From positions 1 to 46,919 of the forward strand of contig JACRAM010000063.1 of NCBI GenBank assembly GCA_016213405.1: a DNA stretch of 46,919 nucleotides, written 5' to 3'. The stretch is from Bacteroidota bacterium (lineage in GTDB: Bacteria > Bacteroidota > Bacteroidia > Palsa-948). This document shows, piece after piece, positions 1 to 46,919 of this stretch. The notes beneath the pieces are model-generated. The model worked only from the letters and a program-made list of their open reading frames with translations, made no database searches and was not told where the DNA came from. The position numbers were made by a program, and so were the translations under genes. Every line of letters starts with the position of its first letter. The stretch's first letter is position 1.

Positions 1-93
1 AGCGGTCGAGGAAGTAAAAAGACGATTGAGAATTATATTCGTAATCAAGGTCGTCATAATGATGTCAAGCAGTTGAAACTTTTTGAATTGTGA
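1..93 (+). CDS. C-terminal end of a possible Y1 (IS200/IS605-type) transposase, cut by the window edge
   Basis: An open frame enters from the left edge and stops with TGA at 91-93, leaving 30 residues that include RGSKKTIENYIRNQG. A short helix of the form 'IENYIRNQG' followed by a small charged tail is typical of the C-terminus of HUH/Y1 single-strand transposases of the IS200/IS605 group. The catalytic HUH and Tyr motifs would lie outside the window, so the family call rests only on the tail and on the hairpin just downstream at 111-131. It could equally be the end of another small protein. Confidence 0.4.
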   Translation, partial: SGRGSKKTIENYIRNQGRHNDVKQLKLFEL

Positions 94-110
94 AAAATAA
101 AATAATAACG

Positions 111-131
111 CCCTGCGCTCTTGGCGCAGGG
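111..131. repeat. Perfect 7-bp stem hairpin after the partial ORF
   Basis: CCCTGCG (111-117) pairs with CGCAGGG (125-131) around a 7-base loop, 17 bases after the stop codon of the partial gene. It is followed by TTCTTTA rather than a clean T run. It may be a terminator or, if the upstream ORF is a Y1 transposase, the subterminal hairpin of its right end. Confidence 0.5.
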
Positions 132-254
132 TTCTTTACGAGCAGTTGAAAAAAGTAATCAATGGAAAATGGTAACAGAACTTATTAATGAAGCTGCTTA
201 GTGCAGTTTTTCGTACACCCGTTACATCGTGTCTGAACAAATAGACAATTCCGC

Positions 255-279
255 CTATGAAAATTCAAGTTTTTCATAG
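255..279. repeat. Hairpin with CTATGAAAA stem
   Basis: CTATGAAAA (255-263) and TTTTCATAG (271-279) are perfect complements around a 7-base loop. A similar word, GCCTATGAAAAATTGAG, recurs near 11350 between oppDF and atpG, and CCTATGAA recurs near 406 and 438, so this is a small dispersed family of unknown role. Confidence 0.5.
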
Positions 280-503
280 ATGATTTAAAATCCATTTGAT
301 TTTTTGTCTATAAAAACTGATAGCCTGACGAATAATTTATAGAAATATAATTGTTTTCAGAATAAATTCCTTATAGGAGAAATGCTCGTCTAAAAAGTGA
401 TTTCCCCTATGAAGATTGGCACGCGTTTGGATGTTTCTCCTATGAAAATGATTGATTAAAAATAATGAAAATGAAAAACACGATGAAAAATAAAATTACG
501 ATA

Positions 504-532
504 GATGCCTGCCTGCCGGCAGACACGGCATC
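504..532. repeat. Nested palindrome with CTGCCGGCAG core
   Basis: The outer arms GATGCC (504-509) and GGCATC (527-532) enclose the perfect 10-bp palindrome CTGCCGGCAG (513-522). It lies about 90 bases upstream of the fibronectin-III-like gene and resembles the other short G/C-rich palindromes scattered through this window. Confidence 0.55.
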
Positions 533-619
533 TGTTCCGGAGTATGCGGACGTGCTTCTCTCCCCGCAGAAAAAGATAACAGGAAAAAGCAGAGGAGCGA
601 CAAGTAAACCCTATATATC

Positions 620-1240
620 ATGAAAGCAAAAGTGAAATTGGGGCTTAGCAGGATGAGTGTTCCTGAGATGGTTGAATTCGCCTTGCACGTTGTCAGCAGG
701 ATGACGGGCAATGCATTTTTCCCCTCTCCCTCTCCTTCGCTCGGAAATTTGTACAATGCGGCCATTGCGCTGCAAAATGCATTTGACCAGGCGCAAGGTA
801 GTGGTCCTGCGCAGACAGCCGTGATGCACCAAAAACGTGAAGTGATGGAAACAGAACTTACCGCAGAGGGGCATTACGTGGAAGATGTTGCCAACGATCC
901 CGCGAATTCAGTAACGGGACCTGAAGCAATTATTCTCAGCGCAGGCATGGACGTGAAAGACGTAACTCCTCGTCAGAAGCGGGTGTTTACAGTATCCAAT
1001 GGCAATTTGCCGGGCACTGTAGAGCTTGTTGCTGAACGCGCAGTGCGCGGCTCTCACGAGTGGCAGTATACGCAAGACCTTTCCGATCCTAACTCATGGA
1101 TAGATGCAGAGTCAACGACTCAGGCATCTGTTACAGTGAGCGGATTAGAGAGCGGAAAGCGTTACTGGTTCCGTCATCGTGCTATTCTGCCTGATGGACC
1201 AACGGACTATGATGGTCCTGTTGACATCATTGTGCAGTAA
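620..1240 (+). CDS. Small fibronectin type III-like protein
   Basis: A 206-residue soluble protein without a signal peptide or membrane segment. The N-terminal half (about 1-100) is helical and contains MTGNAFFPSPSPSLGNLYNA, a pattern I associate with small Bacteroidota and Planctomycetes proteins that begin with 'MTGNANF.TP.P'. The C-terminal part (about 115-206) reads as one fibronectin-III-like beta sandwich: WQYTQDLSDPNSW, then TVSGLESGKRYWFRHRAI, the usual 'L..G..Y.FR' strand. Molecular function is unknown. It stands alone, is followed by a strong terminator, and faces the convergent glycan gene block. It shares the lack of a secretion signal with the Ig-domain gene at the right edge. 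The start at 620 is chosen because the conserved N-terminal helix follows directly. Confidence 0.75.
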   Translation: MKAKVKLGLSRMSVPEMVEFALHVVSRMTGNAFFPSPSPSLGNLYNAAIALQNAFDQAQGSGPAQTAVMHQKREVMETELTAEGHYVEDVANDPANSVTGPEAIILSAGMDVKDVTPRQKRVFTVSNGNLPGTVELVAERAVRGSHEWQYTQDLSDPNSWIDAESTTQASVTVSGLESGKRYWFRHRAILPDGPTDYDGPVDIIVQ

Positions 1241-1298
1241 GGCAGATACCCGAAATTAAAACATCATCGTTCCAGATTCAATCAGAACTGTGATTGTT

Positions 1299-1340
1299 CC
1301 AAACCCTGATGAAGTACAGTAGTCAGGGTTTGGTGTTTTT
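1299..1340 (+). terminator. Rho-independent terminator of the fibronectin-III gene
   Basis: CCAAACCCTGA (1299-1309) pairs perfectly with TCAGGGTTTGG (1323-1333) and is followed by TGTTTTT. It is placed 58 bases after the upstream stop and separates it from the convergent glycan block. Confidence 0.9.
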
Positions 1341-1437
1341 AGGCAGAGAATACAATTCTTCTTTTGCAGAACTTGAGAAATATTTTTATCATTTTGCCTG
1401 CGCAGCAAGAAATTCTATCGGGCGCAAATAAAATTAT

Positions 1438-3465
1438 TTATTTGTTTATCATCTCAAATTTCTCCTGTTTGCCTATTGTATCACTTCTTGCAAAAAGCTG
1501 TGATGATTTTTCGTCAACGCTAATGTATTTGCCGTTTGTGGCTTTAAAGGCAACAAAATCGCTATCAAGTTTAACTAATATAAATGTTTCCCAGTCAGCA
1601 ATTCTGGTTCTAATGGCAGTAATTTCATTGTGCTGCCCTAATTCTGCGGATAAAAGATGAGTATCATATGCGCTAATTGCACAGGTGTTGTTTTCAAACT
1701 GGATCAATGAAAATGTTTCCCATGTTGAAGCATTTTCCCTATTAGCCACAACGAGATGATTGAGTCCTCCGTCAACACAAACATATTTTCCGTTAATGGT
1801 TTTCAGGTGTATCGAATTGCTTTTACCAAAGTAATTTATATACAAAATAGCCGGGTCGTTTGTTAAATAATCAGGTTTAAAAGAAAAATCATCAAGGTAT
1901 AATATTTTATATCCATTTTTTTTAAGGCGGGCATACTCTTCAGAGTTTGGGATTCTGTTATAAGCCGGATAGCCGGAAAAAAACATAATGGGGATATTAT
2001 CGGTTTCTTTGCAATTAACGATCAACGTTTTTTCTTCGTCATATTTTCCTTTGATTGATTTTCCGAACTCTGTTGCTCTAATAATATGTTTATTACACCA
2101 TGCTCTGCCATCGTTTTTTATCCAATCGGTATGATTTGCCTGAAGCTTTTCAATGTTGAAACTTACTATACCAATAGAGAGCAACAAAAAAAATTCAGTG
2201 AAAGGCAACAAAGATTTACTTATTTCAAATTCTTTTGGTTTATTTATCGTCTGATTGCTATTTGAAGTTACACTCATATCTTTTTCAGGAATTAGTACTA
2301 ACTTAATTCGATATAAATAATCAATAATTCTATTCAATAAATTCCCCAAGGCAAGAAATAGTATTGGTGAAACAATTAAACAAAATGCCGGCATTTTTGT
2401 TTTTGAAATTGTAAAAAAAAGATAAACAGCAACAACACAAGTTAAATAACAAACTCTAAGGGTGAAATTTTTTATATTCCGTAATAGTATAAATAGGGCT
2501 ATGGGCAAAGCGTAAGCTGCTATTTGTCCGTATTGCTCAATAGCCAGATTGAAATGATACCAGATGTTTCCTGAGTGTCCATCCAAAGGTTCAGTAAAAT
2601 GAAGAGCATAATATTTATACTCCACAGCACTGTCGACAGGAAATCTTGTTGCCTTATAAATCTGCCAGGGAAGGAAAGTTATTATACATGCAGCTAGGGC
2701 TTTCAAAATATTTTTTAATTCATTCTTCCTATTTGTTGTTCCTTGAATAAAAAATAGTGTAACAGTCCATCCTGAAAAAACCAAAAGACCAGGCAGCCAT
2801 TTATTAAGTATGGCAAGTCCTGAAAAAAAACCAATAAGCCAGACATATCTGGATTTATTTTCAAAGGAGTATTCAGTATAAGCCCAAAGACTTAGTGTAA
2901 CATAGAATATAAAAGCAATATCATTGTGATCCGTATTGTACTGACCTGTATTGAAATCGAGAAGATAATTGCAAACTGCAAAAAGAAATCCAGCAAGATA
3001 ACCCACCCTTGCATTAACCGTAAGTTTTCCCATGCGAAAAATAATAGGGACCAACAATGAAGTCATTATGGCGCTTGGCAAGCGGGCAGCAAAAGGCGTA
3101 ACCCCCAAAATTTTCATACTTAACGCCATCTGCCATAAGAAAAAGGGTTGCTTATGCAGCCAGATATGGCACGCGGTCCAATCATCGTGATCGAACTTCA
3201 AAGGGAAATTTTTATATAACATTGGCGAGAAGGGGTACTCCATCATGTTTTTTGCGACAAGTGCATGAAACTGCTCATCCCAGAGATGAAAATAGTCTTC
3301 AAAGCTTATTAAGAATAATCTGGCGGCCAATGCTCCGACAAATAAAAAGAGTATTGCATACTTTATGTTTTTCTTAAAAGAAAAAAAGTATATGCTTGTA
3401 AAATGCAGCAATGCAATAAACACAAAAAATAAAATCTGCTCGGCTGAAAAATACGTTGTAAACAA
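1438..3465 (-). CDS. PMT/ArnT-like membrane glycosyltransferase with C-terminal fascin-like beta-trefoil
   Basis: This 675-residue polytopic membrane protein has about ten hydrophobic segments in the first 430 residues. WDEQFHALVAKNMM at 62-75 is the acidic first-loop motif of GT39/GT83-type (PMT_2, ArnT-like) enzymes, which use polyprenyl-phosphate sugars at the outer face of the membrane. A soluble stretch (about 430-550) follows. Residues 551-675 then form three roughly 41-residue repeats, each ending in WETF or EKFE and carrying 'NGKYVCVDG' or 'NGKYISVDE'. That is the pattern of a fascin-like beta-trefoil, probably glycan-binding. It is the last gene of the block, 11 bases after the SGNH gene. 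The donor and acceptor are unknown. The same tail occurs on two neighbours. Confidence 0.75.
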   Translation of the reverse strand: MFTTYFSAEQILFFVFIALLHFTSIYFFSFKKNIKYAILFLFVGALAARLFLISFEDYFHLWDEQFHALVAKNMMEYPFSPMLYKNFPLKFDHDDWTACHIWLHKQPFFLWQMALSMKILGVTPFAARLPSAIMTSLLVPIIFRMGKLTVNARVGYLAGFLFAVCNYLLDFNTGQYNTDHNDIAFIFYVTLSLWAYTEYSFENKSRYVWLIGFFSGLAILNKWLPGLLVFSGWTVTLFFIQGTTNRKNELKNILKALAACIITFLPWQIYKATRFPVDSAVEYKYYALHFTEPLDGHSGNIWYHFNLAIEQYGQIAAYALPIALFILLRNIKNFTLRVCYLTCVVAVYLFFTISKTKMPAFCLIVSPILFLALGNLLNRIIDYLYRIKLVLIPEKDMSVTSNSNQTINKPKEFEISKSLLPFTEFFLLLSIGIVSFNIEKLQANHTDWIKNDGRAWCNKHIIRATEFGKSIKGKYDEEKTLIVNCKETDNIPIMFFSGYPAYNRIPNSEEYARLKKNGYKILYLDDFSFKPDYLTNDPAILYINYFGKSNSIHLKTINGKYVCVDGGLNHLVVANRENASTWETFSLIQFENNTCAISAYDTHLLSAELGQHNEITAIRTRIADWETFILVKLDSDFVAFKATNGKYISVDEKSSQLFARSDTIGKQEKFEMINK

Positions 3466-3476
3466 TTTGATTTATT

Positions 3477-5021
3477 TTATTTTTTGATGATCATTTCAAA
3501 TTTTTCCTGATTACCGATGGTGTTCCCTATTGCAAAAAGCTGAAGTGTCTTTTCTTCCACACTCAAATATTTTCCATTCGCGGCTTTAAAAGCAACATGG
3601 TTGCTGTCGAGTTTTATTAAGGTGAAAATTTCCCAATCGGCTATATTATCTCTTGTGGCGGTAATTTCATTGTGTTGCCCCAGTTCAGCAGATAAGAACG
3701 TATTATTATAAGCAAGGATTGAGCACTGGTTTTTTTCAAAAAGGAGTAATGAAAAAGTTTCCCATCCCTGTGCGTTTTTTCTGTTGGCAACAACTAAATT
3801 ATTTAAATTTCCATCCGCGCAAACATATTTATTGTTTGCTGCTTTAAGGAGAAAGGTTTTCTTATCCCTGCTGATAATCGTTTTTTTTGGTTTAGAAATT
3901 TTTTCATAATAATAATCGGTAACACCAAATGGGAATTCTCCTATGCCCATGGAACCAAACAATAACACGATGTCAGCACTTTCTAATTCTTCCATAACGT
4001 CAACATCTTTGATTTCACAACCGGCTGCATCTGATATCGGGAGCGATTGTTTGAAATAATACCAGTATTTGGAATCGTCTGAGAAAATATCATATATGGT
4101 TTTAAGGTTTTTTATCTGCCAGAAGAAACTGTCTCCGATTATAATAACCTTCGGTCTGTAATTTTTAAGAGTGGATTGAATCATTTCTATTTTAGGATAA
4201 ACATATCGAGAATCCTGCAAACTAAAAAGTAAATTCATGGGCTCTTCAAAATCCGCATCAGCGCTCCGGGCAGTATCAGACCACTCTATACCTGTGCGAA
4301 CATATTGTGGCATCGGTTTCTGTAAATAGTTCTGCATGAATTTTAAAATAGTGTCCTGAGCTAAAGAAGCACAATACATTGACCAGTGAAAACCTGTTTT
4401 TGTGAATAATGGAAAGGGACAGGTGTCGCGCACCTTTTGTAAATAGGCGCAAAGGTCAATGAAGGGGATGCTGTCTTTTTTATAGCCGTCAACAAAATCA
4501 TCATAGTCTCTCCGCTCATAAACAGCATGGTCATAATCATCAGGTAGATTTTCAGGAACAATACTTTCTTTCGAAGGAACAATTACAGCAAAAAAATGCC
4601 CGCCATGCTTTTCTATTCCTTCTTTCAAAAATTTTATTTTTCTTAAAGTATTTTCATTCTTGTCTTTCCCATTATACCAACGTCCCCTCAGGTTACGTTC
4701 TGCAGAACCATAGCTGTAAAGAAATCCATCTTTCCCCTCAATAATATCAGTAGGCATTCCCTTAAACAAAAGATATTCCATGCTGTTTTTTATTTTCACG
4801 AAGAGCGCCCTGAAACCGAAATTGTAATTTTCATATTCCTCCCATTTTTTTTGAAATCGGGCTTCGGCAAAAGAGTCAACCGAGAGTTCTGGTTTTTGGG
4901 GTTTAACAAATGCACCTTTTAGTTCCGGCTCTTTGAATAATTGCGTGAGTTCTTGAAAGAGCGGCACCCACAATAAAACAAGAAACGCAGCCATCAGTAT
5001 TATTTTAACCCGCTTGTTCAT
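3477..5021 (-). CDS. AlgJ/AlgX-like SGNH O-acetyltransferase with C-terminal fascin-like beta-trefoil
   Basis: This 514-residue protein has one N-terminal membrane anchor (about 6-25), so the body faces the periplasm. FFAVIVPSKESIVPENLP (143-160), FHW (211-213) and IIIGDSFFW (293-301) match the AlgJ/AlgX/DltD-like SGNH fold, with Ser298 and His212 as likely catalytic residues. The family usually has a DxHW motif; here it reads TGFHW, so the acidic residue is not where expected. Such proteins transfer acyl groups supplied by an MBOAT partner onto exported polysaccharide, and the MBOAT gene lies 3 bases upstream. Residues 390-514 are the same beta-trefoil found on two neighbours, which could hold the enzyme on its glycan substrate. 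Confidence 0.8.
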   Translation of the reverse strand: MNKRVKIILMAAFLVLLWVPLFQELTQLFKEPELKGAFVKPQKPELSVDSFAEARFQKKWEEYENYNFGFRALFVKIKNSMEYLLFKGMPTDIIEGKDGFLYSYGSAERNLRGRWYNGKDKNENTLRKIKFLKEGIEKHGGHFFAVIVPSKESIVPENLPDDYDHAVYERRDYDDFVDGYKKDSIPFIDLCAYLQKVRDTCPFPLFTKTGFHWSMYCASLAQDTILKFMQNYLQKPMPQYVRTGIEWSDTARSADADFEEPMNLLFSLQDSRYVYPKIEMIQSTLKNYRPKVIIIGDSFFWQIKNLKTIYDIFSDDSKYWYYFKQSLPISDAAGCEIKDVDVMEELESADIVLLFGSMGIGEFPFGVTDYYYEKISKPKKTIISRDKKTFLLKAANNKYVCADGNLNNLVVANRKNAQGWETFSLLLFEKNQCSILAYNNTFLSAELGQHNEITATRDNIADWEIFTLIKLDSNHVAFKAANGKYLSVEEKTLQLFAIGNTIGNQEKFEMIIKK

Positions 5022-5024
5022 GAA

Positions 5025-6440
5025 TCAAAACTTGAAATAGATAAAGGGGTTAAACCCACTGGCAGTAATTTGTCCTATGCAGACAATCATGAATACAACA
5101 ATTGTCAAAACACCGAAAGCAGCCTTTCCAATACTCATCGGAAGGATGTTTTCGTTGAGTTCTGACTTTATTATTCTTAAAAAAGGCGTGATGAATGAAA
5201 AAATAATTGCAGCAACAAATACGGTCAGCAAGTGTGGCGCAAGTGAGTATTCCTTATAAGAAAATGAGAACATCTTTTTCAGAAACTGAAATGCCTGCCC
5301 GATTGTTTCAGAACGGAAGAATATCCACCCGACAATCACTACGAAAAATGTAAATATGATTCTTGGTATTTTCCCTATGTAAGAAGTGAGCTTTATGAGA
5401 AACAACCTGTCCAGTACAAGGAACAATCCGTGATAAGCCCCCCAGACAATAAATGTCCACTGCGCTCCGTGCCAGAATCCTGAAATGAGAAACACGAAGC
5501 ATAAATTAAAATACATGCGCGGCACTGAAACTTTGTTTCCGCCTAAAGAAATGTAGAGATAATCGCGCATCCATCGGCTGAGCGACATATGCCACCTTCT
5601 CCAGAATTCCGTGATGCTTTGGGAGATGTATGGGTTGTTAAAGTTTTCTGGGAAAATAAATCCCATGGTGCGTGCCAACCCGATTGCCATGTCGGAGTAG
5701 CCGGAAAAGTCGAAATAAATCTGAAACGTATAACACAATGCTCCGACCCAAGATGACAACGCGGTAAGTTCTTCGTATGGTAATTTGAAAATTTGATCCG
5801 CTTCTGCACCCAAAACGTTTGCAATCAAAACTTTTTTTGCCAATCCGATTGCAAAACGAAATAATCCCAGCAAACGATTATCAATGTTGTCCTGAAAATT
5901 TCTGTTTTGAATCTGGTCGGCAATTTCATTGAAGCGAATGATAGGTCCTGCAATCAGTTGCGGAAAAAGAAAAATATACAAACCATAATTGATAATATTA
6001 TTCATAGGAGGTTTAACCCGCCTGTGCACATCTATGATGTAGCTCATCTCATGAAAAACAAAAAATGAAATGCCGATGGGAAGCGCAACGCGTGTAAAAG
6101 AAAACGAATGCAATCCAAAATCATTCAGCAACACATTAAAGTTATCCATGAAAAAATTGAAGTACTTGAAATACAGCAAGACGGAAACATTGAATACGAC
6201 TCCGATAGCAAGAAAGAGTTTTCTTTTTCTACCTTCATTTTTGTGAATGAGCTGTGCAATAAAAAAATCCACGATGACCGCAGCAGATAAAACAAAAACA
6301 AATTTTGGCGCACCCCATGCAAAGAATAAAATGCTGGCAATCAGCGTGAAGAGGTTCTTGAACCGGGAAGGAATAATAAAATAAATGGTTAGGAAAACAG
6401 GAAGAAAATAAAGAAGAAAAAAGGTACTGCTGAAAAGCAT
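5025..6440 (-). CDS. MBOAT-family O-acyltransferase, AlgI-like
   Basis: This 471-residue polytopic membrane protein has the full AlgI/DltB pattern: ALPIGISFFVFHEMSYIID (119-137), ENFNNPY then ITEFWRRWHMSLSRWMRDYL (276-295), and FLISGFWHGAQWTFIVWGAY (317-336). His324 is the expected catalytic histidine and His284 lies in the conserved RRWH. These proteins pass an acyl group across the membrane for O-acylation of exopolysaccharide or cell-wall polymers. The next gene downstream (gap 3 bases) is the SGNH partner that normally finishes the transfer. It is the only member of the four-gene block without the beta-trefoil tail. The length is normal for the family. Confidence 0.92.
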   Translation of the reverse strand: MLFSSTFFLLYFLPVFLTIYFIIPSRFKNLFTLIASILFFAWGAPKFVFVLSAAVIVDFFIAQLIHKNEGRKRKLFLAIGVVFNVSVLLYFKYFNFFMDNFNVLLNDFGLHSFSFTRVALPIGISFFVFHEMSYIIDVHRRVKPPMNNIINYGLYIFLFPQLIAGPIIRFNEIADQIQNRNFQDNIDNRLLGLFRFAIGLAKKVLIANVLGAEADQIFKLPYEELTALSSWVGALCYTFQIYFDFSGYSDMAIGLARTMGFIFPENFNNPYISQSITEFWRRWHMSLSRWMRDYLYISLGGNKVSVPRMYFNLCFVFLISGFWHGAQWTFIVWGAYHGLFLVLDRLFLIKLTSYIGKIPRIIFTFFVVIVGWIFFRSETIGQAFQFLKKMFSFSYKEYSLAPHLLTVFVAAIIFSFITPFLRIIKSELNENILPMSIGKAAFGVLTIVVFMIVCIGQITASGFNPFIYFKF

Positions 6441-6447
6441 ATCTTAT

Positions 6448-8265
6448 TTATTTAATTACCACCTCAAATTTTTCCTGTTTGCCTATTGTATCACTTCTTG
6501 CAAAAAGCCGAAGTGTTTTTTCATCCACGCTCAGGTATTTCCCATTCGCGGCTTTAAATGCAACATAATTGCTGTCAAGCTCAATCATAGTAAATGTTTC
6601 CCACTTGCCCATATTATCTCCTGTTGCAGTAATTTCATTTTGCTTTTTTTCTTCAGCGCTGAAAAATTTATTGTTATGTGCAAGGAGCGCACATTCGTTT
6701 TTTTTAAGCAGAATCAATGAAAATGTTTCCCATCCCAAGGGAATGTCGCGGTTGGCAATAACTATATTATTTAATGCTCCGTCAGCACAAACATATTTTC
6801 CGTTCGTAGCTTTGAACTGTATGGTTTTTCTACTCACCTCTTTTTTATCATATACATTATTATTTGGGGGTGTATTGTTTTGTGCGCTGATATTATCGCC
6901 CCCCTTTATACAACTATTCCCCTTTTTCGCTTCGTCATAATTAGGCCAATGAACCATGCTGTCAAATCCTTCCACTCTCTCCATCTTTCCGAATTGTTTA
7001 AAATAAAGTTCCTGTGTCATCCCATCGTGGTGCAGAGAGTGAAACTCAAACTGATAGGTCTGAAAAATATTCAGCCAGATGAAAAACAGTGCCAGGCAGT
7101 AAAATGCTATTTGGTAAAACCATTTCTTTTCGGAAAGAAATAGTATGAATGAAGCCAAAGGAATAGCCAATAAGCAATAACTTTCTATAAAACTTCGCTG
7201 TCCCAGTGTTCCGCCATACCACCAGCACCACCAGGAAAATATGATATATATATTTAATGTCATAAACACAACAATTGCCACTCTCAATTTTTTTAGAGCA
7301 TTTTTTAAAAAAAATATTCCTATCAATGCAAACCCCATCATGGGCGTGTATACCAGCCATCCTTTGCGAAAACTGAATAAGCCGTCATATATTACCGGAT
7401 GACCAAAGAAGAAGCCATTATCGGTATAGGAATAATAAATAAAATGTCCGGTTACTGTTTTCCAGTAAATACATTGAGGAATCCAGATTAGTACAACAAA
7501 GAAGGATAATACAAGTAACAAAAACCATCGTTTCCAGAAAAAAACAATTCGTTGTTTAAGATCCGTTAGGATAGAAACACTATACAAAACAAAAAATATC
7601 ATTATAACAGCGTTGCTTGGGCGTATTAATGAAATCAACCCGAATGACAAACCAAGCACAATCGTATTTTTTATGGATTGCCGCTGATACCATTGAATGG
7701 TGTAATAAATAAAAATTGAAAACAAACAAAAACTATACACGTGGCTCATCGGAGCTGATTGCGAAGAATAGCATAATAAATTTGTCCCTAATCCAATCAG
7801 TAATATGACAATGGCAATAAGTTTATCAGAAAAATTGTAGTGGATTAATATTTTTTGCAGATAGCCCAGCCCAATAATCAAATAAAAGACAGAGCTCAGC
7901 AAAAGAAATATTTTGTAGGGTTCGGAAAAACCGTCTTCAGGATAATCGGTAACAGAAGCAAACGCATGAGCTACAAAAAAGAATGGGGAATATAAAATGG
8001 CTGTCCCCATAGACATTCTTTCGACCTTTTTTCCATCCTCAGTGAGAACAGGCCAAAACAAATAACTATCATCTGCTAACTTGTAATCACTTTTCTCAAG
8101 TTTTATGTCGTCATAAATAAATAATTCCGGAAGGTATCCATAGTAGGAATGAATATCCCATTCGATCACACGGTCTTGTTTTTCCCAGTTCTTTAAGCTG
8201 AAATCTATCAACAGGCAAGTCAATGCAACGATGCCGATTGCCAAAGTTGATAACTGAATTTTCAT
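6448..8265 (-). CDS. Polytopic membrane protein (glycosyltransferase-like) with C-terminal fascin-like beta-trefoil
   Basis: This protein is 605 residues from the ATG at 8265. An upstream ATG at 8307 would add 14 residues, but those are encoded by a decayed copy of the oppDF 3' end (8279-8342), so 8265 is preferred. About ten membrane segments span residues 5-405, with a large first external loop carrying WDIHSYYGYLPELF. The layout resembles the PMT/GT-C superfamily proteins found in Bacteroidota polysaccharide loci, but no clear catalytic motif is visible, so the activity is unproven. Residues 481-605 form the beta-trefoil with 'NGKYVCADG', 'WETF' and 'NGKYLSVDE'. It is the first gene of the block, 7 bases before the MBOAT gene. 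Confidence 0.7.
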   Translation of the reverse strand: MKIQLSTLAIGIVALTCLLIDFSLKNWEKQDRVIEWDIHSYYGYLPELFIYDDIKLEKSDYKLADDSYLFWPVLTEDGKKVERMSMGTAILYSPFFFVAHAFASVTDYPEDGFSEPYKIFLLLSSVFYLIIGLGYLQKILIHYNFSDKLIAIVILLIGLGTNLLCYSSQSAPMSHVYSFCLFSIFIYYTIQWYQRQSIKNTIVLGLSFGLISLIRPSNAVIMIFFVLYSVSILTDLKQRIVFFWKRWFLLLVLSFFVVLIWIPQCIYWKTVTGHFIYYSYTDNGFFFGHPVIYDGLFSFRKGWLVYTPMMGFALIGIFFLKNALKKLRVAIVVFMTLNIYIIFSWWCWWYGGTLGQRSFIESYCLLAIPLASFILFLSEKKWFYQIAFYCLALFFIWLNIFQTYQFEFHSLHHDGMTQELYFKQFGKMERVEGFDSMVHWPNYDEAKKGNSCIKGGDNISAQNNTPPNNNVYDKKEVSRKTIQFKATNGKYVCADGALNNIVIANRDIPLGWETFSLILLKKNECALLAHNNKFFSAEEKKQNEITATGDNMGKWETFTMIELDSNYVAFKAANGKYLSVDEKTLRLFARSDTIGKQEKFEVVIK

Positions 8266-8278
8266 GCGCTGTGCTGTT

Positions 8279-8342
8279 CTTTGCTTTCCATCCTCGCTTA
8301 CTATCATTCAGTTCGCCTTTGTGAGTAGCGCTGATGAGTTTT
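8279..8342 (-). repeat. Copy A of the oppDF 3'-end repeat (diverged)
   Basis: About 64 bases align to the last codons of the ABC ATPase gene (copy C, 9497-9590) with roughly a dozen differences, including a one-base indel. Still readable are KLISA, KGELND and the GGATGG stretch. Its inner edge overlaps the stop codon of the hepT gene at 8341-8343, so it bounds the first nucleotidyltransferase cassette. Confidence 0.85.
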
Positions 8343-8689
8343 ACTTTTTGCTTTCAATTTCAATAATGCGTTTTATCTCGTGATGGAGTTCGGGAATATC
8401 CTTTACAGCAGTATCGTATACAATTTCATAATCTGTTCCAAAATAATCATGAATGAGCCGATTGCGCATATTTTTCATGTCTTGCCATTTTAAATGAGGA
8501 TATTTAATCTTAATATCATCCTCAATACGTTTGGTTGCTTCTCCAATTATTTCTAAACTTCGGGCTAATGCGCGGCATAATGTAGCATCCTGAATTATAT
8601 TTTCTTTGGAATTTTCTTTTAGTAATATGCAAAATAAACTCGCATTCATCCACAACATGGTGCAAAAACTCAAGCTGCGATGGGAACAT
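8341..8689 (-). pseudogene. hepT: HepT-like HEPN RNase toxin with a one-base frameshift
   Basis: The intact part (to about residue 110) contains ARSLEIIGEATKRI and RNRLIHDYFGTD, the HEPN RxxxxH(x)Y RNase motif of HepT toxins. The family's N-terminus is in another frame: starting at the ATG at 8689 it reads MFPSQLEFLHHVVDECEF and ILHITK, overlapping the end of the upstream antitoxin gene as usual for this pair. The two frames join if one A is removed from the AAAA run at 8617-8620 on the minus strand, which restores ITKENSKENII. The gene is therefore either freshly broken, expressed by slippage, or affected by a sequencing error. HepT proteins are neutralised by the MntA nucleotidyltransferase encoded just upstream. 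Without the shift only an N-terminally altered protein from a TTG at 8673 could be made. Confidence 0.8.
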
Positions 8690-8987
8690 ATTCAACTTCT
8701 TTTAGAATATAAGGTCCAATATATTTACTGAGCGACTGCGGAGTTACCAACTCAATTTTTCTTCCTGTTATTTCCTCAAGAAGATCTCCTAACCGCATGA
8801 AATTATGAAAGGTTTTTTTTTCGGGAATAAACTCTACAAAAAAATCCACATCACTTGTTTCTTTTGCTTCATCTCTTACAAAAGAACCGAATATACCAAG
8901 CCGCCTTACTCCATAAGAAAGTATTTGCTCTTGATTTGCAAGAATCCTTTCAATAAGTTCTTTTTTATTTTGTACGGGCGATTGCAT
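8670..8987 (-). CDS. mntA: MntA-like minimal nucleotidyltransferase antitoxin
   Basis: This 105-residue protein has the minimal nucleotidyltransferase signature GSFVRDEAKETSDVDFFVEF (GSx10DxD). In the MntA/HepT pairs that have been studied, the protein adds AMP units to the HepT RNase and so silences it. The gene starts 4 bases after a copy of the oppDF 3'-end repeat (8992-9085), and its stop overlaps the start of hepT. The catalytic residues are intact, so the antitoxin remains functional in principle although its partner is frameshifted. Confidence 0.88.
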   Translation of the reverse strand: MQSPVQNKKELIERILANQEQILSYGVRRLGIFGSFVRDEAKETSDVDFFVEFIPEKKTFHNFMRLGDLLEEITGRKIELVTPQSLSKYIGPYILKEVEYVPIAA

Positions 8988-8991
8988 GGGA

Positions 8992-9085
8992 CAAAGTTAC
9001 AAATCAAAGTGACACATTCTCTTTCGCTTCCATCCTCGCCTTAATATCATTCAGTTCACCTTTCGGAATGGCGCTGATGAGTTTT
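8992..9085 (-). repeat. Copy B of the oppDF 3'-end repeat (94 bp, one mismatch)
   Basis: Identical to 9497-9590 except for one base (A in place of G in the TTCRCC word). It contains the last 27 codons of the ABC ATPase reading frame, its stop codon and 12 bases of downstream sequence. It separates the two nucleotidyltransferase cassettes, and mntA begins right after it. Confidence 0.95.
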
Positions 9086-9089
9086 GTAT

Positions 9090-9181
9090 TTATGAAAAAA
9101 TATTTATCCGTTGCTTCACAAAGTCGCGGATCTTTTCTGCAATCTTAAAATATTTTCTGGTTTCCTCAAACTATCATTCAT
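9090..9181 (-). pseudogene. Remnant of a HEPN-domain partner gene
   Basis: An ATG at 9181 overlaps the stop codon of the nucleotidyltransferase gene (TTATGA) and starts MNDSLRKPEN. A different frame (9090-9167) reads EETRKYFKIAEKIRDFVKQR and stops at 9090, which looks like the last helix of a HEPN protein. The middle of the gene, where the RNase motif would lie, is missing, so this appears to be an internal deletion that left only the start and the tail. It sits exactly where a HEPN toxin gene would be expected. With so few residues the assignment is moderate. Confidence 0.55.
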
Positions 9182-9492
9182 AATTTAATTCCTTCTTTCA
9201 TTGCCCAACGAATGATGTGCCCGGGTAATTCTTGTTTGCTGGCAACTTCTTCTTCGCTGTTTATAAGCACATCTACAGGAGCACGGATGGATTGCACCAG
9301 CGCTTTGTTGATCTTTGTGCACCATGAAATTTTTTCTCTCGGAGAAAAGGAAGACTTTGTAATTACCAACACATCATAGTCGCTTCCCTTACGGAATTCG
9401 CCTCTTGCCCTTGAACCAAAAAGCATCACCTGAGCATCGGGAAAAAAATCACGCACGATGGATTTGATAGATTGTAAGGCTGTATTCGACAT
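9178..9492 (-). CDS. Minimal nucleotidyltransferase (MNT) of a second HEPN/MNT cassette
   Basis: This 104-residue protein contains MLFGSRARGEFRKGSDYDVL, the GSx10DxD nucleotidyltransferase core with both aspartates, followed by a beta strand with a third likely acidic residue (APVDVLI). It differs in sequence class from MntA at 8670-8987, so the two cassettes are not a simple duplication. Its start lies 4 bases after the oppDF repeat copy C, just as mntA starts 4 bases after copy B. The partner HEPN gene downstream is reduced to fragments, leaving an orphan antitoxin-like protein. Confidence 0.88.
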   Translation of the reverse strand: MSNTALQSIKSIVRDFFPDAQVMLFGSRARGEFRKGSDYDVLVITKSSFSPREKISWCTKINKALVQSIRAPVDVLINSEEEVASKQELPGHIIRWAMKEGIKL

Positions 9493-9496
9493 AAAG

Positions 9497-9590
9497 CAAA
9501 GTTACAAATCAAAGTGACACATTCTCTTTCGCTTCCATCCTCGCCTTAATATCATTCAGTTCGCCTTTCGGAATGGCGCTGATGAGTTTT
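9497..9590 (-). repeat. Copy C: the native oppDF 3' end that has been duplicated
   Basis: This is the source sequence within the intact ABC ATPase gene: codons from KLISAIPKGELNDIK to the TGA at 9509-9511, plus 12 bases beyond. Copies B (one mismatch) and A (diverged) lie downstream and bound the nucleotidyltransferase cassettes. Confidence 0.95.
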
Positions 9591-11308
9591 TTGGTGTATT
9601 CGGTTTGCGGATTGGAATAAATAGAATCAGATTCACCCATCTCTACAATTTTTCCGCTTTCCATCACTATCATGCGGTCGCTCATGAATTTTACAACGGA
9701 GAGGTCGTGCGAAATAAAAATATACGTGAACTTGAATTCTTTTTGCAGCTGGCGGAGAAGATTCAGCACCTGCGCCTGAATGGACACATCGAGCGCGGAA
9801 ACCGATTCATCGCAGATAATGAATTCAGGATTGAGCGCCAGCGCGCGAGCAATGCAGATGCGCTGCCGCTGCCCACCGGAAAATTCGTGCGGGTAGCGGT
9901 AAAAATGCGTTTCGTCAAGATTCACTTTCTTCAGAAGTTCCATCGCTTTGTGTTTGCGGAAACTGTCGTGCTCAAATAATTTATGCACCCGCATGGGCTC
10001 CACAATGGCTTCGCCAATAGTGATGCGCGGGTTGAGAGATGAATAAGGGTCCTGAAAAATTATCTGCATGTGTTTGCGCATCGGGCGAAGTTCACTGACA
10101 GACAAGCCCATAATATTTTTTCCTTCAAAAATTATTTCGCCTGCAGTGGGCTCAATCAATCTAAGAATAGTTCTTCCCAGGGTTGTTTTTCCACAGCCGG
10201 ATTCTCCGACAAGCCCCAGCGTTTCTCCCGGATACACATCAAACGAAACATCATCCACCGCTTTCACAAATTCTTTTGAGCGGCTCAAAATTCCTTTTCG
10301 CACCGGGAAATATGTTTTAAGATTTTTTATCCGGAGAACGGGCTGCTGGGCATAAATTTCTTTGTGCCTGTTTTCTCGCTCGCGTTTTGATACGATGATT
10401 TTACTGGTAACCTGCTCAATGGTATGCGGGCTCTCTGTCATCGAGCCGTCTTCGCGCGTTATCATGAAATCGGAAATAGTGGGCAGCCAGTGATAGCGCC
10501 TGTTGAGGGGAGGACGGCAGGCAAGCAATCCTTTTGTATAGGGATGCTGAGGATGGGCAAAAATTTTCCATACGCTTCCTTCTTCAACAATTCTTCCTTT
10601 ATACATCACGATTACGCGGTCGGCAAGTTCGGCAATCACGCCCAGGTCGTGCGTAATGAACATGATGGACATGCCTCTCTCTTTCTGAAGTTTTTTCAAA
10701 AGTTCGAGGATGGTATGTTCAACGGTTACATCGAGCGCAGTGGTTGGTTCATCGGCAATCAGAATGGAGGGGTTGCAGGATATTGCCATGGCAATCATCA
10801 CGCGCTGCCTTTGTCCTCCAGAAAGTTGATGCGGATATGTATTGTACATCACTTCAGGACGGGGCAGCTGAACTTCTTTGAAAAGCTCTATGGTTTTTTG
10901 CTTCGCGGTTTTGGCTGTACACTTCTGGTGAAGAAGAATGGCTTCTGCCACCTGATCGCCACAGGTGTAAACAGGATTGAGCGAGGTCATCGGCTCCTGG
11001 AAAATCATTCCGATTTCATTTCCCCTGTAGTGCCGGAATTGCTCTTCGTTAAGTTTCAGCAAGTCAACCGCTCCGAACTTTTTGCTGTGGTAAATCATCT
11101 GCCCGTCCGTAATTTTTCCGGGAGGACTTTTGATGAGGCGCATCACAGAAAGGGCGGTCACAGATTTTCCTGTTCCTGATTCCCCCACGATGCCGAGGAT
11201 TTCTCCTTTGTGTAAAGTGAAACTGATGCCATTTACCGCGCGCACGGTTTCATCTTCCGTTCGGAATTCTGTTACGAGATTTTTTACTTCGAGGAGTCGC
11301 GGACCCAT
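9509..11308 (-). CDS. Fused oligopeptide/dipeptide ABC transporter ATPase (OppD-OppF type)
   Basis: This 599-residue protein has two complete ABC domains. The first has Walker A GESGTGKS (42-49), signature LSGGQRQR (162-169) and Walker B ILIADEPTTALD. The second has Walker A GESGCGKT (368-375), signature FSGGQRQR (476-483) and Walker B FIICDESVSALD; its catalytic position reads DES rather than the usual DEP. It would power uptake of peptides by an Opp/Dpp-type permease, but no permease or binding-protein gene is in the window. The fused two-domain form is common in Bacteroidota. Its last 27 codons are the source of the repeats at 8279-8342 and 8992-9085. The start at 11308 directly abuts an inverted repeat that fills the divergent gap to atpG. 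Confidence 0.92.
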   Translation of the reverse strand: MGPRLLEVKNLVTEFRTEDETVRAVNGISFTLHKGEILGIVGESGTGKSVTALSVMRLIKSPPGKITDGQMIYHSKKFGAVDLLKLNEEQFRHYRGNEIGMIFQEPMTSLNPVYTCGDQVAEAILLHQKCTAKTAKQKTIELFKEVQLPRPEVMYNTYPHQLSGGQRQRVMIAMAISCNPSILIADEPTTALDVTVEHTILELLKKLQKERGMSIMFITHDLGVIAELADRVIVMYKGRIVEEGSVWKIFAHPQHPYTKGLLACRPPLNRRYHWLPTISDFMITREDGSMTESPHTIEQVTSKIIVSKRERENRHKEIYAQQPVLRIKNLKTYFPVRKGILSRSKEFVKAVDDVSFDVYPGETLGLVGESGCGKTTLGRTILRLIEPTAGEIIFEGKNIMGLSVSELRPMRKHMQIIFQDPYSSLNPRITIGEAIVEPMRVHKLFEHDSFRKHKAMELLKKVNLDETHFYRYPHEFSGGQRQRICIARALALNPEFIICDESVSALDVSIQAQVLNLLRQLQKEFKFTYIFISHDLSVVKFMSDRMIVMESGKIVEMGESDSIYSNPQTEYTKKLISAIPKGELNDIKARMEAKENVSL

Positions 11309-11309
11309 A

Positions 11310-11418
11310 TCAACGAATAGCGAATAGTGTACGAATGTACGAAACTTGCGCCTATGAAAAATTGAGTTTTCTATTTCGAATGATTTGTATATTCGCGGTC
11401 AAATTCGTAATTCGTTGA
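11310..11418. repeat. Inverted repeat of ATTCGTA-type 7-mers filling the oppDF/atpG gap
   Basis: TCAACGAAT (11310-11318) is the exact complement of ATTCGTTGA (11410-11418). The left arm continues with CGAATAG-type 7-mers and the right arm ends with ATTCGTA ATTCGTT. The repeat begins and ends within 4 bases of the two start codons, so any promoters of both genes must lie inside it. Confidence 0.75.
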
Positions 11419-11422
11419 TGGT

Positions 11423-12310
11423 ATGCCGAGTTTAAAAGAAGTCAGAACCAGGATTACTTCCACCATTTCCACGCAGCAGATAACGAGTGCTATGAAAATG
11501 GTGAGCGCTTCAAAACTCCGCAGGGCACAGGATGCGATTATACAGATGCGCCCCTATGCCGGAAAGCTGAAAGAAATACTGAGTAATGTAACCGCTTCTG
11601 TACCGGCATCGGCAGGTGGAGTTTTTTCGAAAGAAAAACCTGTGAAAAATGTTTTGCTCGTTGTGATTACTTCTAACCGTGGATTGTGCGGAGCGTTCAA
11701 TTCAAATGTGATTAAACTTGCATCAAAAACTGCCAATGAAAAATACGCGGAACAGAAAAAGGCGGGCAACATACAGGTGCTTGCTGTTGGCAAAAAAGGC
11801 GCTGACTTCTTCAGAAGAAATAATTACAAAATCTTTTCCAACAACAGCGAACTCTTTGAGGGATTGAATTACGAAAAAACTTCTGTGGTGGCCGAAGCCA
11901 TCATGAAAGAATTTGTGACAGGGAATTTTGACCGCGTGGAAATTTTTTACAACCAGTTCAAGAATGCGGCATCACAGATTTTAACTGCCGAGCAATATCT
12001 TCCCGTAGTGAAACCTGAACAGGAAAAAACGTCTGCTAAAAAAAGTACGATTGATTATGTTTACGAACCCGACATGGAAGAAATAGTAAAAGACCTCATT
12101 CCCAAAGCGCTTAAGATACAACTCTACAAAGCCCTGCTTGATTCTCACGCGGCAGAGCACGGAGCGCGCATGACCTCCATGCACAAAGCAACTGATAACG
12201 CTCAGGAAATTCTCAAAGATCTGCGCCTCACTTACAACAAAGCCCGTCAGGCAACCATCACAAAAGAAATTCTGGAAATTGTGGGAGGAGCGGAAGCCCT
12301 CAAAAATTAA
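11423..12310 (+). CDS. atpG: F1F0 ATP synthase gamma subunit
   Basis: This 295-residue protein starts with MPSLKEVRTRI and contains QQITSAMKMVSASKLRRAQD (19-38), the N-terminal coiled-coil helix of the central rotor stalk. The C-terminal helix ends TKEILEIVGGAEAL, also diagnostic. It couples proton flow through F0 to catalysis in the alpha3beta3 ring on the cytoplasmic face of the membrane. No other ATP synthase genes are adjacent; the flanking genes are oppDF and a TonB-like gene. The loop before the C-terminal helix (about residues 190-215, KPEQEKTSAKKSTID) is Lys-rich, as seen in Bacteroidota gamma subunits. Confidence 0.97.
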   Translation: MPSLKEVRTRITSTISTQQITSAMKMVSASKLRRAQDAIIQMRPYAGKLKEILSNVTASVPASAGGVFSKEKPVKNVLLVVITSNRGLCGAFNSNVIKLASKTANEKYAEQKKAGNIQVLAVGKKGADFFRRNNYKIFSNNSELFEGLNYEKTSVVAEAIMKEFVTGNFDRVEIFYNQFKNAASQILTAEQYLPVVKPEQEKTSAKKSTIDYVYEPDMEEIVKDLIPKALKIQLYKALLDSHAAEHGARMTSMHKATDNAQEILKDLRLTYNKARQATITKEILEIVGGAEALKN

Positions 12311-12312
12311 GA

Positions 12313-12388
12313 CCCAAGTCTCAAGTCCAAAGTCACAAATTCCTAGGGCTGTTCCTTGGAGTTTGGTACTTGGAATTTGAGACTTGGG
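12313..12388. repeat. Inverted repeat of TTGGAAT-type 7-mers between atpG and the TonB-like gene
   Basis: CCCAAGTCTCAAGTCCAA on the left is the complement of the right arm, which is built of 7-mers TTGGAGT, TTGGTAC, TTGGAAT, TTGAGAC and TTGGGGC in tandem. It starts 3 bases after the atpG stop. The same family recurs at 30324-30404. Confidence 0.85.
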
Positions 12389-12394
12389 GCTTCG

Positions 12395-12790
12395 TTAGTG
12401 TGCTTTTACCGGAAAATCCATTATCAGATTTGATTTTACTTTTACACCCATCATAACAGCAGGAGCGAATTTTAATTTCTCCACCATTTTTTTCACTTCT
12501 TCGCCCACGCCATATCCCACATCGCTGATGATTTTTACATTTTTGATAGTGCTGTCGGGCATCACGTCAAAACTGAGCTCGACATTTCCTGTAACGTAAT
12601 TCTTTTTTGATTCTTCCGAATACTTGGCGTTATACATTATATATGTATAAAGCGTCTGCTCGCCTTTAGGGTAAAAAGCATCTTGCGTGGTTACCTGCAT
12701 ATTCTGCTTGTCGGGTTTTTCCTGAGCGGATAAAATTTGCCAACTGCAAATTGCCGATTGCAAAACAAGAAAGCGAATCATTGTTTTCAT
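12395..12790 (-). CDS. Secreted TonB C-terminal-domain-like protein
   Basis: This 131-residue protein begins with a cleavable-looking signal peptide (about 1-22, ending LSAQ). The rest is a single TonB-C-like domain: NVELSFDVMPDSTIKNVKII (69-88), then VKKMVEKLKFAPAVMMGVKV and a final hydrophobic strand. That domain normally contacts TonB-dependent receptors, but the transmembrane and proline-rich parts of a true TonB are absent, so it is probably a free periplasmic protein of unknown partner. The signal peptide core (residues 10-20, LQSAICSWQIL) is encoded by four tandem GCAATTT-like 7-mers, so it looks repeat-derived. It lies 2 bases downstream of purN and may be co-transcribed with it. Confidence 0.75.
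   Translation of the reverse strand: MKTMIRFLVLQSAICSWQILSAQEKPDKQNMQVTTQDAFYPKGEQTLYTYIMYNAKYSEESKKNYVTGNVELSFDVMPDSTIKNVKIISDVGYGVGEEVKKMVEKLKFAPAVMMGVKVKSNLIMDFPVKAH
12734..12763 (-). repeat. GCAATTT-type 7-mer array inside a signal peptide
   Basis: On the minus strand the 7-mers GCAATCG, GCAATTT, GCAGTTG and GCAAATT follow one another in tandem. They supply the hydrophobic core of the signal peptide of the TonB-like protein. Confidence 0.75.
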
Positions 12791-12792
12791 TT

Positions 12793-13359
12793 TTATTTTT
12801 TTGTTAAAAGTTGTTCAATTGTTTTCGGGTACCACTCATGTTCCAGCATCAGCACTTTTTGTGCCAAAGATGCTGGGGTATCCTTCTTTTCCACTTCGCA
12901 TTTTTTCTGAAGAATGATTTCTCCTTCATCATAATGTTCGTTCAGGTAATGAATGGTGATTCCGCTTTCTTTATCGCCTGATTCAATAACGGCTTTGTGC
13001 ACGTTCAATCCGTACATTCCTTTTCCTCCGAACTTAGGAAGAATGGCCGGATGTATATTGACAATCTTGTTGGGGAACGCATGGAGAATATCATCAGGAA
13101 TCTTCCATAAAAATCCCGCACAGACAAGTAAGTCAAGTTTTTCGTTTAATAATTTTTGCAAAACAGGTTCGCCATTATATGACCATTCCTTATTAATAAG
13201 GATAGAAGGGATATTTTTCTTTTCTGCCCTTTTCAAAACATTTGCGTGGGGATTATTACAGACAACGAGAACTGTTTTTACATCGCCTTGCTTGAAATAA
13301 TCAATAAGATGCTGGGTATTAGTTCCTTCGCCAGAGGCAAAAACCGCGATGCGTTTCAT
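12793..13359 (-). CDS. purN: Phosphoribosylglycinamide formyltransferase
   Basis: This protein is 188 residues from MKRIAVFASGEGTN, with an alternative start three codons upstream at 13368. The GART fold is clear: a nucleotide-binding N-terminus ASGEGTN, NIHPAILPKFGGKGMYG with the catalytic Asn and His, and HYLNEHYDEGEIILQ with the catalytic Asp. It transfers a formyl group from 10-formyl-tetrahydrofolate to glycinamide ribonucleotide in purine synthesis. It is transcribed divergently from acpP-fabF, an arrangement common in Bacteroidota. No other purine genes are nearby. Confidence 0.95.
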   Translation of the reverse strand: MKRIAVFASGEGTNTQHLIDYFKQGDVKTVLVVCNNPHANVLKRAEKKNIPSILINKEWSYNGEPVLQKLLNEKLDLLVCAGFLWKIPDDILHAFPNKIVNIHPAILPKFGGKGMYGLNVHKAVIESGDKESGITIHYLNEHYDEGEIILQKKCEVEKKDTPASLAQKVLMLEHEWYPKTIEQLLTKK

Positions 13360-13425
13360 ATCGTTCACTAAAGTACAACTTTATAAACTCCTGTTAATGT
13401 GGTCAGAAACGTGAAAAAAACTTTT

Positions 13426-13455
13426 TTTGCAGATATGATGGAACTTATATCTTTG
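13426..13455 (+). promoter_or_regulatory. Bacteroidota-type promoter of acpP
   Basis: TTTG (13426-13429) and TATCTTTG (13448-13455) are 18 bases apart, a full match to the TTTG / TAnnTTTG consensus of Bacteroidota housekeeping sigma factors. Transcription would start near 13462, about 38 bases before the acpP ATG, with the 13468-13485 hairpin in the leader. Confidence 0.7.
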
Positions 13456-13467
13456 CCAAACAAATTC

Positions 13468-13485
13468 TCCCGATGGGTATCGGGA
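13468..13485. repeat. TCCCGAT/ATCGGGA palindrome in the acpP leader
   Basis: TCCCGAT (13468-13474) and ATCGGGA (13479-13485) pair perfectly around GGGT. A related ATCCCGAC/GTCGGGAT hairpin lies at 40401-40419. An upstream ATG inside it (13473) is in frame with acpP but is unlikely to be used. Confidence 0.7.
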
Positions 13486-13499
13486 CAAAATCTTATAAA

Positions 13500-13745
13500 A
13501 TGACAAAAGTAGCAGACATTGACGGAAAAGTTAAAGCCATCATTGCCGATAAACTCGGAGTGGATGAAAAAGAAATCACTCCTCAGGCAAGTTTTACCAA
13601 CGATTTAGGTGCCGACTCGCTCGATACAGTAGAACTCATCATGGAGTTTGAAAAAGAATTCAACATTGCTATTCCTGACGAGCAGGCAGAAAAAATCAGC
13701 ACCGTTGGAGAGGCAATCGAGTACATCAAGAAGAACATTAAATAA
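13500..13745 (+). CDS. acpP: Acyl carrier protein
   Basis: This 81-residue acidic four-helix protein starts at [30 protein letters not shown] contains the Ser of the DSL motif that receives the 4'-phosphopantetheine arm. It carries growing acyl chains through type II fatty-acid synthesis. The in-frame ATG at 13473 lies inside a palindromic repeat and would add nine residues not typical of ACPs, so 13500 is preferred. fabF follows 81 bases downstream, separated by a 7-mer inverted repeat. A good promoter lies upstream. Confidence 0.97.
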
Positions 13746-13771
13746 AGATTCTTTTTTGAAGATACGATTCA

Positions 13772-13815
13772 CAAGTCAAAAGTCAGAGGCATCTCTTTTG
13801 ACTTTTGACTTTTGA
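13772..13815. repeat. Inverted repeat of TTTTGAC 7-mers between acpP and fabF
   Basis: AAGTCAAAAGTCA on the left pairs with tandem TTTTGAC 7-mers on the right (13796-13815), leaving a short loop (GAGGCATC). It lies within the presumed acpP-fabF transcript. Confidence 0.8.
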
Positions 13816-13826
13816 TTTTTAGTACT

Positions 13827-15074
13827 ATGGATCTCAAAAGAGTTGTTGTAACCGGCTTAGGCGCAATCACTCCGCTTGGCAATAATGTTCCTGATTTCTG
13901 GAACGCCTTGCTAAATGGCGCGAGCGGATGCGCGCGTATCACCCGTTTCAATCCCGAAAAATTCAAGACTCAGTTTGCCTGCGAAGTAAAAAATTTTAAA
14001 GCGGAAGAATATTTTGACCGCAAGGAAGCCCGCAAATTAGACGCGTATTCCCAGTACGGACTCGCAGCGGCACAACAGGCATACAAAGATTCAGGTCTTG
14101 ATAAAGAAAAAATAAATCTCGACCGATGCGGAGTAATCTGGGGTTCAGGAATTGGCGGGCTGGAAACATTTCAAATGGAAGTTTCCGGTTTTGCGAAAGG
14201 AGATGGTACTCCGCGCTTCAATCCGTTCTTCATTCCGAAAATGATTGCTGACATCTGCGCAGGGCACATTTCCATTCAATATAATTTTCGCGGTCCGAAC
14301 TTTACCACCTGTTCCGCCTGCGCTTCTTCCACCAATGCAATGATTGATTCTTTTAATTATATCCGCCTTGGAAAAGCCGATGTATTTATCACAGGAGGTT
14401 CTGAGGCAGCGGTGAATGAATCAGGTGTTGGTGGATTCAATGCCATGCATGCTCTCTCTGTGAGAAATGATTCTCCGCAAACTGCTTCTCGTCCTTTTGA
14501 TAAAGACCGCGATGGATTTGTTTTGGGAGAAGGTAGCGGAGCCCTCATTCTTGAAGAACTGGAACACGCCAAAGCGCGCGGAGCAAAAATTTATGCCGAA
14601 ATCGCAGGCGGTGGAATGACTGCCGATGCACATCACATCACCGCACCTCATCCTGAGGGATTGGGCGCTCTGAACGTAATGAGAAATGCTCTCAGCGATG
14701 CAAACATGAATTCCGATGAGATTGATTATATCAATGTACACGGAACATCCACTCCGCTGGGGGATATTGCCGAATCAAAAGCCATCAAAGGAGTTTTTGG
14801 AGAGAGCGCTTACAAATTAAATATCTCTTCTACCAAATCCATGACCGGGCATTTGCTTGGAGCCGCAGGAGCAATTGAAGCGATGGCTTGCATCCTCGCT
14901 GTGAAGAATGATATTGTTCCTCCTACAATTAATCACTTCACCGATGATCCAGAATTCGACACAAAATTGAATTTCACTTTCAACAAAGCGCAGAAGAGAG
15001 TTGTGCGCGCTGCTCTCAGCAATACATTCGGCTTTGGCGGACACAATGCTTCGGTGATTGTGAAAAAGTATTAA
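13827..15074 (+). CDS. fabF: 3-oxoacyl-[acyl-carrier-protein] synthase II
   Basis: This protein is 415 residues from MDLKRVVVTGLGAITPLG. The Cys-His-His triad of the KAS II thiolase fold is visible: TTCSACASS holds the nucleophilic Cys, NVHGTSTPLGD the first His, and MTGHLLGAAGAIEA the second. NTFGFGGHN near the C-terminus is also conserved. It condenses malonyl-ACP with acyl-ACP during fatty-acid elongation. It follows acpP and is probably co-transcribed. The rnc gene that often follows fabF in Bacteroidota is absent here; a cyclophilin gene follows instead. Confidence 0.97.
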   Translation: MDLKRVVVTGLGAITPLGNNVPDFWNALLNGASGCARITRFNPEKFKTQFACEVKNFKAEEYFDRKEARKLDAYSQYGLAAAQQAYKDSGLDKEKINLDRCGVIWGSGIGGLETFQMEVSGFAKGDGTPRFNPFFIPKMIADICAGHISIQYNFRGPNFTTCSACASSTNAMIDSFNYIRLGKADVFITGGSEAAVNESGVGGFNAMHALSVRNDSPQTASRPFDKDRDGFVLGEGSGALILEELEHAKARGAKIYAEIAGGGMTADAHHITAPHPEGLGALNVMRNALSDANMNSDEIDYINVHGTSTPLGDIAESKAIKGVFGESAYKLNISSTKSMTGHLLGAAGAIEAMACILAVKNDIVPPTINHFTDDPEFDTKLNFTFNKAQKRVVRAALSNTFGFGGHNASVIVKKY

Positions 15075-15105
15075 AGTCCCTCCCTGCCTCCCCGAAGGGG
15101 AGGAG
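15075..15105. repeat. C-rich palindrome element after fabF
   Basis: CCTCCCC (15087-15093) and GGGGAGG (15097-15103) pair around GAA, preceded by AAAGTCCCTCCCTG. It starts one base after the fabF stop. It belongs to the C-rich family seen at about 15 other places in this window. Confidence 0.85.
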
Positions 15106-15154
15106 AAAAAATTCCTTTTGTACAATTCCATTTTCGTTGTAGCTTCGTGGCTTA

Positions 15155-15988
15155 ATGAAAAAGATAAATAGAATATTTTTTATTCTTCTATTCTCCCTTC
15201 TCTTAGGGAAGGGTTGGGGATGGGCTATTGCTCAGGATTCTTCCCGCATTGTTTTAATTGAAACCACTTACGGCAACATCAAAATAAAACTCTATAACGA
15301 AACTCCTCTTCATCGCGATAATTTTCTAAAACTGGTCGAGAAACATTTTTATGATTCTCTTCTCTTTCATCGTGTGATAAATACATTCATGATACAAGGA
15401 GGAGATCCGGATTCTAAAAATGCTCCTGCAGGAAAAATGCTGGGTGATGGAGATGTAGGGTATACTATTCCGGCAGAATTCAATCAAAAGCTTTTTCACA
15501 AGCGCGGAGTGATCGCTGGCGCGCGTAATGGCGATGAAGTAAACCCTGAGCAAGCTTCTTCCGGTTGCCAGTTTTATATCGTGCAGGGAAAAATTTTCAA
15601 TGACAGCTTATTAGATTTGATGGAGAAAAGAATTATGAGAATGAAGGCGTACAATAATGTTGTTAAAAAAGCGGACAGCAAAAACTTATTTATCAGGTAT
15701 GCTGAGTTTCAGCAAAAGGGAATGCCCGACAGCATGATGGTGGCCAAGAAAAAAATCGACATGCTCACAGAAGAGGAAATAGTAAAAGTTCCACCATATA
15801 AATTTTCTGACGAACAGAGAACTGCCTATAAAACCGTTGGCGGAACTCCGCATTTGGACGGAAGCTACACCGTGTTTGGCGAAGTGATAGAGGGAATGAA
15901 TGTGGTGGATAAAATTGCCTCTGTGCCACGAGACAGAACGGATAGACCACTGGAAGATGTAAGAATGAAGATTTCTATTATTAAATAA
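15155..15988 (+). CDS. Secreted cyclophilin-type peptidyl-prolyl cis-trans isomerase
   Basis: A 277-residue protein. The signal peptide (about 1-27, ending AIAQ) is followed by a cyclophilin fold: IKLYNETPLHRDNFLKLV, FHRVINTFMIQGGDP (the Phe-His-Arg active-site strand), then SSGCQFYIVQG and, after a helical insert of about 75 residues (148-225), HLDGSYTVFGEVIEGMNVVD. Such inserts are common in Bacteroidota periplasmic cyclophilins. It would assist protein folding outside the cytoplasm. The hydrophobic core and end of its signal peptide are encoded by a C-rich palindromic repeat (15193-15226). It precedes pheS by 2 bases. Confidence 0.92.
   Translation: MKKINRIFFILLFSLLLGKGWGWAIAQDSSRIVLIETTYGNIKIKLYNETPLHRDNFLKLVEKHFYDSLLFHRVINTFMIQGGDPDSKNAPAGKMLGDGDVGYTIPAEFNQKLFHKRGVIAGARNGDEVNPEQASSGCQFYIVQGKIFNDSLLDLMEKRIMRMKAYNNVVKKADSKNLFIRYAEFQQKGMPDSMMVAKKKIDMLTEEEIVKVPPYKFSDEQRTAYKTVGGTPHLDGSYTVFGEVIEGMNVVDKIASVPRDRTDRPLEDVRMKISIIK
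15193..15226. repeat. C-rich palindrome element inside the cyclophilin signal peptide
   Basis: CCCTT and AAGGG arms are followed by GGTTGGGGATGGGCT, the standard right edge of this repeat family. It encodes residues 13-24 (FSLLLGKGWGWA), so the element is part of the exported protein's leader. Confidence 0.8.
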
Positions 15989-15990
15989 TT

Positions 15991-17040
15991 ATGAAAGACC
16001 AAATAGAAAAACTGCTTTCAGAAATCGAAACGATAGAAATAAAATCCAAAGAACATTTGGAAGAATTTCGTTTGAAGTATTTGGCGAAGAAAGGAAAACT
16101 CACAGCATTGTTTGATGATTTCAAAAATATTGCAAATGAGGAAAGAAAAGAAGTTGGTAAAAATCTGAACGAACTGAAAAATAAAGTTCAGGATAAATTC
16201 AATCACTTCAAAGAAAAACTGGAAGGAGGTGATGAAACAATTTCTGCCGATGCTGATCTGACAAAACCTGCAGAGCCGATTGCGTTTGGTTCTCGCCACC
16301 CGATTTCCATAGTAAGAAATCAGATTGTAGATATTTTTGCACGAATTGGATTTACTGTAAAAGAGGATAGAGAGATTGAAGATGACTGGCATAATTTCTC
16401 TGCGCTTAATTTGCCTGAAGATCACCCTGCACGCGACATGCAGGATACATTCTTTGTAAAGGGACGAGGGACAAATGACGAGGGACGAAGTGAACAGCCA
16501 AACTTGGTGTTAAGAACACACACTTCTTCTGTGCAAATTAGAGTGATGGAAAATTCAAAACCTCCCATCCGAAGTATTTTTCCGGGCAGAGTTTATAGGA
16601 AAGAAAATATTTCAGCGCGCGCGCATTGTTTTTTTCATCAGGTGGAAGGATTGTATGTGGATGAAAATGTTTCGTTCGCTGATTTGAAGCAAACACTTTT
16701 ATTTTTCTCACAGGAAATGTTCGGAGAGAATACAAAAATCCGTTTGCGCCCTTCTTATTTTCCGTTCACCGAACCGAGCGCAGAAGTGGATGTTTCCTGT
16801 TTCATCTGCGGAGGAAAGGGTTGCAACATTTGTAAAGGCAGCGGCTGGGTAGAAATTCTCGGATGTGGAATGGTGCACCCGAAAGTTTTAGAGAATTGCA
16901 AAATAGATTCCAAGAAATATACCGGCTTTGCTTTCGGAATGGGCATTGAGCGTATTGCGATGTTGAAATACCAAATCAACGACATCCGTTTGTTCTATGA
17001 GAATGATGTTAGGTTTTTGAATCAATTCAAGAACGCTTAG
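15991..17040 (+). CDS. pheS: Phenylalanyl-tRNA synthetase alpha subunit
   Basis: This 349-residue protein has an N-terminal coiled-coil tRNA-binding arm (1-90) and a class II aminoacylation core. EDHPARDMQDTFF (143-155) and RTHTSSVQIRVM lead into motif 2 with ARAHCFFHQVEGLYV, and motif 3 is FAFGMGIERIAMLKY. It pairs with PheT to charge tRNA-Phe; pheT is not in the window. Residues about 158-170 (GRGTNDEGRSEQP) are an extra hydrophilic segment encoded by GGACGAG-type 7-mers (16462-16500), placed where other Bacteroidota PheS proteins run directly from the FF strand to LLRTHTS. The frame and catalytic motifs are intact. The 3' end overlaps the convergent ubiX by 14 bases. Confidence 0.97.
   Translation: MKDQIEKLLSEIETIEIKSKEHLEEFRLKYLAKKGKLTALFDDFKNIANEERKEVGKNLNELKNKVQDKFNHFKEKLEGGDETISADADLTKPAEPIAFGSRHPISIVRNQIVDIFARIGFTVKEDREIEDDWHNFSALNLPEDHPARDMQDTFFVKGRGTNDEGRSEQPNLVLRTHTSSVQIRVMENSKPPIRSIFPGRVYRKENISARAHCFFHQVEGLYVDENVSFADLKQTLLFFSQEMFGENTKIRLRPSYFPFTEPSAEVDVSCFICGGKGCNICKGSGWVEILGCGMVHPKVLENCKIDSKKYTGFAFGMGIERIAMLKYQINDIRLFYENDVRFLNQFKNA
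16462..16500 (+). repeat. GGACGAG-type 7-mer array inserted in frame in pheS
   Basis: The units GGACGAG, GGACAAA, TGACGAG and GGACGAA run in tandem and encode about 13 Gly/Glu/Asn-rich residues. The same 7-mer family occurs inside pabB at 39645-39685. Confidence 0.8.
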
Positions 17041-17602
17041 AGCCCCAGCGGAAAGTTTTAATTTCCAATCCGCATAAATCCAGCACGCGGTCAATCACGG
17101 TGGAAGCGAGGTCTTCAAAAGTTTTCGGATTGCTATAGAAAGAAGGAGAAGCAGGACAAATAATTCCACCCGCTTCGGTGAGAATTTTCATGTTGTTGAT
17201 GTGAATCAAACTCAGCGGTGTGTCGCGGGGAATTAAAATCAATTTTCTTCTCTCTTTTAACATGACATCCGCAGCGCGCGTTATCAAATCATTAGAAACT
17301 CCACTTGCAATTCTCGCTAGCGTTCCCATCGAGCAAGGACAAACAATCATCGTTCTGAAATCGGACGAGCCCGAAGCAAATGGAGCGTGGAAATTATTCT
17401 TGTCGTAAATCTTGAACTTTATTTTCTCGTAACTGCTGTCACCTAATTCCGTTCTCCAGACTTCCTTTGCATTATCGCTCATCACAATTCCTACTTCAGC
17501 AACCTGAGTTTTCATAGCGAAAAGTTTTTCCAGCAATACTTTCGCATAAATAGAGCCACTTGCACCGGTAATGCCTATAACTATTTTTAATTTCTTTTCC
17601 AT
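17027..17602 (-). CDS. ubiX: UbiX-type flavin prenyltransferase
   Basis: This 191-residue flavoprotein has IVIGITGASGSIYAKVLLEK (7-26) binding FMN, SGSSDFRTMIVCPCSMGTLA and SNDLITRAADVMLKERRKL, and the late IPRDTPLSLIHINNM motif. It makes prenylated FMN, the cofactor of UbiD-family decarboxylases. No ubiD is in the window. It overlaps the convergent pheS end by 14 bases, and its start shares one base with the stop of holB, so holB-ubiX form an operon. Confidence 0.93.
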   Translation of the reverse strand: MEKKLKIVIGITGASGSIYAKVLLEKLFAMKTQVAEVGIVMSDNAKEVWRTELGDSSYEKIKFKIYDKNNFHAPFASGSSDFRTMIVCPCSMGTLARIASGVSNDLITRAADVMLKERRKLILIPRDTPLSLIHINNMKILTEAGGIICPASPSFYSNPKTFEDLASTVIDRVLDLCGLEIKTFRWGSKRS

Positions 17603-18738
17603 CAGGCAGGAACTTTTTTATTTACAATCTTGGCACACTTCAGCGACAAATCTGTAAAAATAATTTTTCCACTTCCGTTTCTTTCTATATGCAGGATTGC
17701 TTCATTGAGTTCGTCAGATAATTGCTTGCAGGTGTTGCCATCTAATCTGGTGGAAAGTTTCTGAACGAAATCTAATTCTTCTCCATCCACTCGTAATAAT
17801 TTTTTATCTCCATACATTCCAGCAAGACACTCTCGGAGAATATTCAATCCGTAAGAAAGAAATTCTTTTTGTTTTTCCCTTCCCACTTTTGCATTTGCAA
17901 TTTCTTCCACCCAGGAAACAATGCCTGTAATATTCACCGTAAAACACATTCTCATCCACTCTTTGAATTGGTGCAGATAAAAATTATCCTCTTGCTTTTC
18001 TGAAATCAGTTTAAGCGCGGAATTGAAATTTCCATCCGCGAGATACACAATGCGGGAAGCGTCAGCGGCAGTGAGGTTATGCCTTTCAATCAGCACAAGT
18101 TTGATTTCTTCGTCAGCAATACGGTTGACTTTTATTAATTGAGTTCTTGAAACGATGGTGCGAATCAGTGCTTCTTCGTTTTCCGAAACAAGAAGGAAAA
18201 CGGTTTTATCTGGCGGTTCCTCCAATATTTTCAGAAGTTTATTTGACGCCTGCACATTCATTTTTTCAGGAAGCCACACAATCATTATTTTAAATTCCCC
18301 TTCGTAAGTAGTGAGGGAAAGTTTTCTCAATATCTCTGCGCTTTCCTCCACGCCAATAACAGGCTGTTTGTTCTCTGCAGAAAGATATGAAAACCAATCG
18401 TGTAAGTTTAAATAGGGGTTCTGAAGAAATGCTTCCCGCCATTCAGCAGCCAGATCCGTGCTCATGCGTACTTCTTTTGACAAAGCAATCGGATAAACAA
18501 AATGAATATCGGGATGAATTAATTTTTCGCTCTTCATACACGAAGAACATTTTCCGCATGAATCATTTTTGCTTTTGCTTTTGCAGAGAAGCAATTGAGC
18601 GAAAGCAAGCGCAAGAGGCAGCGCACCGCTTCCTTCCGTTCCTAAAAAAAGTTGAGCATGACTGACTCGTCCGTTTTGCACAGAACTTACCAGCCGATTT
18701 TTCACTTCATTTTGTCCTATGACATTGCCGAATTGCAT
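17602..18738 (-). CDS. holB: DNA polymerase III delta' subunit
   Basis: This 378-residue clamp-loader-like AAA+ protein opens with MQFGNVIGQNEVKNRLVSSV and continues VSHAQLFLGTEGSGALPLAL, a degenerate P-loop as expected for the non-hydrolysing delta'. A zinc ribbon follows (CGKCSSCMKSEKLIHPDI). NVQASNKLLKILEEPPDKTV and RTIVSRTQ (the SRC-like motif) are typical. It helps load the sliding clamp at the replication fork. In many Bacteroidota holB lies beside ricT and gldH; here those two are 12 kb away. A good -7 element is just upstream. Confidence 0.93.
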   Translation of the reverse strand: MQFGNVIGQNEVKNRLVSSVQNGRVSHAQLFLGTEGSGALPLALAFAQLLLCKSKSKNDSCGKCSSCMKSEKLIHPDIHFVYPIALSKEVRMSTDLAAEWREAFLQNPYLNLHDWFSYLSAENKQPVIGVEESAEILRKLSLTTYEGEFKIMIVWLPEKMNVQASNKLLKILEEPPDKTVFLLVSENEEALIRTIVSRTQLIKVNRIADEEIKLVLIERHNLTAADASRIVYLADGNFNSALKLISEKQEDNFYLHQFKEWMRMCFTVNITGIVSWVEEIANAKVGREKQKEFLSYGLNILRECLAGMYGDKKLLRVDGEELDFVQKLSTRLDGNTCKQLSDELNEAILHIERNGSGKIIFTDLSLKCAKIVNKKVPA

Positions 18739-18742
18739 CGTT

Positions 18743-18750
18743 CAAATATA
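18743..18750 (-). promoter_or_regulatory. -7 element of the holB-ubiX promoter
   Basis: On the minus strand TATATTTG matches TAnnTTTG exactly, 4 bases before the holB ATG, which implies a very short leader or leaderless transcript. No clear TTTG -33 box is seen at the usual distance. Confidence 0.4.
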
Positions 18751-18850
18751 GTTACTAATTTCAATGATTATCCTCATTTTTAGTTCCCCTCAAAACCATA
18801 TTTTCGCAAATTAATTATCATCTCAATACTCCTAATCCAAACTTCACGAT

Positions 18851-20041
18851 ATGAAAACTATAGATGCAATCAATTTCAAAAACAAACACGCAATTATCCG
18901 CGTTGATTTCAATGTCCCGCTGGATGATAAGTTCAATATTACTGATGATACAAGAATCCGAGCTGCCGTTCCAACTATTAAAAAAATTCTGAGCGATGGA
19001 GGGAGTGTTGTATTGATGTCCCATTTAGGAAGACCGAAAGAAGGCCCGACAGAAAAATATTCTCTTAAACATTTACTGAATCACCTTGAAAAAATACTTG
19101 GCACAAATGTGAAATTTGCAAATGATTGTATTGGTGATGAAGCGAAAAATATTTCAGCAAATTTGAAATCAGGAGAAATCCTTCTTCTGGAAAATCTGCG
19201 ATTTTACAAACAAGAAGAAAAAGGTGATGAAGCGTTTGCAAAAAAACTTTCTGAGCTTGGGAATTTTTATGTGAATGATGCTTTCGGCACAGCACACAGA
19301 GCGCACGCTTCTACAGCCGTCATTGCGAAATTTTTTCCGAATGCAAAATGCTTCGGCTATGTAATGAGCGGAGAACTTGCGAGTATCGATAAAGTGATGA
19401 ATAACGCTGCAAAACCTTTCACTGCCATAATGGGTGGAGCGAAAGTGTCTGACAAGATTCTGATTCTCGAACAGTTGATGAAGAAAGCAGATAACATTAT
19501 TATAGGAGGAGGAATGGCATTCACTTTCGTAAAGGCGATAGGTGGACACATCGGTAAATCAATGGTGGAAGAAGATAGAATTGAAACAGCAAAAAATATT
19601 CTGGGTGACGCAAAAAAGGTTGGCGTGAGCATCTATATTCCTGTGGATGCCATCATTGCTGATAATTTTTCCAATGAAGCGAACAAAAAATATTCTGATA
19701 TAAAAAATATTCCTGATGGATGGATGGGGTTAGACCTGGGTGAAAAATCTGAAAAAATATTTATGGATGTCATTGCAAAATCGAAAACCATTTTATGGAA
19801 CGGACCAATGGGTGTTTTTGAGATGAGCAGTTTTGAGCATGGAACGAAGACAGTAGCAGAGGCAGTAGCAGTGGCAGCATCCAAAGGAGCGTTTACATTG
19901 ATTGGCGGAGGAGATTCCGTTACCGCCATTAACAAATATAATCTTGCCGATAAAGTCAGTTATGTTTCTACGGGTGGAGGCGCCTTGCTGGAATACATTG
20001 AAAGCGGAACGTTGCCTGGGATTGAGGCGATAGAAAAATAA
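18851..20041 (+). CDS. pgk: Phosphoglycerate kinase
   Basis: This 396-residue two-domain glycolytic enzyme has RVDFNVPLD (17-25), the substrate arginine region SHLGRPKEG, AFGTAHRAHAST and PFTAIMGGAKVSDK. The C-terminal nucleotide domain has ILWNGPMGVFEM and FTLIGGGDSVTA. It moves phosphate from 1,3-bisphosphoglycerate to ADP. It is monocistronic between divergent holB and convergent cvpA, with 6 bases between the two convergent stop codons. Length and motifs are normal. Confidence 0.98.
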   Translation: MKTIDAINFKNKHAIIRVDFNVPLDDKFNITDDTRIRAAVPTIKKILSDGGSVVLMSHLGRPKEGPTEKYSLKHLLNHLEKILGTNVKFANDCIGDEAKNISANLKSGEILLLENLRFYKQEEKGDEAFAKKLSELGNFYVNDAFGTAHRAHASTAVIAKFFPNAKCFGYVMSGELASIDKVMNNAAKPFTAIMGGAKVSDKILILEQLMKKADNIIIGGGMAFTFVKAIGGHIGKSMVEEDRIETAKNILGDAKKVGVSIYIPVDAIIADNFSNEANKKYSDIKNIPDGWMGLDLGEKSEKIFMDVIAKSKTILWNGPMGVFEMSSFEHGTKTVAEAVAVAASKGAFTLIGGGDSVTAINKYNLADKVSYVSTGGGALLEYIESGTLPGIEAIEK

Positions 20042-20047
20042 TTCGAA

Positions 20048-20587
20048 TTATTTTATTTTCACTTTTACTTTCATTGAATCTGCATTCGGAATTATTTTAT
20101 TCAGTCGACTTTCATTCAAGCCCGGAATTACAAACGGAGCAATTTTCTGAACGTACGGATATAGAAGAGAATTATTTTTTGTTTCGTCCGGAATGAATGA
20201 AACTGTTTTATTTATTGCTTCCATAAAAAAAATAATCATGCTCATCAGCAATCCGAACTTCAGCATTCCGAAAATTGCGCCTCCGAGTTTATTTACAAAT
20301 CCAAGCGAAACGGCTTTTACAAATCTTTCTAAAAGTTTTGCGACTCCAAAAACAATCAACAACACTCCTATAAAAATTGCTGCGAAAGAAATCAGCGGAA
20401 GATATTTCGAAGTCCAGTCTAAAGAATCCTTCATCCACATAGAAAGGAAGTCATGAAATTTTATCGCGCCCCAAACTGCAAGTCCGAAAGCAATCAGCGT
20501 AGCAGCTTCAATGATTAGTCCTTTGGAAAATCCTTTGTACAATCCCCAAAGAAGAGGAATGATAAGTATGATATCAACATAATTCAT
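20048..20587 (-). CDS. CvpA family membrane protein
   Basis: This 179-residue protein has four membrane segments. It starts MNYVDIILIIPLLWGLYKGF, the N-terminal helix-turn-glycine pattern of the CvpA/colicin V production family, and continues with GAIKFHDFL and VNKLGGAIFGMLKFGLLM. CvpA proteins sit in the inner membrane and affect envelope integrity and colicin V export in enterobacteria; the molecular role in Bacteroidota is not known. It is convergent with pgk, with no terminator visible in the 6-base gap. Confidence 0.88.
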   Translation of the reverse strand: MNYVDIILIIPLLWGLYKGFSKGLIIEAATLIAFGLAVWGAIKFHDFLSMWMKDSLDWTSKYLPLISFAAIFIGVLLIVFGVAKLLERFVKAVSLGFVNKLGGAIFGMLKFGLLMSMIIFFMEAINKTVSFIPDETKNNSLLYPYVQKIAPFVIPGLNESRLNKIIPNADSMKVKVKIK

Positions 20588-20675
20588 AATTCAAAAGTAA
20601 TAAGGAAGGAAGCAGAAAGCAAAATGGAAATCACTTTCTTTCAACATAATCAAGTGTAAAAGCTAAATTTGTAGA

Positions 20676-21023
20676 ATGGATGCAGAAGTAGAAATTGAGT
20701 TGCAAAAAATTATCAAGCAGCTTTCTTCACAGTTTGGAGAGGAAATAGATTTCAAAGGAATTTTATTTCTCATAGGCGTTCAGGAACTCGGCAAAGGTCA
20801 TAAGGTCTTTTCCAAGGATGAAAAGCTCGGACTCATGCACATTGCAGTGTGCACACTACTGGAAGATTACGGCTATTATGAATTTGTAGGGAAAGATGAA
20901 GACGGATGGCCTCACTGGAAGTCAACCGAAAAACTTCCTTCGCTCAAGCCACTGGAACAGGAGCGATTGATCAAGCAGGCGATTGTTCTCTATTTCCAGA
21001 AAAAACTGATATTTTACAAGTAA
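20676..21023 (+). CDS. Conserved Bacteroidota protein of unknown function (115 residues)
   Basis: This small soluble alpha/beta protein contains KGILFLIGVQELGKGHKVFS (27-46), DEKLGLMHIAVCTLLEDYGY and DEDGWPHW. I recognise this pattern as a conserved Bacteroidota family without assigned function; the invariant-looking IGVQELG and DGWPHW are the best landmarks. It has no signal peptide and no known cofactor motif. TAAATTTG at 20664-20671 matches the -7 consensus and would give an almost leaderless mRNA. It is divergent from cvpA and convergent with the SUF operon. Confidence 0.7.
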   Translation: MDAEVEIELQKIIKQLSSQFGEEIDFKGILFLIGVQELGKGHKVFSKDEKLGLMHIAVCTLLEDYGYYEFVGKDEDGWPHWKSTEKLPSLKPLEQERLIKQAIVLYFQKKLIFYK

Positions 21024-21091
21024 TGTGTTACGATAGAAATACATCCTAAACTGTTTGCTGAGAATCTTTCCGACCACTGAAAAAACTTTCT

Positions 21092-21628
21092 TCAGTCCTT
21101 CCTCTTCATAATCGGCACGGTGCTGCACGCTTCTCCAAACATTATACTTTTTGCAACAGGGTTGAGAATGCGCGTAAGTTCCACATAAGCAGATGCGGGA
21201 ATAGGAATATTTCCGCAGCCTTTGATTACAAGTTTTTTATCCCTGAAATCTTCGGGATTTATTTTTGAAAGCGTTTCGTTAAACAAAATTGTCTCTAAAG
21301 TTTTTAAATCACCGAATACAAAATTTTTCGCGAAAGGCTGCAGAGCAGAAGCAATGAGCATGTATGCCCATGTGGGCACAATGGCATCGGCCGAACAAGT
21401 GATGGCGACAAATTTATCCTGGTATTTTTTCCAATCTTCATTTTTCACAAACTCCCGGAAATCTTTTTCTTTAAGAATAAAAGCCTCACCCCGTCCCTCT
21501 CCCAAGGAGAGGGAGGTTAAATATTTTTTTACATCAAGAAGTTCTCGTCCTCCTTTTGGAAAAAAGTCCTCAAGATTGATTTCAATCAACCCGCTTTCGG
21601 CTACTCTATTTACAATTTCTTTTTCCAT
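21092..21628 (-). CDS. DUF2480 family protein at the end of the SUF operon
   Basis: This 178-residue protein matches the DUF2480 family: IVNRVAESGLIEINLEDFFP (5-24), KDFREFVKNEDWKKYQ, VAITCSADAIVPTWAYMLIA and VIKGCGNIPIPASAYVEL. The family is found mainly in Bacteroidota beside SUF genes, so a part in Fe-S assembly is inferred but not shown. Residues 38-49 (TSLSLGEGRGEA) interrupt the conserved run between the LDVKKYL strand and FILKEKDFREF and are encoded by a C-rich palindrome (21482-21517). The rest is intact. It overlaps the stop of sufT by one base and is the last gene of the operon. Confidence 0.87.
   Translation of the reverse strand: MEKEIVNRVAESGLIEINLEDFFPKGGRELLDVKKYLTSLSLGEGRGEAFILKEKDFREFVKNEDWKKYQDKFVAITCSADAIVPTWAYMLIASALQPFAKNFVFGDLKTLETILFNETLSKINPEDFRDKKLVIKGCGNIPIPASAYVELTRILNPVAKSIMFGEACSTVPIMKRKD
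21482..21517. repeat. C-rich palindrome inserted in frame in the DUF2480 gene
   Basis: CCCTCTCC (21495-21502) and GGAGAGGG (21506-21513) pair perfectly, preceded by AAAAGCCTCACCCCGT. It adds about 12 residues to the protein without breaking the frame. Confidence 0.85.
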
Positions 21629-21957
21629 TACATAAATCCTAATTCTACTTGCGCTACTTCGCTCATCATTTCTTTTGTCCAGGGCGGTTCAAATGTCAGA
21701 GTTACTTTTGCAGAAGTAATTCCACTTATTCCTTTTAGCTTTTGTTCTACTTCCGGAGGCAATGATTCTGCTACAGGACAAGAAGGAGAGGTCAATGTCA
21801 TTTTTAGAATCAAATTATTTTCCGCGTCAAGATTTATCTCGTAAATCAAGCCGAGTTCCCAGATGTCCACAGGAATTTCCGGATCGTAACAGGTTTTAAC
21901 CATGTCAATCACCCTCTGAGCGAGTTCTGTATTTTGTGTTATGATTATTGCGCTCAA
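21628..21957 (-). CDS. sufT: SUF system Fe-S maturation protein SufT (MIP18/DUF59 family)
   Basis: This 109-residue single-domain protein has CYDPEIPVDIWELGLIYEI (23-41), TSPSCPVAESLPPEVE with the conserved SCP cysteine, and TLTFEPPWTKEMMSE. The family acts late in Fe-S cluster delivery. It lies between sufE (4-base overlap) and the DUF2480 gene (1-base overlap), so it is clearly part of the same transcript. It is slightly longer at its N-terminus than the shortest members. Confidence 0.93.
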   Translation of the reverse strand: MSAIIITQNTELAQRVIDMVKTCYDPEIPVDIWELGLIYEINLDAENNLILKMTLTSPSCPVAESLPPEVEQKLKGISGITSAKVTLTFEPPWTKEMMSEVAQVELGFM

Positions 21958-22373
21958 ACTTTTGTTTTTAATGCAAGTGCATCCAGTTTCATTTGTTTGA
22001 TCATGTTCACCAATCCGTTTGCTCTTGTGGGAGAAAGATGTTGTGTCAGTCCTATTTGATTTATAAAATCCATTTTCGCATTCACAATTTCATCAGGAGA
22101 ATGTTCCGATAAAACTCGAATCACAAGTGCAACCAATCCTTTTGTAATAATTGCATCACTGTCTGCCGTGTAAACTATTTTTCCATCTTTTATTTCTGAA
22201 TGCAGCCACACTCTACTTTGGCATCCTTTAATCAATCGGTCATCCGTTTTATATTTTTCCTCAATCACCGGTAATGATTTTCCCAGTTCGATAATGTGTT
22301 CATACTTTCCCATCCAGTCATCAAACATTGAAAACTCTTCAGCAATTTCTTTTTCAATTTCTTCGATACTCAT
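21954..22373 (-). CDS. sufE: Cysteine desulfurase activator SufE
   Basis: This 139-residue protein has DWMGKYEHIIELGKSLP (18-34) and LIKGCQSRVWL with the sulfur-accepting Cys50. It takes persulfide from SufS and hands it to the SufBCD scaffold, raising desulfurase activity. The start overlaps the sufS stop by 4 bases (translational coupling likely) and the stop overlaps sufT. Confidence 0.96.
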   Translation of the reverse strand: MSIEEIEKEIAEEFSMFDDWMGKYEHIIELGKSLPVIEEKYKTDDRLIKGCQSRVWLHSEIKDGKIVYTADSDAIITKGLVALVIRVLSEHSPDEIVNAKMDFINQIGLTQHLSPTRANGLVNMIKQMKLDALALKTKV

Positions 22374-23647
22374 TTCAGCATTGATTTTACTTTCTCAATT
22401 CCTTTTACAAGTTCATCGATTTCTTCTTTTATATTATAAAATGCCAACGAAGCGCGAATAGTCCCTGGAATTCCGAATTTATCCATAATGGGTTGCGTGC
22501 AATGATGCCCAGTTCTAACGGCAATTCCTAATTGATCAAGAATTACTCCTGTATCATAAGGATGAATTCCTTTGAGCACAAAAGAAATCACGCTTGCTTT
22601 TTCTTTTGCCGTTCCGATAATTTTCAATCCCGCAATCGCTGAAAGTTTTTCGGTTGTGTATTCTGTGAGTGTATGTTCGTAAGAAGAAATGTTTTCTAAT
22701 CCAATTTCATTTATATAATCAATTGCGCTTGCCAGTCCGATTACCCCTTCAATGTGCGGAGTGCCTGCTTCAAAGCGCAAAGGACTATCTGCATATTCTG
22801 TTTTGGCAAATGAAACAGTTTTAATTGTTCCACCACCGACCTGATAGTTCGGAAGTTTTCTTAACCATTCTTCTTTTCCATACAGAATTCCAACTCCGGT
22901 AGGACCATACACTTTATGTCCGCTAAAGCAATAAAAATCCGCATCAAGATATTGCACATCCACTTTCATATGGGGAATTGCCTGCGCTCCGTCAACTAAA
23001 ACTGGAATATTTTTCGCGTGAGCCAGAGAAATAATTTCTTTTATCGGATTAATTGTGCCGAGTGTATTTGAAACGTGAGTGATGGCAACTAGTTTTGTTT
23101 TTGTACAAATAAGTTTTTTGAATTCATCGAGAAGCAATTCCCCGTTTTCATTTATCGGAATAACTTTCAGCACAGCTTTTTTTTCCTCACATAATTGTTG
23201 CCACGGAAGAATATTGCTGTGGTGTTCCATTTCAGAAACAATAATCTCATCCCCGGCATTCGCAAACGTTTTCGCGAATCCACTCGCAACCAGATTAATG
23301 CTCTCTGTCGTTCCGCTGGTGAAGATTATTTCGTGAGCGTGTTTTGCGACAATGTGTTTCTGGATTGTTGCTCTTGCGTTTTCGTAAGCAGAAGTAATTT
23401 CCTGGCTTAATGTGTGAACTCCCCTATGAATATTTGCGTTCTGTTCTGAATAATATTTTGTAATCGCCTCTATGACTTGCTTTGGTTTTTGCGCAGTCGC
23501 TCCGTTGTCGAAATAAATTAATGGCTTGCCGTTCACTTTTCGGGAAAGAATCGGAAAATCTTTTCTAATTTTCTGAACATCAAAAGTCCCTCCCGCCCTC
23601 CCCGAAGGGGAGGAGACTGATTTTATATTTTTTTTCTCGTCAATCAT
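22370..23647 (-). CDS. sufS: Cysteine desulfurase SufS
   Basis: This 425-residue PLP enzyme has IYFDNGATAQKPKQV (44-58), VSEMEHHSNILPW, FSGHKVYGPTGVG with the PLP Lys245, and VRTGHHCTQP with the active-site Cys383. It releases sulfur from cysteine for Fe-S clusters in the cytoplasm. Residues 10-21 (SVSSPSGRAGGT) before the first conserved helix (DVQKIRKDFPIL) come from a C-rich palindrome (23585-23620). The start at 23647 lies inside the end of sufD (8-base overlap); a start within or after the repeat is not available as an ATG, so the repeat is translated. Confidence 0.97.
   Translation of the reverse strand: MIDEKKNIKSVSSPSGRAGGTFDVQKIRKDFPILSRKVNGKPLIYFDNGATAQKPKQVIEAITKYYSEQNANIHRGVHTLSQEITSAYENARATIQKHIVAKHAHEIIFTSGTTESINLVASGFAKTFANAGDEIIVSEMEHHSNILPWQQLCEEKKAVLKVIPINENGELLLDEFKKLICTKTKLVAITHVSNTLGTINPIKEIISLAHAKNIPVLVDGAQAIPHMKVDVQYLDADFYCFSGHKVYGPTGVGILYGKEEWLRKLPNYQVGGGTIKTVSFAKTEYADSPLRFEAGTPHIEGVIGLASAIDYINEIGLENISSYEHTLTEYTTEKLSAIAGLKIIGTAKEKASVISFVLKGIHPYDTGVILDQLGIAVRTGHHCTQPIMDKFGIPGTIRASLAFYNIKEEIDELVKGIEKVKSMLK
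23585..23620. repeat. C-rich palindrome in the 5' end of sufS
   Basis: CCTCCCC and GGGGAGG arms around GAA, preceded by AAAAGTCCCTCCCGC, give the same core as the element after fabF (15075-15105). It codes for residues 10-21 of SufS. Confidence 0.85.
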
Positions 23648-24989
23648 TTTGTTTTTTGACTCCCTCTCCTTCGGAGAGGGTTGGGGTGAGGCAGTTATTC
23701 ACGAGTTCTTCCAAATAATTTTTAAGCGAATCAATTCTGATTGTATTCAATACATCATTCGCGAAAGCATACAGCAAAAGATTTCTTGCGCTCTCAACGC
23801 TCAGTCCGCGTGAGCGGAGATAAAAGAGCGCCTCTTCGTTCAATTGCCCTGTGGTGGAGCCGTGCGAACACTTCACATCATCCGCATAAATTTCTAATTG
23901 TGGTTTTGTGTTTATCGTAGCGTCATCACTGAGCAAAATATTTTTTGAACTTTGATATGCGTTTGTTTTTTGCGCGTCACGCTCTACAAATATTTTTCCA
24001 TTAAATATGCCGGTAGATTTTCCGTCAAGAATTCCTTTGTACAGCTGATTACTCTGACAATTCGGTTTGTTGTGATGAACGGCAGTGTGATTGTCAATGA
24101 GATCTGTTCCGTTGGTAATAAATAAACCGTTCAGGTGCGATTCACAATTTTCTCCGTTCAGAGCAATGCTAAGATCATTTCTTGTCCATTCGCTGCCAAG
24201 CGTGATGGCGTTGGTGTCAAAACGAGAATTTTTTTCCTGACTTACATTTATGGAAGAAATTTGTGAAGCATTTTTGCAATCGTTCTGCAAACGATAGAAT
24301 TGCATTTTGGAATTTTCTCCGACAAAAATATCGGCATGAGAATTTACAATCACATGAGCATTGAGGTCAAGAGAAATATTATTTTCAATAATGCTCACCG
24401 AAGAATTTTTTCCAACTATAATCAAATGTCTCGGGCTTGCAAGAATTTCTTTTACTCCTGTCGAAATGTGAATAATTTCAATCGGATTTTCCATCGCAAC
24501 ATTTTCGGGAATATAAATGAATGCGCCATCCGTCCACAAAGCAGAGTTGAGTTGAGCCAGGGCATCTCCATCGTTACTTAAATACTTTTTCAACAAATCG
24601 GAATGATTCAGCAAACCATCAGTGGCAAGATTCCCTACAATAACTCCTTTTGAAAGTTTCGTGCTGAGTGTTGAATCTTTATGTAACCAACCATTTATGA
24701 AAACAAGTTGAATATTTTCTTTTCCTAAAGGGGATGGAATGAAATTCAGTTTGTGCGCCTCGTTATGAATCGCTGTAAACTTTCCTGAAAATATTTTTCT
24801 TACATCCGTGTATTTGTATTCTTCATCTTTTCGAGTAGGAATTCCCGAATCAGAAAAATTTTCAAATGCTTCTTTTCTTTTTTCTTTCAGCCATTCGGGC
24901 TCAGAAGAAAAAGTTTTTGCAAGAAGAGTTTTGAATTCTCCTTCCAGTTGCACGGGAACAAACACGGGTTTATCTAACACAACACTCAT
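23640..24989 (-). CDS. sufD: Fe-S scaffold subunit SufD
   Basis: This 449-residue beta-helix protein of the SufB/SufD family has ENPIEIIHISTG, then HNKPNCQSNQLYKGILDGKS, ADDVKCSHGSTTGQLNEEAL with the conserved Cys and His, and FYLRSRGLSVESARNLL. It forms the SufBC2D scaffold on which clusters are built. The last residues (431-449, NNCLTPTLSEGEGVKKQND) are mostly encoded by a C-rich palindrome (23661-23693) that replaced or extended the natural end. The start overlaps the sufC stop by 4 bases. Confidence 0.96.
   Translation of the reverse strand: MSVVLDKPVFVPVQLEGEFKTLLAKTFSSEPEWLKEKRKEAFENFSDSGIPTRKDEEYKYTDVRKIFSGKFTAIHNEAHKLNFIPSPLGKENIQLVFINGWLHKDSTLSTKLSKGVIVGNLATDGLLNHSDLLKKYLSNDGDALAQLNSALWTDGAFIYIPENVAMENPIEIIHISTGVKEILASPRHLIIVGKNSSVSIIENNISLDLNAHVIVNSHADIFVGENSKMQFYRLQNDCKNASQISSINVSQEKNSRFDTNAITLGSEWTRNDLSIALNGENCESHLNGLFITNGTDLIDNHTAVHHNKPNCQSNQLYKGILDGKSTGIFNGKIFVERDAQKTNAYQSSKNILLSDDATINTKPQLEIYADDVKCSHGSTTGQLNEEALFYLRSRGLSVESARNLLLYAFANDVLNTIRIDSLKNYLEELVNNCLTPTLSEGEGVKKQND
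23661..23693. repeat. C-rich palindrome at the 3' end of sufD
   Basis: CCCTCTCC and GGAGAGGG pair around TTC, followed by TTGGGGTGAGGC. It encodes most of the last 15 residues of SufD and lies 40 bases from the element at 23585, in opposite orientation, so the two could pair with each other. Confidence 0.85.
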
Positions 24990-25738
24990 GCTTCTGCTTT
25001 TCCTTTTATCCAGTCGTATCCTTTTTGTTCGAGCTCAAGAGCCAATTCCTTTCCGCCCGACTTTATAATTTTTCCATTCGACAACACATGAACAAAATCC
25101 GGAACAATATGATCGAGCAAACGCTGATAATGTGTGATGACAACAAATGCACGGTCTTTTGAACGCAATTTGTTTACTCCATTTGCTACAATTCTCAATG
25201 CGTCAATATCCAGACCAGAATCGGTTTCATCTAAAATGCAAAGCGTGGGTTCGAGGACTGCCATTTGAAAAATTTCATTTCTCTTTTTTTCTCCTCCTGA
25301 AAATCCTTCGTTCACCGAACGATTCGCCAGTGTGCCTTGCAATTCCACCAGAGCCTGCTTTTCTTTGATGAGTTTCAGAAAATCTTTTGTCTCCATCGGT
25401 TTCTCTCCTTTGTGTGCGCGAATCTCGTTGATAGCCGTCTTCAGGAAATTAATATTGCTAACTCCGGGAATTTCTACCGGATACTGGAACGCAAGAAAAA
25501 CTCCTTTGCGTGCGCGCACTTCGGGAGGCATCTCCAAAAGATTTTCCCCTTTGAATGTTACTGTTCCTTCCGACACAGAATAATTTTCTCTTCCTGCCAG
25601 CACAGAAGATAAAGTGCTTTTGCCGGACCCGTTCGGTCCCATGATGGCGTGAACTTCTCCTGCTTTTACTTCAAGGTTTATCCCTTTCAGAATTTCATTT
25701 CCGAGAATTCCTGCGTGTAGATTTTTGATGCTTAACAT
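24986..25738 (-). CDS. sufC: Fe-S assembly ATPase SufC
   Basis: This protein is 250 residues from MLSIKNLHAGILGNEILKG. AIMGPNGSGKSTLSSVLAG holds Walker A, VNEGFSGGEKKRNEIFQMA the ABC signature, and LCILDETDSGLDIDAL Walker B. It hydrolyses ATP to reshape the SufBCD scaffold. An upstream ATG at 25783 would add 15 residues (MLRCAQHDK and more) that are encoded by the inverted repeat of the GIY-YIG unit, so 25738 is chosen. The native link to sufB is broken by that 374-bp insertion. Confidence 0.97.
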   Translation of the reverse strand: MLSIKNLHAGILGNEILKGINLEVKAGEVHAIMGPNGSGKSTLSSVLAGRENYSVSEGTVTFKGENLLEMPPEVRARKGVFLAFQYPVEIPGVSNINFLKTAINEIRAHKGEKPMETKDFLKLIKEKQALVELQGTLANRSVNEGFSGGEKKRNEIFQMAVLEPTLCILDETDSGLDIDALRIVANGVNKLRSKDRAFVVITHYQRLLDHIVPDFVHVLSNGKIIKSGGKELALELEQKGYDWIKGKAEA

Positions 25739-25756
25739 ATTTTTGTTTTTTTTGCC

Positions 25757-25785
25757 TTTGTCATGCTGAGCGCAGCGAAGCATCT
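25757..25785. repeat. Left inverted repeat of the GIY-YIG unit
   Basis: This repeat contains TCATGCTGAGCGCAGCGAAG. It encodes the last residues and the stop of the GIY-YIG protein on the minus strand and, in another frame, the MLRCAQHD extension in front of sufC. Similar TGAGCGCAGCGAAGCATCT repeats are known to be dispersed in many bacterial genomes. Confidence 0.85.
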
Positions 25786-26096
25786 AATGGAGGCCACTCC
25801 ATCACTTCCTCGTTTAAAAATTTCCACTCAGAGTTTTCTTCATTTATTAATTCTTCTTTCTTTTTTCTTAACCAGCCTTTTATTTGTTTTTCTCTTGCTA
25901 TCGCTTGGTTTACATATTGATATCTTTCCCAGAAAATTAGATAATAACAATGATATTGACCTGCAAATGTTTTTTTATTCCCTCTGTTTAAATAGTGTTC
26001 TGTTAATCGTTGCTCTAAATTGTTTGTTATTCCTGTGTATAAAACTGTTTTCTTATGATTAGTTACTATGTATACAAAATAATTATGTTGCTTCAT
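25761..26096 (-). CDS. Small GIY-YIG domain endonuclease-like protein
   Basis: This 111-residue protein matches the stand-alone GIY-YIG family related to UvrC N-termini: NYFVYIVTNHKKTVLYTGIT (5-24), a variant of the GIY/YIG motifs reading FVYIV and LYTGIT, then NLEQRLTEHY with the conserved Arg, and AIAREKQIKGWLRKKKEELI with the conserved Glu. These proteins are putative DNA nucleases. The C-terminus (DASLRSA) is supplied by the flanking repeat. The gene sits within the SUF operon in the same direction but has no evident role in it, and the framing repeats suggest it moved in. Confidence 0.85.
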   Translation of the reverse strand: MKQHNYFVYIVTNHKKTVLYTGITNNLEQRLTEHYLNRGNKKTFAGQYHCYYLIFWERYQYVNQAIAREKQIKGWLRKKKEELINEENSEWKFLNEEVMEWPPLDASLRSA

Positions 26097-26101
26097 TTCG
26101 T

Positions 26102-26130
26102 AGATTCTTCGCTTCGCTCAGAATGACAAA
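26102..26130. repeat. Right inverted repeat of the GIY-YIG unit
   Basis: This repeat contains AGATTCTTCGCTTCGCTCAG and is the inverted counterpart of 25757-25785 with three mismatches. It ends 5 bases before the sufB stop codon at 26136. Confidence 0.85.
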
Positions 26131-26135
26131 AAATA

Positions 26136-27596
26136 TCAACCCACACTTCCCTCCAAACTAACTGCCAAAAGTTTTTGTGCCTCCACAGCAAATTCCATCG
26201 GAAGCTGATTAAATACTTCGCGGCAATATCCGTTTACTATTAGACCAATCGCTTTTTCTTTGTCAATGCCGCGCTGCTGACAATAAAATAATTGGTCTTC
26301 ACCTATTTTTGAAGTAGTTGCTTCGTGCTCCACTACTGCAGTTTTATCTTTAATTTCTATATAAGGAAAAGTATGTGCTCCGCATTTATCTCCCATCAAA
26401 AGAGAATCGCACTGAGAAAAATTTCTTGCATTCGTTGCGCCTTTACCAACACGAACAAGTCCGCGGTAAGAGTTGTTGCTTCTTCCGGCAGAAATTCCTT
26501 TGCTCACAATGGTGCTGCGCGTATTTTTTCCTATGTGAATCATTTTAGTTCCGGTATCGGCTTGCTGCATATTGTTGGTCACTGCAACAGAATAAAATTC
26601 TCCTGTGGAATGATCGCCTTTTAAAATTACGCTTGGATATTTCCAGGTGATGGCAGAACCGGTCTCCACTTGTGTCCAGGATATTTTTGAATTTTCTTCA
26701 AGACAAATTCCGCGCTTGGTAACAAAATTATAGATGCCGCCTTTGCCGTCTTTATCTCCGGGATACCAGTTCTGCACAGTAGAATATTTTACTTCTCCAT
26801 TTTTATGCGCGACAATTTCCACCACTGCAGCGTGCAATTGATTTTCATCACGCATAGGAGCGGTGCATCCTTCGAGATAACTTACATACGCATTTTCATC
26901 TGCAATGATGAGCGTGCGTTCGAACTGTCCAGTGCCCGCAGTATTAATTCTGAAATAAGTGGAAAGTTCCATCGGACAGCGAACGCCTTTCGGAATGTAG
27001 CAGAACGAACCATCGGTGAAAACGGCAGAGTTAAGTGCTGCATAATAATTATCAGTGTAGGGCACCACCGAGCCCATATATTTTTTTATGAGCTCGGGAT
27101 GTTCCTGCACGGCTTCGCTGAAGGAACAAAAAATAATTCCTTTTTCTGCAAGCACCTCTTTGAAAGTCGTTTTCACGGAAACGGAATCAATCACAGCGTC
27201 AACAGCGATCGTTGACGGAACTCCGCTCAAACGTTTTTGCTCTTCGAGAGAAATTCCGAGTTTCTCAAATGTTTTTAAGAGTTCAGAGTCCACTTCATCA
27301 AGAGAAGACAATTCTTTTTTGGGCTTCGGTGCTGCATAAAAAATAATATCCTGATAATTTATTTTCGGATAACTGAGATGCGCCCAGTCGTGCGGCTCTG
27401 CCATCATGAGCCAGTGGCGAAATGCTTTCAGTCGAAACTCAAGCATCCATTCCGGCTCGTTCTTCTTTTTCGAAATGAAACGAACAATATCTTCATTCAA
27501 ACCCTTGGGAGCGGAATCCATTTCGATATTATCCGTCCAGCCAAATTTGTAATCGGAAGAAATGTGTTGTTCTAATATTTCATTCTTATCTGCCAT
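26136..27596 (-). CDS. sufB: Fe-S scaffold subunit SufB
   Basis: This 486-residue protein of the SufB family has [15 protein letters not shown] (54-68), [20 protein letters not shown] (189-208), [40 protein letters not shown] with the essential Cys, and [20 protein letters not shown]. It forms the core of the SufBC2D scaffold and holds the nascent cluster. It is separated from sufA by 179 bases that carry two C-rich palindromes, and from sufC by the GIY-YIG unit. Length is normal. Confidence 0.98.
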
Positions 27597-27599
27597 GAA

Positions 27600-27773
27600 G
27601 CCCCTCTCTTATCTCCCCCAAGGGGAGAAGATTTGTTGTGTGTGTCTATTTAGATTCATTCTACCTTTTGAAAAAAGCAAAAAAAATATTCTCACTTACT
27701 TTACTACTATTTGTGTTTTGTTTTTCATCTTCCTTTTTTCTCCCTTCCCTTCGGGAAGGGTTGGGGATGGGTC
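27600..27773. repeat. Two C-rich palindrome elements between sufA and sufB
   Basis: The first (27600-27632) has a CTCCCCCAAGGGGAG core, and the second (27739-27773) a CCCTTCCC-TTC-GGGAAGGG core followed by GGTTGGGGATGGG. They face each other across about 100 AT-rich bases without a gene, so they could form one long hairpin within the operon mRNA. Confidence 0.8.
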
Positions 27774-27775
27774 GC

Positions 27776-28102
27776 TTATACTGCAAAACTTTCACCGCAT
27801 CCGCAGGTGCGCTGAGCGTTTGGATTTTTGAATTCAAATCCCTTTCCGTTCAATCCGCCTGAGAAATCAAGTTCGGTTCCCACGAGATAGAGAAAACTCT
27901 TTTTGTCCACCACGATTTTCATTCCTTTATCTTCAAAAACCTGGTCGCCTTCTTTAATTTGATTGTCGAATTCCATTTTATAAGAAAGCCCCGAACAACC
28001 GCCACTCTCCACGCCCACGCGGATGAAAGTATCTGCGGGTTTGTTCTCTTCCTTAATAAGTGCGAGCGCTCTTTGCTTTGCGTTTTCTGAAACTGTTATC
28101 AT
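27776..28102 (-). CDS. sufA: A-type Fe-S carrier (HesB/IscA/SufA family)
   Basis: This 108-residue protein has VGVESGGCSGLSYKMEF with the first conserved Cys and TCGCGESFAV with the last two, the three-cysteine ligand set of A-type carriers. It takes clusters from the SufBCD scaffold to target proteins. It is the first gene of the SUF operon, with a well-formed promoter 26 bases upstream of its ATG. Confidence 0.95.
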   Translation of the reverse strand: MITVSENAKQRALALIKEENKPADTFIRVGVESGGCSGLSYKMEFDNQIKEGDQVFEDKGMKIVVDKKSFLYLVGTELDFSGGLNGKGFEFKNPNAQRTCGCGESFAV

Positions 28103-28127
28103 AAATGTTGCTTGTTTAATTGCCTTA

Positions 28128-28159
28128 CAAATATACCCACTTTCAGGGAAGTGACCAAA
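28128..28159 (-). promoter_or_regulatory. SUF operon promoter with an embedded dyad
   Basis: On the minus strand TTTG (28156-28159) and TATATTTG (28128-28135) are 20 bases apart, a full match to the Bacteroidota consensus. Between them lies a CACTT-N6-AAGTG dyad (28138-28153) that could be an operator for an iron- or Fe-S-sensing repressor. No known regulator motif is recognised. Confidence 0.65.
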
Positions 28160-28244
28160 AAAATTACCAGTTACTAAAAAAATCCCGCCACTTACTAAAT
28201 ACTTGCAACAAATCTCATTCTAATGCCGTACATTTGGTCAAACG

Positions 28245-28322
28245 GAGCTGGGCGGCAGGGAAACATAAGGGAAACATAAGGGAAACATGGGGATGTTGTC
28301 CTCCCTGCTGCTTCTTGGCTCC
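28245..28322. repeat. Imperfect inverted repeat enclosing three 11-bp tandem repeats
   Basis: GGGAAACATAA occurs twice in tandem (28258-28279) and once more with two changes (28280-28290). Around it GGAGC/GGCTCC and GCAGGGA/TCCCTGC could pair. It lies in the divergent gap between sufA and the beta-helix gene and may act as part of that gene's upstream region. Confidence 0.55.
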
Positions 28323-28357
28323 GAAAAAAATCAAATATGAATTAATACCTTTACATC

Positions 28358-30292
28358 ATGAAAAAGATTATTTGTCTGTTCTCAATTATTCTATTGTTTG
28401 GAATTAACTCCGCTTTTGCATCTATATTCTATGTGACAAATGTTCAAGATGCTGGTTCTGGAAGTTTACGACAAGCAGCAATTGACGCATATTCTTTTTC
28501 TGGCTACGATTCTATTTTTTTTAACATACCTGGAGCAGGACCCTTTGTTATACAATTGCAGAGCGGAATAGTAGTAGAGTCAGTTTATATAGATGGTTTT
28601 TCTCAGCCAGGAAATTCATCGTCTAATTATTTAATAGAACTTGATGGAAGTTTAATAAGCATGCTGCCGAGTGGTATTGCGATAGGAAGTTCAAAGGTTA
28701 CGATTAATGGGGTGAAATTTATAAATTTTAATCAACCCGCTATAGAATTTTGGAATACCACTTTCGTAGCAGTAAAAAATATTTTTTTTACAAATAATTT
28801 TTTCACAAACAACGATATAGCCATAGAATATTCTCAGCTAACAAGCTTCAATGATACGCTTGACAATTTATATATAGCAAATAATATATTTCAAGATAAT
28901 ATTATAGGAATTGAAATCAATATTGATGGTGGACCGCATTCAAATATTACAATCACGAATAACCAATTTATAGATATTAACCAATCTACTAATACAGCAA
29001 TTTATATTTTACCAACGACAACCATTGACACGGCAACGATTCAAAACCTTTCCATAAACAATAATACTATATCAAACATTATGGGAATGGGAATAGAAAT
29101 TGATTTGGCTTCAAACAATGCTCAAAATTTCATTTCTGGTCTTGCAATTGACAATAATATTATCAAAACAATATCTAATGGAAGCGCTGTATTAATATTG
29201 GCTAATGGAGGAGATATTTTTGGATTTTCTATGTCTGGAAACAATATTTCTAATGTTGTTGCATATGGCTTAGAAATCTACCTTGAAGACAGCGTTACAA
29301 ACATGTTAATTCAAGATAACAGCATTACAAATTGTTATGGCGGACTTTATTTTTCTAGCGACCGTTCTGCTTACATAGGCGGAGTTCAAATTATTGCCGA
29401 TACAATTTCAAATAATTTAACCGATGCAATTGGTATAGATGCAATAAATTTTTCGGGAGAATATTTTTATAATACCAATTTTCTAATAAATGGAAACGTA
29501 ATTAATGATAATGGTGGAAGTGGGATTAACATGCTGGGGATAGGTGTTGGAGAAATAAATTATTTTAATATTGCCAACAACCAAATATTGAACAATAATG
29601 GTTTTGGAATACATGTTATTAATTATGATACTATACAAATGAACGATATAATGTTTACCAGGAATTCCATCTATAATAATGATAGCCTTGGAATTAAAAC
29701 GGAAGAATATAATTCCCAATACTCTAACCCTGTTATTCCAATACCCACATTAGATTCTGTGATGCAATCTGGTAATTATTTTATTTATGGCAATTATTTT
29801 GCACTGCCCAATACATCGTATAGAATAGAGTATTTTTCCAATACATTGCCTGACCCATCAGGTTATGGAGAAGGTGAAATTTATTTGGCTGCTGATACTG
29901 TAACTACAGATGGCTTGGGAAATGTTTCTTTCGTAATGCAAACAACGATAAATATTGGAAATCTTTATATTTCTTCTACTGCAACTGATTTAAATACATA
30001 TAATACTTCTCAGTTCAGTAATATAATGGGCACGGATATATCAACAGTCCCATTTTTAGAATCCAATTATGTAGATATTTATATTTCCCCCAACCCCTCC
30101 TCCGATTTTATTCTTATAAATTACAAAGCAAAAACTTCTCACGCTCAATTTGAAATCATTGATGTCATAGGAAGAAAAATCCTAAGCACAAAGCAAACAC
30201 AAATTGATATTTCAAAACTCCCGCAAGGATTGTACTTGCTTAAAGTGAGAGATGGTGATTTGATTTTCTCAAAACGTTTTCTCAAAGATTAA
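28358..30292 (+). CDS. Secreted right-handed beta-helix protein with T9SS sorting domain
   Basis: This 644-residue protein has a signal peptide (1-21, ending SAFA) and then IFYVTNVQDAGSGSLRQAAI, a start common in Bacteroidota surface proteins. Residues about 90-470 are many short strands rich in Asn/Ile ('ISNNN', 'NNIFQDN', 'ISGNNIS'), the parallel beta-helix pattern of pectate-lyase-like folds. The last 80 residues (DIYISPNPSSDF, then GRKILS and LPQGLYLLKVRDGD) are a type A T9SS C-terminal domain, so the protein should cross the outer membrane and be anchored or released there. No enzymatic residues can be named. It is more AT-rich than its neighbours, fitting the Asn/Ile content. Confidence 0.88.
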   Translation: MKKIICLFSIILLFGINSAFASIFYVTNVQDAGSGSLRQAAIDAYSFSGYDSIFFNIPGAGPFVIQLQSGIVVESVYIDGFSQPGNSSSNYLIELDGSLISMLPSGIAIGSSKVTINGVKFINFNQPAIEFWNTTFVAVKNIFFTNNFFTNNDIAIEYSQLTSFNDTLDNLYIANNIFQDNIIGIEINIDGGPHSNITITNNQFIDINQSTNTAIYILPTTTIDTATIQNLSINNNTISNIMGMGIEIDLASNNAQNFISGLAIDNNIIKTISNGSAVLILANGGDIFGFSMSGNNISNVVAYGLEIYLEDSVTNMLIQDNSITNCYGGLYFSSDRSAYIGGVQIIADTISNNLTDAIGIDAINFSGEYFYNTNFLINGNVINDNGGSGINMLGIGVGEINYFNIANNQILNNNGFGIHVINYDTIQMNDIMFTRNSIYNNDSLGIKTEEYNSQYSNPVIPIPTLDSVMQSGNYFIYGNYFALPNTSYRIEYFSNTLPDPSGYGEGEIYLAADTVTTDGLGNVSFVMQTTINIGNLYISSTATDLNTYNTSQFSNIMGTDISTVPFLESNYVDIYISPNPSSDFILINYKAKTSHAQFEIIDVIGRKILSTKQTQIDISKLPQGLYLLKVRDGDLIFSKRFLKD

Positions 30293-30323
30293 ACTTCTGC
30301 ACTTTAGAAGCCCCAAATTCCTG

Positions 30324-30404
30324 GACTCAAGTCTCAAGCTCCAAGAAACAACAAGATTTTTCTTTCCTTGGAATTTGGAACTTGGCTCTTGAGACTTGGG
30401 ACTT
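30324..30404. repeat. Inverted repeat of TTGGAAT-type 7-mers upstream of ricT
   Basis: The right arm is five tandem 7-mers of the TTGGAAC / TTGAGAC type (from about 30368), and the left arm (GACTCAAGTCTCAAGCTCC) is its complement. It is the same family as 12313-12388. It sits 20 bases before the ricT start and could also act as a terminator for the beta-helix gene (T run after 30404). Confidence 0.85.
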
Positions 30405-30422
30405 TTTTCTTAGGTTTGCCTC

Positions 30423-31604
30423 ATGTCATGCAGCGGTTGTTCAACAGGAAGAGGATGCGGCACTGCCAGCGGGCAATTGCCGGGCGGTTGCCGTAACAAT
30501 GGCGCCTGCAGTGTGGGCGGCTGCAACAAGCTCAATGTGTTTGACTGGCTCGCGGATGTGGAACTTCCCACCGGGCAAAAAACGTTTGACTGCGTGGAAG
30601 TGCGCTTCAAAAATTCCAGAAAAGAATTTTACCGCAACGTAAATAATCTCATCCTGAAAGTCGGAGATGTGATTGCTACCGAAGCATCACCCGGTCATGA
30701 TATCGGAATTGTTTCTCTCACAGGCGAACTCGTGCGCACGCAGATGAAGAAAAAAAATGTTGGCTTTGATTCTCCAGAAATAAAAAAAGTGTACCGCATC
30801 GCCAAGCAGTCCGATATAGATAAATGGAAAGAAGCGCAGGCGCTGGAGCAGGACACGATGATGAAAGCAAGAACCATGGCGCGATTTCTTCGGTTGGAAA
30901 TGAAAATTTCGGATGTGGAAATTCAAGGCGACAAAAGCAAGGCGATATTTTATTACACGGCTGAAGGCAGAGTGGATTTCCGTCAGCTCATAAAAGATTT
31001 TGCCGGTTCGTTCAGAATGAGAATTGAAATGAAACAAATCACGTATCGCATTGAAGCCAGCCGCGTGGGTGGCATAGCGGATTGCGGAAGAGAACTTTGC
31101 TGCTCCACCTGGCTCACGGATTTTCGTTCGGTGAATACGACAGCTGCCCGCTACCAGCAATTGTCCATCAATCCCGTGAAACTTGCCGGGCAATGCGGAA
31201 AATTAAAATGCTGCCTCAACTACGAACTGGATTCATACATTGATGCGGTGAAGGATTTTCCAAATCCTGAAATTAGACTGGAGACAACAGGAGGAGTTGC
31301 CTATCACATGAAGACGGATATTTTCAAGCGCAAGATGTGGTATGCCTACGAAAATGAGCGCGGAGTGTTCATTGAACTTTCTGTTGATCGCGTGAAAGAA
31401 GTTATCGCTATGAATAAGGCAGGAAAAAAGCCCGATGAACTTCGTGCGGCAATACAGATGATTGTTCCGGCAATAAAAGAACCCGATTATCAGAATGTGG
31501 TGGGACAGGACAGCATTTCTCGTTTCGATAAAAATAAAAACAAGGGCAGGGATAATAACAGGAACCGGGGAAGAAATAATAACCGCAATCGTAACCGCAG
31601 ATAA
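30423..31604 (+). CDS. ricT: RicT/YaaT-like PSP1-domain protein
   Basis: This 393-residue cytoplasmic protein has a Cys-rich N-terminus (MSCSGCSTGRGC, several CxxC-like pairs to residue 34) and then the PSP1 domain: FKNSRKEFYRN, RLEMKISDVEIQGDKSKAIF and VDFRQLIKDFAGSFRMRIEM. The family's cysteines follow at GGIADCGRELCCSTW and LAGQCGKLKCCLNYE. In Bacillus the RicT protein forms an Fe-S complex affecting RNase Y and sporulation; its role in Bacteroidota is not established. The last 35 residues are a basic Asn/Arg-rich tail that may bind nucleic acid. gldH follows, an order often seen in Bacteroidota. Confidence 0.9.
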   Translation: MSCSGCSTGRGCGTASGQLPGGCRNNGACSVGGCNKLNVFDWLADVELPTGQKTFDCVEVRFKNSRKEFYRNVNNLILKVGDVIATEASPGHDIGIVSLTGELVRTQMKKKNVGFDSPEIKKVYRIAKQSDIDKWKEAQALEQDTMMKARTMARFLRLEMKISDVEIQGDKSKAIFYYTAEGRVDFRQLIKDFAGSFRMRIEMKQITYRIEASRVGGIADCGRELCCSTWLTDFRSVNTTAARYQQLSINPVKLAGQCGKLKCCLNYELDSYIDAVKDFPNPEIRLETTGGVAYHMKTDIFKRKMWYAYENERGVFIELSVDRVKEVIAMNKAGKKPDELRAAIQMIVPAIKEPDYQNVVGQDSISRFDKNKNKGRDNNRNRGRNNNRNRNRR

Positions 31605-31608
31605 TTCC

Positions 31609-31705
31609 CAGTAGACAATATACAGTAAACAAAAAATACAAATGAAAAAATTGAATTTTTTTTTGACTATTTGCTTGTCTACTGTCTACTGCCTACTGTC
31701 TACTG
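31609..31705. repeat. Inverted repeat of TGTCTAC 7-mers whose right arm encodes the gldH lipobox
   Basis: The left arm CAGTAGACAATATACAGTA (from 31609) is in the ricT-gldH gap. The right arm (31676-31705) is four tandem TGTCTAC-type 7-mers inside gldH. The gldH start codon (31642) lies in the loop, so an RNA hairpin would sequester the translation start region. Confidence 0.8.
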
Positions 31706-32127
31706 GTTGCGATAGCAACCGAGTCTTCGAAGACAACATTGACATTCCCGATTATTCATGGGATGTGAAAAACAAACTTTCGTTTGATGTAACTATTGAA
31801 GATACCACAGCGCTTCATAATTTGTATGTGAACGTTCGCCACGCAAGCCATTATCCGTACGCCAATCTGTATATGTTCATCGTGATAAAATTTCCTAACG
31901 GAAAACTTGCGAAGGATACGCTCGAATGTGTTTTATCAGATGAAAACGGAAAATGGAAAGGTGATGGAATGGGAGACATCTGGGACAATCAGATTTTGTG
32001 GAAGCCCAAAGTAAAATTTCCCATCACAGGCAAATATACTTTTGAACTTGAACACGCCATGCGGATGGAGCAGGTTCCTTTCATCATGGATGTGGGATTG
32101 AGAGTGGAGAAGGCGGGAAAGAAATAA
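31642..32127 (+). CDS. gldH: Gliding motility lipoprotein GldH
   Basis: This 161-residue lipoprotein has a signal peptide ending LLSTGC with Cys23 as the lipidation site. DYSWDVKNKLSFDVTIEDTT (37-56) and ANLYMFIVIKFPNGKLAKDT match the GldH family, which is needed for gliding and linked to the type IX machinery in flavobacteria. It would be attached to the outer-membrane or periplasmic face of the envelope. The lipobox region LSTVYCLLSTG is encoded by TGTCTAC 7-mers, an apparent repeat capture. It follows ricT with a 37-base gap. Confidence 0.88.
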   Translation: MKKLNFFLTICLSTVYCLLSTGCDSNRVFEDNIDIPDYSWDVKNKLSFDVTIEDTTALHNLYVNVRHASHYPYANLYMFIVIKFPNGKLAKDTLECVLSDENGKWKGDGMGDIWDNQILWKPKVKFPITGKYTFELEHAMRMEQVPFIMDVGLRVEKAGKK

Positions 32128-32160
32128 AAGCCCATCTCCCGCCTTCCCAAAGGGAAGGAG
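32127..32160. repeat. C-rich palindrome element after gldH
   Basis: CCTTCCC and GGGAAGG pair around AAA, preceded by AAAGCCCATCTCCCG. It begins at the gldH stop codon and may serve as a terminator, although no T run follows. Confidence 0.8.
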
Positions 32161-32238
32161 CAAAAAATTCTGTTAATAACTCTCGTTCGTTATCAGTTGT
32201 AATTTACCAAAGCGATTTAATTTTACACTCAAACAATT

Positions 32239-32273
32239 CCCCCCTCTCCTTGGGAGAGGGTTGGGGAGAGGCT
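32239..32273. repeat. C-rich palindrome element before the lutB-type gene
   Basis: CCCTCTCC/GGGAGAGGG arms followed by TTGGGGAGAGGCTT. It is the inverted counterpart of 32127-32160 and contains an in-frame ATG (32250) that would add ten repeat-encoded residues (MGEGWGEAST) to the next gene. Confidence 0.8.
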
Positions 32274-32279
32274 TCAACT

Positions 32280-33665
32280 ATGGCATTTTCCACCGCAGAA
32301 AAATTTCTTGATGATGCAGAAAAAAAAGTGTTCAATCCCGAACACCGAAGAAAGCTTTCTTTCAATATTTCTCAGTATGACAAAAAAGTAGTTGAAGGGA
32401 AAAAACAATATTCCAATTTAGAGCTTGCCAAGGAACGCGCTTCCGCGCTGAAAGCAAAAGTGATTGACAATCTTGACAAGTATCTCATAGAGTTCGAGGC
32501 AAACTTCATTAAGCGCGGAGGAAAAGTAATCTGGGCGCGCGATGCAGAAGAAGCCAATCAGGAAATCATTAAAGTGCTGAAACGCTTCAATACAAAAACT
32601 GTGGTGAAATCAAAATCCATGGTCACCGAAGAAATTCACATCAACGAGGCTCTGGAGAAAGAAGGCATCGAATCGCTCGAAACAGATTTGGGAGAATTCA
32701 TCGTGCAATTAAGAAAAGAAGCGCCTTATCATATTGTAACTCCCGCCATGCACCTTTCCAAAGAAGATGTGGCGAAAACGTTTCACGAAGAAAAAGGAAC
32801 TCCGATTGATTACACGCCTCAGCAAATTACTGCCTGGGTCAGAAAATTTTTGCGCGAGAAATATGTTTCTGCTGAAGCAGGCATCACCGGAGGAAATTTT
32901 CTCATAGCGGATATTGGCGGAGTTGCTCTCACAGAGAACGAAGGCAATGCATGGCTCTCTATGGCTTTTCCGAAAGTTCACATCGCAATTGTTGGCATAG
33001 AAAAAATAATTCCTTCGTTCGCAGACATGGAATTATTCTGGTCGCTGCTCGCCACGCACGGAACAGGACAAAATGTTACGGTATATAATTCCATTCTCAC
33101 AGGACCGAAACAAAACGGTGAAACAGACGGACCGGAAGAAATGTATGTGGTGCTTCTTGATAACGGCAGAACCAATGTGCTTGAGCAGGTTGAACAACGC
33201 AGAGCGCTTCATTGCATCCGTTGCGGTGCCTGCCTGAATGCCTGCCCGATCTATCAGGGTGTGGGCGGACACACCTACGCATCTCCCTACAGCGGACCGA
33301 TCGGCTCAGTTCTCACTCCGCAGTTGTGGGGCATGAAAGAATTTAAACATCTGAGTTACTCTTCATCGCTCTGCGGAAAATGCACAGAAGTCTGCCCTGT
33401 GAAAATTGATTTGCATAAACTGCTTTTATATAACCGGAGAGATTCGGTGAAAGAAAAATTTTCTTCGACAACAGAAAATCTCATGTGGGTTTTCTGGAAG
33501 AAGGCGATGATGAAGCGCAGGACAATGGAAAAAGGAGGATCGGCATTGAAAAATTTTATGCTCAACCAGTTTTTCAAAAAGCAATGGGGAAATAGAAGAG
33601 AACTTCCGAAAGTTGCACCGAAATCGTTTAATCAGTTGTGGAAAGAACAACATGGGATGAAGTAA
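32280..33665 (+). CDS. LutB/LldF-type iron-sulfur protein of lactate oxidation
   Basis: This protein is 461 residues from MAFSTAEKFLDDAEKKVF; the upstream in-frame ATG at 32250 lies in a repeat. The N-terminal LUD domain (about 60-290) includes TKTVVKSKSMVTEEIHINEA, GNFLIADIGGVALTENEGNA and ATHGTGQNV. The C-terminal part has two 4Fe-4S motifs, CIRCGACLNACPIYQ (about 311-325) and CGKCTEVCPVKIDL (about 364-377). In Bacillus LutABC and Shewanella LldEFG this subunit works with two partners to oxidise lactate to pyruvate. Neither partner gene is adjacent here, so it may act with partners encoded elsewhere. Confidence 0.9.
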   Translation: MAFSTAEKFLDDAEKKVFNPEHRRKLSFNISQYDKKVVEGKKQYSNLELAKERASALKAKVIDNLDKYLIEFEANFIKRGGKVIWARDAEEANQEIIKVLKRFNTKTVVKSKSMVTEEIHINEALEKEGIESLETDLGEFIVQLRKEAPYHIVTPAMHLSKEDVAKTFHEEKGTPIDYTPQQITAWVRKFLREKYVSAEAGITGGNFLIADIGGVALTENEGNAWLSMAFPKVHIAIVGIEKIIPSFADMELFWSLLATHGTGQNVTVYNSILTGPKQNGETDGPEEMYVVLLDNGRTNVLEQVEQRRALHCIRCGACLNACPIYQGVGGHTYASPYSGPIGSVLTPQLWGMKEFKHLSYSSSLCGKCTEVCPVKIDLHKLLLYNRRDSVKEKFSSTTENLMWVFWKKAMMKRRTMEKGGSALKNFMLNQFFKKQWGNRRELPKVAPKSFNQLWKEQHGMK

Positions 33666-33734
33666 TGCTCTACCTCGCCCTCTCTGTTATGGAGGAAAAA
33701 AAAGAAAAATGAAAAAAATAAATACAACCACTTC

Positions 33735-33771
33735 AAGTCCTCCCCAACGGGGAGGATTTAGGAGGGGCTTT
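33735..33771. repeat. C-rich palindrome element before trpS
   Basis: TCCTCCCC and GGGGAGGA pair around AAC, followed by TTTAGGAGGGGCTTTTT. It ends 6 bases before the trpS start. The T run could also let it terminate the upstream gene. Confidence 0.8.
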
Positions 33772-33776
33772 TTATT

Positions 33777-34745
33777 ATGTCAAGAATTTTAACAGGCGTT
33801 CAAAGCACAGGAGTTCCGCACCTCGGAAATTTGCTCGGAGCAATCATGCCCGCCATTGAACTTTCAAGGAAGAAAGAGAATGAATCATTTTTTTTCATAG
33901 CGGATCTGCATTCGCTCACAACGGTTAAAGATGCGGAGATAAGAAAAAATAATACGTACGCAACTGCTTCCGCGTGGCTTGCTTTTGGTTTTGATACAGA
34001 GAAAAATACTTTTTACCGACAGAGCGATGTAACAGAAGTCTGCGAGCTAACCTGGTATCTTTCCTGCTTCAGCCGCTACCCGATGCTTGCCAACGCAACT
34101 TCTTTCAAGGATAAATCCGAAAGATTATCGGAAGTGAACGCAGGGATTTTCATGTACCCTGTGCTGATGGCTGCTGATATTTTATTGTATGATGCAAATT
34201 TTGTTCCTGTTGGAAAAGATCAGAAACAGCATCTGGAGATGACACGCGACATCGCTACAGCATTCAATAATCAATACGGAGAAACACTGGTCGTGCCCGA
34301 AGCGCTGATGGACGAGCGCGTAATGATAATTCCGGGAATTGACGGACAGAAGATGAGCAAGTCGTACAATAATTACATCGATATTTTTCTTCCTGAAAAA
34401 GATGTGAAAAAAGTGGTGATGAATATTGTTACGGACGCTACGCCTTTGGAAGCACCGAAAAATCCTGACACTTGTAATGTGTTCAAATTGTATGCGCTTC
34501 TGGGAAATGAATCACAAGCGAAAGCGATGAAAGAAAAATATTTAAAAGGCGGATACGGATACGGACATGCGAAGACTGAGCTTTTTGAGCTCATCATGGA
34601 TAAATTCAAAACTCAGCGCGGAGAGTTTACCCGATACATGAGCGATAAAAATGAACTGGAGAAAAAATTATTGCTGGGTGCGGAGAAAGCGAGAAAAGTT
34701 GCCGGTGTCGTTTTGAAACGAGTTAGAGAAAAGCTCGGATACTAA
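33777..34745 (+). CDS. trpS: Tryptophanyl-tRNA synthetase
   Basis: This 322-residue class I synthetase has GVPHLGNLLGA (12-22) as the HIGH-type motif and GQKMSKSYNN (about 190-199) as the KMSKS loop. FFIADLHSLTT and YPVLMAADILLYDANFVPVG are also diagnostic. It charges tRNA-Trp in the cytoplasm. It stands between two repeat-rich gaps, without obvious operon partners. Length and motifs are normal. Confidence 0.98.
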   Translation: MSRILTGVQSTGVPHLGNLLGAIMPAIELSRKKENESFFFIADLHSLTTVKDAEIRKNNTYATASAWLAFGFDTEKNTFYRQSDVTEVCELTWYLSCFSRYPMLANATSFKDKSERLSEVNAGIFMYPVLMAADILLYDANFVPVGKDQKQHLEMTRDIATAFNNQYGETLVVPEALMDERVMIIPGIDGQKMSKSYNNYIDIFLPEKDVKKVVMNIVTDATPLEAPKNPDTCNVFKLYALLGNESQAKAMKEKYLKGGYGYGHAKTELFELIMDKFKTQRGEFTRYMSDKNELEKKLLLGAEKARKVAGVVLKRVREKLGY

Positions 34746-34749
34746 TTAT

Positions 34750-34841
34750 TCAGGGCTGAAGCCCATGTGACATGCATTTATTAACCCCGACCTTAAGGTC
34801 GGGGCTACAACAACAAGATACATCAAAGGGTTTAGCCCTGA
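34750..34841. repeat. Nested inverted repeat with a 20-bp perfect palindrome
   Basis: The outer arms TCAGGGCT (34750-34757) and AGCCCTGA (34834-34841) enclose the perfect palindrome CCCCGACCTTAAGGTCGGGG (34785-34804). The element ends 5 bases before the IPExxxVDY-family start codon, and the start ATG at 34772 used by the longest frame lies inside it. Confidence 0.85.
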
Positions 34842-34846
34842 TAGAA

Positions 34847-35269
34847 ATGGCACCCAAGAAAAAACTGCTGATACAAAACGATTATGACTTTTTTCTTTTC
34901 GGAATCAGTTGCGGAGAAAAACCATATCGCCTGTGCTGGGCACTGAATAATCAATTGAAAACAGCTTTCTCAAAAGGCAAGGATATGGAAGTGCATGAAA
35001 AAAATCAGGCAGAACAATCGAAGTTCTCCGTGTTTGCATACCACAACGAAGAAATGTTTACGGATTACCGGATCATTTTAAATAAATCAGAAAATAAATT
35101 TCTTGTTTCCGAATACAAGCACGCTGATTATCTGTTGATGGTGCAGGGCGGAATTCCGTTCTCAGAAAAAAATTCCATCCTGAAAAAAGTAAAAGAAGTG
35201 GCGTTTGTGCAAACTGCTTTTGAGATAGACCCGAAAAAAATAAAATCAAAAGAAAATTTTGTCTTCTGA
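34847..35269 (+). CDS. IPExxxVDY family protein next to pyk
   Basis: This protein is 140 residues from MAPKKKLLIQNDYDFFLFGI. CGEKPYRLCWALNNQLK and EYKHADYLLMVQGGIPFS are the family landmarks. The family is a Bacteroidota-specific protein of unknown function usually encoded just before pyk, as here with a 1-base overlap. A longer frame from 34772 is rejected because its first 25 codons lie in the nested inverted repeat. Co-transcription with pyk suggests a link to central metabolism, but nothing in the sequence shows what it does. Confidence 0.82.
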   Translation: MAPKKKLLIQNDYDFFLFGISCGEKPYRLCWALNNQLKTAFSKGKDMEVHEKNQAEQSKFSVFAYHNEEMFTDYRIILNKSENKFLVSEYKHADYLLMVQGGIPFSEKNSILKKVKEVAFVQTAFEIDPKKIKSKENFVF

Positions 35270-36696
35270 TGATAAAGTATAATAAAACAAAAATAATAGC
35301 CACGGTGGGTCCCGCATCTTCCTCGGAAAAAATTCTGGAGAAGATGATAAAAGGAGGAGTAGATATTTTCCGTATTAATTTCTCTCACGGCTCGTATGAA
35401 GATGTAAAAAAAGTTATTGCTGCTATTCGTAAGCTGAATAAAAAATTAAATACCAACATCGGCATACTTGCCGATTTGCAGGGACCCAAAATCAGAATCG
35501 GCAAAGTCAAAAATAATTCCGTTCATCTGAAAGAAGGAAAAATAATTTCATTTACCAGCAAGGAATGTGTTGGCGATGCATCAAAACTCTATATCAATTA
35601 CAAACATTTCCCCTCGGATGTTTCACCTGGCGAAAATATTTTAATCAATGATGGGAAATTCCTTCTCAAAATTATCAGCACGAATAAAAAAGATTTAGTA
35701 AAAGCAAAAATTATTCAGGGCGGCATACTTTCCTCCAACAAAGGAGTGAATTTACCAAATACAAAAATTTCTCTTCCGTGCCTGACAGAAAAAGATTTGA
35801 AAGATTTGGATTTCGCTTTGGAGAACAATGTTGAATGGATTGGGCTTTCATTTGTTCGCTCAGTGACCGATGTCGTGGATTTAAAAAAGAAAATTAAAGA
35901 AAGACACAAACACGCGCGTGTCATAGCGAAAATTGAAAAACCAGAGGCATTGAAAGAAATTGACAACATTATTGATCTTGCGGATGGAATTATGGTTGCC
36001 CGCGGAGATTTGGGCGTTGAACTTCCGATGGAGCAGGTGCCGATGATTCAGAAAATGCTGGTGGACAAATGCATCCGTGCATCGCGCCCTGTCATTATTG
36101 CCACGCAGATGATGGAGAGCATGGTAGAGAATTTTACTCCAACCCGCGCGGAAGTGAATGACGTTGCCAACGCGGTGATGGACGGAACGGATGCCGTGAT
36201 GCTCAGCGCAGAAACTTCCGTTGGAAAATTTCCTGCGCAAGTAATTGAAACCATGCAGAAGATTATTGCAAGAGTGGAGCAGGAAGAAAGAATTTATTTC
36301 CGTGAGCACCCCCCGGTTTTGCAAACACAAACATTCATTTCAGATTCCATTTGCTACAATGCCAGCGTGATGGCAAGACAAGCGAATGTTTCCGCCATCG
36401 TGACAATGACCAATTCAGGATACACGGCTTTCAGAATTTCCAGCCATCGTCCGCGCGCGAACATTTTTGTTTTTACAGACAATCACACACTTCTTACTAC
36501 GCTGAATTTAGTATGGGGCGTGCGCGGATTTTATTACAACAAATATGAAAGCACCGATAAAACCATGGAGGATCTGAAAAAGTATTTAAAAAAAGAAGGA
36601 CTTGTAAAAACAGACGACCTTGTCATCAACACCGCGAGCATGCCTCTTATAGAAAAAGGCAGAACGAATATGCTTCGTTTAAGTCATGTGGAATAG
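35269..36696 (+). CDS. pyk: Pyruvate kinase
   Basis: This 475-residue enzyme opens with KIIATVGPASSS and FRINFSHGSYEDV, contains ILADLQGPKIRIG, the substrate/metal loop IAKIEKPEAL and IMVARGDLGVELPMEQVP, then IIATQMMESMVEN and DGTDAVMLSAETSVG. The C-terminal allosteric domain (about 350-475) is present. It makes pyruvate and ATP from phosphoenolpyruvate. The start overlaps the stop of the IPExxxVDY gene (TGATG). A composite repeat follows its stop. Confidence 0.98.
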   Translation: MIKYNKTKIIATVGPASSSEKILEKMIKGGVDIFRINFSHGSYEDVKKVIAAIRKLNKKLNTNIGILADLQGPKIRIGKVKNNSVHLKEGKIISFTSKECVGDASKLYINYKHFPSDVSPGENILINDGKFLLKIISTNKKDLVKAKIIQGGILSSNKGVNLPNTKISLPCLTEKDLKDLDFALENNVEWIGLSFVRSVTDVVDLKKKIKERHKHARVIAKIEKPEALKEIDNIIDLADGIMVARGDLGVELPMEQVPMIQKMLVDKCIRASRPVIIATQMMESMVENFTPTRAEVNDVANAVMDGTDAVMLSAETSVGKFPAQVIETMQKIIARVEQEERIYFREHPPVLQTQTFISDSICYNASVMARQANVSAIVTMTNSGYTAFRISSHRPRANIFVFTDNHTLLTTLNLVWGVRGFYYNKYESTDKTMEDLKKYLKKEGLVKTDDLVINTASMPLIEKGRTNMLRLSHVE

Positions 36697-36698
36697 AA

Positions 36699-36792
36699 AG
36701 CCCATCCTAAATCCTTCCCGAAGGGAAGGATTTAAAAAAATGCTACGAGAGAATTTTTCTCCCTTCCCGAAGGGAAGGGACGGGGATGGGCT
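36699..36792. repeat. Composite C-rich element: two hairpins in inverted arrangement after pyk
   Basis: The edges AGCCCATCC (36699-36707) and GGATGGGCT (36784-36792) are exact complements. Inside are two hairpins, CCTTCCC-GA-GGGAAGG type, near 36713 and 36760. It shows the complete two-ended form of the family, which appears elsewhere as single halves. Confidence 0.9.
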
Positions 36793-36802
36793 CTAAAAAA
36801 TA

Positions 36803-36828
36803 AAGCCGCCCGATCCCTCGGACGGCTT
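36803..36828 (-). terminator. Terminator for the 100-residue gene on the minus strand
   Basis: AAGCCG-CCGA (36803-36813) pairs with TCGG-CGGCTT (36818-36828) with one mismatch around TCCC. Read on the minus strand, the stem is followed by TATTTTTTAG. It may also stop pyk transcription from the other side. Confidence 0.65.
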
Positions 36829-36850
36829 ATCCCCATGAAAAACCCCCATC

Positions 36851-36863
36851 CCGCCCTTGGCGG
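36851..36863. repeat. Short CCGCC/GGCGG hairpin
   Basis: CCGCC and GGCGG around CTT, similar to the GTCCGTCC/GGCGGAC hairpin at 40165-40182. It lies 18 bases after the stop of the 100-residue gene. Confidence 0.5.
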
Positions 36864-36880
36864 AAAGGAATTTATTTTTA

Positions 36881-37183
36881 TCAGAGTTTTACCTCGTGAA
36901 TTCTGTGTATAGGTATTACGATGCCATTTTTTAAGATCAAGCGCTTGTCTGTCAATCCCCAGATGTGCGTTTCAATCTGCTTAATGCCGTCACTGTCTTC
37001 AAAAATAATTCTTGTTTTTCCTTTAAATGTATTTCCAAGAACTACTGCGCGTTCGAGCAGAGTTTTTCTGTGTTCGATTACACTTTTTTCAACAAGTACT
37101 TCCCCGTGCGGAAAATGGAGATGACTAATGTCTTCTTTTTGTACAGAAGTGATTACAGCGGTAGATAATTGTGTCATGCTCAA
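36881..37183 (-). CDS. Hypothetical protein of 100 residues
   Basis: I do not recognise this protein. It is soluble, without a signal peptide, and mostly beta strands: HGEVLVEKSVIEHRKTLLER, GNTFKGKTRIIFEDSDGIKQ, THIWGLTDKRLILKNGIVIP and IHRIHEVKL. The pattern TDKRLILKNGIVIPIHRIHEV resembles a small barrel (Sm- or PH-like strand order) that could sense or bind a ligand, but this is a guess. A likely terminator lies downstream. An upstream gap of about 100 bases separates it from the tilS stop, so it may be transcribed on its own. Confidence 0.6.
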   Translation of the reverse strand: MSMTQLSTAVITSVQKEDISHLHFPHGEVLVEKSVIEHRKTLLERAVVLGNTFKGKTRIIFEDSDGIKQIETHIWGLTDKRLILKNGIVIPIHRIHEVKL

Positions 37184-37287
37184 AAGTTTTGATTTCTATT
37201 TTTAACGACAATAGCTTCGTTTTGTTTTCAGAATTTAGACGAATGGCAGAAAAGTAAAGACGAGATGCCTAAAAATTTCGTCCTGTG

Positions 37288-38646
37288 TCAGACAACCGAT
37301 GCAACCTTTAGGATTTTTTTTGTGCCTGGGAGTACTTTAAATCGGTTATCAATCCGGTAATTGATTACCCAAACGATTTTTCCATTTGATTCCAGTACAT
37401 AAACGTATTCCTTTTCAGGGATGGGAATTTTCTGGTCAACAAAGAAGTCGCTGAGTTTCTTTTTCCCGTTCATGCCGAGGGGAAAAAAGAAATCGCCCCG
37501 TTTCCACTTCCTTATTATAAGCGGAAATGCAAGAGCGGAATAATCAAGATGTGCCACAGAACTGCTTTTGTCTTTTATTTTGGACAGATTTCCATTTATT
37601 ATTTCTATTTTCAGTTTTAGATTTTCGTTCTGAAATTCATTTTGATTTTCTTTCAGAAGAAATTCTTTGTTTTCTTTATTAGCATGTTTTGGAGTGAGGA
37701 TCAAAAAATCCCTGTCCTTAATAAGACGATAGGTGGGTGACAAGAATTTTTTTCCAGCTGTGGTGTACATCCGTTGCGCAATAAGTTCGGTAGTTTCAGG
37801 AGTGAAATCATACGCACGGAGCAATTCGTGAAGTAGTGTTTCCGCGTGCCCGCTGTCTTTAAGTTTTTTTATGTTGAGCAGAATGTTTTTCCCTTCTTCC
37901 ACTACGATTTCCTTTTTCTTTTCCTCCACAAACTTTTTAAAAATTTCTCCCGCTTCTTTGAAGTAGGATAATTCTTTGGTAATGGTTTTTTCAAACCCCG
38001 CATTCAGTTTTTTGAGAGAGGGAATCAGGTGATGGCGGATATTATTACGCAGGTATTTATCAGTGAAATTACTGCTGTCTTCCCGCCACTTAAGATTATT
38101 TTCTTCCGCATAATCACGAATCATTTTTTTACCGGCAAACAACAGCGGGCGGATAATATTTCCGTGTTTTACGGGAACTCCCTGAAGTCCAGCGATTCCC
38201 GTTCCGCGCAGGATGTTAATGAAAAAAGTTTCAATGGAATCATCCAGATGATGAGCGGTGGCAATGAAGTCGTATTTTTTTTCTTTTGCCAGCCGTTTCA
38301 GCCATTCATAGCGCAAATCCCGCGCAGCCATCTGGATGGAAATCTTTTTCTTATCAGCATAGGATTTTGTGTTAAATTTTTTTTTGTGAAAAGGAACGTT
38401 GTATTTCTCCGCCAGCAATTTCACAAACTGCTCGTCTTCGTCAGATTCTTTTCCTCTGAGTTTAAAATTGCAATGAGCAATGCCGAATGAAAATCCTGCT
38501 TTGTGAAACAAATCGCACATCACAACGGAATCAACGCCACCGCTGACGGTGAGTAAAAAACAAAGCCCCTCCCTGTCCCTCCCCGTTAGGGAGGGAATTA
38601 GTTTTTCTTTTTGCAAAAACGATAGTAACTGTTCGAGCATATCCAT
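37288..38646 (-). CDS. tilS: tRNA(Ile)-lysidine synthase
   Basis: This 452-residue N-type ATP pyrophosphatase has LLTVSGGVDSVVMCDLFHKA with the PP-loop SGGVDS (35-40), and KYDFIATAHHLDDSIETFF and NIIRPLLFAGKKMIRDYAEE as the conserved core motifs. It attaches lysine to C34 of the tRNA-Ile that reads AUA. Residues about 17-29 (IPSLTGRDREGLC), right before the PP-loop strand, come from a C-rich palindrome (38562-38597); other TilS proteins move directly from the first helix to this strand. The gene is 8 bases after pabB on the same strand. Confidence 0.94.
   Translation of the reverse strand: MDMLEQLLSFLQKEKLIPSLTGRDREGLCFLLTVSGGVDSVVMCDLFHKAGFSFGIAHCNFKLRGKESDEDEQFVKLLAEKYNVPFHKKKFNTKSYADKKKISIQMAARDLRYEWLKRLAKEKKYDFIATAHHLDDSIETFFINILRGTGIAGLQGVPVKHGNIIRPLLFAGKKMIRDYAEENNLKWREDSSNFTDKYLRNNIRHHLIPSLKKLNAGFEKTITKELSYFKEAGEIFKKFVEEKKKEIVVEEGKNILLNIKKLKDSGHAETLLHELLRAYDFTPETTELIAQRMYTTAGKKFLSPTYRLIKDRDFLILTPKHANKENKEFLLKENQNEFQNENLKLKIEIINGNLSKIKDKSSSVAHLDYSALAFPLIIRKWKRGDFFFPLGMNGKKKLSDFFVDQKIPIPEKEYVYVLESNGKIVWVINYRIDNRFKVLPGTKKILKVASVV
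38562..38597. repeat. C-rich palindrome inserted in frame in tilS
   Basis: TCCCTCCCC and the partly complementary AGGGAGGG pair around GTT, preceded by AAAGCCCCTCCCTG. It codes for about 12 residues just in front of the PP-loop. Confidence 0.8.
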
Positions 38647-38654
38647 ACTTTCTG

Positions 38655-40142
38655 CTAAAATACACTTTCGGATTTTTCTACTTCATGCTCCCCTCCTAAT
38701 GACAACCGAAGGTTGCGAGCATCGCTCGGTTGGGGTTGGGCTTTCAGTGCTTCAAACATTCCTTTTGTTTTGAGCAGACATTCTTCATATTCATTTTCTG
38801 GAATTGAGTTGGCGGTGATGGCACTTCCTACTTGAAACGAAAGATATTTTGAAGATGAATTATAGAGAATGCTTCGAATCACCACATTGAAATCAAAATC
38901 GGCCTCACCCCAAACAACCCCCGCCCCCTTTTCCTCTCTCCTTGAGGAGAGGGGATTAAGGGGTGAGGCAGGAGTGATATAGCCGACCGCTCCTGAGTAC
39001 AATCCGCGTTTTGTTTTTTCATATTGCTCAATAAGTTCCATCGCGCGGATTTTCGGAGCGCCTGTCATTGAGCCCATCGGGAAGGCATTTTTAATTACAT
39101 CCGCAAAGTGAACATCATTTCTCATCTCTCCGCTCACGGTAGAAATCATCTGGTGCCATTGTTTGAAGGTGTAAACTCCAAAAAGCTCGTCCACGCGCAC
39201 ATTGTCGCAGGTTCTTGATAAATCATTCCGCACCAAATCCACGATCATCACGTTTTCGCTTTTTTCTTTTTCATTTTGCAAAAGCAATTCTTTCAGTTCA
39301 ATGTCTTCTGAAATAGTTACTCCTCTTCGTGCAGTTCCCTTTATCGGCTGGGAAATTATTTTTCTTCCGTCTTTTTTCAGAAAGCGTTCAGGGCTTGCGC
39401 ACAGCAAATAATTGTCATTCATTCTGTAAAAAGCAGAGAAGGGAGCTTGTGAAGTTTCATTCAGTTTCAGAAAAACTTCCGCAGGATTTACCCCGTTGGA
39501 ATTATTTCCTACGGGGTTTATTTCTGCTTGCTCAGAAAAAAACTCCATGCAGTAATTCATTTCGTAAATATCGCCTCTATGAATATGATTCTTTATTCTC
39601 TTGATGGTTCGGATATAGTTCTGCTTAGAAATTCTTTGTGAGATTTTTGGGGACGAGGGACGAGGAACGAGGGACAAGGGACAATTCAGAATTTCATGAA
39701 ACAAATTCTCAACTTCTTCTTCGGAAGAAACTTCAGGCAGAAAACCAATTTCCACTTTATTCCCTTTGAGGCGGAAAACATATTTCGGCTGGAAGAAATG
39801 CATCTGAGGAAATCTAATGCCGCCCCCTTCCTCGCTCCTTCCCCCATTGGGGGAAGGAAGAGTTGGGGGTTCAATCTCATCCTTCAAATCATACGAGAGA
39901 TAACCAAACAGCCAGTCATTTTTTTTCTGATGAAACTTTTTCAGCGCCTCAAAAGAATTTTCACAGGGGCTGATTTCCTCCATCGCATCAATTCCCGCAA
40001 TGCAGTTATAGGTATTACCTGAAAATTCTGAACTATTGCTGCTATCCAGCACACAAAACCGCTCAATGTTTTTTGCGTAATGCAGCAATTTCTCTTTGAA
40101 AGAAATCACATTATCAATTTCAAAAGAAAACTGTTTTCTCAT
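38655..40142 (-). CDS. pabB: Aminodeoxychorismate synthase component I (PabB) with repeated insertions
   Basis: This protein is 495 residues from MRKQFSFEIDNVISFKEKLL; in-frame ATGs up to 40247 lie in or beyond a repeat. The chorismate-binding core has GDIYEMNYCMEFFSEQ, ISQPIKGTARRG with the PabB-specific lysine of PIKGT, IVDLVRNDLSRT, FPMGSMTGAPKIRAMELIEQ and FQVGSAITANSIPENEYEE. It forms aminodeoxychorismate for folate synthesis. At least three segments are repeat-encoded: residues about 89-109 (C-rich palindrome), about 153-166 (GGACGAG 7-mers) and about 391-413 (double C-rich hairpin). The C-terminal residues from about 466 come from another repeat. All keep the frame and avoid the catalytic motifs. 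It overlaps no neighbour and probably heads a pabB-tilS operon. Confidence 0.94.
   Translation of the reverse strand: MRKQFSFEIDNVISFKEKLLHYAKNIERFCVLDSSNSSEFSGNTYNCIAGIDAMEEISPCENSFEALKKFHQKKNDWLFGYLSYDLKDEIEPPTLPSPNGGRSEEGGGIRFPQMHFFQPKYVFRLKGNKVEIGFLPEVSSEEEVENLFHEILNCPLSLVPRPSSPKISQRISKQNYIRTIKRIKNHIHRGDIYEMNYCMEFFSEQAEINPVGNNSNGVNPAEVFLKLNETSQAPFSAFYRMNDNYLLCASPERFLKKDGRKIISQPIKGTARRGVTISEDIELKELLLQNEKEKSENVMIVDLVRNDLSRTCDNVRVDELFGVYTFKQWHQMISTVSGEMRNDVHFADVIKNAFPMGSMTGAPKIRAMELIEQYEKTKRGLYSGAVGYITPASPLNPLSSRREEKGAGVVWGEADFDFNVVIRSILYNSSSKYLSFQVGSAITANSIPENEYEECLLKTKGMFEALKAQPQPSDARNLRLSLGGEHEVEKSESVF
38685..38745. repeat. Repeat at the 3' end of pabB
   Basis: It contains ACAACCGAAGGTTG and GAGCATCGCTC hairpins and ends GGTTGGGGTTGGGCTTTC, the standard right edge of the C-rich family. 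It encodes about 20 residues of the PabB C-terminus (QPQPSDARNLRLSLGGEHE region). Confidence 0.7.
38902..38972. repeat. Double-ended C-rich element inside pabB
   Basis: The outer edges GCCTCACCCC and GGGGTGAGGC are exact complements and enclose the hairpin CCTCTCTCCTTGAGGAGAGG. It is a complete two-ended unit of about 70 bases, encoding PabB residues about 391-413 in frame. Confidence 0.85.
39645..39685 (+). repeat. GGACGAG-type 7-mer array inside pabB
   Basis: Five tandem 7-mers: GGACGAG twice, then GAACGAG, GGACAAG and GGACAAT. On the minus strand they encode about 14 residues (LSLVPRPSSPKI). The same family is inserted in pheS at 16462-16500. Confidence 0.85.
39818..39876. repeat. C-rich palindrome inside pabB
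   Basis: CTTCCCCCA and TGGGGGAAG pair with no loop beyond T (CTTCCCCCATTGGGGGAAG), flanked by GCCCCCTTCCTCGCTC and AGTTGGGGG. It encodes PabB residues about 89-109 in frame. Confidence 0.8.
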
Positions 40143-40150
40143 CCCGCTCC

Positions 40151-40182
40151 GACAAATGTACGGAGTCCGTCCTTTGGCGGAC
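40151..40182. repeat. Hairpins just upstream of pabB
   Basis: GTCCGTCC/GGCGGAC (40165-40182, one mismatch) and an overlapping CTCCG/CGGAG pair (from 40147). It lies immediately upstream of the chosen pabB start, so earlier ATGs of the frame would add repeat-encoded residues. Confidence 0.6.
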
Positions 40183-40370
40183 ATAAATAATTTTTCTTTG
40201 GAGAACATGATATAAATGAAAATATCTTCATTTGCATGAAAACCCAACTAAGAAATGTTTGATTTCGTCTAAAAAAAACGACCCTTTGTCGAAAAGATGG
40301 CTCTTTGTGCTGATATATGAAGTATGAGTAGTATAATTGTACGCAAGTTCAATCGCCTAACCATAAGCCA

Positions 40371-41684
40371 ATGAAACAAAAACTATTCGCCAGAGGACGA
40401 ATCCCGACAAAGTCGGGATGCTCACCCTTGTTTTTAACTTTTGTTTTGCTGCTGTTTTTGGCAGGGCAGAATTTTTCAAATGCCCAGACCACGCAACTTA
40501 TATTCGGGGCAACTCCAACGTACATGAATATTTCTAACGGCACTGCCGGAACTCCGATTTATCTGGTGATTGGAAATCCTGCCAACACAGCGATTGCGCG
40601 TACTGCCGGATGGATTATTTCGGAAGGAGAATACAATTATGTTCAATGGTCCGGCACCACTTCTCTTCCCACAACGTATGTAATTCCTTTTGGATACAGC
40701 AATACTTTTTATCTGCCGTTCACTTTTACCAAAACAGTGGGAGCCGCATCCGATTTAAGAGTTTCTACCTGGGCATCCGGAACGGATAACAAAGTAGCCG
40801 GTGCTTGGGCATCGGGTGTAACCAATATGTACGATCAAAACATTGGCGCAGATGGTTCTGTACAAGCCGTGATTGACCGGTGGTGGAGCATCAATGTACC
40901 CGTTGCATCAACTGCGAATCTTACTTTTTCATATAGAGGCTTGGCAGAAAATACAACGGATGCCAGTTTTGGCGGGCCCGGTGGCAACTTTGGCGCGCAA
41001 CGATGGAATGGCGCCTATTGGCAAGCGCCTGTAGGAAGCAATCCGGGCGTTGTTGCGGGAGTAGGCGCGGTAACTGCAAATGCTATAAATACTTTTACTT
41101 CTCTTCCCTGGGTATTGTCAAAGACACTTGCCCCTCTTCCTGTAGAATGGCTTTCTCTTTCCGCAGAATGTAACCGCGGAGATGTAACCATCAGCTGGAG
41201 CACCGCCAGCGAACAAAATTCAGATTACTTTACGGTGGAGCGTTCTCTTGATGGAAATAATTTTTCCGCCATTGCCACTAAGCCCGCTGGAGGCAACACC
41301 AGCACCATTCAGAATTATTCAGCCGTGGATGCGGATGCCTACAGCGGAATTTCTTTTTACCGCGTGAAAGAAACCGACTTTAACGGAGCGTATATTTATT
41401 CAGGTACCATCACCGTAAGCGGATGCGCGGGTGACGATATAATTATTTACGGTGAAGAGGGTGGTGCAGCCATTAACATCAACGCATTGGAGGACGGGCA
41501 ATACAACATTGAAATGTTTGATGTGCTGGGGCAGAAAATTACAGGGCAAATTGCAAATGTTACTGCCGGAAACAATCACATAAAACTTTCTCCGAACAAT
41601 ATTGCTTCTGCAATTTATGTGGTAAAAGTTTTTAATAACAATAATGCAATCGCTAAAAAAGTATTTATCCGTTCAGATTATTAA
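40371..41684 (+). CDS. Secreted Bacteroidota surface protein with a fibronectin-like module and probable T9SS C-terminus
   Basis: This 437-residue protein has a signal peptide (core FLTFVLLLFLAG, end SNAQ near 39). Its n-region is unusually long because it contains the ATCCCGAC/GTCGGGAT palindrome (40401-40419, residues RIPTKSG). The body (about 40-250) is strand-rich with no recognised catalytic motif. LPVEWLSLSAECNRGDVTIS and FTVERSLDGNNFSAI mark the module that precedes sorting domains in many Bacteroidota secreted proteins. The C-terminus (INALEDGQYNIEMFDVLGQK, then AIYVVKVFNNNNAIAKKVFI) fits a T9SS sorting domain. It may be the first gene of a run of secreted proteins and is 2 bases from the Uma2 gene. 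Confidence 0.82.
   Translation: MKQKLFARGRIPTKSGCSPLFLTFVLLLFLAGQNFSNAQTTQLIFGATPTYMNISNGTAGTPIYLVIGNPANTAIARTAGWIISEGEYNYVQWSGTTSLPTTYVIPFGYSNTFYLPFTFTKTVGAASDLRVSTWASGTDNKVAGAWASGVTNMYDQNIGADGSVQAVIDRWWSINVPVASTANLTFSYRGLAENTTDASFGGPGGNFGAQRWNGAYWQAPVGSNPGVVAGVGAVTANAINTFTSLPWVLSKTLAPLPVEWLSLSAECNRGDVTISWSTASEQNSDYFTVERSLDGNNFSAIATKPAGGNTSTIQNYSAVDADAYSGISFYRVKETDFNGAYIYSGTITVSGCAGDDIIIYGEEGGAAININALEDGQYNIEMFDVLGQKITGQIANVTAGNNHIKLSPNNIASAIYVVKVFNNNNAIAKKVFIRSDY
40401..40419. repeat. ATCCCGAC/GTCGGGAT palindrome in a signal peptide n-region
   Basis: Perfect 8-bp arms around AAA, translated as part of the signal peptide n-region of the secreted protein at 40371. Related to the acpP leader palindrome at 13468-13485. 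Confidence 0.75.
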
Positions 41685-41686
41685 GC

Positions 41687-42286
41687 ATGAGTTATACTGC
41701 ACCCATAGAGAAAAAGAGTATGTCTGCCAACAAGACAGGTAAACAAACCTACGCGGACTACCTCAAAACTCCCGAGGGCTGGGGCTATGAACTTTTTGAT
41801 GGCAACATCAGGGACATGGCTCCCGCGCCTTACACCAATCATCAGTCGGCTGCCGGTAATTTGTTTGCTGAACTTAAATTGCTTGCTGAAAAAAACAATC
41901 TCGGAAAAGTTTACATCGCTCCCACCGATGTATATTTTGACGAACATAACTGCGTGCAGCCCGATATTCTTTTCATATCAAAAGAAAGAGTGCACATCAT
42001 CACCGAAAAGAACATACAGGGCGCGCCCGATTTAGCAGTAGAAATTGTTTCGCCTTCCACGAAGCATTACGACACTGTGGAAAAAAAGAATCTCTACCAG
42101 CGCTTTGGCGTAAAAGAGTACTGGATTGTTTTTCCGGAAGAAGAGAGAGTGATAATTTTTTCTCTGAAAAATGGAGCGTACCATTTACTCAGAACGTACA
42201 CCAAAGCAGATGTTTTACATTCTCAAACTTTCAGCGCTTTTAAAATAGAACTGACAAAAATATTTACCCCCGTAATCCAACAATAA
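41687..42286 (+). CDS. Uma2-family (DUF820) putative PD-(D/E)xK nuclease
   Basis: This 199-residue protein has the Uma2 pattern: GWGYELFDGNIRDMAPAP (31-48), HQSAAGNLFAELK, VQPDILFIS with Asp93, DLAVEIVSPSTKHYDT with Glu119 and a nearby Lys, and YQRFGVKEYWIV. The fold is that of restriction-type PD-(D/E)xK nucleases, but activity and target in Bacteroidota are unknown. It starts 2 bases after a secreted protein's stop and ends 2 bases before the next long frame, so it appears co-transcribed with surface-protein genes, an unusual partner set. Start at 41687 versus the Met at residue 12 is not certain. Confidence 0.88.
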   Translation: MSYTAPIEKKSMSANKTGKQTYADYLKTPEGWGYELFDGNIRDMAPAPYTNHQSAAGNLFAELKLLAEKNNLGKVYIAPTDVYFDEHNCVQPDILFISKERVHIITEKNIQGAPDLAVEIVSPSTKHYDTVEKKNLYQRFGVKEYWIVFPEEERVIIFSLKNGAYHLLRTYTKADVLHSQTFSAFKIELTKIFTPVIQQ

Positions 42287-42300
42287 ATATGCAACGTCAA

Positions 42301-43653
42301 ATGAAAAAAGTTTATTTACTCACCCTCACGCTTGTTTCTGCAGGAATAGTAACAGTTAAGGCACAGAATATTTCCATTAATACTACAGGATTACCTAACT
42401 CTACCAGCAGCATGCTGGAAGTGTTGCAGCCAGCAGGTGCAGCAAGCGGAACAAAAGGTCTTCATGTGACACATGCCGGGGCAGCAGGCGGCACTGCTTA
42501 CGCTATTTGGGCTGAAGCCACAGGTGCTGCAAACAAATACGCGATAGTTGTTCCTTCTACAGGAGGAAATGTAGGTATTGGAACTATAACGCCCACGCAA
42601 AAATTAGATGTTGCCGGAAATATTAATATGTCAACAGCCGGCTCTACAATTTATGCATCCGGGTCCCAGTCAACATACGGAGCGCTTACTATACAAGGCA
42701 CTAAGAACGGATGGGGTGGAATTAATTTTAGAGATGGCGCAGGAAGCAATATGAAGACCTTGATGATATATCCATCATACTCCGGAATTTTCAACACCGC
42801 AGATAATAATTGGGATTGGTATTGGAATAATGGCGCTTTAGAAGGAATGAACGGATACACTCCCACCAACCAAATAATGCGCATGACTCCCAATCTTCAC
42901 TTTAATTCAGTTACAGGAAATGCTGTGATTGTAAACTGGGATAACGGAGCAGTGGGAGCAGGAACACAGGAATTCAGAGTGGGAAATGGTGCAGGAGTTG
43001 ATCAATTTTATGTTACTTCCAGTGGTGATGCTGTTACCGCACGCTATCATTATGCCCAGTATTTTAATTCCAGCGACAATGCTGTTGGAGCAGGCATTAC
43101 TGGCGTAATGATAAAAGCGGGTGATAATTATTTAAGAACCGGAACTGCCGCTGCGGTAAATACATTTTTGGGTATAGGCGGGGCAGGGGGACAAGGATTT
43201 ACTCAATCTAACGCTACTGCCTGCACGCGTTATGTTGGGGATAATACAAGTACGTATAGCGGTACCGGTGGTGTTTGTGCTTCGGGCTATACTACCGGAA
43301 CTTGGTTTAATGTTGGCGGGCTTTCTATAACTCGTACAATTACTTCGGGAAACCTTGTAGCCGTGAATACACATATTCGCTGGAAAACTGATAACTACTC
43401 CTATTGGGCTCCAGAAACAGTTTGGTATAGAATTTTAAGAGATGGAGTAGAAATTGCCAGAAGCTCGATGTTTACTGCAGATATTGATTGGTATATATTA
43501 GAGGGAGATGGCAATATATTTTTCTATGATTCCGGAGCTTCTGCCGGCTCACATACCTATTCAATTCAAACAGCAATGGCTAATAACGCTGCTGGCACAG
43601 AAAGTTACTGGGTTCAAGACGGCTATATAACATTAATGGAAATTAAACAATAA
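42301..43653 (+). CDS. Secreted tail-fibre-like repetitive protein
   Basis: This protein is 450 residues from MKKVYLLTLTLVSAG; an ATG four codons upstream (42289) is also in frame. A signal peptide ends near VKAQ. NISINTTGLPNSTSSMLEVL and GNVGIGTITPTQKLDVAGNI are the module found in Bacteroidota surface proteins and phage tail-fibre-like proteins. The middle is Gly/Asn/Thr-rich and strand-rich. The C-terminal part (about 330-450, YRILRDGVEIARSSMFTADI) looks like a jelly-roll sheet. No T9SS domain or enzymatic motif is visible. It may be an adhesin or structural fibre. It precedes two more secreted genes with short gaps. Confidence 0.78.
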   Translation: MKKVYLLTLTLVSAGIVTVKAQNISINTTGLPNSTSSMLEVLQPAGAASGTKGLHVTHAGAAGGTAYAIWAEATGAANKYAIVVPSTGGNVGIGTITPTQKLDVAGNINMSTAGSTIYASGSQSTYGALTIQGTKNGWGGINFRDGAGSNMKTLMIYPSYSGIFNTADNNWDWYWNNGALEGMNGYTPTNQIMRMTPNLHFNSVTGNAVIVNWDNGAVGAGTQEFRVGNGAGVDQFYVTSSGDAVTARYHYAQYFNSSDNAVGAGITGVMIKAGDNYLRTGTAAAVNTFLGIGGAGGQGFTQSNATACTRYVGDNTSTYSGTGGVCASGYTTGTWFNVGGLSITRTITSGNLVAVNTHIRWKTDNYSYWAPETVWYRILRDGVEIARSSMFTADIDWYILEGDGNIFFYDSGASAGSHTYSIQTAMANNAAGTESYWVQDGYITLMEIKQ

Positions 43654-43671
43654 TAGTTTTAAAAATATACG

Positions 43672-44109
43672 ATGAAAAAAATATATTTCGCTCTAACATT
43701 TTCTATATTACTCTTTTTTGCATTTAATACAAATGCACAGGATCGCAGGATTCGTAAGGACTTTGATGCAGGCACAATTTTAATATCTGTCAATCAAGAA
43801 TTAAATAACGGCAATGAGTTTGACCAATCCTCAAAACCTTATCAAGAGGAGATTATTGGTATTGCGACTGGAAATAAAAACCCATCAAAAAAAAGTGATG
43901 TAGTTGCAAAAGAAGGCACAACTTATATTAAGGTTAATAATGAAAATGGCAATATTAAAAAGGGAGACCTTATAACTACATCATCTATATCTGGCGTTGG
44001 AATGAAAGCAACAAAATCAGGAATGGTCATAGGTATTGCCTTAGAAGACGCAAACCAAAATGATGGTATTGTTAAAGCAAAAATTTTAATTCAATACGTT
44101 AAACAATAA
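43672..44109 (+). CDS. Small secreted protein with a tail-fibre-type C-terminal module
   Basis: This 145-residue protein has a signal peptide (1-23, ending TNAQ). The rest contains YIKVNNENGNIKKGDLITTS and GMKATKSGMVIGIALEDANQ, which resembles the compact beta module (GDL...SG.GMKA...G.VIG.AL) often fused at the end of tail-fibre or surface-repeat proteins. Here it is a separate gene between two such repeat proteins, so it may associate with them outside the cell. Function is not known. Confidence 0.72.
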   Translation: MKKIYFALTFSILLFFAFNTNAQDRRIRKDFDAGTILISVNQELNNGNEFDQSSKPYQEEIIGIATGNKNPSKKSDVVAKEGTTYIKVNNENGNIKKGDLITTSSISGVGMKATKSGMVIGIALEDANQNDGIVKAKILIQYVKQ

Positions 44110-44136
44110 TCGTCACCTAAGTAAAATAATTTTCAG

Positions 44137-46131
44137 ATGAAAAAAATATATTTTATCTCCGCACTCCTCCTCTCCGCAATTTTCTTTTTCCCTCCCCAAT
44201 GGGGAGGGTCAGGGTGGGGCTTCAGCCAAAACATCGCCATCAACACCACAGGTGCAGCGGCAGCCAACTGCGCCATATTAGATGTTTCTTCTGGAACATT
44301 AGGGTTGCTTATCCCGCGGCTGAACCTCACCGTCACAACCACCTACCTTCCGCTTACAGGCGCTGCGGTGGAGGGTTTAATTGTATACAACACCAATACC
44401 CCCACGGCAATAACAGGCACAGGAGCAGCCGGAGCCGGTTATTATTACTGGAGCGTAACAGCCGCGCGCTGGGTAAACCTCATTGATAACGTTGCTCCCG
44501 GCAGCGCGTGGATGTTAAACGGCAATACACTTGGCGCAGCAGGTTCTTTTCTCGGCTCCATTGATGCATACGATTTAGTTTTCAGAACAACCAACACAGA
44601 CAGGATGACCATTTTAGCAGCTGGTAATGTTGGAATTAACGTTGCCCCAAGCGCAAGTTATCAGTTACTTGTTTCAAGCACTTTGGCAACAGCAGGCAAT
44701 GCTACCATATACGGAGCATCAACTGGTGCTGCTAATGTGTATGGTGTGCTTGGTTCATCTTCTTCCGCAACGGGTATGGGGGTTTACGGTTTTAATACGG
44801 CTGCAGCCGGCACAGGTGTTCTTGGTTCAGGAAACAATATTGCCGGTTCTTATTTAGCAGGCGGCAGCGGTGGCGCTTTTGCAAGCACCAATGTAGGCGT
44901 GTATGGCTATGGAAATAATACTAACCTCAGTTATGGAGTTTATGGAGTAAGCGCAAATGCCAATGGTGTAGGAATGGTTGGAGTTAACACTGTTGCCTCA
45001 GGAGCAGGAACTGGCGATGGCGTTTATGGATCAACTATACAAAGCGGGGGAATGGGAGGATTTTTTACGAATACCAATACTTCAGGAACCGGACTGATCA
45101 TAGCAGGCAATAATGCTGGCGCAACTTATTTAGTATCAGGAAGCGGTGGGTCGTTTATTGCTACTACAAAAGGTTTAATTTCAGAACAAAGCACTGCAAA
45201 TGCTTCTGCATTAGGTACACTTTATGGTAATGGAGCCGATTACGAAGGAATATACTCTAGGGCTAATGTCCAATCAGACGGTGGCTGGGGATATTATTGG
45301 CATTTTGGAGTGCATGGAGAATTAGTTAGTACAAGTGCTTCTGGTACTGCAAATAGTGAACGTTGCGGTGGTGTGTTGGGTTCTTATGTTCAGGGTGGTT
45401 TGGGACAATGTGCTGGAGCTTTGGGGTATCATAGATACGCAGATAATGGATATTATGGAGGATGGTTTACCACTTCATTAACCAATGCAGCAAGCAAAAT
45501 GAGCTATCAAGACACATCTTTACGGGTAGGTATAGGTTCTTTCAGCTCCTATTTAGGAGCCAATATACAAGGTGGAAAATATGGAATTTATTCAGAAGGT
45601 GCTGACTTTGCTCTTTATTCACATGGCAATGAATATAAAGATGGATTAGATGTTCATCTTCAAAATGTTGGCAATGAGAATAAGGCGATGTTCACAATGG
45701 TATCAAACAATGTTTCAATTCAGGCAAACGGTGTTGGAACATTAATGAATGGGGAATCTGAAATCGTGCTTGATAAAAATTTCATGCAAGTAGCATCCAC
45801 TAAAGTACCCATGTCTATCAACGTTACTCCAATGGGTGAATGTAATGGGCTGTATGTTCAAAAAACTGAAAATGGGTTTATTGTTAAAGAACTAAATGGC
45901 GGAAAGAGCAGTATTGAGTTTTCTTACATAGTAATTGCTAACAGAACTGGATATGAAAACCCGGCAATTGCAAATAACTATGATGATCTTTTAAATAAAC
46001 TAAAAGGCGATAAAGGAGAAGAAGCCCGTATGTCAGAATTTGATAATACAGTCCATAACGCTGCAACAATGACAAGAAGTACAGCATCCAAAAAAGATAT
46101 TAAGATTCTTGAAACTCCCAAAGACAAATAA
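44137..46131 (+). CDS. Large secreted repetitive protein, tail-fibre-like
   Basis: This 664-residue protein has a signal peptide (about 1-31, ending GFSQ) whose second half (FFFPPQWGGSGWG) is encoded by a C-rich palindrome (44190-44222). NIAINTTGAAAANCAILDVS and GLLIPRLNLT start the common Bacteroidota module. A long Gly/Ala/Ser/Asn region (about 180-420) then repeats the pattern 'VYG...GTGV.G', as in tail-fibre and choice-of-anchor-like surface proteins. The last part (about 500-664) has GECNGLYVQKTENGFIVKEL and a charged tail. No T9SS sorting domain is recognised. A strong terminator follows. Confidence 0.78.
   Translation: MKKIYFISALLLSAIFFFPPQWGGSGWGFSQNIAINTTGAAAANCAILDVSSGTLGLLIPRLNLTVTTTYLPLTGAAVEGLIVYNTNTPTAITGTGAAGAGYYYWSVTAARWVNLIDNVAPGSAWMLNGNTLGAAGSFLGSIDAYDLVFRTTNTDRMTILAAGNVGINVAPSASYQLLVSSTLATAGNATIYGASTGAANVYGVLGSSSSATGMGVYGFNTAAAGTGVLGSGNNIAGSYLAGGSGGAFASTNVGVYGYGNNTNLSYGVYGVSANANGVGMVGVNTVASGAGTGDGVYGSTIQSGGMGGFFTNTNTSGTGLIIAGNNAGATYLVSGSGGSFIATTKGLISEQSTANASALGTLYGNGADYEGIYSRANVQSDGGWGYYWHFGVHGELVSTSASGTANSERCGGVLGSYVQGGLGQCAGALGYHRYADNGYYGGWFTTSLTNAASKMSYQDTSLRVGIGSFSSYLGANIQGGKYGIYSEGADFALYSHGNEYKDGLDVHLQNVGNENKAMFTMVSNNVSIQANGVGTLMNGESEIVLDKNFMQVASTKVPMSINVTPMGECNGLYVQKTENGFIVKELNGGKSSIEFSYIVIANRTGYENPAIANNYDDLLNKLKGDKGEEARMSEFDNTVHNAATMTRSTASKKDIKILETPKDK
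44190..44222. repeat. C-rich palindrome inside a signal peptide
   Basis: CCCTCCCC and GGGGAGGG pair around AAT, followed by TCAGGGTGGGGCTT. It encodes residues about 18-28 of the secreted protein at 44137, just before the cleavage region. Confidence 0.85.
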
Positions 46132-46165
46132 ACTGGCACCCGTAAGAAAACAAGAAGACAAAAAA

Positions 46166-46195
46166 AGCCGGATGTTTTCTTCATCCGGCTTTTTG
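46166..46195. terminator. Strong bidirectional terminator
   Basis: AGCCGGATG (46166-46174) pairs perfectly with CATCCGGCT (46182-46190), with TTTTT on the right and AAAAA on the left. It ends the secreted-protein cluster and can also stop the convergent gene at 46257. Confidence 0.92.
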
Positions 46196-46256
46196 CAGTG
46201 CAGACGGCACCACTATCTTGAACTTAAATTAACTTGTAAAAATACCTTGAACTACC

Positions 46257-46727
46257 CTACCTATCACCGGGCACCGGTGCGTTCAATTGTATAGTTATGC
46301 TCGCAGTAGCAGTTTGACCTGATGAATTTGCTGCTGTAAGGTTATAAGTAAATACATCAGTCGGGGTGACAGTTTTTGAACCTGCTGCTACAGGTGTTAC
46401 ATTACCCACACCATTATCAATTGTAATAGTATCAGCATTTTCACTGGTCCATGAAAGTGTTACAGATTCTCCCAATTTTATAGAAGTAGGATTTGCAGTA
46501 AGTGTACACGTTGGAGGCGGTGGCAGCTTCACCCCGCCCGCCTGATTTCCGTTTGCATCAAACACAACCGGAGTGCCAACGCTGAGCGGTACGCTTGCGG
46601 GGTCCACATCTGCGGGTGTTTGAAACACATATTTTTTGAGGGTTACATCTTCTGTAATTTGTCCCGCTCCATTGCGGCTGCCATTATTCCCCGGAGGGTA
46701 AAGACTTTTTATTACTCCTTTTGCCAT
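46257..46727 (-). CDS. Possible cold-shock-fold and Ig-like domain fusion protein
   Basis: This 156-residue protein lacks a signal peptide. The first 68 residues (MAKGVIKSLYPPGNNGSRNG, then GAGQI and LSVGTPVVFDANGNQAGGVK) follow the strand order of small OB-fold cold-shock proteins, but the RNP aromatic residues are weak, so this is tentative. After a PPPP linker, CTLTANPTSIKLGESVTLSW and ADTITIDNGVG to TYNLTAANSSGQTATASITI form one Ig/PKD-like domain. The role is unknown. It is convergent with the secreted cluster. A cytoplasmic or non-classically exported location is implied. Confidence 0.65.
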   Translation of the reverse strand: MAKGVIKSLYPPGNNGSRNGAGQITEDVTLKKYVFQTPADVDPASVPLSVGTPVVFDANGNQAGGVKLPPPPTCTLTANPTSIKLGESVTLSWTSENADTITIDNGVGNVTPVAAGSKTVTPTDVFTYNLTAANSSGQTATASITIQLNAPVPGDR

Positions 46728-46781
46728 TGGTTTTAGGTTAAATAGTTAATTGGATAACTGATGTTACGCAGAAAAGCAATT

Positions 46782-46886
46782 AACCGCAGAGAACACAGAG
46801 AAAACAACACGCGGAGAGCCGCAGAGAAAATGCAATCTTGTATTCTCAGCGGTTCTCTGCGTAAAACCTCAGCGAACTCTGCGGTT
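46782..46886. repeat. Long inverted repeat with CGCAGAGAA units at the right edge
   Basis: AACCGCAGAG (46782-46791) is the exact complement of CTCTGCGGTT (46877-46886). The inner parts repeat CGCAGAGAA and CACAGAGAAAA on the left and TCTGCG / CTCAGCG on the right. It lies upstream of the cold-shock/Ig gene and has the same design (short tandem words in inverted arms) as the 7-mer elements. Confidence 0.8.
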
Positions 46887-46919
46887 GGGTTTCCATCCCT
46901 TCGGGAAAAAATGTATTTG

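Follow-up and report, generated by a model that had tools for sequence, protein, structure and literature searches.

Between sufB and sufC of a Bacteroidota genome lies a small GIY-YIG nuclease gene, closely framed by two inverted repeats. Do gene and repeats form one mobile unit, and does the nuclease recognise or even spread the repeats? The original prediction pointed out that similar dispersed repeats have no known mover, and this agrees with the group that the repeats match, the CGTC REP superfamily, which is reported to be apparently without a dedicated transposase, with the mover left open (Di Nocera et al., 2013; PMC3733652). They have in common with that superfamily the unpaired (C/T)GTC tag, a stem opening with AT, a single hairpin, the occurrence as dimers and the presence in Bacteroidetes. 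The same survey describes CGTC-tagged palindromes in five phyla, including dRS3 of Neisseria and RPE-4/RPE-6 of Rickettsia; it names no transposase dedicated to them and is silent on GIY-YIG proteins, whereas here the repeats bracket one protein family (PMC3733652). The lack of an associated mobility enzyme, which was reported for CGTC REPs without defining them, does not apply to the present repeats, with which GIY-YIG genes are associated.

A nuclease gene framed by inverted repeats

The window, by which we mean the whole stretch of 46,919 nucleotides that was analysed, contains the following features at this locus:

24986-25738, minus strand: sufC, downstream neighbour
25760-26127, no strand: putative mobile unit from tag to tag (GTC to GAC), 368 bp; homology ends at the tags, absent in congeners
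25760-25786, plus strand: left terminal repeat GTCATGCTGAGCGCAGCGAAGCATCTA; tag GTC at 25760-25762, stem ATGCT/AGCAT
25761-26096, minus strand: gene of the 111-aa GIY-YIG nuclease, its stop codon overlapping the left tag
26101-26127, minus strand: right terminal repeat GTCATTCTGAGCGAAGCGAAGAATCTA (minus-strand reading); tag at 26125-26127, stem ATTCT/AGAAT
26136-27596, minus strand: sufB, upstream neighbour (name from sequence; orthologues in the same place in five of six congeners)

Read as its reverse complement, the stretch 26102-26130 matches the left arm TTTGTCATGCTGAGCGCAGCGAAGCATCT (25757-25785) in 26 of its 29 bases, and both repeats begin with GTC on the outer side, the arms being outward-facing inverted repeats. 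The last codons (..DASLRSA) and the stop codon TGA of the nuclease ORF are supplied by the left arm, with the TGA overlapping the GTC tag. The original prediction was thus right that 29-bp inverted repeats frame a GIY-YIG gene (ORF 25761-26096, minus strand) and that one of them encodes its last residues and stop. Its 374-bp unit holds as to the framing but is better bounded at 25760-26127, and of its statement that the gene splits the SUF operon, the position between sufB and sufC stands, while "splits" is too strong for a gene co-directional with suf. Allowing up to two mismatches, the 14-mer core of the repeat has 2 matches in the whole window against 0.16 expected, and the shuffled expectation gives P of about 8e-7 for two such repeats inside 374 bp, so that their co-occurrence is not due to chance. 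A generic repeat finder run on the window missed the inverted pair, which reflects a seeding limit of that program. Other palindromes (CCCAACCCTCTCCGAAGGAGAGGG, CTCCCCTTCGGGGAGGG and CCCTTCCCGAAGGGAAGGG) are also found in the suf operon, at window positions 23570-23720 and 27590-27790, where they encode the C-terminus of sufD (LTPTLSEGEG) and part of the N-terminus of sufS.

The encoded protein matches the Pfam GIY-YIG family (PF01541, E=1.4e-15), its catalytic residues Y9, Y20, R30 and E69 are invariant among 36 homologues, and the AlphaFold model of the 111-residue chain has a pLDDT of 93.7. UPF0213 and Slx1 are nearest to it by sequence and fold, the closest solved structures being UPF0213 (1zg2, 1ywl) and Slx1, where the fold matches have weak E-values and high probability. 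Slx1, a nuclease of branched DNA, has domains that the window protein lacks, and we know of no function for UPF0213. A role in defence found no support in PADLOC. Two nearly identical homologues at different sites in two species (L002 and L038, see below) differ by a dN of only 0.02 with synonymous sites saturated, and this substitution pattern places the protein under strong purifying selection.

Empty and occupied sites in congeners

The original prediction suggested looking for an empty site in the suf loci of relatives, and one was found. The sufB-sufC junction is readable in five congeners (G001, G003, G004, G005 and G006), and in G006 the gap is 21 bp long with no nuclease gene. G003 has a gap of 78 bp with another palindrome, G001 a four-helix-bundle-like ORF (L146) and G005 a 1.2-kb ORF (L147; both named by inspection). 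In G004 (L149) we observed a gene-less repeat dimer of another class (that of CGTCATTGCGAG) with its tags outward, apparently an independent insertion. Since different congeners hold different inserts there, the junction is an insertion hotspot or permissive site, and since these junctions differ and are without the nuclease gene, the gene is not part of the suf operon. From this comparison the nuclease unit between sufB and sufC reads as an insertion.

The window's genome (G000) encodes three homologues, L001 in the window and L002 and L003 elsewhere, and GTC-tagged repeats flank all three, with a different repeat class for each. A single dispersed repeat family serving all three genes is ruled out, as each has its own class. 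A pattern search with the tight class-2 pattern found no copy in G000. The site of L002, between typA-like and NIF3-like genes, is empty in G001, G003, G004 and G006, and that of L003 holds no gene in G001 and G005, as read from the sequence, or in G003, G004 and G006, as judged from flank spacing. L038, nearly identical to L002 as a protein, sits in G006 between trpS-like and pyk-like genes (neighbours of both named by inspection), where G000, unlike G006, has no nuclease gene (trpS-pyk gap, window 34560-35027). GIY-YIG elements are thus found at sufB-sufC, typA-NIF3, trpS-pyk and other places, and homing into one conserved target is ruled out because the sites are unrelated. Homing endonucleases of the I-TevI type share the catalytic domain with the window enzyme, which however has no target-recognition domain, has copies at unrelated sites and would recognise the ends of its own element.

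Boundaries of the element

Where does the element end? DNA homology between the window element and unlinked elements stops 1–8 nt outside the tags, with offsets at the two ends of +2/+3 for L081, +6/+1 for L034 and +8/+1 for L244. Ends and tags were likewise compared in other unlinked pairs (L113/L282, 0/0; L073/L237, 1/1; L069/L081, 2/1), and for L087 and L090, both in one genome, the alignment ends 1 and 11 from the tags. Many alignments of elements in unrelated surroundings reach to within a few bases of both tags. Others fall short at one end owing to divergence of the repeats, and a few, between orthologous loci, run on well beyond the tags. The observed elements range from 346 to 693 bp. 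Had the two repeats been unrelated insertions, the original prediction would have been refuted, but unlinked elements are homologous from tag to tag through the gene, and an empty site exists in congeners.

In 78 elements (156 ends) selected for GTC, the preceding base is T (73%) or C (19%), and GTC is followed by A (94%) and then T (87%). In a count over 158 ends, T or C precedes GTC at 147. Target-site duplication is not general, the longest word shared outside the tags averaging 4.48 compared with 4.31 in crossed pairs. The exception is L003 (G000 contig C57:47730-47996), which has the 8-bp direct repeat TAATCAAT on both sides, and whose neighbours kept intact ends because the two genes overlap there in the empty site. 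By classical IS criteria, terminal inverted repeats are therefore present and target-site duplication, apart from L003, is not.

The same architecture exists without the gene. Dimers of 54 bp, for example GTCATGCTGAACGAAGTGAAGCATCTA-TAGATTCTTCGCTACGCTCAGAATGAC, are found in G000 and G002 and resemble the joined ends of the window element. One of them lies between paaB and paaC (named by inspection), and another, at C26:10500, is missing at a precise site in G003 and G006. Such dimers may have arisen by internal deletion of the element, which is only an inference, and the best reading is that they are MITE-like, non-autonomous derivatives.

Pairing of GIY-YIG genes with inverted repeats

For the pairing analysis, the upstream flank of each gene was aligned against the reverse complement of its downstream flank, and a score of at least 14 was taken as a matching inverted pair. 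Such a pair was found in 59 of 110 homologue loci of a first sample, drawn from the class (54%), and in 46 of 78 loci of a second sample from named genomes (59%). Culturable carriers of the gene include Roseivirga sp. E12 and Flavisolibacter ginsengisoli. Among the controls of the first sample, the score was reached by 6 of 149 neighbouring ORFs, by 1 of 419 displaced windows and by 4.3% of crossed loci; in the second, 2 of 292 displaced windows and 11% of crossed loci reached it, the latter value being raised by the similarity of repeats from different genomes. The samples are not wholly independent, as a few genomes are in both (L074 and L237, for example, are identical). The expectation that other ORFs of the family would have the same flanking repeats is therefore borne out by a strict pair in just over half of each sample. 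Homologues routinely lacking repeats would have spoken against the original prediction, and this is not what we see: at least one tag motif is present in the flanks of 78 of 111 genes (70%) and 63 of 80 (79%). Nevertheless, about 40% of homologues have no strict inverted pair, which counts against general pairing; in L002 and L038 we found tags facing the gene, or repeat clusters. An automatic count of tag hairpins, which applies a strict rule to the stem, gave for that reason a weaker signal than pair alignment.

The association extends to whole genomes, most of those compared being MAGs. A homologue is encoded in 23 of the 31 genomes with at least two copies of the window repeat class (class 1, with 15 copies in G000) against 108 of the remaining 263 (P = 0.0004; repeat counts are from pattern searches). 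In the other 8 of the 31 no homologue was detected at the threshold used, for example in G283, which has 36 copies. Two observations stand apart from these counts. A class-1 repeat is read in frame in L006 (G000 contig C38:52141), a gene with a secretion-sorting C-terminal domain, giving VYPNPASTNV-FVILSEAKNLQ-LFNTLGEKVG, in the manner of the protein-coding RPE insertions of Rickettsia, and L026 looks similar. Sixty viral contigs (L157-L216) encode relatives of the protein alignment.

Does a given nuclease go with a given repeat? Repeat similarity rises with protein identity over 105 loci (Mantel test, Spearman rho 0.37, with 0 of 2000 permutations as high). Pairs within one genome matter here because host ancestry contributes to this correlation: where protein identity is less than 55%, none of the 8 such pairs has a repeat in common, but the two most similar pairs do. 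Those eight pairs are the only control for host phylogeny. Since the repeat sequence is observed to track the protein sequence and the pairing is general, recognition of its own repeats by the nuclease is strongly implied, although no cleavage has been observed.

Hairpin structure of the repeats

Among 52 distinct variants of class 1, changes on both sides of the stem ATTCT/AGAAT and inner GC/GC number 20 compared with 2.7 in shuffled data, and among 53 variants of class 3 they number 53 compared with 19.2. Shifting the partner by 1–3 bases destroys the pairing. As the variants were gathered by patterns with few mismatches, their range is limited. The GA and GA between the two helices can form tandem G.A pairs, the loop is GNA, and the observed covariation supports 5 bp, tandem G.A and 2 bp closed by a 3-nt loop. 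The DNA mini-hairpin d(GCGNAGC) is unusually stable. In a standard energy model one of the ends folds in the same way, and the hairpins come out no more stable than shuffles. On the strength of these compensatory changes the repeats are predicted to fold as tagged hairpins. For the CGTC REP superfamily a stem of 8–9 bp and a loop of 4–5 nt have been given, with the pairs perhaps counted differently there (PMC3733652).

A mobile unit and its proposed mechanism

Together, the comparisons give good support to a repeat-bounded mobile unit with a repeat-specific nuclease, and in our view the most probable description, though by no means a settled one, is that of an autonomous REP-type element, in which two outward GTC-tagged palindromes of the CGTC-REP kind enclose the gene of a nuclease that would be specific for that class and nick its hairpins. 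Several things count against it. Hydrolysis of DNA by GIY-YIG enzymes involves no covalent link, which means that host functions have to provide the strand transfer. To this are added the homologues without a strict pair, the absence of a general target-site duplication, the class-1 repeats in genomes with no homologue detected, the lack of extra hairpin stability in the energy model and the reliance on MAGs for most genomes. Where the DNA becomes single-stranded, on the lagging strand, after uptake or in an extruded cruciform, each end would fold into a hairpin with a 5-bp stem, tandem G.A, 2 bp and a GNA triloop. The nuclease would read stem and loop and nick at or beside the unpaired (T/C)GTC tag, releasing a segment (the complete gene unit or just a short dimer of two hairpins) that host repair would then copy into another site. 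The 54-bp dimers without a gene would be non-autonomous derivatives served by the same enzyme. Cutting of the hairpin in single strands is likely, although here cleavage, its single-strand requirement, the cut position at the tag and the copying route are all inferred. That the nuclease drives the spread of the repeats is the best explanation we have, but it is not demonstrated, as no movement was observed. The original suggestion that the GIY-YIG protein may recognise or spread the repeats is accordingly supported to different degrees, recognition being strongly implied and spreading remaining an inference without cleavage or transposition having been seen.

The closest known enzymes are presumably those of the Ssn family, which are reportedly GIY-YIG nucleases with site-specific activity on single-stranded DNA (Nature Communications, 2025). 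The Ssn protein of Neisseria is said to target a dispersed repeat and to modulate natural transformation. Ssn enzymes and the window protein are both small GIY-YIG proteins with a cognate genome-dispersed repeat; unlike the window element, Ssn is not known to form a tag-bounded mobile gene unit. We found no link in the literature between GIY-YIG proteins and such repeats, in a search that did not cover the Ssn paper. It is conceivable, therefore, that an Ssn-like enzyme cuts single-stranded repeats, for instance in incoming transformation DNA, and does not move them, with regulation or selection for linkage as the reason why its gene lies amid its targets. The reported activity of the Neisseria enzyme, the small size, the active site and the repeat specificity all fit this, and the strong purifying selection is as compatible with a role for the host as with a selfish one. 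Yet it would leave unexplained why homology between unlinked copies ends at the tags, why the units occupy different sites in congeners and why gene-less dimers of the same architecture exist, and for these reasons we regard it as unlikely, though not negligible.

Could other transposases of the same genus move the repeats, with the GIY-YIG gene only hitch-hiking? The RAYT/REPtron/REPIN systems (Y1 HUH enzymes with GTAG REPs) resemble the window element in that the gene of the enzyme lies between hairpin repeats whose tag is unpaired, dimers without the gene are dispersed in the genome and target-site duplication is not general. They differ in the tag and in the enzyme, as the window nuclease is unrelated to Y1 HUH proteins and has neither the HUH fold nor a covalent intermediate. 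Y1 transposases are present in the same genomes, with eight Y1_Tnp matches in G000. The lack of repeats in G001 cannot be put down to its want of a GIY-YIG gene, as G001 is also without Y1 transposases; both enzymes are absent there at the thresholds used, so this confounded absence cannot separate the two movers. However, none of the 20 Y1/RAYT loci of the genus has the GTC-tag motif in its flanks, compared with 8 of 9 GIY-YIG loci, and many carry palindromes of their own as pairs, for example GTCCCGTAGGGAC..TATAG. Nor did Di Nocera et al. find any RAYT gene flanked by CGTC repeats (PMC3733652). Y1/RAYT enzymes are therefore disfavoured as movers of the GTC-tagged repeats, and we give the hitch-hiking explanation very little weight. 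The flanks suggest that the genus harbours two repeat systems, each with its own type of enzyme. The Y1/RAYT genes (L351-L370) have several distinct flanking palindromes, among them GTCCCATAGGGACAACCTGTTTATAG and GCCCCGACATTTATGTCGGGG, and the trpS-pyk gap of the window (34740-34870) contains a palindrome, CCCCGACCTTAAGGTCGGGG, that resembles those beside the Y1 transposases of the genus.

Finally, repeats and small nuclease genes might both merely gather in permissive intergenic sites, such as the sufB-sufC gap with its different inserts in congeners, without any functional link, but this is hardly tenable, since such pairing is not a property of neighbouring genes or of displaced windows, the repeat class follows the protein sequence and the boundaries coincide with the tags.

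Implications for the repeat superfamily

The autonomous REP-type element that we favour may have a wider counterpart. Small GIY-YIG nucleases could be the enzymes dedicated to moving the CGTC REP superfamily, forming a class of elements that works by single-strand hairpin nicking and host repair and not by DDE or HUH chemistry, with dRS3, the Rickettsia RPEs and many unnamed GTCAT palindromes as non-autonomous derivatives; this generalisation we offer tentatively, as something that may well turn out either way and that we would not yet back. The GIY-YIG enzyme is nonetheless the best candidate for spreading a widespread repeat class without a known mover. CGTC-type palindromes span several phyla, with Neisseria, Rickettsia and Bacteroidetes among their carriers. 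Through a gene family that lies between such repeats, with protein and repeat matched class by class, the question of the mover becomes directly testable. If the proposal is true, two chemically unrelated types of enzyme would spread REP-like repeats, and many candidate sequence-specific single-strand nucleases would become available, each with its target written in the flanks of its own gene.
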